DNA of 59,906 bases from a virus, in the IMG/VR virus record IMGVR_UViG_3300006789_000024, positions 1-59,906 of that record; one strand, given 5' to 3'. How positions within the stretch are numbered: the stretch's first letter is position 1; every line of letters starts with the position of its first letter. The translations under genes and the position numbers were made by a program. This document shows positions 1 to 59,906 of the stretch, one piece after another. The notes under the pieces are model-generated. The model made no database searches. It saw only the letters and a program-made list of their open reading frames with translations, and was not told where the DNA came from.

Positions 1-339
1 GAAATCGCAACACGCGCACACAATTACGACCAACGTATTAGAGCAATCGTAACGGCTATTGACCTAATTCAAAAGAGACCAGCATTAGAGTATGCCACTG
101 AACATTTAACATTATCTTTGATGTTAGCTGAATATGAAGCCAAGCTCTTAGACCTTCATACACCCAAAGAGTACATGATTACCTTTGAGAAAGGAGGTTG
201 GAATACATGTTATAGTACCAACGACGAAGAAGCATTAGCCATAGCCAAAGAAGAATATGATGGAGAACACACTAAAGTTGAAAGTGTTAGAGTGGCAACC
301 AAGTCCGGAATAAAAGCAGCAATGAGAAGTTTTCACTAA
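1..339 (+). CDS. Hypothetical protein, N-terminus cut by window edge
   Basis: The reading frame is open from base 1 to a TAA at 337-339, so the gene begins to the left of this window and about 112 codons are visible. A TTG at 118 and an ATG at 121 could be mistaken for the start, but the upstream codons read as ordinary protein (basic and charged, no stops), so I treat them as internal. The visible part is soluble and mixed charged, with no motif I recognise. Its C-terminal half reads like a small alpha/beta domain ending in a basic helix. Function unknown. Confidence 0.6.
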   Translation, partial: EIATRAHNYDQRIRAIVTAIDLIQKRPALEYATEHLTLSLMLAEYEAKLLDLHTPKEYMITFEKGGWNTCYSTNDEEALAIAKEEYDGEHTKVESVRVATKSGIKAAMRSFH

Positions 340-375
340 AAAGAATTACTAATAATTTAATAAAATAAAAAAAGA

Positions 376-720
376 ATGGCTTACATTTCACCAGAACAGG
401 TAAAAGAAAAAAGAAAAGAAATTAGAACCAAGTATCCCTCAAAAGACGGTTGGAAAATCTCAGTAAGAGGTAGAGACTATTCATGTCTTGACATCTCGAT
501 ATTAGAAGCACCTAGAGACCTTGATTGTGGAGATTATAGTCAAATCAACCATTACAATTTAAGTGAACTGAAAGAACAGGAGTTATTTGAGGATATAACC
601 AGTATTGCAATGCGGGGTAATCACGATAATTCAGATGCGATGACAGATTACTTTGATGTTGGTTGGTATTTCCATTTAAGCGTTGGAAATTGGGACAAAC
701 CTTTCAAAACTAATTGTTAA
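376..720 (+). CDS. LPD29-like phage conserved protein
   Basis: 114 residues. The start YISPEQVKEKRKEI, the central SVRGRDYSCLDISILEAP and the end DNSDAMTDYFDVGWYFHLSV followed by WDKP resemble the small domain called large polyvalent protein-associated domain 29 (LPD29), found in phages and mobile elements. In that family it occurs alone or fused to polyvalent proteins. Its biochemical role is not known to me. The ATG at 376 follows an A-rich tract without a Shine-Dalgarno sequence, as is usual here. The TAA stop lies inside the ATTGTTAATAAC word that opens the first ATATGTCGT promoter-like block. The family call is from memory of the motif pattern. Confidence 0.6.
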   Translation: MAYISPEQVKEKRKEIRTKYPSKDGWKISVRGRDYSCLDISILEAPRDLDCGDYSQINHYNLSELKEQELFEDITSIAMRGNHDNSDAMTDYFDVGWYFHLSVGNWDKPFKTNC

Positions 721-800
721 TAACTTTAAGAAATTAAATGAAAATAAATCACCTGGATTTTTATATGTCGTTTATTTTTATTATATTTACTATGTAAACA
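712..800 (+). promoter_or_regulatory. ATATGTCGT promoter-like block, copy 1
   Basis: This block contains ATTGTTAATAACTT, then ATCACCTGGATTTT, then TTATATGTCG, then TTATATTTACTATGTAAA. The same order of words recurs at 16032-16120 and 16470-16556, with a shorter version near 12784. It ends about 15 bases before the ATG at 816. TTATATTTAC could act as a -7 element similar to the Bacteroidota TAnnTTTG box. The repetition is seen; promoter activity is inferred. Confidence 0.55.
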
Positions 801-815
801 AAAACAAATAAAACT

Positions 816-1130
816 ATGTCATACGAAGAAAACTTTCAAAAATCAAACTCAAGAGATTTATCTCAACACACTAAAGCTTTCCTTTTACAAGGTGCAAGCT
901 GTACAGGTTCTTTCTTAGAAGGACTTTACATGAATGAAGAACATTTATTTATTTCTGAACCTTTCGAAAAACTACAAGAATTTTGCGAATGGATAGACGT
1001 AGAAATTGGAGGAGCTGGTAGAATAAACATAGACCAATTATGGAGTAGCTTTAATAATCAAGAAGACCCACTTTGCCAGATGTTTATAGAAGATACTAAG
1101 AAGACAATGATGAAATACAAAAACCTTTAA
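816..1130 (+). CDS. Hypothetical protein (104 aa)
   Basis: A small acidic soluble protein, about 104 residues, directly downstream of promoter-like block copy 1. It contains two stretches rich in Phe, Leu and Glu (around residues 20-60) and three cysteines (about residues 29, 57 and 88), with no CxxC pair. It has no signal peptide or membrane segment. I do not recognise the family. Position and promoter suggest expression with the other short auxiliary genes that use the same upstream block (12843, 16138, 16570). It is followed after 9 bases by the next gene, so the two are probably cotranscribed. Confidence 0.6.
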   Translation: MSYEENFQKSNSRDLSQHTKAFLLQGASCTGSFLEGLYMNEEHLFISEPFEKLQEFCEWIDVEIGGAGRINIDQLWSSFNNQEDPLCQMFIEDTKKTMMKYKNL

Positions 1131-1139
1131 TAATTATAT

Positions 1140-1322
1140 ATGGCACTTAAGAAAACAATAGGAACATTCGAAATCAAAGCATCAAACACTGGGTTAATTT
1201 CAGTATACAAAAATGGAGAAATACAAAAAGCAATAAGCTGTCAACCAGGACAATTAGAAGAGAGGTTCAATGCAGTATGCATTTCGGTCGAAAAATATAT
1301 TAACAAAAATAAAAAACAATAA
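1140..1322 (+). CDS. Hypothetical protein (60 aa)
   Basis: A 60-residue basic protein starting at ATG 1140, nine bases after the previous stop, and ending just before the ATG at 1324. The first half (residues 5-35) reads as alternating beta-strand-like sequence around GTFEIKASNTGLISVYKNGE. The end is a short lysine-rich helix. The tight spacing on both sides supports a real cistron in a small operon at 816-1578. Family and function not recognised. Confidence 0.5.
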   Translation: MALKKTIGTFEIKASNTGLISVYKNGEIQKAISCQPGQLEERFNAVCISVEKYINKNKKQ

Positions 1323-1323
1323 T

Positions 1324-1578
1324 ATGAATTTATTACAAATCAAACAAGCAGTATTAGCATTAGACAATAGTGAATTAAGAGAATTAAATAGCTACATAGT
1401 AGACAGAAATAAACAAATAGCTATGCGCAAAAAATCAGATTTTTATGTAGGACAAAAGATTGAATGTCAAGGAGATATATTCGTAATCTCTAAACTTAAT
1501 AGAAGTAGAGCAAAATGTATAAAAGACAGTACAGGCGAAAGATATAATATTCCTTTCAGCATGATGTCAGTAGCTTAA
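1324..1578 (+). CDS. Small SH3/KOW-like hypothetical protein
   Basis: 84 residues from ATG 1324. The frame is open further upstream, but the ATG at 1324 follows the stop of the preceding gene (TAATATG) and gives a conventional N-terminus, MNLLQIKQAVLALDNSELRE. The first 40 residues look like a helical segment. The second half (about 41-80) has the pattern FYVGQKIECQGDIFVISKLNRS and looks like a small beta-barrel of SH3 or KOW type, which often binds nucleic acid or protein. That fold is a guess from the strand pattern. It is the last gene before the unusual AGTG/CACT region. Confidence 0.55.
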   Translation: MNLLQIKQAVLALDNSELRELNSYIVDRNKQIAMRKKSDFYVGQKIECQGDIFVISKLNRSRAKCIKDSTGERYNIPFSMMSVA

Positions 1579-2262
1579 TAAAGGTAATAAAGGTATTAGT
1601 GCTCCTGGAGTGTTCCTCAGGAGCACTTCTGAGTGCACTTGCCGGAGTGTTCCCTGGAGTGTTCTGGGAAGCACTTCTGAGAGTGTTCCCTGGAGTGTTT
1701 CTGAGAGTGTTCCCCTGTGCACTAATAGTGAATAGTCACTCCAGTGTAAAATGGCCATAACTCACCAGGTGCACTATCACTCACTAGTGCACTACAGCAT
1801 CACTGTGGTCATCTCAATGTCTTGAGTGCCTTTAGTGCCTTTGAGTGATATAGTGACACTTGACTCTTTAAGTTGCCTAGGTGCACTCAGTGCACGCTGG
1901 CATCACTAGGCATGCTACAGCGTCGTACGTCACTCATCACTCAATGACTCACTTCATCATGCATCGTCACTCCATCACTCCAAGTCATCAGTGAGTCTCA
2001 TCACATGTCGCTACGATCACTACAGTGAGTTTAGTGAGTTTAAGTGAATATGTCACTCAGGTCACTAGGTGTCACTAGGTCACCGGCAGCGCAATGATGT
2101 CCCCCAGGTTCTCGTAGTTCGGCCAGTATTTTGGGGTTCTTCAGTGAATGTCATAGAAAGGCACGGCATCTCACGGTCCGTACCGGCACCCTGGACCCTT
2201 ATTCAGCAGGGACAAAAAAATAGAACTATAAAACCCAAATACTCAGACCCCTAACTGAGGCA
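1579..2262. repeat. Non-coding AGTG/CACT-rich region
   Basis: About 680 bases with no convincing gene. From roughly 1598 to 2075 the sequence is crowded with AGTG and its complement CACT. I count about forty by eye, far more than chance allows. GTGCAC occurs at 1633, 1717, 1769, 1787, 1881 and 1890. The words GAGTGTTCCCTGGAGTGTT appear twice near 1650-1700, and GGTCACTAGGT-type words are tandem near 2060-2082. Base composition is clearly richer in G and C than the flanking genes. The last part (2083-2215) is the most GC-rich and less repetitive. It may be an origin, a protein-binding array, a structured RNA or foreign DNA; I cannot choose. Confidence 0.7.
1598..1627. repeat. Perfect inverted repeat at the edge of the array
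   Basis: AGTGCTCCTG (1598-1607) and CAGGAGCACT (1618-1627) are perfect reverse complements separated by 10 bases, so they can form a 10-bp hairpin in DNA or RNA. It sits 20 bases after the stop of the 1324-1578 gene and could act as a transcription barrier, although no T tract follows. Confidence 0.6.
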
Positions 2263-2991
2263 ATGTTACCGGACAGCCAAAAAATATACCCGGAAAATTT
2301 AAGCATATCGGAGCCTAAAGTAGAGAGATATATAGACTATAATAACCTTAAAAAGAAAACCACCAATATGTTCGGATATACTCCACAGCAATTCTTAAAG
2401 AAAGCCGCAAACAATAGACCACCCGAAACTAATGATATTGAACATGGTGAAAGACCTAAAGCTTCTGAACAAGCAAACACTGAGGCAGAAACTAATCAAC
2501 TAAACATCGAAGGTACTCAGGTAGATTTAGAGAATAATAAAGAGGCTAATATAAGTGACGCAAACCTGGATAAACAAGCACTTAAAGATAATAGTGGACA
2601 AGGAGATACTAGAATAAAAGGTGACGAAGACTTAGGATGGTTCGCAACTATGAAGGAGAAGATAAAGAATAATGTTAAGAACGCTGCAATGGACAAAATG
2701 TCAGAGACTATGGGAGGAAAAAATGAGAAAAGCGGCGACGAAGGAACTCCTCCTTTAGAAAGCAATACAGCTCCTGGAGAAAATCGCCCTGGCCAACAGG
2801 AACTACCACAACCTGATAAAAACCGCCCAAAACCAGGTGTCCCGCAAACTGAAGGTATACTCACAAACCCAGGTTCTATGGAAACTCCAGTTACTGGTGG
2901 AGTAGAAATACCGCAAGCATCGATTCCTGGAAGCAACTTCAAAATGCCTTCATTAGGTAGAGTTGTACCTAAAATGCCTAGAATAGGATAA
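2263..2991 (+). CDS. Low-complexity hydrophilic protein, unknown
   Basis: 242 residues if the ATG at 2263 is used, or 207 if the in-frame ATG at 2368 (MFGYTPQQFLKKA) is used. The later start has a promoter-like AGATATATAGACTATA just upstream, so I slightly prefer it. After residue 50 the protein is polar and rich in Asn, Glu, Gly and Pro, with a short amphipathic Lys/Met segment (about 125-150) and a Pro/Gly-rich tail ending PSLGRVVPKMPRIG. It looks mostly disordered. No family is recognised; a virion or scaffolding-associated role is possible but unsupported. It is isolated between two non-coding regions. Confidence 0.6.
   Translation: MLPDSQKIYPENLSISEPKVERYIDYNNLKKKTTNMFGYTPQQFLKKAANNRPPETNDIEHGERPKASEQANTEAETNQLNIEGTQVDLENNKEANISDANLDKQALKDNSGQGDTRIKGDEDLGWFATMKEKIKNNVKNAAMDKMSETMGGKNEKSGDEGTPPLESNTAPGENRPGQQELPQPDKNRPKPGVPQTEGILTNPGSMETPVTGGVEIPQASIPGSNFKMPSLGRVVPKMPRIG
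2324..2340 (+). promoter_or_regulatory. AGATATATA late-type promoter motif (within 5' part of the 2263 frame)
   Basis: AGAGATATATAGACTAT matches almost exactly the motif at 32653-32670, which is intergenic. It lies inside the open frame that begins at 2263, 28 bases before an in-frame ATG at 2368. This suggests that 2368 may be the true start. Confidence 0.45.
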
Positions 2992-3352
2992 CAAACCTCT
3001 AGACTCTGAATAAATTCTTATCGCATTATTATAAAAAGTAAGAGTATCTCAGAACTAATAGGAGTATTTGTATTGGTTTAGAGTACTATGACTACTAAAA
3101 GTCCCGCAAGCAAGGGGGTAAATTAGAGTATTTTTATTATTGGCCCGATATTTTTCAACCCGATATAGCATGCCTCCGGCCTGTCGGTCCCGTTGTCGCC
3201 GATATTGTAGAGTAATTTTTCCCTTTATTTAACTTGTAGTCACTACCAAAAATTTTTCGAACACACTTGAAATAACTTAAAAGGAAATATATAAACTATA
3301 AACAATATAAGAATTTTTCATATAATACTATAATAACCTAAATAGAGAAAAC
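2992..3352. other. 360-bp intergenic region
   Basis: No gene is visible. TAGAGTA-type words recur (near 3079, 3125 and 3207), and CCGATAT occurs three times between about 3146 and 3205, two of them as CCCGATAT 20 bases apart. A short GC-rich island (about 3170-3203) interrupts otherwise AT-rich DNA. A late-type motif lies at 3283-3300. It is probably a regulatory region for the gene at 3353 and the clp gene; the repeated words may be binding sites. Confidence 0.5.
3283..3300 (+). promoter_or_regulatory. AGATATATA-type promoter motif
   Basis: GGAAATATATAAACTATA, about 50 bases before the ATG at 3353. It matches the recurrent ATATATAnACTATA pattern and probably drives the 3353 gene and the Clp gene behind it. 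Confidence 0.45.
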
Positions 3353-3595
3353 ATGACTACAGAATACGTATCTTGGAAAACCAAGAAAAAGAACGGAAGA
3401 ACACTAATGATTTGCCAGAACTCAAATCCAGAATTAAGTAAGTATCCTCAATGGGGACCAGAAAAGGGCATTTGTGAAGAGTGGTCAGAGGTCGGTCCAG
3501 ATACTACAGCATCTACATGTTGGAGATGTGCTGCAAGGTCAGTAAGTGATATGAATTATTTTAGAAATAATAGCTACATTGAAATAAATAAATAA
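3353..3595 (+). CDS. Small cysteine-containing (zinc ribbon-like) protein
   Basis: 80 residues. Four cysteines are spread as MICQN (about residue 22), GICEEW (about 43), and STCWRCAA (about 57 and 60), the last a CxxC pair, so a small zinc-binding fold is possible. There is no membrane segment. The gene ends with TAA at 3593-3595, two bases before the ATG of the clp gene at 3598, and is probably cotranscribed with it. A role as adaptor for the neighbouring unfoldase is an attractive guess based only on position. Confidence 0.55.
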   Translation: MTTEYVSWKTKKKNGRTLMICQNSNPELSKYPQWGPEKGICEEWSEVGPDTTASTCWRCAARSVSDMNYFRNNSYIEINK

Positions 3596-3597
3596 TT

Positions 3598-5595
3598 ATG
3601 AAAGAAAATGATAAATTCTCAAATAAACCTAAAGGTAATAATAGTATATTAGAACATTTCGGAGAAGACTTAACTGAAGCCGCTAGGTTGGGTGAACTTG
3701 ACCCTATTGTAGGTAGAGAAAGCGAAATAAATAGAATTTGCCAAATTCTTTCGAGAAGAAAGAAGAATAATCCTATAATATTAGGAGATGCTGGAGTAGG
3801 TAAAACCGCAATAGTAGAGGCAATTGCACAGAGAATCATAGATAAAAAGGTTGCAAGAACTCTATTTAATAAGAGGATAGTCTGTGTGAATATAAGTAGT
3901 CTAGTTGCTGGCACGAAATATAGAGGAGAGTTCGAAGAGAGAATGAAGTTATTAGTTGAAGAACTTAAAGGTAATAAAAACATAATTGTATTTTTTGATG
4001 AGATTCATACGTTAGTCGGGGCTGGAGGTGTTAGTGGAAGTTTAGACGCTTCTAATATATTAAAACCTTCGCTATCTTCTGGTAAAATCCAATGTGTTGG
4101 AGCAACGACACTAGATGAATATAGAGAAAATATAGAAAAAGATGCAGCTTTAACTAGACGATTCCAAGAAGTTATGATAGAACCTCCATCTGAAGCAGAT
4201 ACTATAGAGATTCTGAATCGATTAAAAGATTCATATGAAGAATTCCATGGTGTTTCTTATGATGATGAAGCTATCAAAGCATGTGTAACGCTATCTAATA
4301 GATATATTACTCAAAGAGAATTACCAGATAAAGCAATCGATATTATGGATGAGGCTGGTGCAAAAATTCATATGAGAGATATTATAGTACCTAAAAATAT
4401 TAAAGGATTAGAATTAAAATCGACAGAATACGGAAAACTTAAAAGAGATTCTGTAGTAAAACAAGATTACGAGGCAGCTGCAAAATTTAGAGATTTAGAA
4501 ATTCAAAAGAACAATGAACTTGATAAAAAAATTAAGAAATGGGAATCGTCAATAAAGACTAAAAGAAAGCCAGTAACGAGAGAACATATTGCTGCAATAA
4601 TTGAACATGCCACAGGAATTCCTGTCACTGCCCTAACAGATAAAGAAAATGACATAATGGTAAATATGGAGAAAAACCTCCACAAAAGAATTATCGGACA
4701 AAATGACGCAGTTTCAGCAGTATGTAAGGTTATTAAAAGAAGTAGAGCTGGTGTTTCATCTGCTAATAAGCCAATAGGTTCATTTATGTTTATCGGTCCT
4801 ACTGGAGTTGGTAAAAGCCATTTAGTAAAATATCTAACAGAAAGTTATTTTGGTTCAGAGGATAATTTGATAAGAATTGATATGTCAGAATATCAACAAA
4901 GCTTTAATGTTTCTCGACTAATTGGCTCTCCTCCAGGATATGTTGGTCATGATAGTGGAGGCCAATTAACGGAAGCTGTTCGTAGAAAACCATATTCTGT
5001 TATATTATTTGATGAGGTAGAAAAAGCACATCCAGATATTTTTAATACTTTGCTTCAAGTTTTAGATGAAGGTAGATTAACTGATTCTATTGGAAGAACA
5101 GTAGACTTTACTAATACAATGATTATTATGACTTCAAATATTGGAGCAAAAAAAGTTGCTGATTTTGGAAATGGTATAGGATTTGCTAGAAAGGGCGAAG
5201 ATACAAAAGCATCTAGAATAGAATCTATTATAACAAAGGAATTAAAACATAAATTTGCACCAGAATTTCTTAATAGATTAGATGACATAGTTTTGTTTAA
5301 TCATTTAGAAGAAGAAGATATTCTTAAGATTGTTGATATTGAATTAGGATTTGTTATTGATAGACTTGCTGCACAAGGATATAAAATTAGAATAAACAAA
5401 GCTTCTAAGTTATTTTTAATGACTGAAGGTTACGATAGAAAATACGGAGCTAGACCTATGAAGAGAGCAATACAAGCACATATTGAAGATTTATTAGCAG
5501 ATTCTATAATAAACAAGAAAATATCTAAAGATACTGGAGTAACGTATCAGATAGTCCATAATAAAAAGAATGAAACGCTAACGATTAAATCATAA
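3598..5595 (+). CDS. clpC: ClpC-type AAA+ unfoldase lacking the Clp-N domain
   Basis: 665 residues with two AAA+ modules. Module 1 has Walker A GDAGVGKT (63-70) and Walker B VFFDEIH. Module 2 has Walker A GPTGVGKS (about 400) and Walker B ILFDEVEKAHPD. Between them DYEAAAKFRDLE (about 290) is the UVR motif typical of ClpC, not the long ClpB coiled coil. ClpC proteins usually have an N-terminal adaptor-binding Clp-N repeat domain of about 150 residues; here the first AAA+ module starts almost at once. In module 2, GNGIGFARK sits where ClpC carries its VGF tripeptide that docks on ClpP, so host ClpP could be used. Substrate and adaptor are unknown. ATP-driven protein unfolding is well supported. 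Confidence 0.9.
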   Translation: MKENDKFSNKPKGNNSILEHFGEDLTEAARLGELDPIVGRESEINRICQILSRRKKNNPIILGDAGVGKTAIVEAIAQRIIDKKVARTLFNKRIVCVNISSLVAGTKYRGEFEERMKLLVEELKGNKNIIVFFDEIHTLVGAGGVSGSLDASNILKPSLSSGKIQCVGATTLDEYRENIEKDAALTRRFQEVMIEPPSEADTIEILNRLKDSYEEFHGVSYDDEAIKACVTLSNRYITQRELPDKAIDIMDEAGAKIHMRDIIVPKNIKGLELKSTEYGKLKRDSVVKQDYEAAAKFRDLEIQKNNELDKKIKKWESSIKTKRKPVTREHIAAIIEHATGIPVTALTDKENDIMVNMEKNLHKRIIGQNDAVSAVCKVIKRSRAGVSSANKPIGSFMFIGPTGVGKSHLVKYLTESYFGSEDNLIRIDMSEYQQSFNVSRLIGSPPGYVGHDSGGQLTEAVRRKPYSVILFDEVEKAHPDIFNTLLQVLDEGRLTDSIGRTVDFTNTMIIMTSNIGAKKVADFGNGIGFARKGEDTKASRIESIITKELKHKFAPEFLNRLDDIVLFNHLEEEDILKIVDIELGFVIDRLAAQGYKIRINKASKLFLMTEGYDRKYGARPMKRAIQAHIEDLLADSIINKKISKDTGVTYQIVHNKKNETLTIKS

Positions 5596-5610
5596 ACTTT
5601 AACTATAATT

Positions 5611-5620
5611 TCTATATAAT
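5611..5620 (+). promoter_or_regulatory. TATATAAT motif directly before a start codon
   Basis: TCTATATAAT, followed by AATATG, lies immediately before the ATG at 5624; TCTATATAATACTATG is found the same way before 11380. If it is a -10 element, transcription would start at or next to the start codon. Confidence 0.4.
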
Positions 5621-5623
5621 AAT

Positions 5624-6538
5624 ATGAGTCAACCAACATTCACAGATACATTTAAGGGAATACTGTATGAGATTGAAAATTCTAAAATGGAAGCTAATCC
5701 AAGAGATTTGAAAGTTAAAGAATCTTTATTAACTACATTACCAATAGACCCTATATTTCCATTTGCAAACTTTAGAAATAGAAATTTTAATTTTGGTTAT
5801 TTCGCAGGAGAATTAGCATGGTATCTAAAAAAAGATAATGATGTTGATTATATTTCAGATTACTCAGGATTTTGGAAAAACATCACAAACCCTGGAACAA
5901 ATGAAATCAATTCTAATTATGGAAGTCTTTTATTTGGAGAACAATTAAATTGGGTGGTAGAATCCTTAAAGGCTGACAAGAATACTAGGCAGGCAATTGC
6001 ATTCTTAAATCAACCTAAATTTCAATTTGATGGAAATAAAGATTTTGTATGTACTATGTATTTAAACTTCTTTATTAGAAAAAATGAGTTGCACATGAAG
6101 GTTCAAATGAGGTCAAACGATATATTTTACGGTCTAACATTTGATGCTCCATTTTTTGCATTTGTTCATCAACATGTATTTTTATGGATTAAAGATACAT
6201 ATCCAAATTTAGAGCTTGGTACATATTACCATTCAGCAGATAATACTCATTTTTATGAAAGGCACTTCGAATTAGCTAACAGGATACTTTCAGAAAACAC
6301 TCATAGTAACGAAGAGTATTGTATGGAATTGACTGAACCTATGTTCAATGTTAATCCAGGTGGAATGGAGTTAACTTCTTCCGGTAAAAGATTTATTAAA
6401 ATGTTAGAAGGTTTCGATCCTAACGATGAAGATTCTTTATTTTATTTAAGATTACTTGCACCATTTTTAGGAATTACAAGAGTTGATGTAGAAGAAAACA
6501 ATATGGAGGATCAGAATAATCAGACATTTGCCGATTGA
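5624..6538 (+). CDS. Thymidylate synthase-family enzyme, predicted dCMP hydroxymethylase
   Basis: 304 residues of the ThyA fold. The probable nucleophile is Cys143 (FVCTMYLNFF), the phosphate-binding block is RSND at 163-166, and the THFYERH block at 208-214 matches the HxYxxH nucleotide-binding site. In E. coli thymidylate synthase the residue after PF is Asn177, which reads uracil. Here the aligned block is YGLTFDAPFF with Asp174. Asp at this place is what makes T4 gp42 use dCMP and form 5-hydroxymethyl-dCMP. I therefore predict dCMP hydroxymethylase; dCMP methylation is the alternative. Cys143 is followed by Thr where ThyA has His. The neighbours include GalE (10287) and dCMP deaminase (20708), fitting pyrimidine modification. 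Confidence 0.75.
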   Translation: MSQPTFTDTFKGILYEIENSKMEANPRDLKVKESLLTTLPIDPIFPFANFRNRNFNFGYFAGELAWYLKKDNDVDYISDYSGFWKNITNPGTNEINSNYGSLLFGEQLNWVVESLKADKNTRQAIAFLNQPKFQFDGNKDFVCTMYLNFFIRKNELHMKVQMRSNDIFYGLTFDAPFFAFVHQHVFLWIKDTYPNLELGTYYHSADNTHFYERHFELANRILSENTHSNEEYCMELTEPMFNVNPGGMELTSSGKRFIKMLEGFDPNDEDSLFYLRLLAPFLGITRVDVEENNMEDQNNQTFAD

Positions 6539-6539
6539 T

Positions 6540-6848
6540 ATGATACCTAATTTTAAAATAAATACCTTAAAAGGACCAAACCCTGATAATATGATTATAG
6601 ACCTAGATGGATTCTATAATCATATGATGTATTTTATATTATATGCAAAGATGTTACACCCAGAAGAAAATTCTTTATGGAATGATGAACAAGTTCTTTG
6701 TAGATTTATAGATGAAAAGAAAAACACATATACTTCTACATTAGAAGAGGATGGATATGGCGCATCACTAGAGAAGTGCTTAATTTATTTTGAAAGGATG
6801 GAAGAATATGAAAAATGTAAACTAATAAAACATATACAAAAACAATGA
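6540..6848 (+). CDS. Small protein with C-terminal EEYEKC (UVR-like) motif
   Basis: 102 residues from ATG 6540, one base after the previous stop; a TTG at 6528 is in frame but less likely. The C-terminus reads CLIYFERMEEYEKCKLIKHI, the same motif found at the ends of the proteins at 12843, 14458 and 15024. The pattern (acidic, Y-E-K-C, then leucine or isoleucine and lysine) is like a UVR motif, a short helical hairpin used for protein contacts. The N-terminal part differs from the other members. Function unknown. The stop overlaps the next start (ATGA at 6845). Confidence 0.6.
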   Translation: MIPNFKINTLKGPNPDNMIIDLDGFYNHMMYFILYAKMLHPEENSLWNDEQVLCRFIDEKKNTYTSTLEEDGYGASLEKCLIYFERMEEYEKCKLIKHIQKQ

Positions 6849-7051
6849 AAGAAACTCAGAAAAAAGAAATGAAACAAATTAAAGAAGCTAACAGTATTAT
6901 AGAAGAATATAATAAAATTAAAAAAAATTCTGATAGAATCCTTTATCTACAGAATGAGATGGCCGCACAAGGAAGACATGATGGATGGGTACTTGAAGGT
7001 CTTAAAGCTGAGCTAGATAAACTATTAAATGATAATAGTGAAACAAAATAA
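6845..7051 (+). CDS. Small coiled-coil protein
   Basis: 68 residues, starting in an ATGA overlap with the preceding stop, which supports translational coupling. It is almost entirely helical by composition (Lys, Glu, Ile, Leu) with heptad-like spacing (about residues 5-35 and 48-62) broken by AAQGRHDGW. It has no cysteines or membrane segment. I do not recognise a family; it may form a dimer or bind the preceding small protein. Confidence 0.5.
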   Translation: MKETQKKEMKQIKEANSIIEEYNKIKKNSDRILYLQNEMAAQGRHDGWVLEGLKAELDKLLNDNSETK

Positions 7052-7070
7052 GAAATCTTGATATAATTAT

Positions 7071-7265
7071 ATGAGAATTACTATATATGTACATAAAGAA
7101 GATTTAGAAAATCTAAATAATGCATTAAATTCTGAAAATGAAATGGTTAAATCTATTAGAATTTTAAGGAATCCTGCTGAAGGTTTTATTGAAGTATCTT
7201 TATTATATGACGAATATGTTAAATGTACTGATTTAGGAATCTTTGAAGAATTACTATCGCTATGA
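7071..7265 (+). CDS. Small IxIxVH-family protein, paralogue of 10058 gene
   Basis: 64 residues. The start MRITIYVHKED and the later GFIEVSLLYDEYVKCTDLG match the protein at 10058-10285 (MNIRIFVHH, then GYVEICIDYTSY), so the two are paralogues of a small beta-alpha-beta protein. An ATATAAT motif lies just before the ATG. Its stop overlaps the next gene's start (ATGA at 7262). Function unknown. The shared IxVH and Y--Y residues are the part most likely to matter. Confidence 0.55.
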   Translation: MRITIYVHKEDLENLNNALNSENEMVKSIRILRNPAEGFIEVSLLYDEYVKCTDLGIFEELLSL

Positions 7266-7567
7266 GTCGAGAGAAAAAGCAACAAAAATTATTTAGAGAA
7301 TTTATTGACTACCAGCTAAAGCCATTTAATTTAACATACGACAATGTTAAAGAAGACCCTCAATGGTACATGAGATATTCTACAACCCAAGAAAAAGAAA
7401 TTGAGTTCAAGAACTATATTATTGAGAGATGTATTAAAGTTCTAAAGCTTACTAAAAGAGAAGCTAAAGAGGAGGCAGGATGGTTTATTCTGCAATGGGG
7501 ACTTACAACGAACTCCCCTATTTCCGAAAAATTATATAAGGAAGCAAATCAAAAAAAGAAATCATAA
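7262..7567 (+). CDS. Conserved phage hypothetical protein (101 aa)
   Basis: 101 residues starting in an ATGA overlap. The first half has REFIDYQLKPFNLTYDNV and DPQWYMRYSTTQEKEIEFKN, and the second half ends in a hydrophobic block GWFILQWGLTT. This aromatic-rich layout resembles a conserved hypothetical protein I associate with marine T4-like phages, but I cannot attach a function. It is soluble and basic at its C-terminus. It is the last gene of the tightly packed run 6540-7567. Confidence 0.55.
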   Translation: MSREKKQQKLFREFIDYQLKPFNLTYDNVKEDPQWYMRYSTTQEKEIEFKNYIIERCIKVLKLTKREAKEEAGWFILQWGLTTNSPISEKLYKEANQKKKS

Positions 7568-7603
7568 TTTCTTTTTACTTCGTTCTAAAAAGATAAATAC
7601 TAA

Positions 7604-8269
7604 ATGAACGAATTACCTAAAAATTGGCTTACTGAAATGCCGTTTGATTATGAGTTTAAGTACTATATTCTACTTGCTCAGGTTAAGCGACTTGAGGAGA
7701 GTATCTTAGAACATAAATTAGAATCAACATTAGAAGATATAGAATCTTCTTTAGTTATTTTATATGATATTAAATATGCTAAAGATAGTATAGAAAATAA
7801 AGACTCTAAAATAATTGGAATTGATTTCGATAATATGGAAATTGAATTTGATTATCCTGAAGATAATTTTACAGTAGAATCAATGTATGAATTATGTGAT
7901 GTTGCTATTGGACTATATGAAGGTCTTCATTCTAATTTAAGAAAAAGCTGGAGAATCGTATCTAAAAAACTCAAACTTTCAAATCTTACTATAGGTTCTA
8001 TAAAGAATAATGGATTCCTTTATATACACAATAAAGGAAAATTACTAAAATATAGTATTAGTATTCCATTGCCGTTTAATACATCATGGAAAGATGTTCG
8101 TGTTAGATATATTGATGAAATACCTGGTGATTTATCAGAACTCTCCCTTTTTATTAAAGAAAATAATGATGGCCTTAGACACTATTGGTGCGAATCAATT
8201 AATGATATTCCTCTTAATGATTGTCTTATTCCAGTTATAAAAAGTGTACTATATAAGAACTTAATCTAA
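7604..8269 (+). CDS. Hypothetical protein (221 aa)
   Basis: 221 residues, acidic, with no membrane segment. The N-terminal 70 residues read as two helices (KYYILLAQVKRLEESILEHK and DIESSLVILYDI). Residues 70-100 contain a strand-like acidic block GIDFDNMEIEFDYPEDN, and the C-terminal half has strands such as LKYSISIPLPF. No catalytic signature is visible. The start at 7604 follows a 36-base gap with AAAGATAAATACTAA. I do not recognise the family. Confidence 0.55.
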   Translation: MNELPKNWLTEMPFDYEFKYYILLAQVKRLEESILEHKLESTLEDIESSLVILYDIKYAKDSIENKDSKIIGIDFDNMEIEFDYPEDNFTVESMYELCDVAIGLYEGLHSNLRKSWRIVSKKLKLSNLTIGSIKNNGFLYIHNKGKLLKYSISIPLPFNTSWKDVRVRYIDEIPGDLSELSLFIKENNDGLRHYWCESINDIPLNDCLIPVIKSVLYKNLI

Positions 8270-8280
8270 ATATATAGAAT
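8267..8280 (+). promoter_or_regulatory. AATATATA promoter motif
   Basis: AAATATATAGAATA just after the stop of the 7604 gene and about 19 bases before the ATG at 8299. It matches the recurrent late-type box. Confidence 0.4.
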
Positions 8281-8298
8281 ATAAACAAAGATTAAAAC

Positions 8299-9318
8299 AT
8301 GGCTATATTATCGTTTGAACAATGGTCTATTACTGAAAAATCAGCATTAATAGAATCTTACATGAAGAAGGTTAACTTTCTGTTAGCTGGAGAAAAGATT
8401 GAAGGGTTAACAGGAAAGAATAATAAGAGGATTTACGGTGAAATAAACGATAAATGTCTAGATGATTTATATAATGCATTCTATGCAGAAGGAGACGATG
8501 GAAAAGATTTAGATGTTAATCCAAAATTACCTATTATTTATTATGGAGGAAATAAAAATGAATCATTAGATTTTATTAAGAAATATAAAATTGAAGAAGA
8601 TGTAATGTATAATATCCCGTCTCAAATGAAAATAAGTGGGTCTAAATCTAACTTCTATAAGATGTTTGATGGTGCATGGTGGCTTCCTAAATCTGTATAT
8701 AAAATTGAAGATACAAAAGAATTAGAATTTCCTGTTATTGGAAAACCTGATGATGAACATTCAGGAATAGGTATAGAGATATTTGATAAATTTGAGGATA
8801 TTAAGAAGAGTAAATTGACATTTGATAATTTCTCAGAAGCTAAAGATTTAGCTCAAGAATTTAGAGTTCTTTTAATGAATGATAAAATCTGTCTAGCAAA
8901 TGAAAGAATTTCATATTCAGATAATGAAATTGAAGATAAAGACCCTGATGAACAGACTGAATTTGTTTATGTCGATAATGATTTAAGTAAACTAGATTTT
9001 TTAGATGATGTGATAAAAATATCTAAAGAGATTAGAAAGAAGGTTAAATTAGGGTTATGGAGTATCGATATTATGATTGATTCTGATGGAAAACTCTGGG
9101 TTGCTGAAATCAATTCTGCCTCTGGAATGGCAGCTGATAAAATGGCGAAAGTTTACATTATGATATATGAGGATTTTTATGGAGAAGAACTTCCTAAAGT
9201 ATTCAAAACTTTCTTATTTGATGAGTACATTGAACCAGTATACAAAAAAAATCTAGAGGTAAATAGTGAGGCTATTAAAAGGTCTAAAGGCGCAGTAGAT
9301 TATCTTAAAAATAACTAA
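8299..9318 (+). CDS. ATP-grasp fold ligase-like protein
   Basis: 339 residues. FPVIGKPDDEHSGIGIEIF (about 145-163) is the ATP-grasp lysine plus glycine-rich loop. EFRVLLMNDKICLANERIS is the central adenine-binding strand region. SIDIMIDSDGKLWVAEINSASG (about 255-276) carries the Asp and the Glu-x-Asn that bind Mg-ATP in RimK-like ATP-grasp ligases. These enzymes join a carboxylate to an amine through an acylphosphate. The substrate cannot be read from sequence; peptide or protein tailing is one option. The N-terminus MAILSFEQWSITEKSALIE weakly resembles the capsid-targeting motif of the next gene. A second possible carboxylate-amine ligase lies at 33202. Confidence 0.75.
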   Translation: MAILSFEQWSITEKSALIESYMKKVNFLLAGEKIEGLTGKNNKRIYGEINDKCLDDLYNAFYAEGDDGKDLDVNPKLPIIYYGGNKNESLDFIKKYKIEEDVMYNIPSQMKISGSKSNFYKMFDGAWWLPKSVYKIEDTKELEFPVIGKPDDEHSGIGIEIFDKFEDIKKSKLTFDNFSEAKDLAQEFRVLLMNDKICLANERISYSDNEIEDKDPDEQTEFVYVDNDLSKLDFLDDVIKISKEIRKKVKLGLWSIDIMIDSDGKLWVAEINSASGMAADKMAKVYIMIYEDFYGEELPKVFKTFLFDEYIEPVYKKNLEVNSEAIKRSKGAVDYLKNN

Positions 9319-9320
9319 TT

Positions 9321-10058
9321 ATGAAACATATAAAAACATATCAAGAATTTATAAACGAAGATATTCCTACTGTTGAAATTAACCCAACTAAATTTCCAGA
9401 ATATGGAAGCCCGAAAGATAAAAACTTTTGGAAAAGAGGTAAAACTGACGGAAATTTATATGATGATGTAGTACAAACTAAAGATGTAAAGATACCTGCA
9501 AAATCTCTAAATCCATCACAAAGCGCGATTTATCTAGGTAAAGCCCTTGGTCTTGCTATTGCTGGAGTTTCTGGAGGAGATTTACAAGCTGTAATTTCAG
9601 CTGATAATAGAATTTTAGATGGTCATCATAGATGGGCAGCAACAATGTTTAATAATCCTAAAGATAAAGTTGGAGGACTTAAAGCAGAGCTTAAAATTGG
9701 AGATTTAATTCCAGTTCTTAGACAAGCGGGAGATGTTCTTGGAAATAAAAGAGGATTAGAGCCAGCAGGAGGCGATGTTAATATATTCAAAGCTACTATT
9801 GAAGACGTCATTTCTGCAATTTATGATGGAGAGAATATGGACCCACAGTACTATAATAAAGAAAAATCAGTTAATTGGTTTGAAGGAATAGGTAAGGATA
9901 TTATAGCATCAAGGCTAATGACAATTCAAAGTAAACTTCCACCAGATGGAGCACCACCTAGAAAAGAAATGCCTAAGATTAAACCTAAACAAGTTAATAA
10001 AATTGCTAAACATTTAGCTGGAGGTAAAATAGATATTAGAGAACCATACAATAAGTAA
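9321..10058 (+). CDS. ParB-like domain protein with T4-type capsid targeting N-terminus
   Basis: 245 residues. The N-terminus MKHIKTYQEFINE almost equals MKTYQEFIAE, the capsid targeting sequence that opens T4 internal protein III and is cut after Glu by the prohead protease. I infer that this protein is packaged and trimmed after Glu13. The middle has ISADNRILDGHHRWAA (92-107), the ParB/sulfiredoxin-like core in which GHHR binds nucleotide or acts in catalysis. The rest is lysine-rich and probably helical. A DNA-binding, CTPase, kinase or nuclease activity is possible. It starts two bases after the ATP-grasp gene and overlaps the next (TAATG). Confidence 0.7.
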   Translation: MKHIKTYQEFINEDIPTVEINPTKFPEYGSPKDKNFWKRGKTDGNLYDDVVQTKDVKIPAKSLNPSQSAIYLGKALGLAIAGVSGGDLQAVISADNRILDGHHRWAATMFNNPKDKVGGLKAELKIGDLIPVLRQAGDVLGNKRGLEPAGGDVNIFKATIEDVISAIYDGENMDPQYYNKEKSVNWFEGIGKDIIASRLMTIQSKLPPDGAPPRKEMPKIKPKQVNKIAKHLAGGKIDIREPYNK

Positions 10059-10285
10059 TGAAACCTCTGATAGAAATGAATATACGAATATTTGTACATC
10101 ACATGGAGGTAGATGCAGTATTTGATTTTGTAAATAAAAGAACAAAAGTTATGCCAAATTATTGGATTAACGAGGTGGATGTTCCATTTTCTGTTTCTGG
10201 AGGGTATGTTGAAATATGTATCGATTATACTTCATATTCGTACATAAGAAGTATGAAAGAACACCAATCACTATTAGATATATGA
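10058..10285 (+). CDS. Small IxIxVH-family protein, paralogue of 7071 gene
   Basis: 75 residues from ATG 10058 (TAATG overlap), or 69 from ATG 10076. The later start gives MNIRIFVHH, which lines up with MRITIYVHK of the 7071 gene, so it may be the real one. Shared features are the first strand ending in VH, a Gly-aromatic-Val/Ile-Glu strand (GGYVEICIDY), and a Tyr-x-x-Tyr pair. The intervening loop is longer here. Function unknown. It is followed one base later by galE. Confidence 0.55.
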   Translation: MKPLIEMNIRIFVHHMEVDAVFDFVNKRTKVMPNYWINEVDVPFSVSGGYVEICIDYTSYSYIRSMKEHQSLLDI

Positions 10286-10286
10286 T

Positions 10287-11345
10287 ATGAAAGAGATTTG
10301 GCCAAAACATAGTTATGTTATAATTACAGGTGGGGCAGGATATATTGGCTCACACACTGCAGTAGAACTGTGGGATGCTGGATATACTCCAATTATTGTT
10401 GATAATTTTTCAAATACAACTATAGATAATATTAAAGGAATTGAAGAAATAATAGGCCAAGAAGTTAAGTACTTCGAAGTAGACTGTACGGATGATGATG
10501 CATTAAATGAAGTATTCAAATCTGTTCAAACTCTCGGAGGACATGATTCAATTGTTGGTGCTATTCATTTTGCTGCATTTAAGTCAGTAGGAGATTCTGT
10601 TCTTAATCCAGAAAAATACCATAAAAATAATATAGGTTCTTTAGAAACTTTAATAAAGGTTATGTATAATTTCGACGTTAATAACCTTATATTCTCTTCA
10701 AGTTGTTCAGTATACGGTAATTCAGATATTTTGCCGGTTACTGAAAAAACTCCATTCAAGCCTGCTGAATCTCCTTATGCTGAAACAAAACAATTATGCG
10801 AGGAGATAGTAGCTATATCTAAACTTAATAGTGTCTCTTTAAGATATTTTAATCCTATTGGGTCGCACGATAGTTCGTTAATAGGAGATAGGTCGATAGA
10901 TAAACCAGCTGCTATAGTTCCAGTACTTTGTAAGTCGGTAATAGATAATACAGAAATGCTAGTTCATGGAGATGATTATAATACGAAAGATGGTACATGT
11001 ATTAGAGATTATATTCATGTTGTAGATTTAGCTAAATCTCACGTATCGTCGCTTGATTATTTAATAGGATCTGAGGGAAAGCACGTATATAACGTAGGAA
11101 CTGGCAATGGCGTTAGTGTGCTTGATGCTATTAAATCATTTGAAGAATCAAATGACCTTAAAGTAAATTACAAAATAGGACCTAAAAGAGAGGGTGATGT
11201 CATAGAAATTTATGCAGATTGTTCAAAGATTAATGAAGAGTTAAAATGGTCGGCAGAAAAAACACTTAAACATTGTATGAAAGATTCGTGGAATTGGGAA
11301 TTAAATAAAATTCAAAATTCTATAAATAAACTAACAAGCAAATAA
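10287..11345 (+). CDS. galE: UDP-glucose 4-epimerase-like extended SDR enzyme
   Basis: 352 residues, close to the usual 340 for GalE. The NAD-binding GGAGYIG motif lies at 15-21, followed by acidic VDNFSN at the end of strand 2. SSSCSVYGN (137-145) holds the catalytic Ser, and YAETK (164-168) holds the Tyr and Lys. RYFNPIG follows, typical of GalE, which interconverts UDP-glucose and UDP-galactose. It acts in the cytoplasm. In a phage it could supply a sugar nucleotide for DNA glycosylation, for altering host surface sugars, or for glycoprotein decoration. The hydroxymethylase candidate upstream makes the DNA option worth testing. I see no glycosyltransferase in this window. Confidence 0.85.
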   Translation: MKEIWPKHSYVIITGGAGYIGSHTAVELWDAGYTPIIVDNFSNTTIDNIKGIEEIIGQEVKYFEVDCTDDDALNEVFKSVQTLGGHDSIVGAIHFAAFKSVGDSVLNPEKYHKNNIGSLETLIKVMYNFDVNNLIFSSSCSVYGNSDILPVTEKTPFKPAESPYAETKQLCEEIVAISKLNSVSLRYFNPIGSHDSSLIGDRSIDKPAAIVPVLCKSVIDNTEMLVHGDDYNTKDGTCIRDYIHVVDLAKSHVSSLDYLIGSEGKHVYNVGTGNGVSVLDAIKSFEESNDLKVNYKIGPKREGDVIEIYADCSKINEELKWSAEKTLKHCMKDSWNWELNKIQNSINKLTSK

Positions 11346-11365
11346 TCTTAAACTTTTTTAATATT

Positions 11366-11379
11366 CTCTATATAATACT
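11366..11379 (+). promoter_or_regulatory. TATATAAT motif directly before a start codon
   Basis: TCTATATAATACT runs straight into the ATG at 11380, as at 5611. It is probably a promoter giving a leaderless or nearly leaderless transcript for the 11380 and 11609 genes. Confidence 0.4.
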
Positions 11380-11616
11380 ATGAGAAAGAAGAAGAAAGAC
11401 AATAAGATTTTCGTTAAAAAACCAAAAGTAGGTAAAAGCTACTGGTTTTGGTTTGCAGGATCTATTACACATGGAGAACTATATGATTCTGCTGATGGAT
11501 TAACGAAACACTATGGAGAACCATGGTATATGCTTATAGATAAAAATGGTACTAAATACCCTATAAGTATCTTTAGCCTAAGATACAATAAACCAAATTA
11601 TAAAGAAAATGTATAG
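11380..11616 (+). CDS. Small basic hypothetical protein (SH3-like?)
   Basis: 78 residues, opening with RKKKKDNK and continuing with KVGKSYWFWFAGSITHGELYDS and PWYMLIDKNGTKYPISIFSL. The Lys-rich start followed by a short strand-rich aromatic domain suggests a small beta-barrel that may bind nucleic acid. This is only a reading of the strand pattern. The stop overlaps the start of the exonuclease gene at 11609, so the two products are probably made together. Confidence 0.55.
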   Translation: MRKKKKDNKIFVKKPKVGKSYWFWFAGSITHGELYDSADGLTKHYGEPWYMLIDKNGTKYPISIFSLRYNKPNYKENV

Positions 11617-12352
11617 TATAACAGACTTAAAGGGAATGCTATTCCTTGATATTGAGACATGTTCAGCAGCAAAAGATTTAGAAGGATTTATAGATATTAT
11701 AGGACCTAACGGAGAAGAGCATTGGGCTAGAAAGGCTAAATATATTAAAAAGGATTCTGAAGATTATTTAGATAAAACAGACGCTGAATTATATCCATTA
11801 AATGCTGCACTATACCCAGAATTTGGTAAAGTTTTAGTAATATCAATAGGTCAAATAACATATCCTGATGGCGTGACTGCAGTACCTAAAGTTAAATCAT
11901 TCTATGGAGATAATGAGAAAGAAATTCTTAAAGAATTTATGGGTACCATGATTAAGATATTTCAACTTAAGCCAAATATTAAAATAGTAGGACATAATAT
12001 TAAAGGATTTGATATTCCATATTTATTAAAAAGGTCTATCATTAACGATGTTAGTATTCCTAATCAATTACAATTACAGAAATTAAAACCATGGGAGAAT
12101 TGTTTATTAGATACTTATGATTTATGGAAATTTGGTGGATGGAATAGTTCGTCATTAAGTTTAATTTGTGACCTATTAAATATACCATCGCCTAAAGAAG
12201 CAATGAAGGCTGGAGATGTTAGTGCATCGTATTGGAATGGTATGTTAGAAGAAATAAAAGATTACTGTGAAGGCGATGTAGTAGCCACTATGAACGTAAT
12301 GTTAAGACTAGCAAAAATGCAAATAATAACTAAGGAAGAAGTTCCTTTCTAA
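11609..12352 (+). CDS. DnaQ-like 3'-5' exonuclease (PolB exonuclease-type)
   Basis: 247 residues. The DEDDy set is visible: Asp14 and Glu16 in FLDIETCS, Asp135 in VGHNIKGFDIPYLL (127-140), and Tyr219 with Asp223 in YCEGD. This arrangement is that of 3'-5' exonucleases related to the proofreading domain of family B DNA polymerases. The protein ends soon after, with no polymerase domain, so it is a stand-alone nuclease. It could proofread in trans, process recombination ends or degrade host nucleic acid. It overlaps the 11380 gene by 8 bases. Confidence 0.8.
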   Translation: MYSITDLKGMLFLDIETCSAAKDLEGFIDIIGPNGEEHWARKAKYIKKDSEDYLDKTDAELYPLNAALYPEFGKVLVISIGQITYPDGVTAVPKVKSFYGDNEKEILKEFMGTMIKIFQLKPNIKIVGHNIKGFDIPYLLKRSIINDVSIPNQLQLQKLKPWENCLLDTYDLWKFGGWNSSSLSLICDLLNIPSPKEAMKAGDVSASYWNGMLEEIKDYCEGDVVATMNVMLRLAKMQIITKEEVPF

Positions 12353-12363
12353 ATATATAAAAT

Positions 12364-12459
12364 ATGTACGAATACTATAATCACTGGTTTCAAAAAGAAA
12401 ACGAAACAAAAACTCTTACCAATAAAGAAATAAAAGAATATTGGAATGGGAATAATTAA
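12364..12459 (+). CDS. Short hypothetical peptide (31 aa)
   Basis: A 31-residue frame, MYEYYNHWFQKENETKTLTN continuing to a TAA at 12457. It starts 11 bases after the exonuclease stop, behind AATATATAAAATATG, and ends 14 bases inside the next gene. Tyr, Trp and Lys dominate. It is included because it fills the gap in step with its neighbours. It may instead be only leader sequence. Confidence 0.35.
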   Translation: MYEYYNHWFQKENETKTLTNKEIKEYWNGNN

Positions 12460-12769
12460 AAATATTAAAGAAGGTTGGGGTAATTATTTAAGATTTTTCT
12501 ATGATTCAAAAACTTTAGACCCTAAAATTCTAGAAGAGGGTAAAAGAAGAGCTGAAATCTGCAAAGATTGTCCATCTCTTGAAGAGTCTAAGGTATATTC
12601 AATTATTGAAACTGTTCTACCAGACGGCGATAAAAAAGAACATATATCTAATTTATTACCTAACTCAAATGGCGAGAAGATTAGAGGATACAAATGCAAG
12701 GAATGCGGCTGTGGATTTCCAGCTATGGTATTCTCTCCTAGTAAAAAATGTAAAATAAATAAATGGTAA
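12446..12769 (+). CDS. Zinc ribbon-like small protein
   Basis: 107 residues. A first pair of cysteines lies in RAEICKDCPS (about 39 and 42). The C-terminus has YKCKECGCGFPAM (about 83-95), followed by CKINKW. The CxxCGC then Cys-Lys/Pro-x-x-Lys-Trp arrangement resembles small phage zinc-binding proteins that end in CPxxKW. The N-terminal 35 residues are amphipathic (KNIKEGWGNYLRFFY). It is probably a structural zinc protein binding nucleic acid or protein; no enzymatic residues are apparent. It is the last gene before promoter-like block copy 2. Confidence 0.6.
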   Translation: MGIIKNIKEGWGNYLRFFYDSKTLDPKILEEGKRRAEICKDCPSLEESKVYSIIETVLPDGDKKEHISNLLPNSNGEKIRGYKCKECGCGFPAMVFSPSKKCKINKW

Positions 12770-12783
12770 AACTTTTCACGTCA

Positions 12784-12823
12784 GATTTTTTTATGTCGTA
12801 GAAATTGTTTATATTATACTAAA
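12784..12823 (+). promoter_or_regulatory. ATGTCGT promoter-like block, copy 2 (short form)
   Basis: TCAGATTTTTTTATGTCGT followed by AGAAATTGTTTATATTATAC matches the downstream half of the blocks at 16032 and 16470; the upstream ATTGTTAATAAC part is missing. It lies 20 bases before the ATG at 12843. Confidence 0.5.
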
Positions 12824-12842
12824 TAACTAAAATAATAAATCA

Positions 12843-13112
12843 ATGAATGAAGAAATGATGGACTTCGAGAATGAAATGTACAGCGAAGATGTACAATCTC
12901 AAATTAAAGATAACTTAGCTAGAAAGAACTATGATGTTGTATCCTCTCGCGACATTAACTTTAGCGATTATTATGGAAAGGAAAATCAGATTGAAATAGA
13001 AAAGACATTAAATGATATGATAGAGCATTTCACCGAGACAGAAGAGTATGAGAAGTGTGGAATGATTCTTAAAGAACTTAAGAAGGTGCAAGGTAAAATA
13101 ATTTCAGTTTAA
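12843..13112 (+). CDS. Small protein with C-terminal EEYEKC (UVR-like) motif
   Basis: 89 residues, acidic N-terminus (EEMMDFENEMYSEDVQ), ending EHFTETEEYEKCGMILKELK. The end is closely related to the protein at 15024 (EYFVETEEYEKCEKLMKLKK) and less closely to those at 6540 and 14458. The motif is predicted to form a short helical hairpin like the UVR motif of ClpC and UvrB, suggesting protein-protein contact. It has its own ATGTCGT promoter-like block. Its last base is shared with the next gene's ATG (TAATG). Confidence 0.6.
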   Translation: MNEEMMDFENEMYSEDVQSQIKDNLARKNYDVVSSRDINFSDYYGKENQIEIEKTLNDMIEHFTETEEYEKCGMILKELKKVQGKIISV

Positions 13113-13339
13113 TGGGGTTCCACAGGAGACATATAGATAATAATCAAGTAATTACATTATTTAGAGAAGGTGGTGTTGATAGGGTTAAAGATTGGTATAC
13201 TAGAGGCGCTGATGCTCTCGTTACAGAAATTGGATTAGCATCTAATATAACTGATATAATAGATAGAAAGATGGATGAAACTGCAAAATGGAATTTAATT
13301 GCAGACATGATTGCCCATGAATCTATTAAAAATTTATAA
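13112..13339 (+). CDS. Conserved phage hypothetical protein (75 aa)
   Basis: 75 residues starting in a TAATG overlap. The pattern RRHIDNNQVITLFREGG, then DWYTRGADALVTEIGLAS, then a helical end looks familiar from short proteins of marine T4-like phages, although I know no function. It is predicted to be all alpha-helical, without membrane segments or cysteines. Translational coupling with the preceding UVR-like protein suggests related roles. Confidence 0.55.
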   Translation: MGFHRRHIDNNQVITLFREGGVDRVKDWYTRGADALVTEIGLASNITDIIDRKMDETAKWNLIADMIAHESIKNL

Positions 13340-13342
13340 CAT

Positions 13343-13468
13343 ATGAATACATTTATTATTTTAGGAATAGCATATTTTATTATGGTATTGTGGTTATTTT
13401 GGGAGGCATATAATGCTCCAGTGATGCCAGAAGAATATAATGAAAATGTTAAATCACGAAAAGAATAA
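13343..13468 (+). CDS. Single-pass membrane microprotein (41 aa)
   Basis: A 41-residue frame starting three bases after the previous stop. Residues 3-21 (TFIILGIAYFIMVLWLFW) form a clear transmembrane helix, and the remaining 20 residues are charged and probably cytoplasmic. Its spacing in the run of genes supports a real cistron. Small membrane peptides in phages often inhibit host functions or affect lysis or superinfection; which applies here cannot be told. Confidence 0.55.
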   Translation: MNTFIILGIAYFIMVLWLFWEAYNAPVMPEEYNENVKSRKE

Positions 13469-13482
13469 GATATATATTATCT
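13466..13482 (+). promoter_or_regulatory. AGATATATATTATCT motif before a start codon
   Basis: TAAGATATATATTATCT lies between the stop at 13468 and the ATG at 13483. It matches the late-type box and would give a nearly leaderless message. Confidence 0.35.
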
Positions 13483-13647
13483 ATGGAAGAAATATTAGAA
13501 AAGATATTACATCAATTAACTCGAATCGCTAATTGTTATGAAAATAAAGAAAGTCGCGATGTTAATGAGGCTCGAAAAAAACTTAAATTCGAAAGAATAG
13601 ATAGAGGAGTTAACAAAAAAAAGGGTATTAAGCAAAAGGAAAAGTAG
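13483..13647 (+). CDS. Small basic protein (54 aa)
   Basis: A 54-residue frame filling the gap before dnaJ. It opens with a helix (MEEILEKILHQLTRIANCYE) and ends in a lysine-rich tail (NKKKGIKQKEK). It stops two bases before the ATG of the DnaJ-like gene. The gene-like spacing and amphipathic helix support it as real. The charge suggests contact with nucleic acid or ribosomes. The family is not recognised. Confidence 0.5.
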   Translation: MEEILEKILHQLTRIANCYENKESRDVNEARKKLKFERIDRGVNKKKGIKQKEK

Positions 13648-13649
13648 TC

Positions 13650-14453
13650 ATGTCCTTTTATAAAACTCTTGGAATACTTGAAAATGCTACACAGGCTGAT
13701 ATAAAAACAGCATACCGAAAGTTAGCAAAAAAACACCATCCAGATACTAAAGGCGGAGACGCAAATAAGTTCAAAGAAATTTCTAAAGCTTATGAGCAGC
13801 TGGGGGATAAATTGAATAGGCAAAAATATGATGCTTCTAAGAGAATGGGAGCAGGACTTGGTGATGATTTTCTAGAAGCATTTAGGAATAGTTCAGATTT
13901 TGCAAGTATGTTTGATGGCGTATTTGGTACAAAGGTAAAAGGACCTGATATTCGAGTAAATATTCAACTTACACTCCATGAGGTATACTACGGTACTGAA
14001 AAACTTATAGATACTGGTGTATCTCGGTTTAGTCTAAAGATACCAAAAGGAATTTCCAATGGAACTAATCTTAAAATACGAGGAAGAGGTGGCAAACATC
14101 CAATAAACTCAAGCGCTCCGAATGGTGATATGATAGTTGTATGTAATGTATTATATAGTACTGAGATTATTATAAATGGTAGTGATATATGGGTAGAGGT
14201 TGATTTGCCATTTTATGATTTAATGTTAGGTACTACAATTACAGTTAGAAATATGTTTTATGTAGTTATGGTAGATGTTCCTAAGGGTTCGTATAACGGA
14301 AAAGTTTTAAGAATAGGTGGAAAAGGAATTCCTATATATAAAACAGATAGATATGGTAATTTAATGGTAAAATTAAATGCGATTAAACCCAACCTAAATG
14401 AAGAACAATATAGGCTATTAGAACAAATAAAATCAATTGATAAAAAAAATTAA
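13650..14453 (+). CDS. DnaJ-like co-chaperone without zinc finger
   Basis: 267 residues. The J domain occupies residues 1-66 with the essential HPD at 30-32 and a KFKEISKAYEQLGD helix IV. A short Gly/Phe/Asp linker follows. The C-terminal part contains two beta-sandwich-like repeats (DIRVNIQLTLHEVYYGTEK, then FSLKIPKGISNGTNLKIRG). The CxxCxGxG zinc finger of DnaJ is absent, so it is of the CbpA (class B) type. It would stimulate the ATPase of host DnaK and may direct it to phage proteins during assembly or replication. No phage DnaK is seen here. Confidence 0.85.
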   Translation: MSFYKTLGILENATQADIKTAYRKLAKKHHPDTKGGDANKFKEISKAYEQLGDKLNRQKYDASKRMGAGLGDDFLEAFRNSSDFASMFDGVFGTKVKGPDIRVNIQLTLHEVYYGTEKLIDTGVSRFSLKIPKGISNGTNLKIRGRGGKHPINSSAPNGDMIVVCNVLYSTEIIINGSDIWVEVDLPFYDLMLGTTITVRNMFYVVMVDVPKGSYNGKVLRIGGKGIPIYKTDRYGNLMVKLNAIKPNLNEEQYRLLEQIKSIDKKN

Positions 14454-14457
14454 AATT

Positions 14458-14733
14458 ATGATAGACGACGGTGATATGAATTTTGATTTTGAACCAGATG
14501 GGGAATGGGATTCTATGGATTATGTAGATAATATGGGTATTGACTCAAGGCAGATGATGATGGACGTCGTGTATACTTCAATTATAAATAATAAACTTGC
14601 TGTCTTAAATAGTATATCTACTGATAGTCTAAAAATAGCAGCTATAAAACACGTACTCACATTCTTTGAAGAACTTGAAGATTATGAAAAATGCGGAGAG
14701 CTTAAGAAAATAATAGATAAAATAAAGGAATAG
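14458..14733 (+). CDS. Small acidic protein with C-terminal YEKC (UVR-like) motif
   Basis: 91 residues from ATG 14458, four bases after the dnaJ stop. A TTG at 14437 is in frame but would overlap dnaJ. The N-terminus is very acidic and rich in Met (MIDDGDMNFDFEPDGEWDSM). The C-terminus, FFEELEDYEKCGELKKIIDK, is the shared UVR-like helical motif also seen at 6540, 12843 and 15024. It sits between DnaJ and bS21 and is probably cotranscribed with both. Function unknown. Confidence 0.6.
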   Translation: MIDDGDMNFDFEPDGEWDSMDYVDNMGIDSRQMMMDVVYTSIINNKLAVLNSISTDSLKIAAIKHVLTFFEELEDYEKCGELKKIIDKIKE

Positions 14734-14737
14734 TATA

Positions 14738-14926
14738 ATGCTAATAGTGGAAGTTGTAAAGGGTAAGATTGATAAAGCTATAAAGCAAATGAGGCAAAAA
14801 GTCAATAAAACAAAGTTAAAGAAAACTCTTAGAGATAAAAAGCATTTCACTAAAAAATCTGAAGAAAAACGACTTAAAAAACAAAAAGCAATATATAATC
14901 AAAAGAAATTACGTGAAGAAGAGTAG
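14738..14926 (+). CDS. rpsU: Phage-encoded ribosomal protein bS21
   Basis: 62 residues that follow the bS21 pattern throughout. The start MLIVEVVKGKIDKAIKQMRQ matches the bacterial LIVxVxxGExIExALKR start. KTLRDKKHFTKKSEEKR at 29-45 matches the RxRxxFxKPSxxRR block, and KKQKAIYNQKKLREEE is the KAxYxQ basic tail. The length agrees with the family (about 60-70). bS21 sits on the 30S platform near the anti-Shine-Dalgarno tail of 16S rRNA; in Bacteroidota this region helps to hide the tail. A phage copy could replace the host protein and favour phage messages. It lies behind dnaJ, apparently in the same operon. Identification is by eye but the match is strong. Confidence 0.85.
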   Translation: MLIVEVVKGKIDKAIKQMRQKVNKTKLKKTLRDKKHFTKKSEEKRLKKQKAIYNQKKLREEE

Positions 14927-15023
14927 TGATGTAATATCTTACTATTTTTTAAGTATTTATACTATTTAAGTTAGCTACTTTTAATTTTTAAATATATAAT
15001 ATCAAACATAGTCTATACAGCAG

Positions 15024-15278
15024 ATGAAAGAGAAGAATGGAGATAAAGACTCATTAATGAGAAATTGCTATTATACAATTACGCGTAATTTTACTAAAAC
15101 AGTTAATAAATTTGTAGTTTTCCAAAGTGAAGGAAACAGTATCGAAATATATAGTGGATCTGGTAATCGTAGCAAATTTATAGATATGATGATAGAGTAT
15201 TTTGTAGAAACTGAAGAATATGAGAAATGTGAAAAATTAATGAAACTTAAAAAGTTAGTATTAATGGCAGGTGATTAA
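15024..15278 (+). CDS. Small protein with C-terminal EEYEKC (UVR-like) motif
   Basis: 84 residues. The N-terminal part has strand-like sequence (YYTITRNFTKTVNKFVVFQ). The C-terminus DMMIEYFVETEEYEKCEKLM is the clearest relative of the 12843 protein. A 97-base AT-rich leader with AAATATATAATATC precedes the ATG. It is directly upstream of phoH. The conserved cysteine in YEKC could be structural or a contact point. Function unknown. Confidence 0.6.
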   Translation: MKEKNGDKDSLMRNCYYTITRNFTKTVNKFVVFQSEGNSIEIYSGSGNRSKFIDMMIEYFVETEEYEKCEKLMKLKKLVLMAGD

Positions 15279-15299
15279 GCCTATCATAAAAATAATTAA

Positions 15300-16028
15300 A
15301 TGATGAGCAAAAAAAATGGAAAGAACGGGAACGGAAAGAAGATAAAACCACCAACACAGAGAAGAAGCTATGCAAGAGTTAAAATAGAACATATACAACA
15401 TGTTAAATTAAGAAAATCTCAACAACAATATTCAAGAAATATAGAAAAACACGATGTGACATTCTGTCACGGACCAGCTGGAACAAGTAAAACATATACA
15501 GCATGTTATACTGCATTAAAGTTATTAGCTGAAAAGAAAATTAGAAAAATTATTTTATGTAAACCTATTCAAGAGTCTGGTGAAAAATTAGGTTTTTTAC
15601 CTGGTGGTATTGAAGAAAAGATTGACCCATTCATGCAGTCATTTATTTCTAATCTTAGAAAAATAGTAGGTGAAGAGATAACACAAAGACTTTTAGATAG
15701 AGGTATTATAGTATTTAAGCCCCTTGCCTATATGAGAGGAGATACGTTTGATGATAGTTTAATGATTTTAGATGAAGCTCAAAATGCTACATTCAAACAA
15801 TTAATGTTATTTATAACAAGAATGGGTAAGACTTCTAAAGTTTTAATTACTGGAGATATTAGTCAATATGATATTCCTAAGAAAAGTACTGGTCTTCCTG
15901 GTTTTATTAAACTTATGGATGGAATAGATGGTGTTAAGAACTTCATATTCACAGAAGAAGATATTGTTCGTGCTGAGATACTTAAGAAAATTGTTATCAG
16001 ATACGAAAAATATAAGCCTCTAAATTAA
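15300..16028 (+). CDS. phoH: PhoH-like ATPase
   Basis: 242 residues. Walker A is GPAGTSKT (58-65) and Walker B MILDEAQNATF (155-165). VLITGDISQYDIP (181-193) is the sensor-like TGD-x-x-Q block of PhoH, and LGFLPGGIEEKIDPFMQ (98-114) is another family hallmark. PhoH proteins are RNA helicase-like ATPases; they are frequent in phages of marine and environmental bacteria, where their role is unsettled. The first 35 residues are lysine-rich (KKNGKNGNGKKIKPP) and may bind RNA. Two adjacent ATGs (15300 and 15303) could serve as start. Confidence 0.9.
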   Translation: MMSKKNGKNGNGKKIKPPTQRRSYARVKIEHIQHVKLRKSQQQYSRNIEKHDVTFCHGPAGTSKTYTACYTALKLLAEKKIRKIILCKPIQESGEKLGFLPGGIEEKIDPFMQSFISNLRKIVGEEITQRLLDRGIIVFKPLAYMRGDTFDDSLMILDEAQNATFKQLMLFITRMGKTSKVLITGDISQYDIPKKSTGLPGFIKLMDGIDGVKNFIFTEEDIVRAEILKKIVIRYEKYKPLN

Positions 16029-16031
16029 CAT

Positions 16032-16120
16032 AATTGTTAATAACTTCTAAAACTTTTTTGAAAATAATCACCTCAGATTTTTATATGTCGTAAAAATTGT
16101 TTATATTTATACTATAAATA
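16032..16120 (+). promoter_or_regulatory. ATATGTCGT promoter-like block, copy 3
   Basis: ATTGTTAATAACTT, AATCACCTCAGATTTT, TATATGTCGTAAAAATTG and TTATATTTATAC occur in this order right after the phoH stop and about 18 bases before the ATG at 16138. It is nearly the same as copies 1 and 4. Confidence 0.6.
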
Positions 16121-16137
16121 AAAAACAATTAAACACT

Positions 16138-16296
16138 ATGGAACCAAAGATTAAAATCAATAGCAATAGATGGCAGACGACAGTCGAAGTATACTGGCCA
16201 ATGGACCAAGAAACTGAATACTTAGATGCTATTCAAGCTGTAAAGAGAAACCTGGTAACGGTAGTTAACGGCAAGCTAACCTTAATAAAGAAATAA
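16138..16296 (+). CDS. Small hypothetical protein (52 aa)
   Basis: A 52-residue frame immediately downstream of promoter-like block copy 3: MEPKIKINSNRWQTTVEVYW, then a helical middle and a strand-rich end (LVTVVNGKLTLIKK). Its stop overlaps the start of the PspC-like gene (TAATG), which supports translation of both. The strand-helix-strand layout suggests a compact soluble domain. Family not recognised. Confidence 0.55.
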   Translation: MEPKIKINSNRWQTTVEVYWPMDQETEYLDAIQAVKRNLVTVVNGKLTLIKK

Positions 16297-16469
16297 TGGA
16301 TATGAATAAACAATTATATAGAGGAAACGGATACATAGGAGGTATTTGCGGTGGCTTAGGCGACTGGTCAGGGATACCTTCGATACTATGGAGAGTTGCA
16401 TTTTTATTTTTTATACCGGCTGCTATATGGATTTATCTTATACTGTGGGTTGTGTTAAAGAAGAAATAA
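16296..16469 (+). CDS. PspC-domain membrane microprotein
   Basis: 57 residues. LYRGNGYIGGICGGLGDWSG followed by IPSILWRVAFLFFIPAA and IWIYLILWVVLKKK matches the PspC domain, whose signature is R-x-x-G-x-I-x-G-V-C-G-G-L-A-x-x-x-G followed by one or two membrane helices. PspC proteins sit in the inner membrane and take part in the phage shock (envelope stress) response. This copy is the bare domain with a short lysine tail. It starts in a TAATG overlap and is followed directly by promoter-like block copy 4. A phage PspC could calm or exploit envelope stress during infection; that is inference. Confidence 0.7.
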   Translation: MDMNKQLYRGNGYIGGICGGLGDWSGIPSILWRVAFLFFIPAAIWIYLILWVVLKKK

Positions 16470-16556
16470 AATTGTTAATAACTTTTGAAAAAAAAGTAAA
16501 AATAATCACTCCAGGTTTTTATATGTCGTAAAAAATGATTATATTTACTATGTAAA
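16470..16556 (+). promoter_or_regulatory. ATATGTCGT promoter-like block, copy 4
   Basis: ATTGTTAATAACTTTTG, AATAATCACTCCAGGTTTTT, ATATGTCGTAAAAAATG and TTATATTTACTATGTAAA. It follows the PspC-like gene without a gap and ends about 14 bases before the ATG at 16570. TAACTTTTG in the upstream part also resembles a Bacteroidota -7 box. Confidence 0.6.
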
Positions 16557-16569
16557 ACAAAAACAACTA

Positions 16570-16812
16570 ATGTTAACTAATAATAATATGACACAGCAAA
16601 CAACCCCTAATTACATCAACTTTGATAGACACGAAATCTATACAGAGGAAATGATGGACCTCAACATGGAACTGATTAACGATAGTTCTCTATCAGAATA
16701 CACAAATATCCTCTATGGATTATTTGATGGGTATCTCTACCCGAGACTTGAAGAGTCTACTAATCCTAAAGTTCAAAAACTAATTAACTTAATTAACCAA
16801 AAAATAAAATAA
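16570..16812 (+). CDS. Hypothetical protein (80 aa)
   Basis: 80 residues, with an alternative start at ATG 16588 (MTQQTTPNYINFD), behind promoter-like block copy 4. It is mostly helical and acidic. EEMMDLNMELINDSS recalls the EEMMDFENEM start of the 12843 protein. It ends with a short basic helix, KVQKLINLINQKIK. No cysteines or membrane segments. It shares its last base with the next ATG (AATAATG). Function unknown. Confidence 0.55.
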   Translation: MLTNNNMTQQTTPNYINFDRHEIYTEEMMDLNMELINDSSLSEYTNILYGLFDGYLYPRLEESTNPKVQKLINLINQKIK

Positions 16813-17150
16813 TGACAGATAAAAATTACTTCTTCAAAAATTACGAAAGAAACTTAGCGTTCAACTCATTCCTTTACCACAATAGAGAATTCTTTAATAA
16901 CATTATAGAGACCATACCTGGTTGTACTAATGTTGTACAAGAAGATTTCTTTGATTGGCCAGGAATTCATATGGAAAAGGGTCAATGGAAATGGGGTTCT
17001 CAAGGTTTACAGAATTGGTTAGTTAAGAATGAATATGTAGTAGTAGACAGAGAAGACTATGATACATGTTGCTTAACAGCTACTCCAAAGCTGGTAAACA
17101 AAATACTAAAGAGACAAAATAGTTGGAACACACTTCAAGCAAATTATTAA
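16812..17150 (+). CDS. Hypothetical protein (112 aa)
   Basis: 112 residues, rich in Asn, Phe and Trp. The central part (DFFDWPGIHMEKGQWKWGSQ) is strongly aromatic and followed by a CC pair in DTCCLTATPKLVNKILK. It begins in the overlapping TAATG of the previous gene, so is probably coupled to it. The compact aromatic core suggests a folded soluble domain. I do not recognise the family. Confidence 0.55.
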   Translation: MTDKNYFFKNYERNLAFNSFLYHNREFFNNIIETIPGCTNVVQEDFFDWPGIHMEKGQWKWGSQGLQNWLVKNEYVVVDREDYDTCCLTATPKLVNKILKRQNSWNTLQANY

Positions 17151-17167
17151 AAATAAAAATAAATAAT

Positions 17168-17497
17168 ATGATTTCACAAAAATTAAATACTTTAGGTCTT
17201 ATGGAGCAGACCTCAACGACTCAAGCAAATAATGGAACTAGATGTTTCTATGACCCAATAGCTAATTGCGATTATCTAAGTTATGAAAATGGTTATGTTC
17301 GTAGAGCATATACAGGCGCGTCATACTACGGTAATGTACATCGTACTATTTACCAACTAAACAAAACTAAAAAATATAAATCAGAATATGGTGATTGGTA
17401 TAATACTGCACGTATTATGATTCCATATCCATCAGCTCGTTTAGAAAGAATAGCTCATTGTGTAGTAGTATATCGTAATTACCTAAATAAAAAATAA
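17168..17497 (+). CDS. Hypothetical protein (109 aa)
   Basis: 109 residues from ATG 17168. The frame is open from 17123, but that would overlap the preceding gene; ATG 17168 follows AAAATAAATAAT, the usual upstream context here. The protein is Tyr-rich: CFYDPIANCDYLSYENGYVR, then TGASYYGNVHRTIYQL. It has three cysteines. The dense Tyr/Arg pattern suggests a small beta-rich fold. Function unknown. The next gene begins one base after its stop. Confidence 0.55.
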   Translation: MISQKLNTLGLMEQTSTTQANNGTRCFYDPIANCDYLSYENGYVRRAYTGASYYGNVHRTIYQLNKTKKYKSEYGDWYNTARIMIPYPSARLERIAHCVVVYRNYLNKK

Positions 17498-17498
17498 A

Positions 17499-17915
17499 AT
17501 GAAAGTAGAAAATATAATAAGTAACGGAATTAGTTATAATAAACCTGCTCAAAATACAGTAGGAGATATAATTAAAATTGCTGTATCATTATTCAGGATG
17601 AGACATACAGAAGAGGAAATCTTTGATATGTTTAAAGACAATTCTGATTATCATCCTGGTAGAAGATTTAACGATGATGATTCTATTACAACTAGAATAT
17701 GTAGTGCAATAACTCGAGCAGCCATAGATTTACATTTTCCATATAGCGACATTCAAGTTGGTTTAGACAGTAATGAAGAACTTTTACTCGAAGGAGTTAT
17801 TAAATCATTTGTCGATAGTTTAAGTGGTAGTGAAATGGATATTATCATATTAGATGGTATGAGAGATTGCGCATCAGCAGATCATTGGTATACATTTGAA
17901 AAAGACTGGAACTAG
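17499..17915 (+). CDS. Hypothetical protein (138 aa)
   Basis: 138 residues, mostly helical, with SLFRMRHTEEEIFDMFKDNS and SAITRAAIDLHFPYSDIQ. It is acidic and soluble without motif-like catalytic residues. The end, MRDCASADHWYTFEKDWN, overlaps no other gene. The late-type motif for the next gene begins inside its stop region (17914). Family not recognised. Confidence 0.55.
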   Translation: MKVENIISNGISYNKPAQNTVGDIIKIAVSLFRMRHTEEEIFDMFKDNSDYHPGRRFNDDDSITTRICSAITRAAIDLHFPYSDIQVGLDSNEELLLEGVIKSFVDSLSGSEMDIIILDGMRDCASADHWYTFEKDWN

Positions 17916-17928
17916 AGATATATACTAT
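17914..17928 (+). promoter_or_regulatory. AGATATATACTAT motif directly before a start codon
   Basis: AGAGATATATACTAT runs into the ATG at 17929. It is one of the best matches to the late-type box and separates the upstream small genes from the capsid-targeting candidates. Confidence 0.45.
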
Positions 17929-18561
17929 ATGATTAAAAGAGTAAAACTATTCGAGGATTTTATTAACGAAAGAGAAGAAGGCCATCAATATGATGATATT
18001 AGTGGGGAATTATTAAAGCCTAAAAGAGGAAAATGGCTGAAAATTAACCCAAAAAAATATCCTGAATTAAATAAAGAATTTTTTGATTTAATCAATATAG
18101 CGTATGCTGAAATAGGAGGTCATGTAAAAATTAAATCTCCTGATGATGTATTTGCTGACCCTGACTGGACGTTTTGGAAAGGTGTAGACCTTAATGGTTC
18201 TCCAGACCTTGATTTAATTATATGGGGACAGCACACAAAATATGGAATTAAATTTAGTGGAGTTGGGCATGATGGAGAAAAAACTTCAACTAGAGAATAC
18301 TTAGACGCAAAAGCTAAATCATTATTAAAGAAAGGGTTTTATGGAGAAGTTAGTGGTGTACTTGCAGATATTATGATGGATAAATATGGAGTTCCTTCAG
18401 TAGATAATAAAGAAGATGTTCAAGATTTACTTAAAGGAAAAGATATTGAGTGGCATGGAAAAGACCCGAGTAATCCAAATAGAAGTGGAGATGGATGGTA
18501 CACTAGAAATTTAGGAGGAAATAGACATACTAAAATAATGATTGGGAAACCAAAAGTATAA
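17929..18561 (+). CDS. Phage conserved protein with capsid-targeting-like N-terminus
   Basis: 210 residues from ATG 17929; an upstream in-frame TTG would overlap the previous gene. The start MIKRVKLFEDFINEREEGHQ resembles MKHIKTYQEFINE at 9321 and the T4 capsid targeting sequence, with a possible cut after Glu14. The body has PELNKEFFDLINIAYAEIGG, DPDWTFWKGVDLNGSPDLDL and DKYGVPSVDNKEDVQ. I associate these blocks with a conserved protein of T4-like environmental phages without a known activity. The GNAT-like alternation of strands is only suggestive. I infer that it is packaged in the head and injected. Confidence 0.6.
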   Translation: MIKRVKLFEDFINEREEGHQYDDISGELLKPKRGKWLKINPKKYPELNKEFFDLINIAYAEIGGHVKIKSPDDVFADPDWTFWKGVDLNGSPDLDLIIWGQHTKYGIKFSGVGHDGEKTSTREYLDAKAKSLLKKGFYGEVSGVLADIMMDKYGVPSVDNKEDVQDLLKGKDIEWHGKDPSNPNRSGDGWYTRNLGGNRHTKIMIGKPKV

Positions 18562-18562
18562 T

Positions 18563-19564
18563 ATGAAGGTATCGTATTTACATGGACTTGAGAGTCCAAA
18601 TTATGGACCTAAGGTCGATTGGTTAAATGATAAATTTGATACCTACGTTCCTAAGCTAGACTATCATAGTAAAACTGTATTTGAAGAGGCTCTTGATGGA
18701 TGTAGAGGTTCTAGTTTAATTGTAGGTTCTTCTATGGGAGGATATTTTGCATATATTATAGGACAACATTTAAGAATACCTACACTCTTATTTAACCCAG
18801 CTGTGGTGAGTAGGAATTTTGACCCAATTGTACAGTTATCTAATAGAAACGGTACTAAAAATACAGTATATCTTGGTAAAAATGATAATGTAATTAAAGG
18901 TTCTAAAATTAGAAAATATTTTTCTAATGAAGGTGTAGGTTCCTTTAAGTATAATACATATGATGGAGGACATAGAGTTCCAGAAGATGTTTTTATTGGC
19001 GCAATTTCTAAAGTTCTTAAAGTAAAAGAATCTAGGGTACACTCATTTGAATCATTTCATAATTCATTAAATGAATATAGCATACCATATTCTATTGGTT
19101 TTAAGAAAAGACCAGACTTTAAGCATGGATTAGTAAAAGAATTCTTTAAGTTTTTCTATATGGAGGGTGACCAACCTATAGGGAATTATATGGATATGGC
19201 TGAAGTAGTTCATGATAGATATGCTGGCGAATTAGACAAAGATATTCAGAAAGTTGGAGATATAGCTCAAGAAATTCATGATTATCTTAAACCGCCAGGT
19301 GGAAAATCTCCAGCATACGACTTAAATGATATGCATCAAGAAGGAGCAGCAGAAACAGTATTTAGTTATATGGACCAAGCAAATGAATTGGCTAAAAAAG
19401 TATATGATGGTGCAGCAAGAGGTGGAGCAGCTAAAGAAAAGAAAATAATACAAGGTCTTAAAGGTTTAGAGGCTACATTAGAAAGAGCTAGAGATATATT
19501 TACTTCTAGTTTTGGTAGTATTAAACATAGAAAAATCGGATTTAAGTTTAGTACGGATAAATAA
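18563..19564 (+). CDS. Alpha/beta hydrolase (YqiA-like) fused to a helical C-terminal half
   Basis: 333 residues from ATG 18563, one base after the previous stop. The N-terminal 155 residues form an alpha/beta hydrolase: oxyanion-side YLHGLESPNYGPK (5-17), nucleophile elbow GSSMGG with Ser57, and a late DGGHRV with the catalytic His (about 138). This layout fits YqiA/UPF0227-type esterases. At about 160-171, SFESFHNSLNE resembles the capsid-targeting motif, but here it lies internally. The remaining 160 residues are helical with a Gly/Ala-rich patch. Ester substrate unknown. The fusion could bring a hydrolase into the virion. Confidence 0.75.
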   Translation: MKVSYLHGLESPNYGPKVDWLNDKFDTYVPKLDYHSKTVFEEALDGCRGSSLIVGSSMGGYFAYIIGQHLRIPTLLFNPAVVSRNFDPIVQLSNRNGTKNTVYLGKNDNVIKGSKIRKYFSNEGVGSFKYNTYDGGHRVPEDVFIGAISKVLKVKESRVHSFESFHNSLNEYSIPYSIGFKKRPDFKHGLVKEFFKFFYMEGDQPIGNYMDMAEVVHDRYAGELDKDIQKVGDIAQEIHDYLKPPGGKSPAYDLNDMHQEGAAETVFSYMDQANELAKKVYDGAARGGAAKEKKIIQGLKGLEATLERARDIFTSSFGSIKHRKIGFKFSTDK

Positions 19565-19567
19565 GGA

Positions 19568-19580
19568 AAGATATATAATA
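19568..19580 (+). promoter_or_regulatory. AGATATATA promoter motif
   Basis: AAGATATATAATAAA about 17 bases before the ATG at 19597. Confidence 0.4.
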
Positions 19581-19596
19581 AAATAAAACATTACAA

Positions 19597-20646
19597 ATGG
19601 CAAATAAAGATTTAGATAAAGTTAACAAAATGAAGGTTGAGCTTACACGAGCTCTTGATACTATTAGTGGAGACCTTGAAACAGCAAGAAATCAATTTGA
19701 TTATAATAGACACGGTAGAGACTATGGTAAAGATGCTGCATACGAGTTCGACGTAAAGATGAATGCAGGTCCTCATTTCGACCCTGAAGATTTAGCAAAT
19801 ACATATTTTGACGGTAGTACTGAATCTTTAGATTTCGAATACATGGAGCATTTAGGTAGAGAAGTAGAACATTTTGTTGAAATGCTGCAAAATGACCAAA
19901 AAATAGATTGGATTAAAGATTATTTTCAAGTTGGTCGAAGCGGAGGATGGTTAGTATTAACACTTAACGATTACACATGGTCAGAAGGCGATGTTGAAGA
20001 TAGATATAATGAAATAGAATCTGGATTCCAGGATGAGGTTGAGGATTATTCTGATGAAGATGATATTGATTTGAGTTCTATTAGAAAAGCATTTAAGAAA
20101 TGTATGAAAGAAGTTAAGAAATTTAATGATGACGCTGATAAACATATATCGCAATTACAAGAAATTAAAAAAATGATACCAACTGCGAAAGAACAAGCTG
20201 ACCATAATTTCGAAGCTGACCTTGAAAGAAATATAGGAGAATCTAAAAAATTATCATTTAATAAAATGAAAACGTTCGAATCTTTTGTATCTGAAAATAG
20301 CCATGAGGAAGTTGTATCAACTGATGATAAATATAAAGTTGCTGATAAACTTAATGAATGTTATAAAGAGGCTGTAGGAGAGGCTAAAGAATGGAGTGAA
20401 GATGTGCATGATGACCATACTGTCGAATCATATATGAATGAAAATGCAGCTCTTGTTGCTTCTTTAGCGGCAGATACTCTTAAAGAATGTAACGAAGATT
20501 ACACTAAAGAACAATACGAAAGCGCATTAAATAATTTGAAAGAAGCTTATATTAAAAAGATAGATGAGAAGATTGAAATGGAGTTAGAATTAGCTGATGA
20601 ATTACCTTATAATATGGAAGCCTCTATTGAGCTCAAAAGGAGCTAA
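19597..20646 (+). CDS. Helical acidic protein with internal capsid-targeting-like start
   Basis: 349 residues. Residues 1-215 are acidic and helical at both ends, around a strand-rich aromatic core (DYFQVGRSGGWLVLTLNDYT). At residue 224 an in-frame Met (ATG 20266) begins MKTFESFVSENSHEEVV, which resembles the capsid targeting sequence MKTYQEFIAE. The last 126 residues after it are helical and acidic and could be a separate packaged protein made from an internal start, or the trace of two fused genes. A hairpin terminator follows at 20676. Function unknown. Confidence 0.6.
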   Translation: MANKDLDKVNKMKVELTRALDTISGDLETARNQFDYNRHGRDYGKDAAYEFDVKMNAGPHFDPEDLANTYFDGSTESLDFEYMEHLGREVEHFVEMLQNDQKIDWIKDYFQVGRSGGWLVLTLNDYTWSEGDVEDRYNEIESGFQDEVEDYSDEDDIDLSSIRKAFKKCMKEVKKFNDDADKHISQLQEIKKMIPTAKEQADHNFEADLERNIGESKKLSFNKMKTFESFVSENSHEEVVSTDDKYKVADKLNECYKEAVGEAKEWSEDVHDDHTVESYMNENAALVASLAADTLKECNEDYTKEQYESALNNLKEAYIKKIDEKIEMELELADELPYNMEASIELKRS

Positions 20647-20675
20647 TATCTAAAATACTATTAAACAAACTTAAT

Positions 20676-20705
20676 GGTCTCTATATAATATAGAGACCGT
20701 TTTTA
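20676..20705 (+). terminator. Hairpin terminator overlapping a TATATAAT motif
   Basis: GGTCTCTAT and ATAGAGACC form a 9-bp perfect stem around ATAAT, followed by GTTTTTATT. It sits between the 19597 gene and the dCMP deaminase gene. The stem and loop also contain CTATATAATATAG, the late-type promoter word. Confidence 0.65.
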
Positions 20706-20707
20706 TT

Positions 20708-21175
20708 ATGCCCAGATTACCAATAGAGAAAATATATATGCAGGTTGCCTATCAATTCGCAAAGCTTAGTTATGCTGAACGTAGAAAAGTTGGTAGCGTT
20801 ATTGTAAAAGATGAGCAGATAGTTTCATTTGGATATAATGGAACACCTACTGGTTTTGATAATTGCTGTGAAGAAACTCACTATCATAGCTGGGACTATG
20901 AAGAAACTTCTGAAGGATATGAAGCAACTAAATCTGAGGTTCTACATGCAGAATCAAATGCACTCGCAAAATTAGCAAAAAGTACTATGAGTTCAGATGG
21001 TGCAGACTTATATGTCACAATGAGTCCATGTTTTGAATGTTCTAAATTGATAATACAATCTGGTATTAAGAATGTATTTTATTGTGAAGAATATAGAGAT
21101 ACAAGAGGATTAGAATTATTAAAGAAAGCAAATATCAGTACAAGTAAAGTAATAGTCTGGAATGACTTTAATTAA
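20708..21175 (+). CDS. dCMP deaminase
   Basis: 155 residues of the cytidine/deoxycytidylate deaminase fold. The zinc site is HAE at 80-82 (VLHAESNAL) with PCFEC at 107-111. KVGSVIVKDEQIVSFGYNGTPTGF (27-50) is the nucleotide-binding start typical of dCMP deaminases, and an extra Cys pair and His (NCCEETHYH) match the second zinc region seen in T4 Cd. It converts dCMP to dUMP, feeding dTMP synthesis. It therefore competes with the predicted dCMP hydroxymethylase for substrate. The ATG follows the hairpin directly; the mRNA leader would be very short. Confidence 0.85.
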   Translation: MPRLPIEKIYMQVAYQFAKLSYAERRKVGSVIVKDEQIVSFGYNGTPTGFDNCCEETHYHSWDYEETSEGYEATKSEVLHAESNALAKLAKSTMSSDGADLYVTMSPCFECSKLIIQSGIKNVFYCEEYRDTRGLELLKKANISTSKVIVWNDFN

Positions 21176-21177
21176 AC

Positions 21178-21192
21178 CATATATATAATATA
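21178..21192 (+). promoter_or_regulatory. ATATATATAATATA promoter motif
   Basis: CCATATATATAATATAAC directly after the dCMP deaminase stop and about 15 bases before the ATG at 21207. Confidence 0.4.
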
Positions 21193-21206
21193 ACAAAACA
21201 AATAAA

Positions 21207-21758
21207 ATGGCGAAAACAAAAGAAGAAAAAGCTAAACAATATCAATGGAATAAATCAGATAATTTTGGAAAGATTGTCGAAGTAGAATCATCAGATGATA
21301 AAATGACATTTTTTACAGACGGTTCTCAAATGTTTAATGATGTTATAGATGAATTTTTAACTGAAGTTGTTGATGGAATTATTCCATTTCCAGGCGCAGA
21401 AACAGCATTAATAGGTGGCCTATCGGATTCAGCAGACAAACTAACTGAAGGAGTTAATATAAATAATGCTTTAGAAAATGAAAATAAAGAGGTGGCTTCT
21501 AGCGAATTAAAAGACTCGACTTTAGTTTCCTTAATAATGAAATTATCTACTAAAAATATAGTTCCTTTAGATACTAAACTCAATATAAACATACCTAAAA
21601 AAGATGTTGCTAATCTATTGATTGAAAATTCAGACGATAGTAAAGAAGATATAATAGAATCTATAGCTTCGGTTGCAGTAAAACAAATTGAGATAAATAA
21701 ACTACAAGAATTCTTAAAAGAAGAAATTACTAACTTTATAAATAAATACTATGAGTAA
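21207..21758 (+). CDS. Hypothetical protein (183 aa)
   Basis: 183 residues with a lysine-rich start (MAKTKEEKAKQYQWNKSD) and acidic helical body. A hydrophobic patch at about 52-70 (DGIIPFPGAETALIGGLSDS) could be a loop or weak membrane contact but is too short and broken for a membrane helix. The C-terminal third is helical. No catalytic motif. It overlaps the next gene by 8 bases (ATG 21751), indicating cotranslation. Family not recognised. Confidence 0.5.
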   Translation: MAKTKEEKAKQYQWNKSDNFGKIVEVESSDDKMTFFTDGSQMFNDVIDEFLTEVVDGIIPFPGAETALIGGLSDSADKLTEGVNINNALENENKEVASSELKDSTLVSLIMKLSTKNIVPLDTKLNINIPKKDVANLLIENSDDSKEDIIESIASVAVKQIEINKLQEFLKEEITNFINKYYE

Positions 21759-22155
21759 AGAGACACCACAGCAACAGCACATGAGCAGGCCTCAAAAAAG
21801 AAAAATGTATAAACAATTTGGTATTCTTAAGAAAAAGAATAGAAGTACAGAAGAAGGTCGTGAGTTATATAGAAGACTTAGAGAAGAAGGACTAGACGCA
21901 CATGAAAAGCATGTTAAGATGGTAAATGATTCTATAGGTGACCAACTACAGGTAAAATTAGATTCAATCAAAAAAACATGGAAGAAAGACTTTGGGTATA
22001 ACGATGCTGAGATTAAATTATTAGAAGAGGCATGGGTATTAACTTCATTCAAAGATAAAGAAACCTATAGAGCTGACAAGAAAGAAGCAAAAAGACTTAA
22101 TAGAAAGGCACAAGAATTAAAGGCTAATAGACTTAATGCAAACGATAACTCTTAA
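21751..22155 (+). CDS. Basic helical hypothetical protein (134 aa)
   Basis: 134 residues, strongly charged. PQKRKMYKQFGILKKKNRST and the Lys/Arg/Glu-rich end (TYRADKKEAKRLNRKAQELK) suggest long helices that bind nucleic acid or scaffold a structure. The middle, LEEAWVLTSFKD, is hydrophobic. I associate this pattern with a conserved protein located near tail genes in T4-like environmental phages but know no function. It overlaps both neighbours (8 and 20 bases). Confidence 0.5.
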   Translation: MSKETPQQQHMSRPQKRKMYKQFGILKKKNRSTEEGRELYRRLREEGLDAHEKHVKMVNDSIGDQLQVKLDSIKKTWKKDFGYNDAEIKLLEEAWVLTSFKDKETYRADKKEAKRLNRKAQELKANRLNANDNS

Positions 22156-22453
22156 AATAGCAGATAATGGTGTCATCAAAGAGATTCATGATGATAATAT
22201 AAATGCAGGAGGCGATACTTACGAATCAGTAAGATTGTATGAGTGGAGTGGCGGACCTGAGAATAAAAAGAAATTCATGCGCGATATATGTTTAGATATT
22301 GGTATGGATTTTGGTAATTCAAGATTAGTAAATCAAATTAAAATTATAGAAGATTGGGGCATACACTATGAACCAACAAAACCTGAAGTTCTGTCAAGGA
22401 TTGAAAAACTAGAGACTGAAATTATAGAACTTCGTAATAGAATTAAAAAATAG
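22136..22453 (+). CDS. Hypothetical protein with C-terminal coiled coil (105 aa)
   Basis: 105 residues starting inside the previous gene. The N-terminal 75 residues look like a mixed alpha/beta domain (TITLKIADNGVIKEI, then RLYEWSGGPENKKKFM). The last 25 (RIEKLETEIIELRNRIKK) form a clear leucine/isoleucine heptad coiled coil, so it is probably oligomeric. The stop TAG overlaps the GTG start of the following gene. Function unknown. Confidence 0.5.
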   Translation: MQTITLKIADNGVIKEIHDDNINAGGDTYESVRLYEWSGGPENKKKFMRDICLDIGMDFGNSRLVNQIKIIEDWGIHYEPTKPEVLSRIEKLETEIIELRNRIKK

Positions 22454-22848
22454 TGGAAGTGACTTCAATAGATTGTGTGATGTGCGGTTCTAAGCGAGAG
22501 TTTAATAAATACGTGAGAATAGAAAGCGATAATTCTACAACATCCGTAGACTATATCTCTATTATTACTAAGTTAATCAAATCTGATTTTCATGATGTAG
22601 AGCCTCATCCATTCATCGTTGGAATGGCAATTAAAAATGCATTAAATAATATTCGCAAAAAACAAAACAGCGATAGAGTAATATATCTTATGAAGCATGA
22701 TGATGGCGAAACTATAGAAAACTTTAAGGAACTTGCATACAATATGTTTGATAACTTAAAAGAAATAAATTTAATTGCTATCAATATGGAAAGTATAGAC
22801 GAAGATACTATATGCATGTTTGATAATTACGAAAATTTAGAATTTTGA
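22453..22848 (+). CDS. Hypothetical protein, GTG start (131 aa)
   Basis: 131 residues if GTG 22453 is used, which overlaps the previous stop (TAGTG). ATG 22480 is the next option and would remove the first nine residues. An early CVMCGSK pair could bind zinc together with other residues, but only one more Cys is present late in the protein. The rest alternates strands and helices, with YLMKHDDGETIENFKELAYN. Not recognised. It ends by overlapping the next frame (TTGA). Confidence 0.5.
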   Translation: MEVTSIDCVMCGSKREFNKYVRIESDNSTTSVDYISIITKLIKSDFHDVEPHPFIVGMAIKNALNNIRKKQNSDRVIYLMKHDDGETIENFKELAYNMFDNLKEINLIAINMESIDEDTICMFDNYENLEF

Positions 22849-23426
22849 TAAGAAATAGAGTATATGATAAAGGTACTATAGTCTATGCGTTAATATCGCC
22901 AAAGGGTAAATATGATACCCTATTCCCTGTTAAAGGAATTATATATGATGTTAGGCACAGTGATAGTATTGTCGAATATCAGATTAGAATAAGTCATTTC
23001 TATGATGACATAAATTTCATAAAAAGACATTTTATATCAGCTCAGTTTGAAAGAGATTTTGGCGGTAAAATGATACATCTTAGAACTAAATATAGTAGAT
23101 TTAAGTCTATTAAAGAATTTAACGAACATATATCATCTTCTAACTTTATTGTAGTTGTTGATGGACCTATGGTACACAAGCGTAGGCATGAGATGCAGAC
23201 ATTATTCAATAATATACATGATTTTTTTATTGAGAAGAAGATAGCTAATATGTATGATGTATGTAGTAGAAGTTATTACAATAATGGAACATATTACTAT
23301 AAAAGTAAAGGAGTTTTCAAAGCACATCTCAAAAAGTTTTTAGGCGATAGAGGATATGGAACAGATTCGTTTTTAGATGACATACTATACAGACCTTCAG
23401 CCGACAGATTAGATAAGACTAGTTAA
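22845..23426 (+). CDS. Hypothetical protein, probable TTG start (193 aa)
   Basis: 193 residues starting at TTG 22845, in a TTGA overlap with the previous stop. No in-frame ATG lies near the 5' end, so the TTG start is likely. The first 50 residues are strand-rich and Tyr-rich (YDKGTIVYALISPKGKY), and the middle is basic (HKRRHEMQTLFNNIHDFFIE). The end, KSKGVFKAHLKKFLGDRGYG, is basic and helical. Soluble, no motif. It is the last gene before the tail module and may belong to it. Confidence 0.5.
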   Translation: MIRNRVYDKGTIVYALISPKGKYDTLFPVKGIIYDVRHSDSIVEYQIRISHFYDDINFIKRHFISAQFERDFGGKMIHLRTKYSRFKSIKEFNEHISSSNFIVVVDGPMVHKRRHEMQTLFNNIHDFFIEKKIANMYDVCSRSYYNNGTYYYKSKGVFKAHLKKFLGDRGYGTDSFLDDILYRPSADRLDKTS

Positions 23427-23432
23427 CAAATT

Positions 23433-23450
23433 TAGATATATAAACTAAAT
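23433..23450 (+). promoter_or_regulatory. AGATATATAAACTA promoter motif opening the tail module
   Basis: TAGATATATAAACTAAAT about 12 bases before the ATG at 23463. It is one of the closest matches to the AGATATATA consensus and precedes the first large virion gene. Confidence 0.5.
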
Positions 23451-23462
23451 ACAACTAGTTAT

Positions 23463-25169
23463 ATGCCACTTACTTTTGGAAATTTTATGGACGGTCTTAA
23501 GACCAACATCGTTAAATTCGGTGATCGAGTAGGATTAGGAGCTGATGATGATGAACAATCATCAGGCGAGGATAATAAATCAAGGTCTGAAAATAATACG
23601 ACAGCTGATCCGAATATAGTTATGAGAACTGTAGCTGAGGGTCAATACCCCACTGCAAAAGCCGGAGAGGGATCAGATTACAACATATATTATACAAAAG
23701 AAATAGATTCTGTAGTGTATCAGCGTAAGGGTGAAGATGGGAAATCCACTGATATACCAGTATCTGACGGTCCTAGACCTTATTCAATTTTTAATAAATA
23801 TAGTTTAATGAACTATAAGGGTAATATAGCTACCGCAACCGATACTGAAGGCGTTCCATTGGCGCAGTTTAATAAGATAGACACGAAGACTTTAGTAAAT
23901 CCAACAGCTACTAAAATTGTAGAATTTTGTAAAGATTTAGGTAAAGATAACCTAGCGTATAGATACAATTATGCTGATTTTGCGTTATGTAAATATTTTG
24001 GTAAGATTCCGGCAAATCAAATGATAACACTTAGAAGATTTCCATTTCCAGTTGGTGATGATATTATATCTCCTAAAGAACTTGATGGTGCTGGTAATCC
24101 TGTAAAAATGACAATGCCAGATATCGCAAGAGCTATTACTTGGATGGGTGAAGCTCCAGGTAACGCAATGAATGAAATATTAGGATTTAAGCTTGGATTT
24201 GAATATGAAGAACTTGAATCTAAGATACAAGAAATGCAAGCAAAAACTAGTGCAAGGTCTGGAACATTTGGAGCTTTTGTTAATAATAATCCTATTGCTA
24301 AAGCAGCATATGGCGCGGTGTCAAATCAAAACGCACATCAGATGAAGACCAAAGAAGCAAATGCAGGATTTGATTCATTCAAAGAAACATATCCTAACCA
24401 TGTATTCGGTCCATTAAATGTTATTAAGCAAATATATGCTAGAAAACAAGGTCTAAAGTTTGAACAATCGTTTACTCTAAAATTTGAATATGAGATGCGT
24501 TCGTTGGGTGGGGCTAATCCTAAAGTTATGTTTTTGGACCAACTATCAAATATACTGGCCTTAACATATAATAATGCGCCATTTTGGGGAGGTTCTACTA
24601 GATGGACTGGAGATGGTAGTATTGCTAAACCTCTTGGAGATATAGATAAACTTAAGAATGGAGATATTTCAGGATTTTTTGGAAGTGTTGTTGATGATAT
24701 AAAGGGTATGTTCTCTGGTCAGTCATTTGGAGAGATGTTAGGTAAAGGTGTAAAGAATCTTATTGGTGGTAAATTAATGGAGATGATGAATACTCCTCAA
24801 GGTGGACAAGCTGTTCAAGCATTTTTAAGTGGTGACCCTACAGGCCAATGGCATTTAACTATCGGTAATCCATTAAATCCTATGATAGTTATGGGAAATC
24901 TTTGTTGTGAGAGCACTGATATTTCCTTTGAAGGACCTCTTGGTGTTCAAGATTTTCCTGAAAGATTGGTTGTAACGATATCATTAAAACCAGGCAGGCC
25001 TAGAGATAAAACAGATGTTGAGAGTATGTTTAATTGTGGGAAGGGTAGATTCTATTTACAACCTAAAGAGGGTGTTGATGTTGATAAAACAGTAAATGTT
25101 GATTCATACGGTAGATCGATAGGAGACTCAGCTACCTTAGAAGAGTTTAGAAAAATTACTAATGGATAA
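23463..25169 (+). CDS. Tail/baseplate structural protein
   Basis: 568 residues. The C-terminal third has WHLTIGNPLNPMIVMGNL, then a GPLGVQDFPERLVVTI block and KPGRPRDKTDVESMFNCGKG. I know this pattern from large structural proteins next to baseplate genes in T4-like phages of Bacteroidota, but cannot map it to one T4 protein. A Gly/Met-rich helical region (about 410-450) precedes it. Residues 30-60 are Ser/Asn-rich and probably disordered. It leads a chain with TAATG-type coupling to the next gene, so it is probably a hub or tube-baseplate junction component. Confidence 0.65.
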   Translation: MPLTFGNFMDGLKTNIVKFGDRVGLGADDDEQSSGEDNKSRSENNTTADPNIVMRTVAEGQYPTAKAGEGSDYNIYYTKEIDSVVYQRKGEDGKSTDIPVSDGPRPYSIFNKYSLMNYKGNIATATDTEGVPLAQFNKIDTKTLVNPTATKIVEFCKDLGKDNLAYRYNYADFALCKYFGKIPANQMITLRRFPFPVGDDIISPKELDGAGNPVKMTMPDIARAITWMGEAPGNAMNEILGFKLGFEYEELESKIQEMQAKTSARSGTFGAFVNNNPIAKAAYGAVSNQNAHQMKTKEANAGFDSFKETYPNHVFGPLNVIKQIYARKQGLKFEQSFTLKFEYEMRSLGGANPKVMFLDQLSNILALTYNNAPFWGGSTRWTGDGSIAKPLGDIDKLKNGDISGFFGSVVDDIKGMFSGQSFGEMLGKGVKNLIGGKLMEMMNTPQGGQAVQAFLSGDPTGQWHLTIGNPLNPMIVMGNLCCESTDISFEGPLGVQDFPERLVVTISLKPGRPRDKTDVESMFNCGKGRFYLQPKEGVDVDKTVNVDSYGRSIGDSATLEEFRKITNG

Positions 25170-25759
25170 TGAAATTACAGAGTATAAATAAAAAAGTAAT
25201 AGATGGTGTAGTTCAAATAGCTAGACCTACTGTTATATTTGCTAAAATAGAGGGTGAAGCATACACAGAACATTACATAACTAAACATGAAGTGTGTAGA
25301 GTAGACTTAATATCCTTAGCTAAATATGGCACTGATGCTATGGGTGATATTATATTAAAATTTAATAAAATATCTAATCCTTTTTCATTTAATGAAGGAG
25401 ATATTATGTTAATTCCTGATAGGAATATTGGACTAATAGCTTGGAAAGAGATTGTAGGGTTTGATATTCCTGAACTTAATGAAATTAAAGCTCAATTTTT
25501 AGAAACTAAAAGACTTACCGAAAAGGACGCAAAAAGAGTTGAATATCTCAAGCAGAAAGCAGATAAAAAATCAAATGGGTCAAGCGCTCCTGCTCCTCCA
25601 AATATATTAAAACCAGGAGATAGTAATATTGTTATTTCTGGTGGTAAGATTTCTCTTAACCCAAGTGCGTTCACTAAATATAAGAATAAAAAAGATGCTG
25701 CTAAACGCGACGAAGAAATAAGAAGAGAAAGAAGTAGAAGAGACGAATCACCAGGATAA
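25169..25759 (+). CDS. gp53/LysM-like baseplate wedge protein
   Basis: 196 residues. Residues 45-83 (VDLISLAKYGTDAMGDIILK, then ISNPFSFNEGDIMLIP) have the layout of the LysM-like fold of T4 gp53: Asp, a Leu-Ala-x-x-Tyr-Gly helix, a helix, then Asn-Pro-Phe and a final strand ending in IP. T4 gp53 links baseplate wedges. The C-terminal third is highly basic and probably disordered (KRDEEIRRERSRRDE). The gene begins in the stop of the preceding gene. Confidence 0.5.
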   Translation: MKLQSINKKVIDGVVQIARPTVIFAKIEGEAYTEHYITKHEVCRVDLISLAKYGTDAMGDIILKFNKISNPFSFNEGDIMLIPDRNIGLIAWKEIVGFDIPELNEIKAQFLETKRLTEKDAKRVEYLKQKADKKSNGSSAPAPPNILKPGDSNIVISGGKISLNPSAFTKYKNKKDAAKRDEEIRRERSRRDESPG

Positions 25760-25768
25760 TAGAATAAG

Positions 25769-27772
25769 ATGGCATTAGAAAGACAAATTTTAACAAGAAC
25801 TGAGCCAACAATAGCACTTGACGATTTAGAATTCAAATCATTTGAGGAAGAAAATCAAAAGGCTGTAGTTTCAAAAGATTTAGGAGGTAGAACTCCTTTA
25901 ATTCATATAAATGGCTATGTGTTTCAGGAGGGTGATGTGACAAGCATGCTACTAGATATGAATGGTAAAATACCTAAAATTACTGTTAGTATTACTGATA
26001 GCAGTGGGCATTTTGTTGTTGATACTTTCCCAAGAAGCGGAGATGTTTTAAGTCTTAGAATAGCGTCAAGACAGACTGATACATATAAAGATATTAGAAT
26101 AGATTTTGATATTGATAAAGTTATAGGTTCTCCTAAGGGAGCAAAAGAACAAAGTGCAGAAGGAGCAAAATATACCTTTATGGGAGTTATGAAGATTCCA
26201 GGTCTTTTTGCGGATGTTTGTAAAAAATATGATGAAGGTAGTTCATTAGACCATCTAGAAGCAATGGCCACAGACCTTCAATTAGGTTTTGCTACAAATG
26301 TAGATACACCAGACCCTGAAGATTTAATGAATTTACTTATACCATTCAAAACAATGAATGAAGTAATTAAAGAAACAGTAGAACATTCTTATACTGGAGA
26401 CGAAGGATTTCAAACATATTCAATCGATCCGTTTTACTACTTAACATATGTTGATATTAACAAGGCATTAAATGCCGAAGATGGTATCGATGTGTCATTT
26501 GCAAGTTATGCTGAAAGATATGACGAAAATGCTGGAGAAGATGATGATAAAATGCTATCAGCTCTAGTGTTAACAACATATGAGCAGACAGAAGGAACGA
26601 ATCATCATATATCTAAATATGCTCTAAAGCACGGTGCAGGTGCGGTCGCTAGAACCCAAGGATTCAAAAAAGTTTTGCAGTTTTATGAAGATAATCCAAT
26701 GCATGATAATGGAGGTCTTGGAGAAATTAGAACTGATGTTGAGCCTCTATCTAGCGATACTATGAAGGATATTGAAGAACCATTAAAGGGTAGAAGAGGA
26801 GAAGAAAGGTATCTTTCTGAGATTAAATATGAATATATGGGAAGGGCAAGTAATACGGCTAATACACACCCACAGTGGAAGTTTGCAGAGACTCATAATA
26901 AGCAAAACATGACAGAGCTTAATAAATTAAGTCTTGAGGTTGAATTACCAGTAGTTAATCCGTCAATTTATAAGTATCAAAAAATACCTGTTATTATATT
27001 CACAGAAGGTCTTGAACAAAAATTAAGCTCTGATCAGGTTGAAACTAAAAAAGCTGATGAAGGATTTGAGAGTGGTGGTGTTTCTACTTCTGCGACTGAG
27101 GGAAACAATATTACAACTGGAGAACAAAAGATAAATGAATTCTTATCAGGATATTATATTGTTGGCGGTATTCAATATGTATATAGTAGTAGAGATGAGA
27201 CAATAAAAATGAAGTTAATTCTGTGGAGAAGAGAATGGCCTAGTAGAACTAATAATCTGGATGGCGCATTGTTAGATGCTAAACCTACAGATACATCAAC
27301 ACCAGAACCTATTCCACCCGTTCCAGAACCAGAGCCGGAACCTGAGCCAGATCCAGAACCAGATCCGGAACCAGATCCGGAACCAGAGCCAGAAGAAGAT
27401 GAAACTGTAATAACAGTAACCCCAACAACTCCATTGAATTATTCAGTAGTTGAAGATGGAGATTCTGAAGCGAGGCTAATAAATGTTAAGGCAACCGGTT
27501 TAGATATTTATGCATTAACTGTAGATATGCCAGCACAATCAGCTGACTTTTACTTCGATTTTAAGCTTCCTGGATATGATAAAAATTATGGAGAATCGCG
27601 CTTTCATTTTTCATCATCTGATTTTCCAGATTTACCTGACGGAGAAATAGATGTAGATATAGAAGTATACTGTGAAGACACAATGGATGATGGTGCTGTT
27701 GGAGATATAGAAATTAGCGGTGGAGATGCTCCTACTGTTCGTATACCGGTGACAGTTACGTTTATAACATAA
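25769..27772 (+). CDS. gp27-like baseplate hub protein with PE-rich hinge and Ig-like tail
   Basis: 667 residues. Residues 40-130 (TPLIHINGYVFQEGDVTSML, KIPKITVSITDSSGHF, FPRSGDVLSLRIASR) resemble the first barrel of gp27/gpD-type hub proteins, and residues 370-490 the second barrel (LSGYYIVGGIQYVYS). At about 510-546 there is a Pro-Glu/Pro-Asp repeat (PEPEPEPDPEPDPEPDPEPE), coded by tandem repeats at 27320-27390. A final domain of about 110 residues looks like an Ig-like beta sandwich. The hub would connect tail tube and spike; the hinge plus extra domain is unusual and may project outwards. Confidence 0.65.
   Translation: MALERQILTRTEPTIALDDLEFKSFEEENQKAVVSKDLGGRTPLIHINGYVFQEGDVTSMLLDMNGKIPKITVSITDSSGHFVVDTFPRSGDVLSLRIASRQTDTYKDIRIDFDIDKVIGSPKGAKEQSAEGAKYTFMGVMKIPGLFADVCKKYDEGSSLDHLEAMATDLQLGFATNVDTPDPEDLMNLLIPFKTMNEVIKETVEHSYTGDEGFQTYSIDPFYYLTYVDINKALNAEDGIDVSFASYAERYDENAGEDDDKMLSALVLTTYEQTEGTNHHISKYALKHGAGAVARTQGFKKVLQFYEDNPMHDNGGLGEIRTDVEPLSSDTMKDIEEPLKGRRGEERYLSEIKYEYMGRASNTANTHPQWKFAETHNKQNMTELNKLSLEVELPVVNPSIYKYQKIPVIIFTEGLEQKLSSDQVETKKADEGFESGGVSTSATEGNNITTGEQKINEFLSGYYIVGGIQYVYSSRDETIKMKLILWRREWPSRTNNLDGALLDAKPTDTSTPEPIPPVPEPEPEPEPDPEPDPEPDPEPEPEEDETVITVTPTTPLNYSVVEDGDSEARLINVKATGLDIYALTVDMPAQSADFYFDFKLPGYDKNYGESRFHFSSSDFPDLPDGEIDVDIEVYCEDTMDDGAVGDIEISGGDAPTVRIPVTVTFIT
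27320..27400 (+). repeat. Tandem repeat coding Pro-Glu/Pro-Asp
   Basis: Repeats of CCAGAACCAGATCCGGAACC-type words, with a 6- and 12-base period, code for the PE/PD hinge of the hub protein. Such tandem repeats can change length by slippage. Confidence 0.7.
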
Positions 27773-27773
27773 A

Positions 27774-27787
27774 AAGAATATATAGTA
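27774..27787 (+). promoter_or_regulatory. ATATATAGTAT motif directly before a start codon
   Basis: AAGAATATATAGTAT runs into the ATG at 27789. Confidence 0.35.
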
Positions 27788-27788
27788 T

Positions 27789-29150
27789 ATGGCAGACTTT
27801 AGTACATGGAACGATTTTAGAAAAGGACATTCTTTAGATAAGAAAAATCAATACGCAGACCCTACGTATCTTTCATTTTCTCTTATGTTTGATTTCTTTG
27901 AAGGATTTTCATCTCCTTTATTAGCTGGACCCGCAAGACTATTTCTCACGGAACAATTAGAGGCAAGTGGAAAAGCACCAGAAGTAACGGATAATGATGA
28001 ACTTACAGAGCAGGCAGAAGTACAATATGATGGTAAGAAGCAATATGGTCATAGGCTTAAAGCTCTCGATGATTTTATATTTACATTAAAGAAAATAAAT
28101 AGAGAAATGCCATGGTATTGGCAATCTCTATCAGGAGTAGACACACTTCTAAAATATGACCCACTTAAACCATATAGAGGTGGTGAAGAGGCTAAGATGG
28201 CAATAGGTACATTAGAATCTATTGATTTAACAATAGCAGGTTTAATGCATTTATATAGAACCGCATGTTTTGATGAAAAGAGATGGAGCTATATTTTACC
28301 ACCAAATCTACGAGAATTTAGAATGTGGATTTACGTTACTGAATGCAGACCTATTAAAAATTTGTCTAAAATACAGGCTACTCTCGGGTTTGACAAAGGC
28401 GCGGCTAAAGATTCTTTAAGAGGTCTTACTTCGGGCGGTGGACTCAAGGGTACTAAAGACATATTTGACCCGTCAATTGGTGTACAAAACGCAAATGCCG
28501 GTATCAGCGGAGGAGACCATAGACCATATTTCTTTTTTGAATTAAGTGGTTGTGAATGGGATATACAGGGAGGAACTGCTCAATTTGCTGATTTACTAAA
28601 AACACCAGAAGGTTTTGCAGCATCTGAAATAGGTCTTTCGTATAAAAAAGTAGGTAAGGTAGATGGAAGAGTTCTTAATGGAACGATTATAGAATCTGAT
28701 AAAGATGCAGCTAGAGTATCTCCCGCAACCGAAGAAGAATCTAAACATTATGAACCTGGTGATTTTGGAGGTTTGATTGGAGATAAAGTTATGGATAAGA
28801 TTGGAGAGATGGGTGATCGTTTTGTTGATGATGCTTCGTTGTTTATGGAGAAAAAGAAACAACAGATTGGTCAGTTAGGTAGCGACATATATCGAGCGAA
28901 TGTTCCAAATTTTGAAAACATATATACGAATATGGTAGCAGACGCTGATAAAGCTACTGATATTAGTACTCTTTCTAAAAATATGCCAGAAAATGTCTTA
29001 GGTCTTAAGAAAGGAGGCACTGTTAAGGATGGTTTCGACCAAAGTGCAGTAGCTGGTTTGAATATTGGAGAGAACGTTAATGCCGATTCAAACACAACAG
29101 ATGGAGGTACTAGTGGCGATAACAACTTAGGAAATATTCACGATGAGTAA
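27789..29150 (+). CDS. Tail structural protein (possible tube-baseplate junction)
   Basis: 453 residues. DPTYLSFSLMFDFFEGFSSP (24-43) is followed by a Trp-rich helical part (MPWYWQSLSGVDTLLKYD), then RMWIYVTECRPIKN and FFFELSGCEWDIQGGTAQFA. The last 130 residues are polar and Gly/Asn-rich. The pattern is familiar from T4-like environmental phages, where the gene lies between hub and spike genes; a gp48/gp54-like role is plausible from position. It overlaps the spike gene by 8 bases. The exact T4 equivalent is uncertain. Confidence 0.6.
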   Translation: MADFSTWNDFRKGHSLDKKNQYADPTYLSFSLMFDFFEGFSSPLLAGPARLFLTEQLEASGKAPEVTDNDELTEQAEVQYDGKKQYGHRLKALDDFIFTLKKINREMPWYWQSLSGVDTLLKYDPLKPYRGGEEAKMAIGTLESIDLTIAGLMHLYRTACFDEKRWSYILPPNLREFRMWIYVTECRPIKNLSKIQATLGFDKGAAKDSLRGLTSGGGLKGTKDIFDPSIGVQNANAGISGGDHRPYFFFELSGCEWDIQGGTAQFADLLKTPEGFAASEIGLSYKKVGKVDGRVLNGTIIESDKDAARVSPATEEESKHYEPGDFGGLIGDKVMDKIGEMGDRFVDDASLFMEKKKQQIGQLGSDIYRANVPNFENIYTNMVADADKATDISTLSKNMPENVLGLKKGGTVKDGFDQSAVAGLNIGENVNADSNTTDGGTSGDNNLGNIHDE

Positions 29151-29874
29151 AAAAACAGCAAAAAAGGATAAAATAAGAGATACTCACTGGCTTGGTACTG
29201 TTGTAGATAATCAAGACCCTGAGAATTTTGGTAGATGTAAAGTTAAGGTTTTTGGTAAATTTGATTTACTAGAAAATGAAGCTATTCCATGGGCAACTCC
29301 AATGAATCGTAACAATGTAGGTTCTCATTATATTCCTCATGTTGGTGATGTTGTTTCTGTTAGATTTGATAATGGAAACATATACCACCCAGAATATTGG
29401 TTTCAAATCAATCAAAATAAAGAACTTAAAGACGAGGTATTAGATTCTTCTGGAGAGCCTGAAAATGTGGTATCATTAGTATATGATGCTAAACGAAATA
29501 TTAGAATATATCAATCTGAAACCGATGGTCTAGTTATAGCTCATGGAAAAGATGGTAAAGATTCTGAGCCGCTTATTAGATTATCTGATGATGGCAAGAT
29601 ATTTTTATATGCTGCTAATATTTATTTAGCAACACCAGAAGGAGATGACTTTAATGATATGGGTAATACTAGTCAGCCAGCAGTTAGAGGAGGAAGCTTA
29701 GAAGAGTGGTTAGATGAATATCTAAAGTTATTTGAGGACCATATACACCCAACAGGAGTTGGACCGTCAGGACCTGCAAAAGCCCTACCGCCAACGACTG
29801 TTCAAGTTCCTATTTTGAAAAGTAAACACATAAATTATCAACAAGACAATAAGTCTACAAACGCTAACTCATAA
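29143..29874 (+). CDS. gp5-like OB-fold spike protein without lysozyme domain
   Basis: 243 residues. The N-terminal half is the gp5/gpV OB fold: GTVVDNQDPENFGRCKVKVF, then IPWATPMNRNN and YIPHVGDVVSVRFDNG, ending with HPEYWF. T4 gp5 continues with a lysozyme domain and then a beta-helical spike. Here there is no lysozyme motif; a short strand-rich linker (about 120-165) leads to EWLDEYLKLFEDHIHPTGVG near the end. It is probably the central spike base. The stop shares a base with the next ATG. Confidence 0.8.
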   Translation: MSKKTAKKDKIRDTHWLGTVVDNQDPENFGRCKVKVFGKFDLLENEAIPWATPMNRNNVGSHYIPHVGDVVSVRFDNGNIYHPEYWFQINQNKELKDEVLDSSGEPENVVSLVYDAKRNIRIYQSETDGLVIAHGKDGKDSEPLIRLSDDGKIFLYAANIYLATPEGDDFNDMGNTSQPAVRGGSLEEWLDEYLKLFEDHIHPTGVGPSGPAKALPPTTVQVPILKSKHINYQQDNKSTNANS

Positions 29875-31391
29875 TGCCTGCAAATTGGAGTTCATTTATA
29901 AGTAATGTCGAGAGTTATATTATCTCTCAACCCCCTTCTCCTACTGAATTAGGAAAGCATATAGCTAGGGAGTATCATACAGCAATTAAACAATCACAAT
30001 CAATGTGGGGACAAACTCATGTTTCTGGTAGTAATAGCGGTTTATTATCTACATATGGAACTCAATTTGAAAGAATGAAAGCAGATGAGGACCCTATTGA
30101 ACTAGAACCAGTACTTACTAACGCGTTAGATGAGGATGGAAACGAAATACCATTTACTGGTAGAACAAGCGATCCGAATAATCCAAATCCTGCACCACCA
30201 GACCCTGAATATGCCGACCCTGATATGGAAGAGGTTGAACCTCCTCCAATAGACCCTGAAAAGATGCGTCTATTTATAGATGAATATAGTTCAGAATATA
30301 ATCTATATGAATATGAGTTTTTTGAATTTGGTTTAACTGGAAGTGAAACAAAAGACCAATTAGTTGCTATAATATCTAATAGAATGTTATTTACCCTAAT
30401 GTCGGAATCAAGTGGAGGTACTCGAGAAAAGATATTAAATTGGATTAATAGCTTTGGAACATGGGAAACTGGAACTACAACCGTTGGCGGTACTTCATCT
30501 GATTTTGCTGCATTTAAGAGTAAGGTCGAATCAGCGATAGGAGACGGTGGTTATGATGTATCATATATTTTAAGTAAAGTAAAATATAGAACTATTGAAA
30601 AACTTAAGACTTCTTATGGTGTAAGTTCTTTAGAAGGTACAACTAATAATATAGGCTTAAGGACATCTGTAAAGAATGGTAAACCGGCTGAAATGACATA
30701 TCATAACTCAGTTAAAAAAGATTTTCTTTTTGAATATGCACAAGAAGAGTTTGATAAAGATAATACCAATGAAGATTACAAAGTTTCTCCAGTTTTATTA
30801 AAAGAATTTATAGTTTATTTTTCATTTACTGGTAGAGAAAAATCTTCTGAATGGAAAGATATTCAAGTTACGACTGAATATGTAGATGGTGAAATGAAAA
30901 ATAAATGGGCAAAGCAGGTAATTCCACAAACGGTTGAAGATGTTAAGAATAATAAAAATAGAGCTGCTCCTTATATGTATGTTAGACAACAGACAGTAGA
31001 TGCCCTTGAAGATGCAGAAGGAGGTGAAGGAGGTGATGACCCATATGAACTATGCGCAAGAGAAACTATAAAATATTGGAAGGATACTACAACACAGCCA
31101 TTAAAATCTATGCCTCCTGCCCCGCCATGTTTATCAAAGATGCCATTAGGTGGAACTTATATTCCAATATATCATGGAACTGAAAAGAAATTAGCTGAAG
31201 GATTAAGAAAAGCATTAAATGCAGGTAAAGATTCTGATAATATACAGCAAGCTGCTAAGATGGTTGCAACCGCTCTTTCAGTGGCGTATGCTAAACATTT
31301 AATGGAACTAAAGTTCATATATCAAGGAGGAATACCCGTACCAACTGTTCCATATGTGCCAATGATTGGTTTTGTACCAAATGTCTTTTAG
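29874..31391 (+). CDS. Virion-associated protein, unknown
   Basis: 505 residues. There is a Pro/Asp-rich linker at about 100-135 (NPNPAPPDPEYADPDMEEVE) between two mostly helical parts. The C-terminus has a helix rich in Ala (QAAKMVATALSVAYAKHLME) and then a Pro/Val-rich tail (GGIPVPTVPYVPMIGFVPNV). The position directly after the spike and before late-type promoters suggests a baseplate or tail component. It resembles no T4 protein that I can name. Confidence 0.55.
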   Translation: MPANWSSFISNVESYIISQPPSPTELGKHIAREYHTAIKQSQSMWGQTHVSGSNSGLLSTYGTQFERMKADEDPIELEPVLTNALDEDGNEIPFTGRTSDPNNPNPAPPDPEYADPDMEEVEPPPIDPEKMRLFIDEYSSEYNLYEYEFFEFGLTGSETKDQLVAIISNRMLFTLMSESSGGTREKILNWINSFGTWETGTTTVGGTSSDFAAFKSKVESAIGDGGYDVSYILSKVKYRTIEKLKTSYGVSSLEGTTNNIGLRTSVKNGKPAEMTYHNSVKKDFLFEYAQEEFDKDNTNEDYKVSPVLLKEFIVYFSFTGREKSSEWKDIQVTTEYVDGEMKNKWAKQVIPQTVEDVKNNKNRAAPYMYVRQQTVDALEDAEGGEGGDDPYELCARETIKYWKDTTTQPLKSMPPAPPCLSKMPLGGTYIPIYHGTEKKLAEGLRKALNAGKDSDNIQQAAKMVATALSVAYAKHLMELKFIYQGGIPVPTVPYVPMIGFVPNVF

Positions 31392-31395
31392 ATTT

Positions 31396-31412
31396 TAGAT
31401 ATATAATAAGAT
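31396..31412 (+). promoter_or_regulatory. AGATATATAATA promoter motif
   Basis: TAGATATATAATAAGAT about 35 bases before the ATG of the S1-like gene at 31447. It has a longer leader than most. Confidence 0.45.
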
Positions 31413-31446
31413 ATTATAAATTAAATAACCCTTAAAAATAAAACAA

Positions 31447-32643
31447 ATGTCAAAGGAAAAAGTTGTCGATACTGACAACAAAACCCCAGAATTCGACTGG
31501 AATGCGTATGAAGCAAGTTGCACAAGTTCAAAGAGAAAATCAGTTAAGCGAATGTCAGATGGAACAAAGTTATATTGTACTGAACCATACGCTGAAGAAT
31601 TACTAAAACTTTATAACCAAGATTTTACTGAAAATAATAGGATAGTTGGTGTTGAATTAAATAAATCCTATGAAGGAACTGTAGATTCAATTAGCGTTGA
31701 GTGGTGTATTATTGATATTGGGGCCAGAGACTCTGTATATGTAGATATGTCAAAAGAAGCAGAAGAGTACAAGAACTTATTAAAACCTGGAGAAAAGATT
31801 AATGTTCAAATCATAGAATCTAAAGGTTCTAAACAAGGAAAATATATATTAGGTTCAGTTGAAGCTGGATTTAAGCGCGCGGTATTTAATGAAATTTTAG
31901 ATAGTGTAGATAATTCTAAAACTGCGTATAACTCTACTGTAAAAAGTATTATACCAGGTGGAGGTTATATTATAGAAATACAGGGTATAGAATGTTTTAT
32001 GCCAGGTTCTTTAGCTGGAATAAATAAGCTACATGATTTTGAATCTATATTAGGAACTGAAATGTATGTAGTACCTATGAATTATTCTTCTGATAGAGGA
32101 ACTATTGTAGTTTCTCATAGAGAATATTTGAAAGCAATGATTCCTACTAAAATTGCTGAAATAAAAGAATATGAAAATGGAGTTGTAGTTAAAGGTAGCG
32201 TAACAGGTTCTGCTAAATTTGGAGTGTTCTGTGAATTTAATGAGTGCTTAACTGGTATGATTCATATAAATGATTTAGATGAAGAAACTCTAAAAAGACA
32301 TAAAGATAGAGAGATTACACCAGGAGAGGAAATAGAATTCTTTATTAAGAAAATTATTTCAGATACTAAGATTACGTTATCTCAAAAGCCCGTTGAGGCG
32401 GTGACTGATCCGTGGTTTAATGCTTCTGAAAGATTTAAGACTCCTGTTGTGGTTGTCGGTAAGGTTAGATCGGTTAAAGATTATGGTGTGTTTGTTGATA
32501 TTGGAGATGGCCTTGTGGGGTTGCTGCATGTATCTGAATTCCCTGAAGGACATGATTTGAATGAACTTATAAAAGGAAATGACATCACTGTCACTGTTAC
32601 GAGAATTGATGAAGAGACTCGTAAAGTTTTCCTTAAATTGTGA
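31447..32643 (+). CDS. rpsA-like: S1-like protein with four S1 RNA-binding domains
   Basis: 398 residues. Four S1 (OB-fold) repeats can be read: about 73-137, 161-225, 246-313 and 334-398. The last is the most typical (VVVGKVRSVKDYGVFVDIG, then GLVGLLHVSEF), and the third has KGSVTGSAKFGVFCEFNE. The N-terminal EFDWNAYE resembles the start of Bacteroidota ribosomal protein S1. Host S1 has about six domains, so this is a shorter form. S1 binds AU-rich leaders and brings mRNA to the 30S subunit. With the phage bS21 this points to ribosome re-tuning. It lies inside the tail module behind its own promoter motif, with late timing expected. A role unrelated to ribosomes is possible. Confidence 0.85.
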   Translation: MSKEKVVDTDNKTPEFDWNAYEASCTSSKRKSVKRMSDGTKLYCTEPYAEELLKLYNQDFTENNRIVGVELNKSYEGTVDSISVEWCIIDIGARDSVYVDMSKEAEEYKNLLKPGEKINVQIIESKGSKQGKYILGSVEAGFKRAVFNEILDSVDNSKTAYNSTVKSIIPGGGYIIEIQGIECFMPGSLAGINKLHDFESILGTEMYVVPMNYSSDRGTIVVSHREYLKAMIPTKIAEIKEYENGVVVKGSVTGSAKFGVFCEFNECLTGMIHINDLDEETLKRHKDREITPGEEIEFFIKKIISDTKITLSQKPVEAVTDPWFNASERFKTPVVVVGKVRSVKDYGVFVDIGDGLVGLLHVSEFPEGHDLNELIKGNDITVTVTRIDEETRKVFLKL

Positions 32644-32652
32644 AACATATAA

Positions 32653-32670
32653 TAGATATATAGACTATAA
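32653..32670 (+). promoter_or_regulatory. AGATATATAGACTATA promoter motif
   Basis: TAGATATATAGACTATAA about 30 bases before the ATG at 32699. It is the best intergenic match to the motif found inside the 2263 frame. Confidence 0.5.
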
Positions 32671-32698
32671 AATAATAACAAAAATAAAATTATTAAAT

Positions 32699-33088
32699 AT
32701 GAAACTAACAGAAAAAAGACTAAGAGAAATCATTAGAGAGGAACTAACTTCTACAGATGTTAAAGTAGATGAATTAGCTCCTGTAATTGCTACAGTAGCA
32801 AGACAAGCGGCAGCTGGAGCGGTTGCTGATAAATTATCAGAAGGACTAGGTACTTTAATAAAGAAGGTTACTGAAGGTATTGTACCTGAACCTAAAGATT
32901 TAGTTAGTTTAGTTACGGATTCTGCTGAAATGCATGCCGCTGATGAGGATGAAGAACATACATACGAAGGATTTATGGGAGCTGCTAAAGAATTGGTAGA
33001 AAACGCTATTGCTAAAGTTGTTGGAGATGCAGCAAAAGATGCGGCTGCTGATGCGGTTAAAGATAAAATAGCGGCAAAAATAGGTTAA
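32699..33088 (+). CDS. Small Ala-rich protein with MKLTEKRLREIIREE start
   Basis: 129 residues from ATG 32699; the open frame extends upstream over the S1-like gene but the promoter motif and ATG favour this start. The N-terminus MKLTEKRLREIIREELTS is an amphipathic helix that I know as a recurring N-terminal tag on proteins of environmental phages. Its Ile-x-x-Glu ending could be cut by a gp21-type protease. The rest is Ala- and Val-rich helix. It may be a head-packaged or scaffold-like protein; this is inference. A clear terminator follows. Confidence 0.55.
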   Translation: MKLTEKRLREIIREELTSTDVKVDELAPVIATVARQAAAGAVADKLSEGLGTLIKKVTEGIVPEPKDLVSLVTDSAEMHAADEDEEHTYEGFMGAAKELVENAIAKVVGDAAKDAAADAVKDKIAAKIG

Positions 33089-33120
33089 TAAATACCAACA
33101 CTAGTCGTTTATAATAAATA

Positions 33121-33148
33121 ATCCCATTCGTATGAGTGGGATTTTTTT
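33121..33148 (+). terminator. Rho-independent terminator
   Basis: ATCCCATTC and GAGTGGGAT pair with one G-T wobble around GTAT, followed by seven T. It ends the transcript of the S1-like and 32699 genes. Confidence 0.8.
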
Positions 33149-33162
33149 ATGTTCAAAAAATT

Positions 33163-33176
33163 AAGATATATAAATC
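33163..33176 (+). promoter_or_regulatory. AGATATATAAATC promoter motif
   Basis: AAGATATATAAATCAAC, 15 bases after the terminator and about 26 before the ATG at 33202. Confidence 0.45.
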
Positions 33177-33201
33177 AACTTAAGTTATATAAATAGCAAT
33201 A

Positions 33202-34491
33202 ATGAACAGATTTAACGACGCAGAAATATTATCAAAATCTCTAGTCGGGATAGAGTTTGAATTCTACTCGAATAAAGATATAAAAGCGACAGCAAAAGAG
33301 CTTGGTGCGTTATTATATAGAAAGATTAGAGTTGAAGAAAAAGCTCATAGTGATTTTTCTCCTACAGCAAAAGAATTTAAGATAGAACCTGACATGAGCG
33401 GTGGAGAGAAACTTATGGAGCTAGTTACGGGTGCTATAGAATATAAAGACGCAAGACTTATTATCATTATAGTTTCTAAGTGGATTGAAGAGAATGGATA
33501 TACTAATGATATGTCATCAATACATCTTAATATCTCATTTGATAATAAAAAGGGTGGAGAAAGAAGAATTGAAAATATGAATGTTCTAAAATTCATATTA
33601 GAGTTTGATGAAGATTATGTATTTAATTTATTCCCACAAAGAGAAAACTCAACATACGCAAAATCTATAAAATATGTAGTTCCAAATACAGAAGTTTTTA
33701 ATATTGATGGTGGTTTAATCGATGAGAATAATTTTGGGTTTCCTAATTCAAAATACTATGGTATAAATTTTGAAAAGAGAATAAAAGATTATTTGGAGTT
33801 TAGATATATTGGTGGGAAGGATTGGGAAAAGAAGACTAGTAAGATATTACATCTGTTAGATTCATTTATAGTTCAATTATGGAAAAGTACAGAATCTAAA
33901 AAACTTAATCATTTTAACTCATTAGAACTTAAAAGAATACTTTCTAATAATAGGAGAATTATAGATGCTAAGATTGATTGGAGAGTTATTGAAACTGAGT
34001 GGAAGAATATTGAATTCACAGTTGACCTAAGCAAGGCCACAGAGATTATACAGAATTATTGGTCAAAGATACAAAAAAGAGTTATAAAGCTATTCACTCA
34101 CGGTTCTCTTACAAAAGGACATATAAATTATGATTCAGATACAGGGAAAGTCCAAGTTAAAGATGGTGAACTTTCGTATTGCGTTAATATCGATGGATAC
34201 GATTTTATAGACTGTGATATAAAGGGAGAACTTATTAACTGCGATATATTTGGCGGTAATATCAATAATTCAGATATTACAATTTGTAATTTCTATAATG
34301 GTGTTAAAATTGAATCCTCAAAAATTAAAAGTTCGTATATTAGCCAAGATTCCACGGTAAAAGATTGCTATATCTATGGTAAGGGTGTATTAAAAGGAGA
34401 GATGATAGGAGGAATATTTAGAGATGGTATATATGATAAAAAAAGAGCGAGGTTTAAGAAAACTGAGAAAATAAAATATGAAGAAAAATAA
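33202..34491 (+). CDS. Amidoligase-like enzyme fused to a beta-helix tail
   Basis: 429 residues. LVGIEFEFYSN (14-24), PDMSGGEKLMELVTGAI (63-79) and SSIHLNISFD (105-114) form the pattern of putative amidoligases (COOH-NH2 ligases related to glutamine synthetase): Gly-x-Glu-x-Glu, a Glu-Leu-Val-Thr strand, and a His-x-x-x strand. Such enzymes make amide bonds using ATP. The C-terminal 90 residues repeat short strands ending in Asp-Cys or Asn-Ser (FIDCDIKGELINCDIFGGNI), as in a right-handed beta-helix. Its place in the tail module suggests a virion protein, perhaps a peptide-ligating or scaffolding factor. The enzyme call is moderate. Confidence 0.55.
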   Translation: MNRFNDAEILSKSLVGIEFEFYSNKDIKATAKELGALLYRKIRVEEKAHSDFSPTAKEFKIEPDMSGGEKLMELVTGAIEYKDARLIIIIVSKWIEENGYTNDMSSIHLNISFDNKKGGERRIENMNVLKFILEFDEDYVFNLFPQRENSTYAKSIKYVVPNTEVFNIDGGLIDENNFGFPNSKYYGINFEKRIKDYLEFRYIGGKDWEKKTSKILHLLDSFIVQLWKSTESKKLNHFNSLELKRILSNNRRIIDAKIDWRVIETEWKNIEFTVDLSKATEIIQNYWSKIQKRVIKLFTHGSLTKGHINYDSDTGKVQVKDGELSYCVNIDGYDFIDCDIKGELINCDIFGGNINNSDITICNFYNGVKIESSKIKSSYISQDSTVKDCYIYGKGVLKGEMIGGIFRDGIYDKKRARFKKTEKIKYEEK

Positions 34492-34502
34492 AATAAAAAG
34501 AT

Positions 34503-35312
34503 ATGAGTGATATATTTTTAGGTGGGGCGTCGGGTATGGAAACTGAACATGTATTTAGTTCAACATGCTTAAATAATTTTGTTGAGGAGCTGGCAAATGA
34601 AATTACAGGAGCATGTATGGTTCCTATGAATTTGCCAAAAATTGAAGTAGAGGCTATTATAAATAGAGCTAGAAAATGGTTTTATAAAAAATATGAATAC
34701 TCTGTTCAAGAGAATTTCTTTGTAATACCAAAAGCTGCGTTTGATTCAACATACTTCAAAAGTTCAAGAACTATTAACATGCCAAACGGTGTATATTCTG
34801 TTTTTGGTGTTCATAAAACTAATGCAAGTTCTATAAGTAATGATGTGGACTTCCAAGCCGGTGGAGATTTTAATGTGGAGCGAATGTTTACTTCAAATAT
34901 GTATGGAAATGCTGGAGTAGCAGGTGCAGCAGAGCAATTAGAATATTATATAGTAAGTCAGAAGTTTTTTGATTTAGCACGACAAGTATTACAGAACCCG
35001 TATAGTTTTGACTATAATAGACTTAATAGAGCCTTAAGATTTACTGGAGAAACTCCAACATCTGATATTATATTAGAAGTTTATGAAACTATTCCAGATT
35101 GTGCGCTATATGAGGATGAGATGTTTTTTAGATATTGTTCAGCTAAAATAAAAGTTTCTCTTGGTGCTAAGCTAAGTATTTTTGAGTTCCAATTACCGGG
35201 TAATATAGCAGTTAATGGTGCTGATATACGAGATATGGGACAGAGCGAGCTTGAAGGTATAATAGAAGAAATAAATGAGGATGAGGGAACTGACTGGATG
35301 ATGCACTCGTAA
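34503..35312 (+). CDS. Virion structural protein (neck or baseplate)
   Basis: 269 residues. The middle has Tyr/Phe-rich strands (YKKYEYSVQENFFVIPK, RTINMPNGVYSVFGVHK). The end has a helix with FFRYCSAKIKVSLGAKLSIF, then FQLPGNIAVNGADI and an acidic terminal helix. The FQLPGN-v-x-(N/V)-Gly layout is familiar from structural proteins next to gp25-like genes. I cannot decide between a neck protein and a baseplate component. It has no apparent enzymatic motif. Confidence 0.55.
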   Translation: MSDIFLGGASGMETEHVFSSTCLNNFVEELANEITGACMVPMNLPKIEVEAIINRARKWFYKKYEYSVQENFFVIPKAAFDSTYFKSSRTINMPNGVYSVFGVHKTNASSISNDVDFQAGGDFNVERMFTSNMYGNAGVAGAAEQLEYYIVSQKFFDLARQVLQNPYSFDYNRLNRALRFTGETPTSDIILEVYETIPDCALYEDEMFFRYCSAKIKVSLGAKLSIFEFQLPGNIAVNGADIRDMGQSELEGIIEEINEDEGTDWMMHS

Positions 35313-35314
35313 AT

Positions 35315-35329
35315 TAGATATATAGTTAT
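35315..35329 (+). promoter_or_regulatory. AGATATATAGTTAT motif directly before a start codon
   Basis: TTAGATATATAGTTATATGG; the box ends next to the ATG at 35330 of the gp25-like gene. Confidence 0.45.
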
Positions 35330-35683
35330 ATGGAATTTTATATTAAAAAAGAAGGAGACCCTAGGTTTGATGTTAGTCAAATGGAAATCGATGATGAGAT
35401 TACAGAGCTTTTGATTCAAATAGAGACTTTGTTTTTTACAAGTAAAGGTTCTGTTTTAGGTGATGCAGATTTTGGTCTAAATTTAGATGATTATGTATAT
35501 TCTTTTAGATATAACGATGATATGCTGGTTAAGGTTGTTAAAGAAGCGATTAATAGATATATACCATTATCAAAAAAATACAGTGTAGACGTGACTGTTG
35601 ATTTTACAGAGGAGGTTGATAGACATATTGTGTTTATCAGCGTTGTTGTAGATTCTAAATATCAGGTGGGTCTTTACATATAA
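35330..35683 (+). CDS. gp25-like baseplate wedge protein
   Basis: 117 residues, the usual size for the GPW/gp25 family (about 110-135). The family block is SVLGDADFGLNLDDYVYSF (about 40-58), matching the Gly-x-x-x-x-Asp-Phe-Gly region of gp25, followed by a helix and two strands (YSVDVTVDFTEEVDRHIVFI). In T4, gp25 sits in the inner baseplate and starts sheath assembly. The gp6-like gene follows at once, the same order as in many contractile systems. The call is firm. Confidence 0.85.
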   Translation: MEFYIKKEGDPRFDVSQMEIDDEITELLIQIETLFFTSKGSVLGDADFGLNLDDYVYSFRYNDDMLVKVVKEAINRYIPLSKKYSVDVTVDFTEEVDRHIVFISVVVDSKYQVGLYI

Positions 35684-35699
35684 ACATTAATAAATAAAA

Positions 35700-37520
35700 A
35701 TGGCAGATTTCAAATATTTACAAAAGTCTAGAATTAAGACAAAAGAAATGATAAGTGATACTCAAACTTTTATAAGTAGAGTATACAGTAGAGCGGGTAC
35801 TTTGTTTACTTCAGCCTCACCATTTGCTCAAATATTAAATGTATTACAAGAGCTTTCAACTTTTATTTTCCACTACATAGAAGATGCGATGGTGGAACAA
35901 AACATATTAACAGCTCAACATAAAGAATCTATATATGGTTTATCAAGGCTTGCAGGTCACGATCCATTTAGAGGCACTGCAGCACAGGGTGAAATAAGAA
36001 TTAGATTAAATCCAACAACTATTTCTGAAGTAGCTGGAGATGCTATCAACATATTACCAGATAGTATAATTAAAATGGAAGCTAATAGTCTAAAATATAC
36101 TATGCTAACTAATTCAGATAAATTTAGAATTTCAAAAACATCTACTAATTTTATTAGAATACCTATAATTCAAGGAGAAGTTGAGAGACAAACAGTTACC
36201 GGTACCGGAGAAAAGTTTCAATCTTTTAATATAATAACTAAAGAAAATACCGACCACAATCATGTTAAAGTTTCTGTAAATAGTATTGTATGGCAGAAAT
36301 ATGATTCTATATATGATATGAAAGTTGGAACTGCAGGGTTTATTGTAAAAACTGGAATTACTGGAGGGTTAGATGTTTATTTTGGAAATGGAAGTTTTGG
36401 AGCTCTTCCCCCTTTAGGAAGTTCTATAGAGATTCAATATATTAAAAATAAAGGAGATAACGGTAATTTAATTGGAGGTAAAAACTTAAAATTTAAGTTT
36501 GAAGATGATGGGTTTGATAGTATAGGAAATTCATATGACCTAAACGAACTACTAGAGACTGAAGTATCAGTAACGCCTAGAATGGGTTCAAATCCTGAAA
36601 GTATAGAACTTACAAAACTTATTGCCCCACTACAATCACATGCATTTGTATTAGCGACTCCAGATAATTATGAGGCATTTTTATCTCAATATGGTATGTT
36701 TTCATATTTAGATGCATATAGTACTACCGATGACGGATATTTAGATGATGATAATGTTATTTATTTATTTATGTTGCCTGATATTAAGAGAAAACTTATT
36801 AAAAATAAAGATTATTTTAGTCTAGCTATTGATGAATTTTTCTTTTCTGAGGACGAGGAAAATGCGGTGTTGGATATAATTGAAAAATCAGGTAGACAAA
36901 TGCTGACTTCAGAAGTTAAAATTACTCCGCCATCCCCTCAATATTTTAGAATGGATATTAAGGTAAGGTATTTTGAAGGATATGATAAACACGGTATTTT
37001 TAATGATATAAGAAGTAAAATATCAGAATATCTTATGAACATTACTCGTAGGGATAGATTACCAAAATCTGATATAATTGCTATACTAGAAGGTGTTAAA
37101 GGTATTGACTCGGTTAATGTGCGTTTTGTCAGTAAGGCGGAAGAAGATGCTAGAAAAAATGGTTATTATGTTTCAGAAACTGTGACTATTACCCCAAATA
37201 CTCCAATACTTGAAGATATAGGAAATGGACAACAAAAGATGGTTTACTTCAAAAGAACAGTTAAGACCAAAAATGTTAGATTTGAAGAAGGTGCAGCTCT
37301 TCCAGAATATGTAATAAACTTAGATTCATTTGGAGATATTCTTTTAGAAAAAGATGAGGTAGCATTATTTAGAGGCGGCTGGGAAGATAGAGATGGAATA
37401 TTAGTAGATGATGATGCTTTAATCGGGGAGATGGGAGCACTTTCAGTTTATTTTGATGACCCACCAGTTCCTCAAACTATATTTACTAGGATTCAGGCAA
37501 AAAATAGAAAATCAATATAA
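35700..37520 (+). CDS. gp6-like baseplate wedge protein (J family)
   Basis: 606 residues, near T4 gp6 (660). Residues 1-90 are helical (FAQILNVLQELSTFIFHYIE), followed by the strand-rich repeats of gpJ/gp6 proteins (GTAAQGEIRIRLNPTT, VYFGNGSFGALPPLGSSIEI). The C-terminal domain has PSPQYFRMDIKVRYFEGYD, then a dimerising helix region with a DSVNVRFVSK strand. Its place after gp25 supports the call. gp6 dimers form the baseplate wedge ring that switches shape on infection. The stop shares a base with the next ATG (TAATG). Confidence 0.8.
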   Translation: MADFKYLQKSRIKTKEMISDTQTFISRVYSRAGTLFTSASPFAQILNVLQELSTFIFHYIEDAMVEQNILTAQHKESIYGLSRLAGHDPFRGTAAQGEIRIRLNPTTISEVAGDAINILPDSIIKMEANSLKYTMLTNSDKFRISKTSTNFIRIPIIQGEVERQTVTGTGEKFQSFNIITKENTDHNHVKVSVNSIVWQKYDSIYDMKVGTAGFIVKTGITGGLDVYFGNGSFGALPPLGSSIEIQYIKNKGDNGNLIGGKNLKFKFEDDGFDSIGNSYDLNELLETEVSVTPRMGSNPESIELTKLIAPLQSHAFVLATPDNYEAFLSQYGMFSYLDAYSTTDDGYLDDDNVIYLFMLPDIKRKLIKNKDYFSLAIDEFFFSEDEENAVLDIIEKSGRQMLTSEVKITPPSPQYFRMDIKVRYFEGYDKHGIFNDIRSKISEYLMNITRRDRLPKSDIIAILEGVKGIDSVNVRFVSKAEEDARKNGYYVSETVTITPNTPILEDIGNGQQKMVYFKRTVKTKNVRFEEGAALPEYVINLDSFGDILLEKDEVALFRGGWEDRDGILVDDDALIGEMGALSVYFDDPPVPQTIFTRIQAKNRKSI

Positions 37521-37795
37521 TGGCTGTTAAATTAACTGATGGTTTATTCAAAAGTAGAAGAGTTAAGATATATCAGGTTTCAAGACAAATTTCAGATGAT
37601 AGAAAAAACTTACCTAATAATTATAGAATAAATATACTAAAGAACTCTATATCGTCTCATATTTTTAGAAATAATCAAATGTGGGATTTTATAACCTATA
37701 TACAAGATGTTGTTGCAAATTGGGTTGATGCTGTCAACGAAATAAAAGTGTTCAAATCTTTCACTGTAAAAAAGGACTATAAAAATATTAGGTAA
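37520..37795 (+). CDS. Small baseplate-associated protein (91 aa)
   Basis: 91 residues, basic at both ends, with a central hydrophobic helix (MWDFITYIQDVVANWVDAVN). It begins and ends in one-base overlaps with its neighbours (TAATG on both sides), so it is translated in step with the gp6-like and the giant wedge protein. It may plug or link the wedge ring. The family is not recognised. Confidence 0.55.
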   Translation: MAVKLTDGLFKSRRVKIYQVSRQISDDRKNLPNNYRINILKNSISSHIFRNNQMWDFITYIQDVVANWVDAVNEIKVFKSFTVKKDYKNIR

Positions 37796-40700
37796 TGAGT
37801 AGATATTCAAATCTTAAATTCTTTGATAGTAATTCCGATGAATTGAATCTTAATTATGATTCAATTACACAGGCATGGGACGGTATAGTATATCTTCCTG
37901 AAGTCTCTGTTGGTTTATACGAAACTCTAACTATTTATATTTTAGAAGAAGTTAGGGGAGAACTTGGTGAAACTAAGTATATTAAACCAATAACACCAAC
38001 AACGTCTTTATTAAATGACACGATATTAGTAAGCTTTGAAGGCGGGTATGATACAAGTATCGAGTCTAATGGAGTTAACAATGATATTTCGCTATATTCT
38101 ACAACAACAGAAATTATTAAGGTTAATGGAGAGCAAATTCCAGAACTTTATATCAAACATGAAGAATCTCAAAATAAAACAAGGAATCCTCAAAGTATAG
38201 TTACTGGAACCGATCCTTCAGGAATTTTTGATACAGTCTTAAGTTTAGTACCAAATGAACCTATTCAAATTAACGTGTCATTAAGGTCCGAATTAGAAAC
38301 GTATCATAAAAGAAATTTAGTAATACATGAAGTAGATGCTAGTGGAAATATAACACATGTTATAGCGACAATTAGAATATACGGAGAGACTGTTGCTGAA
38401 GATGAAAGATTAGAGGCTTTAATATCTAATATTGGTATGTCTCTTTCGCCATCTGACCATTTTGTTTTTGAAGATGCTAACTTAAGAGAGTCTAGCCCTG
38501 ATTGGAACCTTATTAACAGGAAAAGAAGAGAACTTCTTTTAGAAGCTTCAAATATTAAACCATTTATAGGAACATATAAAGCTCTATTAAATGCTATTAA
38601 ATATTTTGGATATGAAAATATAACTCTTAAAGAGTATTATCTAAATATAAATGAGCAGGCTGAAAACTTTGGTAAACTAAAGGCGGTAGCTGTACCAAAT
38701 CAAGAGATTAAAGGATTCTTAGCTGCAAAAAGTACACTGAGCGGCGGCTTGCTGCCAAACTCAAATCTAAAAAAGACTTCAAGATTCTCATTAGTTTATA
38801 GATTAAATAATGCTACAGGAGAATATGACAAATGGGATATTCCAAAAGTTAAAGAAGCATTATTGTTTTCTCCTGATGAAATTTTAATTAAATTATATGG
38901 GCTTAAAGATAGATTACAATTATCTTACATTCCGATGCATGCTAAAATAGTTGATATTTGCGGTGAAGGAGATTACTTTGCTCAATTCAATATAAATACA
39001 TGGAATAATCAACAAAACATTTATAGTGTAAATGAAGGTGTAGATGTTGGATATAAACTTTTCCCAGAAAGACCACTATTCCTAGAAGACTTAAGAAAAG
39101 TTAGCCCATTATTTACTGGAATAAATCAAGATTTTACAGAACTTACAGGCATATATGATATAGATGCTGGAGCGCAAGCATGGTGGAAATTGGGAGAGGG
39201 TGATAATCACCCAAAAGCGATTGACCATATAGGTAATAATATTGGTATATTAAAGGATATGGCTGCTGGTGTAGATACTATATTTGCAGTTGACCATGTT
39301 GCTGGATCGGAAATATTATACGTAGAAGACGCAAGCACTTGGTCAGATACTCATAATATAACATACGATGGAGCTGTAATTAAGCCAGCAAATCTGATTT
39401 CATGGTCAGAAGTTGATAATTCGACTCTTATTACTGCTGTTACGACAAGTGGTGCATATAATACAACAGCTGCCGGTAATTTAACTTTATCAGGAAACTT
39501 AGCGGATTGGCCACATAAAGGAAGTATATTAGTAGACGGTGAAACTATTGATTATTCCGGAATTATAGGACAGAATTTAACAGTTACGTCATGTACCACA
39601 GTTAACACTGGTTCTCCTTATAATATTCCATCTGGTACAGCTATTACACAATCTACTGTGCTGTATCATCCTAACAGTTGGGTGACTAATAGCGGTACTT
39701 GTTATTATACTCATGCAGGTGGGGTTGCTGGTTTTGGTGGAACAACAGTGCCTCCAGTTCATTCATCTGGAAGCGTATTAGATGGACCAACTGGAGTTTT
39801 ATGGGTACATGTACCAAATGGAACTGCAAATAATGACGCAATTGCTAGGTCTACGCCAATAGGTATTTATCCTAAAAATGCAGCGCTAACGGTTACGGAT
39901 TATACTCCAGAAATATCATTTACAACAACATTAAATAATGGTGGTGTACTTGGGTTTGCTGATACTGAGTGTACATTAACTTCAGTCACGGGCTTAAGAA
40001 ATGCAGGAATAATAACAATTTCTGGTGGTACAACCATTAGATATTCAGGAATAACTGGGTTAAAGCTTACTGGATGTGTTTCTTCTATTACATCAGGTTT
40101 TATACTAGATGGCAGCGCAACAGTATCACAGCGAGGTTTTTGGGAAATAGCTACTCTTCGATCGAAGACACAAACTTCTATTGTTAGAGGAGCTAAAGTT
40201 TCTAATACCGCTTTTTCAAACGATAGTCCGCATCAAACAAAAAGTACTAAATCTCTATCATTTGACGCTAAAAGTGATTATGTTTCTGTACCGTTCGTTA
40301 ATAAGAATATTAGACCTGAGAATGCGTTAACTCTGAATGTTTGGGTAAAACATGATAGTTGGCTACCGTCCAATACAACATCATACAACCCAAATAACGC
40401 AATACAGCATATAATTAGTTGTCATACTGCTCCTGGCGGGTTTAAGATATATTACGAAGGTGGTAGAATATACGCTTCAGTTACGGTAAGAGATGATTCT
40501 GCTTCAGGGTATACAAATAAAATGGTTGGAACATCATACAATGTATTTAATGCTACAATTAATGGAAATCAATCTACATCGGGGCAGAATGCTAACGTTC
40601 CAGTTGGAGGGGTTGCCCTTAACTATCTTGGGGATGCTGCTAATAATGATTGGTTCATGTTAACATGTACGTTCGATGGAAGGTATATAAAATTATATGT

Positions 40701-43662
40701 AAATGGCGAGCTAGTTGACCAGCCTGGAACTGTAGTTAATGGTATTATGGTAGGTGGACCTGCAATATCTGATTTAGGGTCATATGGCAACGAAATATAT
40801 TATGACAAAGACGAACCTATAGACTTACATCTTGGTGGTCAAGCGAAATGGAATGTTAATACAACTATAAATAATTTTTTACATTGGGATGGTCTAATAG
40901 ACGATGCTTCAATATGGAATACACCATTAAGCGCGGCTAGAATTAAAGAATTATATAGTGGGGTCGAGCCAAGTAATACGCCTTCTCTTACTGATAATCC
41001 TATAGATGATATTACTTTATTTTATACAAACTATACAGACACTGATTTATCTACATTTTCTGAATTTGATATTCCAGTAGGATGTCCAATCGTACTTAGA
41101 GCTAATTCTTTATTAGATACATTTGATGATTGTAATTTTACATGGGAAGATGGAGAAGATGAAGGAGAACTTACAACATCATGGAATAAATGGTGGCATA
41201 GAAACGTATATGAAATTCAATGGAGGTTAATAGGACCTACGGTTAATGGAGTAAAATATGATAGAAGTTTTAGAGGAGATACAAATAGTTTTTATGAGAT
41301 AGCACTGACACTTCCATATATTGGTAAATATGATATTGAGCTTTCATTATATGATTTGTATAATGTTAGAAGTGTTAAATTTGAAAAAGAAGCAATTGAA
41401 GTAAAATCTAAAGAAATTGAAACATATGCAATTACCCAAATGCATGTTCCAAAAAGAGATTGGAATGAATATGTTCTATATTCATGGGAAGATTCAGCTA
41501 CAAATTGGGATACTGCCAATGAAAATGAAGAGAATCTTGAAGAATTTGAAGCTTCATATTATCTTACATTAGATAGAGCGAATTATGCAAATTCTGATGC
41601 TGATTGGAAAAAATCAACAATAGTTAGATATTCAGACGCAAGTCAGGCTAGTGGCTTTAACAGTACTCCTGGTCCATATGTTTGGGAAAACCTTACATCA
41701 CATAATTGGAATAGCGGAGCAACAATGTCTTGGAGCACAACATATGTTGGCGCTGATATAAACGCAGCATTCTCATTTGATATTGCAGATAATCAAAATG
41801 TAAATTTAACGTTAACTTGGTATGAAGGGATTAGTACAACTTTATCTACTGATACATACACAGCATCAATACAACCAACTGCAAATACAGATTTAACAAA
41901 TTGGGATTTAATAGCGGATGAATTAAATAATCTAAAAGGTAATACTATAGCAGACTATGGTCTAATGGCTACCACGGTTTCTATTAACAATGGTGTTGTT
42001 TCAGATTGTCCTACTCAAATTGCTTCTGCATCGGCGTCAGGAGATACTATATTATACGCAAAAAATGCAAGCAACTATCTAGCAACTGGTACTAATAATA
42101 TAACATATACAAATGCGGCTCCAGCTGTCGTAAATGCGACATGTACTGCGATAGTTAATTATACAGTACAGAATTTTATGGATTCTACAGATATAACTGC
42201 TAACGTAACAGCTCTAACATGTGCTGCTTATACTAAAGGTGCGTTTGGTACCGTAACTATAAGTGGTGCTATGACAAATTGGCCAAATGCGGGTGCCGTG
42301 TCTGTTACGGGCGGAGGAACTCTTAGATATAGTAGTAGAACATCAACACAGTTAACTGTTATTTCAGATAGTGGTATTACTATGACTAAAGATTCTCCTA
42401 ATAGTACTTTTGTTTCTGCACCATCTACTGGTGATACTACAATATATGTTGCTAACGCAGCTGATTGGATTCAAAATAGTACAAATACTATAACATATCA
42501 AACTAATGCGCCAGCTCCAGTAACGCTTTCACCAACAACAATAACAAACCATTCGACAACTGATTCTTCTGGTATTGTGACAGCTGTTTCTGTAGACGGT
42601 GCGTATAACACAACTGCCGCAGGTAATATAACTTTAACTGGAAATTTAACACAATGGCCAACTAAAGGAACTTTGGTAGTAGATGGAGAAAGTATTGTTT
42701 ACTCTGCAATAACAGGGCAGGTATTAACTGTTACTTCATGTACTACGGTTAATGCTGGTTCTCCTTATAATATTCCTGATACTACAGCTTGTACGAACGT
42801 AACAGGAATAGGATGGGAAGTAGACCTTGATATTCCTTTTCCTGCTGGCGCTACAAATAATGGTAATACTATTAAAGGAACTGTTTATGGCTGGGTTGCG
42901 GCTACAGCTTGTGTATCTGTAATGGGATATTACGAACTAACAGTTGGAGCTATTCCTGCAGCTACATTAGAAGCTGACCCACTTAATGGACAATCTCTTG
43001 GGTTTGCTAGTGGTGGAGCAACACTAACGTTAGCTGGAACATTAACTAATTGGCCTAACACGGGTTCTATAGTTGTTGATGGATATACTATTGAATATAA
43101 TGATATAGCTGGACAGGTACTTACTATAATGTCAGATAATGTCCTATGTTCACCAGTGGCAGATACTACATTTATTACTTCTGTTAAAGAAAAAGAATAT
43201 CCACAACTATCTAAATATACATACAATGCTGTAAAGGTTGATACAAATAACGATGGTATTTTAGATACATGTGATTGGATGCTGGCGACTGCCAATGGTG
43301 CAGATAAAATGCATGACTATGATACTATAACAATAGGTGCGGGTACTGGTGTTTTATTAAAACATAATAAATTTGAACCATGTAATCCAACATATGACAA
43401 TGCTAAAATAATAAAACAGCATGAGATACATAATATACTTAATCATTTTACTTTTTCATGTGATAATTCAGAAGTACCGGGTATTAAGAAACAGGAATGG
43501 ACATTGAAAAATAACTCAAAAAATATTAATGATATATACTATAATAATAGGTGGTTAACTTATGTGTTTGACGAAACTGGAGATTATACAGTAGGTTTGA
43601 AAATAACAGACGTTAATGGCAATGAAATTAAAACAACAAAAAACATATTAACAATAAAATAA
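37795..43662 (+). CDS. Giant baseplate protein with LamG domain and repeats
   Basis: 1955 residues. Residues 220-300 (DWNLINRKRRELLLEASNIK, FIGTYKALLNAIKYFGYENI) match the anchor region of large wedge proteins that follow gp6 in Bacteroidota phages, the place of T4 gp7. About 815-1060 form a LamG/concanavalin-like sugar-binding domain (SLSFDAKSDYVSVPF, then WFMLTCTFDGRYIKLYVNGE). Five related repeats of 45-70 residues lie around it, with the core Leu-Thr-x-Trp-Pro-x-x-Gly and then Val-Asp-Gly. Two PKD-like sheets are near 1140-1205 and at the end (DYTVGLKITDVNGNE). It probably anchors in the baseplate and displays carbohydrate-binding parts. Confidence 0.7.
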   Translation: MSRYSNLKFFDSNSDELNLNYDSITQAWDGIVYLPEVSVGLYETLTIYILEEVRGELGETKYIKPITPTTSLLNDTILVSFEGGYDTSIESNGVNNDISLYSTTTEIIKVNGEQIPELYIKHEESQNKTRNPQSIVTGTDPSGIFDTVLSLVPNEPIQINVSLRSELETYHKRNLVIHEVDASGNITHVIATIRIYGETVAEDERLEALISNIGMSLSPSDHFVFEDANLRESSPDWNLINRKRRELLLEASNIKPFIGTYKALLNAIKYFGYENITLKEYYLNINEQAENFGKLKAVAVPNQEIKGFLAAKSTLSGGLLPNSNLKKTSRFSLVYRLNNATGEYDKWDIPKVKEALLFSPDEILIKLYGLKDRLQLSYIPMHAKIVDICGEGDYFAQFNINTWNNQQNIYSVNEGVDVGYKLFPERPLFLEDLRKVSPLFTGINQDFTELTGIYDIDAGAQAWWKLGEGDNHPKAIDHIGNNIGILKDMAAGVDTIFAVDHVAGSEILYVEDASTWSDTHNITYDGAVIKPANLISWSEVDNSTLITAVTTSGAYNTTAAGNLTLSGNLADWPHKGSILVDGETIDYSGIIGQNLTVTSCTTVNTGSPYNIPSGTAITQSTVLYHPNSWVTNSGTCYYTHAGGVAGFGGTTVPPVHSSGSVLDGPTGVLWVHVPNGTANNDAIARSTPIGIYPKNAALTVTDYTPEISFTTTLNNGGVLGFADTECTLTSVTGLRNAGIITISGGTTIRYSGITGLKLTGCVSSITSGFILDGSATVSQRGFWEIATLRSKTQTSIVRGAKVSNTAFSNDSPHQTKSTKSLSFDAKSDYVSVPFVNKNIRPENALTLNVWVKHDSWLPSNTTSYNPNNAIQHIISCHTAPGGFKIYYEGGRIYASVTVRDDSASGYTNKMVGTSYNVFNATINGNQSTSGQNANVPVGGVALNYLGDAANNDWFMLTCTFDGRYIKLYVNGELVDQPGTVVNGIMVGGPAISDLGSYGNEIYYDKDEPIDLHLGGQAKWNVNTTINNFLHWDGLIDDASIWNTPLSAARIKELYSGVEPSNTPSLTDNPIDDITLFYTNYTDTDLSTFSEFDIPVGCPIVLRANSLLDTFDDCNFTWEDGEDEGELTTSWNKWWHRNVYEIQWRLIGPTVNGVKYDRSFRGDTNSFYEIALTLPYIGKYDIELSLYDLYNVRSVKFEKEAIEVKSKEIETYAITQMHVPKRDWNEYVLYSWEDSATNWDTANENEENLEEFEASYYLTLDRANYANSDADWKKSTIVRYSDASQASGFNSTPGPYVWENLTSHNWNSGATMSWSTTYVGADINAAFSFDIADNQNVNLTLTWYEGISTTLSTDTYTASIQPTANTDLTNWDLIADELNNLKGNTIADYGLMATTVSINNGVVSDCPTQIASASASGDTILYAKNASNYLATGTNNITYTNAAPAVVNATCTAIVNYTVQNFMDSTDITANVTALTCAAYTKGAFGTVTISGAMTNWPNAGAVSVTGGGTLRYSSRTSTQLTVISDSGITMTKDSPNSTFVSAPSTGDTTIYVANAADWIQNSTNTITYQTNAPAPVTLSPTTITNHSTTDSSGIVTAVSVDGAYNTTAAGNITLTGNLTQWPTKGTLVVDGESIVYSAITGQVLTVTSCTTVNAGSPYNIPDTTACTNVTGIGWEVDLDIPFPAGATNNGNTIKGTVYGWVAATACVSVMGYYELTVGAIPAATLEADPLNGQSLGFASGGATLTLAGTLTNWPNTGSIVVDGYTIEYNDIAGQVLTIMSDNVLCSPVADTTFITSVKEKEYPQLSKYTYNAVKVDTNNDGILDTCDWMLATANGADKMHDYDTITIGAGTGVLLKHNKFEPCNPTYDNAKIIKQHEIHNILNHFTFSCDNSEVPGIKKQEWTLKNNSKNINDIYYNNRWLTYVFDETGDYTVGLKITDVNGNEIKTTKNILTIK
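39430..39640 (+). repeat. Protein-coding repeat copy 1
   Basis: This stretch codes for GAYNTTAAGNLTLSGNLADW followed by a HKGSILVDGETIDYSG block. It closely matches 42575-42790 (GAYNTTAAGNITLTGNLTQW). Both end with SCTTVN-Thr/Ala-GSPYNIP. Confidence 0.75.
42575..42790 (+). repeat. Protein-coding repeat copy 4
   Basis: The second long copy of the repeat at 39430-39640. Shorter relatives lie at about 39950-40100, 42240-42375 and 43000-43140. The DNA has diverged, mostly at third positions. Confidence 0.7.
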
Positions 43663-43666
43663 AACT

Positions 43667-44224
43667 ATGGCGACAATTTACACTATACTAGGAACAGACA
43701 GTATTTCTTCATCAAGATTACACTTGAACAATAACTTTGATTCTATAAATACAGAGCTTACTGATCTGGGTTTGTTATTGAATACTGCTGCGCAGAATTT
43801 GACATTGACTGGAAATGTTAGTGCATATGATGGAACTTTTACAAATAATCTAAACGTTACTGCTACAACTACATTAGCAGGAGCCTTAAACGTTACTGGT
43901 AATGTTTCAACAAGTGGAGCAATACAACAAAGCGTAATTGGACCGGCAACTACATTACCAACAGTGAACGGAACCTTTAACCACTATTCTTATTTAATGA
44001 CAAACACGGGTAACCTTGCTCTTAACTTAGTTGATGGTTCTCAAGGACAAGAGATTATGATAGTTTCTGATAGTAATGCTGGAAACTGTGTAATTACTGA
44101 AGTATCTTCAAATTTAGCAGAATATACTACGATTACACTGGTTGCTTATGCTCACGTTACTTTAAGATTTATTAACAGTATCTGGTATGTTGTGGGTAGC
44201 TCTGCAAATACGGTATTAGCTTAA
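43667..44224 (+). CDS. Short fibre or baseplate protein (185 aa)
   Basis: 185 residues. The start (YTILGTDSISSSRLHLNNNF) is helical and resembles the anchor end of baseplate-attached proteins of related phages. A central Thr/Asn-rich repeat region follows (TGNVSAYDGTFTNNLNVTAT) and suggests a triple beta-helix. The end has alternating strands (EYTTITLVAYAHVTLRFINS) like a small knob. It is probably a short trimeric fibre or a collar between the giant wedge protein and the next gene. Confidence 0.55.
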   Translation: MATIYTILGTDSISSSRLHLNNNFDSINTELTDLGLLLNTAAQNLTLTGNVSAYDGTFTNNLNVTATTTLAGALNVTGNVSTSGAIQQSVIGPATTLPTVNGTFNHYSYLMTNTGNLALNLVDGSQGQEIMIVSDSNAGNCVITEVSSNLAEYTTITLVAYAHVTLRFINSIWYVVGSSANTVLA

Positions 44225-44250
44225 TAATAAAAATTAAATAAACTCTATAG

Positions 44251-46251
44251 ATGGCTACTCCACTAATTAGAACACCAAAAGACCAAGGAGGTACTATGTA
44301 CGCATTTGCAAGTGCTGCAAAGGACCTTACTAGGGCTTATTATAATCCAGACATAAACTTTGAATACTCAAAGTTTGCTTTGATTGATTTACCTGTCGTT
44401 GATTCACCGTCTGGTGCTGATAATTTCATACAATTTGAAAGACTTAGAAATTCTACAGTAGGTGGAGCAGGAGCAAGTTATTTGACAGCGAATGCAGACG
44501 CAAATGTAGATTGGGCGTTGACTTTTCAAAATTATGCATTAAATTTAGAAGATTACATATTATCTGATGATGATTATGATTCAGTGTTATTTGAGAGTGA
44601 TGCAGAAAAAATATTCTTCAAATACTTAAATCAAATTGGAGCATTTAGAACTCGTGCGGCGACATCACAAGAGGCTGTAAATAGTAGATTAGTTGAAGAA
44701 GATAATTCTTCTGCTGCTGGTACGGAATATAGTAGAGTTGTAAAATATTTAGGTAATATAGACGTATCAAATGATAAACAATACGGTGGAGAGGCATATA
44801 ACGAAATTTTTATAAACGTTCCTTCTGCTGTTGGATATACTCCTAATATTTTATTTAAGGAATCAAACTATAATACAACAGAAACTGACTATATACCACA
44901 AACTTTATTTATAAATGGTAGAACTAGTCAAATCCACCCTGACCCAAATTTAGATATGCAACCTATTGTCGATTATACTGATGCGACTGGTGGAAATGGT
45001 TCAGCAAATCCAAATGCAGCTGGGGTATATAATGTAGACCCAAACCAAGTGACGCATTGCGGTCTTGAGTGGGGTAACGAAGAGTATGCTAAAATTGTAA
45101 GCGACGCTGAACTTGATAATTTACAAGACTATGCAAAAAGAGGTGGAGATTTTAGGTTTAATGCTATATTAGTATACTATGACATATATTCTAAGTCTCA
45201 GCCAAGTAATAGAGCTACAAACTTATATGGTGTTATATTATTAGATAATTTTAAGGACGATCCTAATTCTACAGGATGGTATATTCCTGAGCTGACAAAG
45301 AATAAACCAAATGATATTACAGGATTAAATGGTAATTCTTTTGCTCTTAAGTTGAATGTTAAATTTAATTCATCATTAGATAATGTTGGTGTTGAAACAA
45401 ATATAAATGACTTTTCTACATTTTCAATGGATATATTCTTTGATACAACATCCTCACTTGAAAACGCTACAAAATTATTATTAGATGCTAACAAAAGATA
45501 TGCTGATGTTGCGGCTAGACTTGTAGACCTTGAAAATATAACTTTAACAAAAACAACATCTGAAGATTTAGAAACTAGAATACTTTCTTTAGAAACAAGC
45601 GTATCAAATGCTGTTCTAAATTATGCTGATTCTACATCAATACTTGATTTAATTACAAGCGCGAACGATAGAATTAACCAGTTAATATCTGGTGAAATAG
45701 ACGCAACAGTTCAAATCAATACTGATATTATTGTAGCTGGAGGAGATAGTGGTATTGCTATAACGAGGTCTGAAACTGACAATATAATTAAATTATCATC
45801 AAACAATGATGGTTATAATTTAAGTGGTAGTTATATTTTTGATAAAGCTGCACAAACACTTGATAGCGGTATAACATCTACTAATAAATTTCTTGGAGGT
45901 CTTGCAAGTACTAAGGGTGTTTGGTTAGGTCTTAGACCATTTAATAATATAATTAGAATTTACAATGATGGTACTCCGCTTTCAGATAATTTGAATATAT
46001 ACATAGACGATAGTAAATCAGGTTGGACCAAAGGACATGTTGTTAGAATTACATTCAGAGATAATATAGATATTCCTTCTGGGAAAACTATTAACATATT
46101 AATGGATAAACTGAATGGATGGGTAACGACAATAACAATACCAACAACTGAGCTAACGTTAAAAACCGGTACTTCAATATATAAACCATATATTGAAATA
46201 ATATGTACTGACCCGATTAACAAAACATTTGAAACCGACATTATTAGATAA
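44251..46251 (+). CDS. Large baseplate structural protein
   Basis: 666 residues. The start MATPLIRTPKDQGGTMYAFA and SKFALIDLPVVDSP are familiar from T4-like environmental phages. The first 380 residues look like a folded domain with FRFNAILVYYDIYSKS and YGVILLDNFKDD. Residues 404-480 form a coiled coil (LLLDANKRYADVAARLVDLE), and the rest is strand-rich, ending in KPYIEIICTDP. A T4 gp8-like place or a fibre base is possible. It is followed six bases later by the next large gene. Confidence 0.6.
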   Translation: MATPLIRTPKDQGGTMYAFASAAKDLTRAYYNPDINFEYSKFALIDLPVVDSPSGADNFIQFERLRNSTVGGAGASYLTANADANVDWALTFQNYALNLEDYILSDDDYDSVLFESDAEKIFFKYLNQIGAFRTRAATSQEAVNSRLVEEDNSSAAGTEYSRVVKYLGNIDVSNDKQYGGEAYNEIFINVPSAVGYTPNILFKESNYNTTETDYIPQTLFINGRTSQIHPDPNLDMQPIVDYTDATGGNGSANPNAAGVYNVDPNQVTHCGLEWGNEEYAKIVSDAELDNLQDYAKRGGDFRFNAILVYYDIYSKSQPSNRATNLYGVILLDNFKDDPNSTGWYIPELTKNKPNDITGLNGNSFALKLNVKFNSSLDNVGVETNINDFSTFSMDIFFDTTSSLENATKLLLDANKRYADVAARLVDLENITLTKTTSEDLETRILSLETSVSNAVLNYADSTSILDLITSANDRINQLISGEIDATVQINTDIIVAGGDSGIAITRSETDNIIKLSSNNDGYNLSGSYIFDKAAQTLDSGITSTNKFLGGLASTKGVWLGLRPFNNIIRIYNDGTPLSDNLNIYIDDSKSGWTKGHVVRITFRDNIDIPSGKTINILMDKLNGWVTTITIPTTELTLKTGTSIYKPYIEIICTDPINKTFETDIIR

Positions 46252-46256
46252 AAAAT

Positions 46257-49200
46257 ATGAGTACTAACAATTCAATATCACAGCTTTTAGAGCAATTCTT
46301 AGAATTAAATACAAACGCTTTAGAGACATTTGAGCGTATTAACGAGGCTATAACAACAGATAAAGAAACTGTTTCTATAACCTTGTATGACGGCAAAACT
46401 GATACAAAAACGCCTATTCAAATTCCAGCATTTGGGTATTTGAAAAGAGAGATTGAAAGATTAGATACTAATTATAAAGCACTTAGTGGAGTAGATGGAG
46501 GAAATGCAAATGTGAGGCTTAAAGATGGTTCTTTCAGAAGAATACATACTTCTAAAATTAAAGGCCCTTCAAAACCTATTAAAAGACTTTTAGCTCCAGT
46601 TGCGTTTAATACAAAGCTTAACGATTTCTTTGAGGATTTTCTTAATCCATTATTAACTATAGAACTAAATGTAGATGGGCAAATACCAGTAGAAACTGAA
46701 AGAGTATATGTTGAAAGATATTTATTTGATTCTAATGATAGTAATACTGCTGATAATTTTGATGAAAATTATAAAGGTAGAAGCGATATATCTCACACTA
46801 ATTTATTGTATAAAATAAAAGAAGATGGTGTCGTATATTCTTTAGATTCTAATATTATAGATATGCCAGTTAGGCAAATCCAATATACTGGAGATTTTGA
46901 TGTTGTCAATATAGTTAACACACAGAAGACCGTGGTTGTAGACAATTCTAATCTAACTAAATCTATCAAATTATTTACGTTAAATAAACTGAGTTATTCT
47001 GATACATCGAAAACAATGAAAGATACAGAAACTCTAAGAATTGGAGATTCTTTAGTTGTTAATAGCGAATCATATTCTACTCGATACCAAATTATAAGTA
47101 TTGATGGTGCTACTTCGCAAATCGAAGTTAAGTTAATTGAAGGGTTTGAGCCTATTAAAATAGGGTCTAACGCTGTAAAGATTTATAAGGAAATAGATAC
47201 TGGATTAAATGTAGATGTTAATGTTGGTTATAACGAAAGACAGGTTGTTTTTATTAAGCCAGTAGACCCTGTATCTAAAATACAGGCTGAGACATATTCA
47301 CCAGGGATAGGATTCTTTTCTAATGAACTTACAATGTTAAAGAAAGACGGTATAGAGACTACTCTTGCTAAATATTATAAAGATGAGGTTGCAGATTTTG
47401 GACAATTTATTAAAGCACTTAAGGTTGATTATATACCGCCTGCTGCGGTTGCATTAAAACCAAATCCGCCTAATTTAGATGTAGATAATTTTAAGGTAGT
47501 TCAAATAAATAAGCACTTAACAGATAATTCGACTACTAAAAAGATTATAAAATTAAAATCTGATAAAAAAGCAGCTGAACAATCTATTTCTAAATCTGAT
47601 GCCGCTATTAAAAGGAAAAGAACTTTCATTAATAGAAAGAAATTCAAATCAATTTCAGAGAAAAGAAGACATAGAGGAGAGCTTTCAGCGTTAATAAGTA
47701 AAAGAGTAGACCATTCTAAGATGTTTTCTTCTCTTGTTAGCGATATTAAAGCAACAGCAGAATCGACACAGGTAGCTACTGTAGCACCTAAATTCAGAAC
47801 TAGAGGTTTTTGGTCAGTACCAACGCCTAAAACTTTAGGAGATGAAGTTTCTCAAGATGTTGTTATGTTTATTTTAAGATATAGATACCTTTCTAATAAT
47901 GGAGCATCTTCTAATATAGAACAAATACAGTTTAATGATAGTGTAAACGATACGATAAAGACTGGTGCTTTTTCAAATTGGATTGAAATAGAAACATCAG
48001 TAAAGAAAAGAAGATTAAATGAAACTACAGGTAAATATGAATGGTATTTTGAAAATGAAGAAGACGGTTCAGCAGTAAACTTTAATTCATTAGACCTTCC
48101 TATATCTGTTGGTGAGTCAATTGAGGTAATGATTAAATCAGTTTCTGAAGCAGGTTATCCTGCAAACCCAGTAACCTCTGAATGGTCTGATTCTGTAAAG
48201 ATTGAATTTCCAGAAGAGTTTGTTGTCGATGCCGTTACTGGTTTAGTTAAAGATAATGAAAGAGATTCTATTAAGGTTGAAATTATGGATGACTTAGAAT
48301 CTAAAGGAATATATTCTCACGTAGATGATAGCACAGAGGATTATACACATACTGCAAATACAATTGCGTCTGGATTCTTAAGTCCTGAACAAACACCAAT
48401 ATCATTATTTGATAAATTAACTGAAATGGCACTTGAAATTGAGAGATTACAAGCATCTCTTGTACAAGCTATTGGAGAGTTAATGGTTAAAATTATCGAT
48501 GAGGCTGGTAATACAACAGTTGTAAACGCAAATTCAGTTGTTAAACTACATGGTGGATATTATACTCAAGAAGTTTCAGAAGCTATAAATTATAAAGGTG
48601 AAATCGTAACTAAAATATTTAAGATAGAAATTTCAAATACAAAAGCTACTCAATTAGAGCTATCTGCAATAATTAATGGTACTAGAACGTCTGAGGCATT
48701 TTCATCTACTAATACTACTTTCTTTGGTGGAGGAATAGGTAATACCGTAGGAAGTACAAGTGATTACTATAAAGATGAGGGTAGGTATGATTTAGTTCCA
48801 GTAGGTTATCAAAACGTAGCAGCATCAGATTTAGATACTGCCCAATTCTTTAATAAAATACCGAGCCAGTCATCCCAAACAATTGGACAATATATTTATT
48901 CTAGGTTTAAGAACCTTTCAGGAGATAAAGATTTATATGACTTAAACACTCAGGCTCTTAGTTTAACTGGGTTTGATAGTACTGAGAATGGGGTAGATTT
49001 ATTATATTATGCTTTAGCTGGACCGGCGACGTATACCCCACCAGATTGGAGTTTAATGGGTACCGCAACTGCAGCAAATGCAAATACGGGTACAGGAACT
49101 TCACATAGCGTTTGGGATGGAGTTGCAGCTACAACACCAACCGCGTCAACAAATCCTGATAATAATAGCTATGATACTCATATATTCCCACATACAGAAC

Positions 49201-49793
49201 ATCCTTTTGCTAAGTTTATGTCTATAGAGACATTAGTTTCAAATGGGTATATTGGTATACCAGAAACTGCTACTAGGAGAACTGGTACTGGAGGTAATGA
49301 ACAACAAACACCATTCAAAAGAGTTGCTTTTGCGATAAATAATACTAGTACTGCTTCATATAGAAGAGCTAATAAAGTTTCATTTGACTCTGGAGATAAA
49401 TATACTGTTGGTGGTAAATCATGTGGTTCATTTTTATATCTTTCACCGGTTGACAAATATGTATTAACAGTAGATGCTGATAATAAATTTGGTAAAAAGA
49501 GAATAAGTACAGGAGACGCAAACGCAATAACTATCGATCTAGTATGGCAATATAGAATGACTGATTATAATGGTACAGGTACTAATGGAAAGGGTAGACT
49601 TGGTGGTTTAATAGGAACTACACTAACAAACTTGACATACACTAAGGTTGTTGGGTTAGATATTCTTGCGCATGATGAAAGATTCAGTTTTGATGTTGAG
49701 GTAACGTCAACATACAAGCCAGTAGGAAATAAAATTTCTACAATACCATCTGCATCTTTACAAAATTTTAGTCCAACGACGTCTAGGGCGTAG
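46257..49793 (+). CDS. Very large tail/baseplate protein with Fn3-like domain
   Basis: 1178 residues. The start is helical (ISQLLEQFLELNTNALETFE). A highly basic helical stretch at about 430-500 (KKAAEQSISKSDAAIKRKRT) is followed by a fibronectin type III-like sheet at about 515-650 (VSQDVVMFILRYRYLSNNG, then PISVGESIEVMIKSVSEAGY). The C-terminal 350 residues are Thr/Gly-rich with a strand-rich end. It lies between two other giant structural genes. It may be a spacer between baseplate and receptor-binding fibres. Confidence 0.6.
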   Translation: MSTNNSISQLLEQFLELNTNALETFERINEAITTDKETVSITLYDGKTDTKTPIQIPAFGYLKREIERLDTNYKALSGVDGGNANVRLKDGSFRRIHTSKIKGPSKPIKRLLAPVAFNTKLNDFFEDFLNPLLTIELNVDGQIPVETERVYVERYLFDSNDSNTADNFDENYKGRSDISHTNLLYKIKEDGVVYSLDSNIIDMPVRQIQYTGDFDVVNIVNTQKTVVVDNSNLTKSIKLFTLNKLSYSDTSKTMKDTETLRIGDSLVVNSESYSTRYQIISIDGATSQIEVKLIEGFEPIKIGSNAVKIYKEIDTGLNVDVNVGYNERQVVFIKPVDPVSKIQAETYSPGIGFFSNELTMLKKDGIETTLAKYYKDEVADFGQFIKALKVDYIPPAAVALKPNPPNLDVDNFKVVQINKHLTDNSTTKKIIKLKSDKKAAEQSISKSDAAIKRKRTFINRKKFKSISEKRRHRGELSALISKRVDHSKMFSSLVSDIKATAESTQVATVAPKFRTRGFWSVPTPKTLGDEVSQDVVMFILRYRYLSNNGASSNIEQIQFNDSVNDTIKTGAFSNWIEIETSVKKRRLNETTGKYEWYFENEEDGSAVNFNSLDLPISVGESIEVMIKSVSEAGYPANPVTSEWSDSVKIEFPEEFVVDAVTGLVKDNERDSIKVEIMDDLESKGIYSHVDDSTEDYTHTANTIASGFLSPEQTPISLFDKLTEMALEIERLQASLVQAIGELMVKIIDEAGNTTVVNANSVVKLHGGYYTQEVSEAINYKGEIVTKIFKIEISNTKATQLELSAIINGTRTSEAFSSTNTTFFGGGIGNTVGSTSDYYKDEGRYDLVPVGYQNVAASDLDTAQFFNKIPSQSSQTIGQYIYSRFKNLSGDKDLYDLNTQALSLTGFDSTENGVDLLYYALAGPATYTPPDWSLMGTATAANANTGTGTSHSVWDGVAATTPTASTNPDNNSYDTHIFPHTEHPFAKFMSIETLVSNGYIGIPETATRRTGTGGNEQQTPFKRVAFAINNTSTASYRRANKVSFDSGDKYTVGGKSCGSFLYLSPVDKYVLTVDADNKFGKKRISTGDANAITIDLVWQYRMTDYNGTGTNGKGRLGGLIGTTLTNLTYTKVVGLDILAHDERFSFDVEVTSTYKPVGNKISTIPSASLQNFSPTTSRA

Positions 49794-49823
49794 TCAAACT
49801 TCTAGAATTGTAATCAATCTTAA

Positions 49824-49840
49824 TAGGATATATAGAGTAT
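49824..49840 (+). promoter_or_regulatory. GGATATATAGAGTATA promoter motif
   Basis: AGGATATATAGAGTATA about 25 bases before the ATG at 49865. It restarts transcription for the fibre genes. Confidence 0.45.
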
Positions 49841-49864
49841 AGCATATAAAAAGTTATACCTAAC

Positions 49865-52800
49865 ATGTCAAAATTAAATACTAGTATAAAGTACAATGAT
49901 TTTCCTAATAAATCATTTGGACTTCTTAGAACAAATCCTAAACTAACAAGTAATGTTAAGCTTGTCGTAGACTCTAGCGATAGTATATCTTTGAGTTCAT
50001 TTGACGCTAATAAAGAATTATCATCATCTGAATATAAAAGATTTGAACTACATTCTCTTGGTAAATATTCATCTGACATTTCGCGGTTTTATAAAAAGCT
50101 ACCAATGATTAGCAGGTATAGCGTTATGCGAGAAAATCCAGACCTTTCAGTATATTCTGAATATTCTAAACAATACGAGAATCAATATAATTTTGGTGCA
50201 GAGGCTAATACAATAAAACTATATAAAGAACAGTATAGGTTTTTAGCGCCATTATGGTTAAATAAGCAGGTGCCATCGATGTTTGTTGTCTATAGGGTTG
50301 AAAGAACAGCGTATGGCGAAAATGAAATTGTAGATAAAGACAATTATAAGGGTCAAAATAATAGAATAATGGAAATGCTAAAATCGTCCACTATTGTTAA
50401 AACATTTGACCTAACAAGAAATTCAGCAGCTGGTACTTATATAAGAAACCATATAGAAGATTCAGAATTTCCAAGCGGGGCAATAAATTTTGATTTTAAT
50501 GATGGAGAACCTTGTGTGTATCATGGTATTGATTTATTTAATGGTGGTTTTGTCAGTAAAGAAGATTATATTTATGACGATTATATTAGAACCGATGGAA
50601 CTGAAATAGATAAAAATGAAATATTGTCTGACGGGTTTGAAAGAAATGGGATGGTGTTCTCTAATATATTAAACATGGAGTTTATGTTTGATGATCCGCA
50701 TGCGGTAAAATATAAAACATACAGATATTTTGGATTATATGTTGATAATATAGAAGAAGGTTCTTTTGAGGCTGTTGGTGCAAGGGCTGATGGTATTGGA
50801 TTTAAGCCAGGTTCTGTTGATACGGTATATGACCTTACAGGTCTTTCTATATCACAGGATGATATGCTACCAAATCTTTCTGATTTCCAATTACCAACAT
50901 TAAATTATATTACTGACAAAGTCGGCAATTTTTATCATATTAAAAATAAAGGAGTTGCTCTTGGAAATAGTTTAGCAGTTGAGATAAATGATTTCTCATT
51001 GTTTAGCGGGTTTCAAAAGAAAAAAGGAACAATAACATATAATAGACGTAATAGAACATTCAAGAGTTTTATAAAAATAAAAATTAATGAGGTACCAAAC
51101 CATTTAGATAAGATTTTTGTTGGAAATAGATACACGATGGCAGATGCGTCATACAACATGTTTGATTATATAATATCTGCAGATTCATCTCTTGCTGCTG
51201 GGTTTTCAAGTGGATTAACATTCTCGAACCAAGGAGATATGGGTCAAATTATATCTGCTATTTGTGATTCTATAAGGTATGTTACGAAAGAAGACCAACT
51301 AGGCGTTAGAGCGACTAGTGATGGTATTATTATAGAAGGTTTTGTAGCTGGTTCTGATAGAGATATGATAATGTTTGGTATTTACAAAAATAATGTTTCT
51401 GATTTTGTAGAGTATGATGGAGCTAAGAATGATAATATGGGTCTTGGTGGTGGTTCTCAATGGGCGCCTGGCGTTTATGGTCCTGGAAGTTTTGCAACTA
51501 ATGTAGGTTTACATTATTATACTGAATTAGGAGGAACTAGTGCAGCAGCCGGTCCTACTCATTCGACTTATAATTCAACTCCAGATGGAGGTGGTGTTGT
51601 ATGGACACACATAATAGATTTTACTGATTGGGATATTAGAACGATGGTCGGCGGTGCTGGTAAAAACCAAGGATTACTTATAAAGGGTAATGATTTTGGA
51701 GATATTGTTGTTGGTGATTATATAAAAATATTCCAAGAAAAAAACTATGTTAAAATAATTGGCATATCTTTAGATACTGGTACTAATTATCGTAGAGTTA
51801 TTTTAGAAAAAGGCATAGAAATATCTAGTGATAGTGTATGTGAGGCATATAAAGTATTTAGACCTTCTTTTGGTAAGTTTAGCGCGTATGATATTAAAGA
51901 TTTAGGTTTTGATTTTCATAGAGATTTATCATCTGAAATTGGAGAACTTGATCGCGATGTGGCGCACTCTGGAATATTAGATACAGCGACTGGATTAACA
52001 GATGACAAAGGCTTTGGTTATTTTATTACTGATTTCCCAAACATGACAGAAGAGGATTTAATTACTAAAAATTTGGAACAATACTATAATATAAATTCAA
52101 ACATAGTAGATGATAGTGCAACGTATAGAATAAAAAATCAATATGATAGACTTGAGGAAAATAGCTTAAAAGAACATGCAATAGAATCTAGAGTAGTTCC
52201 ATATATTTGTGAATTTGAATTAAAAGATTTTAGTAATATTAGAGGAGGTAAATATATCCTAAATGCAAACGAATCTATGGGTATTTATAACGCGTCTGTT
52301 GATTTAGGAAAAACGGAAGTAGATGGTAATTCTGGTAATTTAGAGTATTTTGATATAAATATGGTAGGATATTGGACACTAGCTTTGGCTGACCCAAGTT
52401 CTACATTTTATACATCTGGTAGTACTACGTTTACTCTTTCTGAAGCAACTAATCCAATAAACATAAAGAATAATTTAATGTTTTCAATGGAAGAGTCTAG
52501 TATTGGACTTCCTGGAACATATCATAAATTCGATAAAACAAAAGCTCAAGATATAACTTTTGATTATTTTAGCTTATTTTCAATATTTAATGGTTATCAT
52601 AGTGAGTATGATGAGGTTAGCCCTGCGGAAGCAATTCATACAATATATAATCTTCCAAGGAAATGGAGAGATAATGAAAATATACGTAAGTATAGTTTTG
52701 TTGATGGTGATGAGCTTTTTCATAAAGGATTAAAATATATCCTTAGCGAAGATATGGACGAATATAAGTTCATGTGTATTGTTAATTTTGAAGATGATGT

Positions 52801-54817
52801 TAACGATATGTCGACTTCAATAAATATAACTAAAAATGAAAAGTGGAAAACATTAAGTATTGTTATAGATGTTAGGTATTCTCAAGCAACATATACTAAA
52901 GATACGATGACTCATGGATTTATGTACCAATTCCCTGATTTAATGGTGGCGAATACTACAACATATGTCGATACTCCAATATTTTCAAACTTTGATTTTG
53001 CTCAAAGCGATTGGCCAAGCGCATCTTCACCAGGAGATAATGCAATTCTTAGGGCAGACCAAGCTTCAATAGATGCTGGAAATGCAAAATTTAATTCACA
53101 ATTTACTAGAAATGCAGCTGGAGAATATTCTAAAATATTGTTTGATATAGCTGGTGTGGATTATGAAATACAAGTATTAGATATTATAAATGATACTGAG
53201 CTTTTAGTTCAAGGATTTCCTTGGGATATTACAAATAACGCATATGAAACTAATATAGCGTCATTTAACGGTTTAACTGCAGGACCTTATACTTATAAAG
53301 AGGGAGGAAACACTGCCCTTAAAGGTCTAATGGACAATATTACAGCAAATAGAATTAAAGAAAGATTAGTTGAATCAGATGGTGTAAGCTATGTTAGAGT
53401 TAAAGAGGATGGTACTGTGTCATTAGATGATTTCAAGCTTAAAATTGAAGACCCTGTTGAATTTATTAAACCATCTGTATTGATGGTTGAAAGTGATAAT
53501 GATAAACCTTCTGTATTTGCCATGACTGCAGGTTCTGTTGGTAATAGTTTAATAGATAAAAATCATAAATATTATACAACGCTAAAAAGATTTAATGGAA
53601 CATACGTACCATTAACTAAAAATATTGTAACGTTTGATTCTATATACAACATGCATAAATTAAGCTATCCGTATAGAACTAGTGTAGCTGCGGATTTTCA
53701 ACTCACAGGCATAGCTGCTGTAATATCAGTTAAAGATGCTACTGGATGGGCGACTAATGGTACTCTTATAATAGGTTCAGATACTATTCAATGGATTACT
53801 GCTAATAATCCGACTGGCCCTGTTTATAATGCTGGTACCGACTCTTGGGATATATCCATTGGCGTTGTACCTAATCCTCAATTTACATCAGCAATAAAAA
53901 GTGGTGCTATAGTTTATTACAATGAAAACTTTACTACAACGTTTACAGTACAGAGTGCTATTGAAGAAGAAAGGCAAAAACTAATACATGCCAAGTTTAA
54001 TGGATATGGTATTGCTTTTGAATCATATAAAGATAATATAAAAGATTATGGAATAATAAAAAATATGTATTTCCATAAGGTTAATGATGATGCTGATAAT
54101 CCAATTATTAAATTATCTGAATCTTCAGAAAAACAGCCACTATATCCTATGGTTGGTGAGATTGCAATTGATAAGAAGGATGTTAATATATTTGACTCTA
54201 AATATACTACATCATTTTTTACAAAAAGTTTTTCTGGGTTAGTTAGGGAAAGTGTACATGGAACTTTAAGTCCAGTTGAGGATAAGACGTTTATGGCATC
54301 AAATGTTATGAAGGTAAACGATGAATATTCTTTAGATTTATATAATCACTATAAGATGGATTCTATAGATAGTTTAGAAAAGATACAAAATTCAGGTAAT
54401 AATAAATATACAATACATTGGTATGAAGATGAAGGAAGGGTTTTCGCTGATTTCTACTTAGCTAATATGGTTTATGATAAATTAACTAGTGATGGTATAT
54501 TATCTAGCTTCCAGACGACAGTTATACCAGCAAATTCATATGGAGATATAACGACAGTAGAGGATGATTTATTAGAATATATAAAACATAATATTACCCC
54601 TAGGTTTATAATTGATAGCGTTGATGTTTATATTATAGAATCTAAAATAATAACTACAACATTTACACAAGATATATCAAACACTGCTGGTTATACAAAA
54701 TCAAAATCTCATAGTATTGAAGTATTTGGACAAGGTAAACCTGGTTTTAGATTGATTTACGCAAAACGACCTGGATATAATTATGATTTTAAAGTATGTG
54801 TTAAAATAATAGCTTAA
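49865..54817 (+). CDS. Giant tail structural protein (1650 aa)
   Basis: 1650 residues. The N-terminal block KLNTSIKYNDFPNKSFGLLR and NPKLTSNVKLVVDSSDSISL is familiar from giant baseplate-associated proteins of Bacteroidota phages. The chain alternates strand-rich domains. Around residue 1280 a block (AAVISVKDATGWATNGTLII) is like the repeats of the 37795 protein, so the two share a module. There is no signal peptide or enzyme motif. The last 60 residues (KPGFRLIYAKRPGYNYDFKV) form a strand-rich end cap. It is followed one base later by the first collagen-like fibre. Confidence 0.6.
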   Translation: MSKLNTSIKYNDFPNKSFGLLRTNPKLTSNVKLVVDSSDSISLSSFDANKELSSSEYKRFELHSLGKYSSDISRFYKKLPMISRYSVMRENPDLSVYSEYSKQYENQYNFGAEANTIKLYKEQYRFLAPLWLNKQVPSMFVVYRVERTAYGENEIVDKDNYKGQNNRIMEMLKSSTIVKTFDLTRNSAAGTYIRNHIEDSEFPSGAINFDFNDGEPCVYHGIDLFNGGFVSKEDYIYDDYIRTDGTEIDKNEILSDGFERNGMVFSNILNMEFMFDDPHAVKYKTYRYFGLYVDNIEEGSFEAVGARADGIGFKPGSVDTVYDLTGLSISQDDMLPNLSDFQLPTLNYITDKVGNFYHIKNKGVALGNSLAVEINDFSLFSGFQKKKGTITYNRRNRTFKSFIKIKINEVPNHLDKIFVGNRYTMADASYNMFDYIISADSSLAAGFSSGLTFSNQGDMGQIISAICDSIRYVTKEDQLGVRATSDGIIIEGFVAGSDRDMIMFGIYKNNVSDFVEYDGAKNDNMGLGGGSQWAPGVYGPGSFATNVGLHYYTELGGTSAAAGPTHSTYNSTPDGGGVVWTHIIDFTDWDIRTMVGGAGKNQGLLIKGNDFGDIVVGDYIKIFQEKNYVKIIGISLDTGTNYRRVILEKGIEISSDSVCEAYKVFRPSFGKFSAYDIKDLGFDFHRDLSSEIGELDRDVAHSGILDTATGLTDDKGFGYFITDFPNMTEEDLITKNLEQYYNINSNIVDDSATYRIKNQYDRLEENSLKEHAIESRVVPYICEFELKDFSNIRGGKYILNANESMGIYNASVDLGKTEVDGNSGNLEYFDINMVGYWTLALADPSSTFYTSGSTTFTLSEATNPINIKNNLMFSMEESSIGLPGTYHKFDKTKAQDITFDYFSLFSIFNGYHSEYDEVSPAEAIHTIYNLPRKWRDNENIRKYSFVDGDELFHKGLKYILSEDMDEYKFMCIVNFEDDVNDMSTSINITKNEKWKTLSIVIDVRYSQATYTKDTMTHGFMYQFPDLMVANTTTYVDTPIFSNFDFAQSDWPSASSPGDNAILRADQASIDAGNAKFNSQFTRNAAGEYSKILFDIAGVDYEIQVLDIINDTELLVQGFPWDITNNAYETNIASFNGLTAGPYTYKEGGNTALKGLMDNITANRIKERLVESDGVSYVRVKEDGTVSLDDFKLKIEDPVEFIKPSVLMVESDNDKPSVFAMTAGSVGNSLIDKNHKYYTTLKRFNGTYVPLTKNIVTFDSIYNMHKLSYPYRTSVAADFQLTGIAAVISVKDATGWATNGTLIIGSDTIQWITANNPTGPVYNAGTDSWDISIGVVPNPQFTSAIKSGAIVYYNENFTTTFTVQSAIEEERQKLIHAKFNGYGIAFESYKDNIKDYGIIKNMYFHKVNDDADNPIIKLSESSEKQPLYPMVGEIAIDKKDVNIFDSKYTTSFFTKSFSGLVRESVHGTLSPVEDKTFMASNVMKVNDEYSLDLYNHYKMDSIDSLEKIQNSGNNKYTIHWYEDEGRVFADFYLANMVYDKLTSDGILSSFQTTVIPANSYGDITTVEDDLLEYIKHNITPRFIIDSVDVYIIESKIITTTFTQDISNTAGYTKSKSHSIEVFGQGKPGFRLIYAKRPGYNYDFKVCVKIIA

Positions 54818-54818
54818 G

Positions 54819-56405
54819 ATGAAGATAAGAGAACTATATATAACAGATGTAAATAATAACGGGGATTTCTGGTCACAGAGTAAGATTGATAAACTAAATG
54901 ATATGTTTACTCAACTTGCAAGTGGATTACAGCAGGGTATTCCTGGTAATGCAGGTCCTGGCGGTGCTCCGGGTGGAGATGGTACTCTAGGTGGACAAGG
55001 AGCAACAGGAGCAACTGGAGCTATAGGATTACAAGGATTATCTGGTCAAAGTATATGGACTAGAACGATTCAGCAAAATGGAGTAGAAACACTTTCATTA
55101 ACATCGCCAAAGGCTAGTGTTTATTTAGGAGGTACTTCTACTTTAACTAATCCTCTAACATGTGATGATGGAACAGTAATAAGTACAACAAGTAATGAAA
55201 AAGTACCGATATCAGGCGCGTCTAAACCAAGTGCATTAAGAATTCATGCAATAAACGATACGGGAGGTACACAAAGACATCATATACGATTAAAGTCATT
55301 TATACATAATACTGCTACTGCAACAGAAGCTTTTATAGATTTGAATGCGGTTACAGAAACTGTAACGTTTGATAATCCTAAAATTACATTAAAGGCTTCG
55401 AATATATTGATATACGATGGTTTAAGTGCGGTTGCAGCGTTTACGGATGCTGGTATTGTAGTTTCTTCAGATTTAACATTTGATACTGGAACAATACAAG
55501 TGTTTGACACCACATCAGATGTTATTCTTAGTTCAGGCTTATGGACTAATCATGCATCATCAAGACTGTGGTCTCTACTTGTAAGTGCGTCTGCTTATGA
55601 TTTTATTCAGAACCAAACTCAAGTTATTTATGGAGAGAATTTATATGTGTTTGTAGACCCACCTATTACATACGACATAACCGTATCAACAGGACCTACT
55701 CATACATCAGGGGTCGCGACAGTTGATAACTTAAATTTTGAATATGTTGGAAAGGCTAGTGTAGCTGCTAAATATAAAGCAGCCAACCCTGGGGTACCAT
55801 TAACTGGGAAACAACTGCAAATTGATACTTCATTAACTGAAGGAAATGTTAAGTTTAGTGACCTTGCTAGTAATTATGTTAATCTTCCAGAGGGTTCAAT
55901 AGTACAAATAGGTAAAGAAACTTTAGAAAATTATTTTCAAGTAAATTTCGCGGTTCAATCGTTTCCATCTACAAGTCAAGGGTATGAGGTGACAATTGGA
56001 GCTGGAACTGGAGTATGGGAGGGTTGGTATCTTATGAATGGAAGGTATTGGAGGCATCCAATCGGTGGGAATATTTCTGGTGGGCATACATTAAAAGCCA
56101 TGACCACTACTAATAATATTGTTGGGGCAGAAATGCAGCCAAGTACGTATTCTCAAAGGCAATTATGGCAAACTGGCGGCATGAGAACTTTTTCTTTATC
56201 AGGTGGAGAATTAGATATGTCAAGGAACCTTCAAGAAAACGTATATCAATATAATACTGATATACTATATTTGAAAGATGGAACTTATTCAGGTATGAAT
56301 GTATGGGAAACTGCATATGTTTGTTATTTGAATATACCAGGTCTTGTCTTTTATATGGACCCGCCACCACCACCTATTCAGAATAGTTTCACAATAGCTC
56401 CATAA
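54819..56405 (+). CDS. Collagen-like tail fibre, copy A
   Basis: 528 residues. An N-terminal helix (MKIRELYITDVNNNGDFWSQ) leads to a collagen-like Gly-x-y run at about 41-75 (GIPGNAGPGGAPGGDGTLGG), which should trimerise. A long strand-rich shaft follows. Near residues 395-420, TGVWEGWYLMNGRYWRHPIG resembles the tail-collar-type GWxxCxG knob, here with Met-Asn in place of Cys. The end is Pro-rich (MDPPPPPIQ). It is the first of three tandem relatives. It is likely to be a receptor-binding or enclosing fibre. Confidence 0.7.
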   Translation: MKIRELYITDVNNNGDFWSQSKIDKLNDMFTQLASGLQQGIPGNAGPGGAPGGDGTLGGQGATGATGAIGLQGLSGQSIWTRTIQQNGVETLSLTSPKASVYLGGTSTLTNPLTCDDGTVISTTSNEKVPISGASKPSALRIHAINDTGGTQRHHIRLKSFIHNTATATEAFIDLNAVTETVTFDNPKITLKASNILIYDGLSAVAAFTDAGIVVSSDLTFDTGTIQVFDTTSDVILSSGLWTNHASSRLWSLLVSASAYDFIQNQTQVIYGENLYVFVDPPITYDITVSTGPTHTSGVATVDNLNFEYVGKASVAAKYKAANPGVPLTGKQLQIDTSLTEGNVKFSDLASNYVNLPEGSIVQIGKETLENYFQVNFAVQSFPSTSQGYEVTIGAGTGVWEGWYLMNGRYWRHPIGGNISGGHTLKAMTTTNNIVGAEMQPSTYSQRQLWQTGGMRTFSLSGGELDMSRNLQENVYQYNTDILYLKDGTYSGMNVWETAYVCYLNIPGLVFYMDPPPPPIQNSFTIAP

Positions 56406-56421
56406 AATTATTAGAAATTAA

Positions 56422-58149
56422 ATGAATATAAAACACATACCATACAATATATCTGATAAAGAAAATATTATAGATTTATTAAACTATAATTTTGACCAGT
56501 TTTTTGCTAATTCATATGGCGTTCCTGGCTCTGTTGGGGCTGGCGGTGCTGTTGGAGGGGTAGGAGCTACAGGAGCCACAGGAGCTATTGGTTTAGGAGG
56601 GTCTACGGGTCCTCAAGGAGCAGTGGGCAACGATGGAAACCTGCAGTGGGCTGAAGATACAACAACACTTGCAAATGTTGATGTGGTAATACCTAAAGCT
56701 ATTACATCATATAGTACTAGAGCTGCATTAGTTATTGGAAAATCCGCATTGGTTGCTACTGATGATGACTCACAATTAACTATAGATTCATATAGCTCTT
56801 CTACTTCAGATTCATTACAAACATATAGTTCTCATATCCAACTAACAAATCCAGGTTCTCCTACATATTTCGATATAAAATTAAATATCGATACGTTAGA
56901 GTTAGCATTTAACGGACTTGCTACTAATAATGTTTTGAAATTTAACACTGACGACGGTGTGACGTTTGCAGATAATGCAGGGAATGATATTGCTGTTTTT
57001 GATAATAATAATGGTTCAACTATTTATGAAGATATTTACTTTCAAGATTCTGTAAATATCAATCATGGGTTTGAGATAGCAGGAGGTACTGATACTTTTT
57101 TAGTCCAATCTTCTGATAATGATGGTACTTTTTCTAGTGTTGATTCCAATACATTAGGTACTGGTGTTATGGTTGGTACTATTATTGCTATTGACAAATG
57201 GCAGTTTAATGATACTAATTTTCATACTAGTGACTCTCCAACTGTGGTGACTTTAGGTAATGGTAGTATTGAAAATTATGAAACTAAATTAGGTAGAGGT
57301 AAAAATGGGACAGAATGGGAAGGATGGTATTATTGCCATGGTTATACATGGGCTACAACTCACGCTTTAGGTGGAGAAGCATATAATACGCCAGATATGG
57401 TTACAAAAACATTTACTTCATCTACGGCAGGACCTCTTATACAAGACGATCAGATTAAAAGAGTTATTGGTGCACAAGGAGGTTCTATTTATCAAGCAAA
57501 TACATCTACTAATCTATGGAAGATGGATAGATTTAATAAAGATGGAGTTTTGACGAAATTACAAGCCTCTACAGTTGATGACTTTAACCATGGTCAGAAA
57601 GAGATTTACCATGTTGCTATGGATTATGTTATGTATTTAGGTAGAGATGATTTAACTTGGAGAATAACTGATGTAGATGACGCTGAAGGCTTGCGGGCAA
57701 ATGGACCTGGCGGTTTTAACTATGCAAATCCGAATGCAACTTCCGTAAACTGGAATACTTCTTCTTTGGCTTGGCATTGGTGGGAATCCCTCGAAGATAA
57801 CGCGTTCTTTAACAATACTAATATAAATTGCTGTGGTACTGCTGATGGGACTTGTACATCTGGAAATGCTAGTGGGTCTTTCTGGTGGGGCGGTGGTTGG
57901 CTTCCGCAATTAAACAAAATACCATTTCAACTATATAGAGAGTATAATTATAATATTTTTAATAACAATCTTAGTACATTGGGTGCTTCACAAGGAGTTT
58001 TATATATGTCCGCCGGTAGAATGGCACCAACAGGATATTATAGAGTACCAGAGGATTCTGGAAATGTTTTTAATGGGGTTTCAGGTTTTGAATATTGTTT
58101 ACTTGACTGGAACCTTGAAACATGTACGCTGACTAAAACATGGTGTTAG
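56422..58149 (+). CDS. Collagen-like tail fibre, copy B
   Basis: 575 residues. The start NIIDLLNYNFDQFFANSYG is nearly the same as in copy C (DIIDLINYNYDQLIANGYG). The Gly-x-y run lies at about 33-72. A shaft with Val/Asp-rich strands precedes the knob at about 290-320 (GKNGTEWEGWYYCHGYTW), followed by a tip of about 250 residues rich in Trp, Asn and Gly, including NCCGTADGTCTSGN and SFWWGGGWLPQL. The tip differs strongly from copy C, as expected for receptor-binding ends. Confidence 0.7.
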   Translation: MNIKHIPYNISDKENIIDLLNYNFDQFFANSYGVPGSVGAGGAVGGVGATGATGAIGLGGSTGPQGAVGNDGNLQWAEDTTTLANVDVVIPKAITSYSTRAALVIGKSALVATDDDSQLTIDSYSSSTSDSLQTYSSHIQLTNPGSPTYFDIKLNIDTLELAFNGLATNNVLKFNTDDGVTFADNAGNDIAVFDNNNGSTIYEDIYFQDSVNINHGFEIAGGTDTFLVQSSDNDGTFSSVDSNTLGTGVMVGTIIAIDKWQFNDTNFHTSDSPTVVTLGNGSIENYETKLGRGKNGTEWEGWYYCHGYTWATTHALGGEAYNTPDMVTKTFTSSTAGPLIQDDQIKRVIGAQGGSIYQANTSTNLWKMDRFNKDGVLTKLQASTVDDFNHGQKEIYHVAMDYVMYLGRDDLTWRITDVDDAEGLRANGPGGFNYANPNATSVNWNTSSLAWHWWESLEDNAFFNNTNINCCGTADGTCTSGNASGSFWWGGGWLPQLNKIPFQLYREYNYNIFNNNLSTLGASQGVLYMSAGRMAPTGYYRVPEDSGNVFNGVSGFEYCLLDWNLETCTLTKTWC

Positions 58150-58153
58150 TAAT

Positions 58154-58167
58154 AAAAATATATAATA
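58154..58167 (+). promoter_or_regulatory. AATATATAATA motif before a start codon
   Basis: AAAAATATATAATAA immediately before the ATG at 58169. Weak match to the late-type box. Confidence 0.3.
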
Positions 58168-58168
58168 A

Positions 58169-59791
58169 ATGAACATAAAGACTATAATATACGATCCTAG
58201 CAATCCAAATGATATAATTGATTTAATTAACTATAATTACGACCAATTAATTGCTAATGGGTATGGCGCTGCAGGTACATCTGGTGCTGCTGGTCAGTCG
58301 GGTGTAATTGGCGTACAGGGGCAAGAAGGAGCTACTGGACCTATTGGTGCGGTAGGAGCTACAGGAGCTACAGGGTTTGATGATATAGAAACACATGAAC
58401 CAGATACTACAACTGTAAATAATACAAACATACTTAAGCCTATTCAGACATTAGTATATGATAATCATTTACCAAATTTAATTATAGGGGAAGATTTAAT
58501 AAATAATAGAGCCCATCTAACGGTTGAAAACAACCTATTGGAAATGGATTCTAATATAAGGCTGACTACTGCTGTAAATGATAAATACTTTGATGTATCA
58601 TTGGGCCAAGGTTCTATTGAAATGTCGTTTGGCGGAACTACTTCTAGTAAAATACTATTACAAGGAGACGAGTCAACGTTAGCAGATTCTTCGGACCAAG
58701 AAGTTTTTGCCTTATTTGATAAAACAAACACAAAGGTAGAATTCAAAAAAAATACAATAATAGATAAAACAATTGAAGTATTATCAAACTCAAGGATGGA
58801 GTCTAATAACCCTCAAACTGGAAAAATTATTACAGCAGCAAATGAAGACGGTAAACTAGAGTGGTCTCCTTCTAATATATTAGGTTCAAATGTTAATTAT
58901 GGTACTATAGTTCCAATTCTTAGTTCTGAGTTTTTTAATTCTTTAAACTTTGAACAAACATATACTGGAAATACAAACAATACTATGGGTCGCGGTAAAA
59001 ATACATATACTGGGTGGTATTTATGTCATGGGTATACTTGGTATAAAGGAGGTGGAGTACATCACTATAGGACCCCAAGATTTAAGAACGATACCTCAGA
59101 GTGGGTTGGTGGAGTTAACCCAGGAATAATGGGGTTAGACATTATCAATAATATAAGAACAGGCTTGCGAACTCATATTGATGTTCCTGCTCCGAATCCA
59201 AACACTGACCCATGGGTAGCAACACCTCATCATTGGGATGTGAACACCGATCAGGCGCCATCAATGCACGTTGATTGGCGATATGCAACCACTCCACCAG
59301 CAAATCACGAGTGGTTAAGGTTAGATAATGACATAATGAATATTGTTTATTTAGGTAGAGATGATTTATATTGGAAATATCAAGATACGTCTAGCTATAA
59401 TAGTAAATCTCAATGCTATTATATAGATGCTCATAAAATGGCAAACACAATGTTTAACCTCCAACAAAACGATGTAAAAGACCATTTTCAAAGTCAGACA
59501 GACATTAATTGTAATTACCTTGGTGTATCAAATGGATTGATCGTACCGCATCACGTACCAGAAAGAATAAAATTTCAAATGTTGTCTTGGAATGTATATC
59601 AATCTGGTGCTAGTGATTGGAAAATTAGAACTAATCAAGATTTATGGGAAGCGCCAGGCGTGCTGGCTAGACCAGGGTGGTATGGTTCAAACACTAGTGG
59701 GGGTAATAATTGGTCGTCCCATCCGTACGGTTATTGGACTGGCGACGGATGGGGTAGTGGATTCCTTCTAAATCAAACAGGAAATTTATAA
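58169..59791 (+). CDS. Collagen-like tail fibre, copy C
   Basis: 540 residues with the same layout as copy B: N-terminal DIIDLINYNYDQLIANGYG, collagen-like run at about 33-72 (GVQGQEGATGPIGAVGATGA), shaft, and the knob at about 272-292 (GRGKNTYTGWYLCHGYTW). The tip (about 300-540) is rich in Trp, Asn and His and ends in a Gly/Trp-rich segment, PYGYWTGDGWGSGF. Copies B and C agree well up to the knob and then diverge. Probably trimeric receptor-binding fibres with alternative specificities. Confidence 0.7.
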   Translation: MNIKTIIYDPSNPNDIIDLINYNYDQLIANGYGAAGTSGAAGQSGVIGVQGQEGATGPIGAVGATGATGFDDIETHEPDTTTVNNTNILKPIQTLVYDNHLPNLIIGEDLINNRAHLTVENNLLEMDSNIRLTTAVNDKYFDVSLGQGSIEMSFGGTTSSKILLQGDESTLADSSDQEVFALFDKTNTKVEFKKNTIIDKTIEVLSNSRMESNNPQTGKIITAANEDGKLEWSPSNILGSNVNYGTIVPILSSEFFNSLNFEQTYTGNTNNTMGRGKNTYTGWYLCHGYTWYKGGGVHHYRTPRFKNDTSEWVGGVNPGIMGLDIINNIRTGLRTHIDVPAPNPNTDPWVATPHHWDVNTDQAPSMHVDWRYATTPPANHEWLRLDNDIMNIVYLGRDDLYWKYQDTSSYNSKSQCYYIDAHKMANTMFNLQQNDVKDHFQSQTDINCNYLGVSNGLIVPHHVPERIKFQMLSWNVYQSGASDWKIRTNQDLWEAPGVLARPGWYGSNTSGGNNWSSHPYGYWTGDGWGSGFLLNQTGNL

Positions 59792-59815
59792 AATAAAAAT
59801 AAGATAAATAATTAA

Positions 59816-59906
59816 ATGGCTCAATCATCAAAATATGCGTTAATAGACGAAGATGTCTTGGTAGAATTTATCTACCATGACCAAAGTGCTTTGACTTTGG
59901 CAGAAA
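59816..59906 (+). CDS. Hypothetical protein, cut by right window edge
   Basis: ATG 59816 opens a frame that runs off the window; 30 codons are visible (MAQSSKYALIDEDVLVEFIY and so on). The start follows AATAATTAA, the usual A-rich context, 25 bases after copy C. The visible part is strand-like and resembles the start of other structural proteins of this module. It probably continues the tail module. Confidence 0.55.
   Translation, partial: MAQSSKYALIDEDVLVEFIYHDQSALTLAE

What the first reader, a model, noticed from the sequence alone, without database searches (positions are those of the whole stretch)
31447..32643. S1-like four-domain RNA-binding protein within the tail module
S1 repeats are clear and the N-terminus resembles Bacteroidota S1. 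A large S1-type protein in a phage is rare, and its place in late structural genes suggests expression during virion production. A shorter S1 could replace host S1 on ribosomes or act as an mRNA-specific helper.
Basis: partly seen in the sequence, partly recalled or inferred. Interest (0 to 1): 0.75.

Follow-up and report, generated by a model that had tools for sequence, protein, structure and literature searches.

The report
Phage-encoded short ribosomal protein S1
A virus of (probably) marine Bacteroidota carries its own shortened ribosomal protein S1, plus ribosomal protein S21, which likely sit side by side on the host ribosome and help it load viral messages; this kind of gene was already known from giant phages, but here it proves to be a fixed core gene of a very widespread phage lineage.

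Summary
ORF 31447-32643 (398 aa) is a four-domain bS1 homologue between baseplate-hub and neck/wedge genes. It matches rpS1 models (3e-48) but scores below their full-length cut-offs, ending after domain 4 of 6. Its predicted structure aligns best with ribosome-bound bS1 (residues 49-398 on bS1 1-346). It keeps the N-terminal uS2-type helix, the Bacteroidia-specific FDW motif, the OB2 aromatic pair and RNA-face residues in domains 3-4, and adds a basic insert.
It is not rare: at least 502 IMG/VR contigs encode it, and all 58 loci found independently through a baseplate gene carry it. Related S1s occur in Lak and 462-735-kb phages, already reported as possible rpS1 (PMC7162821); together they form a viral clade on a very long branch, not nested in a host clade.
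New here: the window also encodes bS21 (14738-14926), as do 21 of 38 S1-bearing records tested and four of four 635-735-kb phages. bS1 and bS21 are neighbours at the 30S mRNA exit. Leaders are A-rich and SD-less.
Best reading: a phage bS1 that docks on Bacteroidota ribosomes and favours phage mRNAs. Ribosome binding is inferred, not shown; a virion role is less likely but open.

The parts
31447..32643 (+). Four-domain bS1-like protein (398 aa)
31492..31509 (+). N-terminal FDWNAY motif (residues 16-21), Bacteroidia-type bS1 signature; F16 and W18 invariant in 24 phage rows
31510..31584 (+). Phage-specific basic insert (residues 22-46; net +1 to +6 in 24 rows; C25 invariant), absent from bacterial bS1
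31585..31632 (+). Helix 47-62 (EPYAEELLKLY...), structurally at the place of the uS2-binding N-terminal helix of E. coli bS1; Y48-A49 invariant
   Evidence: PMC10123108
31657..31857 (+). S1/OB domain 1 (residues about 71-137)
31918..32121 (+). S1/OB domain 2 (residues about 158-225), most conserved domain; Y174/F184 at the place of E. coli F120/F130
   Evidence: PMC10123108
32170..32385 (+). S1/OB domain 3 (residues about 242-313), RNA-face residues kept (F258, F261, H273)
32434..32640 (+). S1/OB domain 4 (residues about 330-398), RNA-face residues kept (Y346, F349, H361), beta3-beta4 loop shortened
14738..14926 (+). bS21 homologue (62 aa), candidate partner of the phage bS1 at the 30S mRNA exit site
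29143..29874 (+). Baseplate hub / spike OB protein (Phage_base_V, gp5-like), conserved upstream neighbour
33202..34491 (+). Amidoligase-like protein (just under the Pfam cut-off), conserved downstream neighbour
34503..35312 (+). Head-tail adaptor Ad2-like neck protein
35330..35683 (+). gp25-like baseplate wedge protein
35700..37520 (+). gp6/J-like baseplate wedge protein (query of the independent S1 presence test)

Best explanation
A phage-encoded, shortened ribosomal protein bS1. Its N-terminal helix and FDW segment anchor it through uS2 at the mRNA exit cleft of the Bacteroidota 30S subunit. OB2 lies in the cleft next to bS18/bS21 and the 16S 3' end, and OB3-OB4 hold single-stranded, A-rich, Shine-Dalgarno-less phage leaders. 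By competing with host bS1, together in many phages with a phage bS21, it biases initiation towards phage mRNAs. Shown: homology, domain content, retained motifs, lineage-wide conservation, bS21 in the same genomes, SD-less leaders. Inferred: ribosome docking, exchange with host bS1, preference for phage mRNA, late timing.
For: Best structural match is bS1 from a 30S mRNA delivery complex: Z 14.2, 323 aligned, but rmsd 12 because domains move relative to each other; residues 49-398 on bS1 1-346. N-terminal helix and FDW motif kept. OB2 Y174/F184 and the OB3/OB4 RNA-face aromatics and histidines kept. Published bS1-ribosome contacts: Phe5/Phe9 helix on uS2, OB2 F120-F130 pocket, bS21 as clamp (PMC10123108). 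bS21 in the window, in 21 of 38 S1 records and in 4 of 4 635-735-kb phages with related S1. Leaders SD-less (4 of 56 against 2.9 in shuffles) and A-rich. F. johnsoniae bS1 raises initiation on an SD-less mRNA about two-fold in vitro (PMC9976891). Core gene, 58 of 58; dN/dS 0.05-0.17.
Against: No biochemical or expression data. bS21 is not found in the 234-kb, 199-kb, 170-kb and Lak records, so the pair is not obligatory. SD-less A-rich leaders are the norm in Bacteroidota hosts, so they do not by themselves point to S1. A-richness does not differ between the early and structural parts of the window. The gene is a constant member of the baseplate cluster in this lineage, which also fits a virion role. 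Domains 5-6, part of the RNA-binding half in E. coli, are absent.
Confidence: 0.55

Rival explanations
1. Off-ribosome RNA-binding protein: it coats or protects phage mRNAs, or acts as a decoy that titrates host bS1 targets or uS2 sites and so dampens host translation, without working as a productive initiation subunit.
For: RNA-face residues are kept only in D3-D4; the four-domain form lacks D5-D6; strong divergence from every host bS1 (branch 4.4).
Against: Retention of the N-terminal uS2-type helix, the FDW segment and the highly conserved OB2, which have no detectable RNA-binding activity in E. coli bS1 (PMC10123108), argues for ribosome docking; co-encoded bS21.
Confidence: 0.25
2. Virion or tail-assembly protein: an S1/OB-fold protein recruited as a baseplate or neck component or assembly chaperone, explaining its fixed place in the baseplate cluster.
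For: Same slot, hub - S1 - amidoligase-like - Ad2 - gp25 - gp6, in all 34 marine/freshwater representatives examined and 58 of 58 gp6-anchored loci have S1; hub and amidoligase-like genes also flank it in the 462-kb LR756500; gp6 and gp25 homologues lie near the related S1 on the L074 contig, on the opposite strand.
Against: In Lak phages it lies next to a tRNA-His guanylyltransferase and DnaB; no homologue of the four baseplate/neck families was found within 16-20 kb in Lak-A2 and three 636-735-kb phages (profiles may miss diverged forms). RNA-binding and ribosome-docking residues are conserved. The structure matches bS1 and viral S1 proteins; no phage tail protein is listed.
Confidence: 0.15
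3. Neutral cargo or assembly artefact (host contamination).
For: None positive; bS1 is a host gene and metagenome contigs can be chimeric.
Against: Identical viral context in dozens of contigs from different samples, monophyly away from bacteria, dN/dS 0.05-0.17.
Confidence: 0.02

Closest known systems
Possible rpS1 proteins of huge phages (Al-Shayeb et al. 2020, PMC7162821; compared here through records LR756500-LR756504, LR745206) and Lak-phage S1-like proteins
   Same: Same viral clade in the tree (SH-aLRT 100); LR756500 also shares the hub and amidoligase-like neighbours; Lak shares the FDW-like segment and the basic N-terminal insert; the same proposed role in initiation and the lack of SD were published.
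   Different: Here a 396-440-aa four-domain form in phages represented by contigs up to 236 kb, more than 500 contigs, a fixed slot in the baseplate cluster, and bS21 in the same genome. Lak proteins lack a recognisable D4.
bS1 of Bacteroidia (e.g. Flavobacterium, Chryseobacterium, Bacteroides)
   Same: Collinear D1-D4, FDW motif, similar acidic pI about 5.
   Different: Phage form lacks D5-D6, has a basic insert of about 25 residues after FDW and a shortened D4 loop; 25-28% identity to Bacteroidota bS1 in tblastn; separated by a very long branch.
Phage bS21 (Mizuno 2019 PMC6375957; Chen 2022 PMC9723584)
   Same: Window encodes a bS21; proposed ribosome substitution during late infection of Bacteroidetes.
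   Different: Those papers treat bS21 without bS1: Mizuno set S1-domain hits aside as ambiguous, and Chen reports no other ribosomal protein genes in its completed genomes.
bS1 of Microcystis jumbo phage PhiMa05 (PMC13157829)
   Same: Phage-encoded bS1 proposed to act on host ribosomes.
   Different: Placed with Vampirovibrio RPs as a host acquisition in that paper; not retrieved by our tblastn search of the phage collection.

Membership tests
Ribosomal protein bS1 | Tandem S1/OB domains collinear with bS1 from domain 1 on | tested here: met
   NCBIfam query 57-397 on rpsA 4-341; PDB E. coli bS1 22-344; structural alignment to bS1 1-346
Ribosomal protein bS1 | Full-length score above the curated rpsA cut-off (six-domain equivalog) | tested here: not met
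   139 bits against 577 for TIGR00717; truncated after D4 and divergent. So it is filed as bS1-like / phage rpS1, not as an orthologous full-length bS1
Ribosomal protein bS1 | N-terminal uS2-binding aromatic helix | tested here: met
   Helix 47-62 with invariant Y48-A49, aligned with the start of E. coli bS1; by sequence and model only, binding not tested
Ribosomal protein bS1 | RNA-face residues in OB3 and OB4 | tested here: met
   F/Y258, F261, H273; Y346, F349, H361
Ribosomal protein bS1 | Binds the 30S subunit and supports initiation | not testable with these tools
   Needs biochemistry
Phage rpS1 clade (huge-phage/Lak type) | Monophyly with rpS1-like proteins of huge phages | tested here: met
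   One clade of 24+8 rows, SH-aLRT 100, with 4 huge-phage rows left out again 100; long branches, so moderate trust
Host bS1 recently captured by the phage | Nested within the bS1 clade of one host group | tested here: not met
   Not nested in any sampled host clade, branch length 4.4; deeper union with Bacteroidia bS1 not rejected, p-AU 0.31
Ribosomal protein bS21 (14738-14926) | PF01165 above gathering cut-off | tested here: met
   41.6 bits against 27; 40.5
Virion structural OB protein | Structure or sequence match to phage tail OB families | tested here: inconclusive
   Best matches are bS1 and viral S1 proteins; no tail protein listed, which does not exclude one

The most novel reading that the evidence does not exclude
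A large, widespread lineage of Bacteroidota phages carries, as a core gene, its own bS1 and often a matching bS21, which together rebuild the mRNA exit site of the host 30S subunit. Infected cells would then contain virus-specialised ribosomes for SD-less phage mRNAs.
Probability: 0.4. Interest if true: 0.78.

Novelty: new member of a known kind. Interest (0 to 1): 0.52.

Why it matters
bS1 and bS21 are neighbours at the ribosome's mRNA exit and influence which messages are loaded; Bacteroidota ribosomes cannot use Shine-Dalgarno pairing because bS21/bS18/bS6 hide the anti-SD. A phage lineage that always carries a bS1 and often a bS21 makes the open question 'do viruses remodel host ribosomes to prefer their own mRNA?' directly testable in a genetically tractable host group with a purified translation system (F. 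johnsoniae). [quoted passage not shown]

Tried and rejected
T4-type late promoter TATAAATA: not enriched (19 against 18.3 expected). SD element before phage bS21, as in host rpsU autoregulation: an SD-like AAAGGA stands before the window copy, but 17 of 18 loci lack it, so taken as chance. Stronger A-richness of late leaders: not found. RimK-like ATP-grasp (8299-9318, phrog_2599) as a third ribosome-platform factor: only one of 17 S1 records tested has it. Bacterial-genome scan for integrated copies: only one close relative, L074, on a contig that carries gp6/gp25 homologues and so looks like a misbinned phage. Base rate of bS21 in phages by tblastn: no hits with this divergent 62-aa query, so the bS21 association has no unrelated-phage control. 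Within the lineage bS21 is probably inherited together with S1, so 21 of 38 records are not independent events. The 34 synteny representatives were chosen through S1; the unbiased test is the gp6-anchored 58 of 58, itself limited to the 80 best of 468 hits.

Full report
1. Observation. The ORF at 31447-32643 encodes 398 aa from ATG. Pfam S1 scores 71 bits over the whole protein. rpS1 models of NCBIfam score 3e-48 to 1e-40 and align query 57-397 with model positions 4-371, that is domains 1-4 of six, but all scores lie under the full-length cut-offs. E. coli bS1 is the best PDB sequence (4.8e-39). PHROGs has no S1 family that matches. The AlphaFold2 model (24-sequence alignment, pLDDT 79, pTM 0.52) has a short helix at 18-23, a helix at 47-62 and four OB folds. 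Among solved structures the best match is bS1 in a 30S mRNA delivery complex: Z 14.2, 323 aligned residues, residues 49-398 on bS1 1-346. The rmsd of 12 A reflects domain movement, so single-domain agreement is the safer claim.

2. Family and distribution. A first scan gave 71 IMG/VR loci, 47-94% identical. A profile-guided scan confirmed 502 encoding contigs, 80 kept. The 71 members of the first scan are 396-440 aa and end just after domain 4. Contigs reach 234-236 kb, so these are probably jumbo phages. The window is a 59,906-base linear IMG/VR record. In the annotated phage collection, related proteins occur in the 462-kb LR756500, in 635-735-kb phages and in Lak phages of Prevotella, together with obvious bacterial contaminants. 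BFVD holds similar proteins from virus NIOZ-UU157 and uncultured marine phages.

3. Place in the tree. With 41 bacterial bS1 (40 from a Bacteroidota-phylum sample and related records, one Acinetobacter outgroup), the 24 phage rows form one clade (SH-aLRT 99). With eight huge-phage/Lak rows they form one clade (100) on a branch of 4.4 changes per site. Removing four of the longest rows keeps the viral clade at 100; forcing viral plus Bacteroidia bS1 into one clade is not rejected (p-AU 0.31). So this is an old viral lineage, not a recent pick-up from the present host, and its deeper source is unresolved. One shared character points to Bacteroidia: an F-D/N-W-x-x-Y/F/H motif near the N-terminus, present in 13 of 13 Bacteroidia-type bS1, in 0 of 28 other bS1 sampled, and, with variants, in the phage family and Lak. 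The host is therefore probably a member of Bacteroidia; this is inference.

4. What is kept and what is changed. Kept: the helix with invariant Y48-A49 at the place of the E. coli helix whose Phe5/Phe9 stack on uS2; the OB2 aromatic pair Y174/F184 at the place of E. coli F120/F130, described as a hydrophobic pocket at the SD-anti-SD site (PMC10123108); and RNA-face aromatics and histidines in OB3 (F258, F261, H273) and OB4 (Y346, F349, H361) (the RNA-face assignment rests on general knowledge of S1 domains). OB2 is the most conserved domain in phages (mean majority identity 0.83, 32 invariant columns), as it is in Bacteroidia bS1 (0.94). Changed: no D5-D6, a shortened D4 loop, and a conserved basic insert of about 25 residues (net +1 to +6, invariant C25) between the FDW motif and the helix. 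Selection is purifying (dN/dS 0.05-0.17).

5. Neighbourhood. In all 34 representatives the gene lies between the gp5-type hub region and amidoligase-like, Ad2 neck, gp25 and gp6 genes. Those were picked through S1. A test that starts from gp6 gave 58 of 58 loci with S1 where more than 6.5 kb upstream was held. It is a core gene of this lineage. In Lak phages the neighbours are a tRNA-His guanylyltransferase and DnaB helicase. The baseplate profiles found nothing within 16-20 kb in Lak-A2 and three 636-735-kb phages, but did in LR756500. Tail placement is thus a lineage habit, not shown to be a universal rule.

6. Window 14738-14926 encodes bS21 (PF01165, above cut-off). Of 38 S1-bearing viral records, 21 also have bS21. 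The four 635-735-kb phages with related S1 have it too, while LR756500 and two Lak records do not. In the three 234-236-kb records it was not found. In E. coli, bS21 helps clamp bS1 OB1 to the 30S at the mRNA exit (PMC10123108). In Bacteroidia, bS21 with bS18 and bS6 hides the anti-SD, and bS1 promotes initiation on an SD-less mRNA (PMC9976891).

7. Leaders. In 56 ATG-started window genes, SD-like 4-mers in -18..-4 number 4, against 2.9 in shuffles; A makes up about 57% there against 37% in the genome. This fits Bacteroidota-type initiation. It also cautions against reading the published link 'phage rpS1 - no SD' (PMC7162821) as cause and effect, because Bacteroidota hosts lack SD anyway.

8. 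Mechanism. Most likely the protein competes with host bS1 for uS2 at the exit cleft through helix 47-62, helped by FDW and the basic insert. It places OB2 near the 16S 3' end and bS18/bS21, and holds A-rich phage leaders with OB3-OB4; where a phage bS21 is present the two would exchange together. Everything after homology, motif retention and co-occurrence is inference. Rivals are an off-ribosome RNA binder or decoy and a virion OB protein.

9. Verdict. Phage rpS1-like proteins are a published kind; this is a member of it, with new facts: core status in a very large lineage, the bS21 partner, the Bacteroidia-type N-terminus and the phage-specific insert.

Noticed in passing
window 14437-14733, 12843-13112, 15024-15278, 6528-6848: Several small ORFs share a C-terminal 'EExEDYEKCxxLKKxI'-like segment reminiscent of UVR/McsA motifs; one lies directly before bS21, and the same kind of C-terminus precedes bS21 in related phages. 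No Pfam match for the three that were searched.
   Followed up: partly
window 8299-9318: RimK-like ATP-grasp protein (phrog_2599, 'S6 glutaminyl transferase'); in only 1 of 17 related S1-bearing records.
   Followed up: partly
window 32699-33088: Short protein after S1 begins MKLTEKRLREIIREEL, a leader-like N-terminal motif whose role (virion targeting?) was not studied.
   Followed up: no
window 33202-34491: Amidoligase_2-like protein, just under the Pfam cut-off, conserved beside S1 in the whole lineage and in LR756500; role in a baseplate cluster unknown.
   Followed up: partly
L074 (ONCO01000010.1): Contig filed under an Erysipelotrichaceae MAG carries a divergent phage S1 (35% identity) with gp6/gp25 homologues on the opposite strand; probably a misbinned phage contig.
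   Followed up: partly
window 3598-5595, 13650-14453, 15300-16028: Phage-encoded ClpA/B-type AAA ATPase, DnaJ and PhoH: host-takeover or chaperone set near bS21.
   Followed up: no
L202, L203 (Lak phages): Lak S1-like proteins have an acidic tail instead of a recognisable domain 4 and sit beside a tRNA-His guanylyltransferase.
   Followed up: partly
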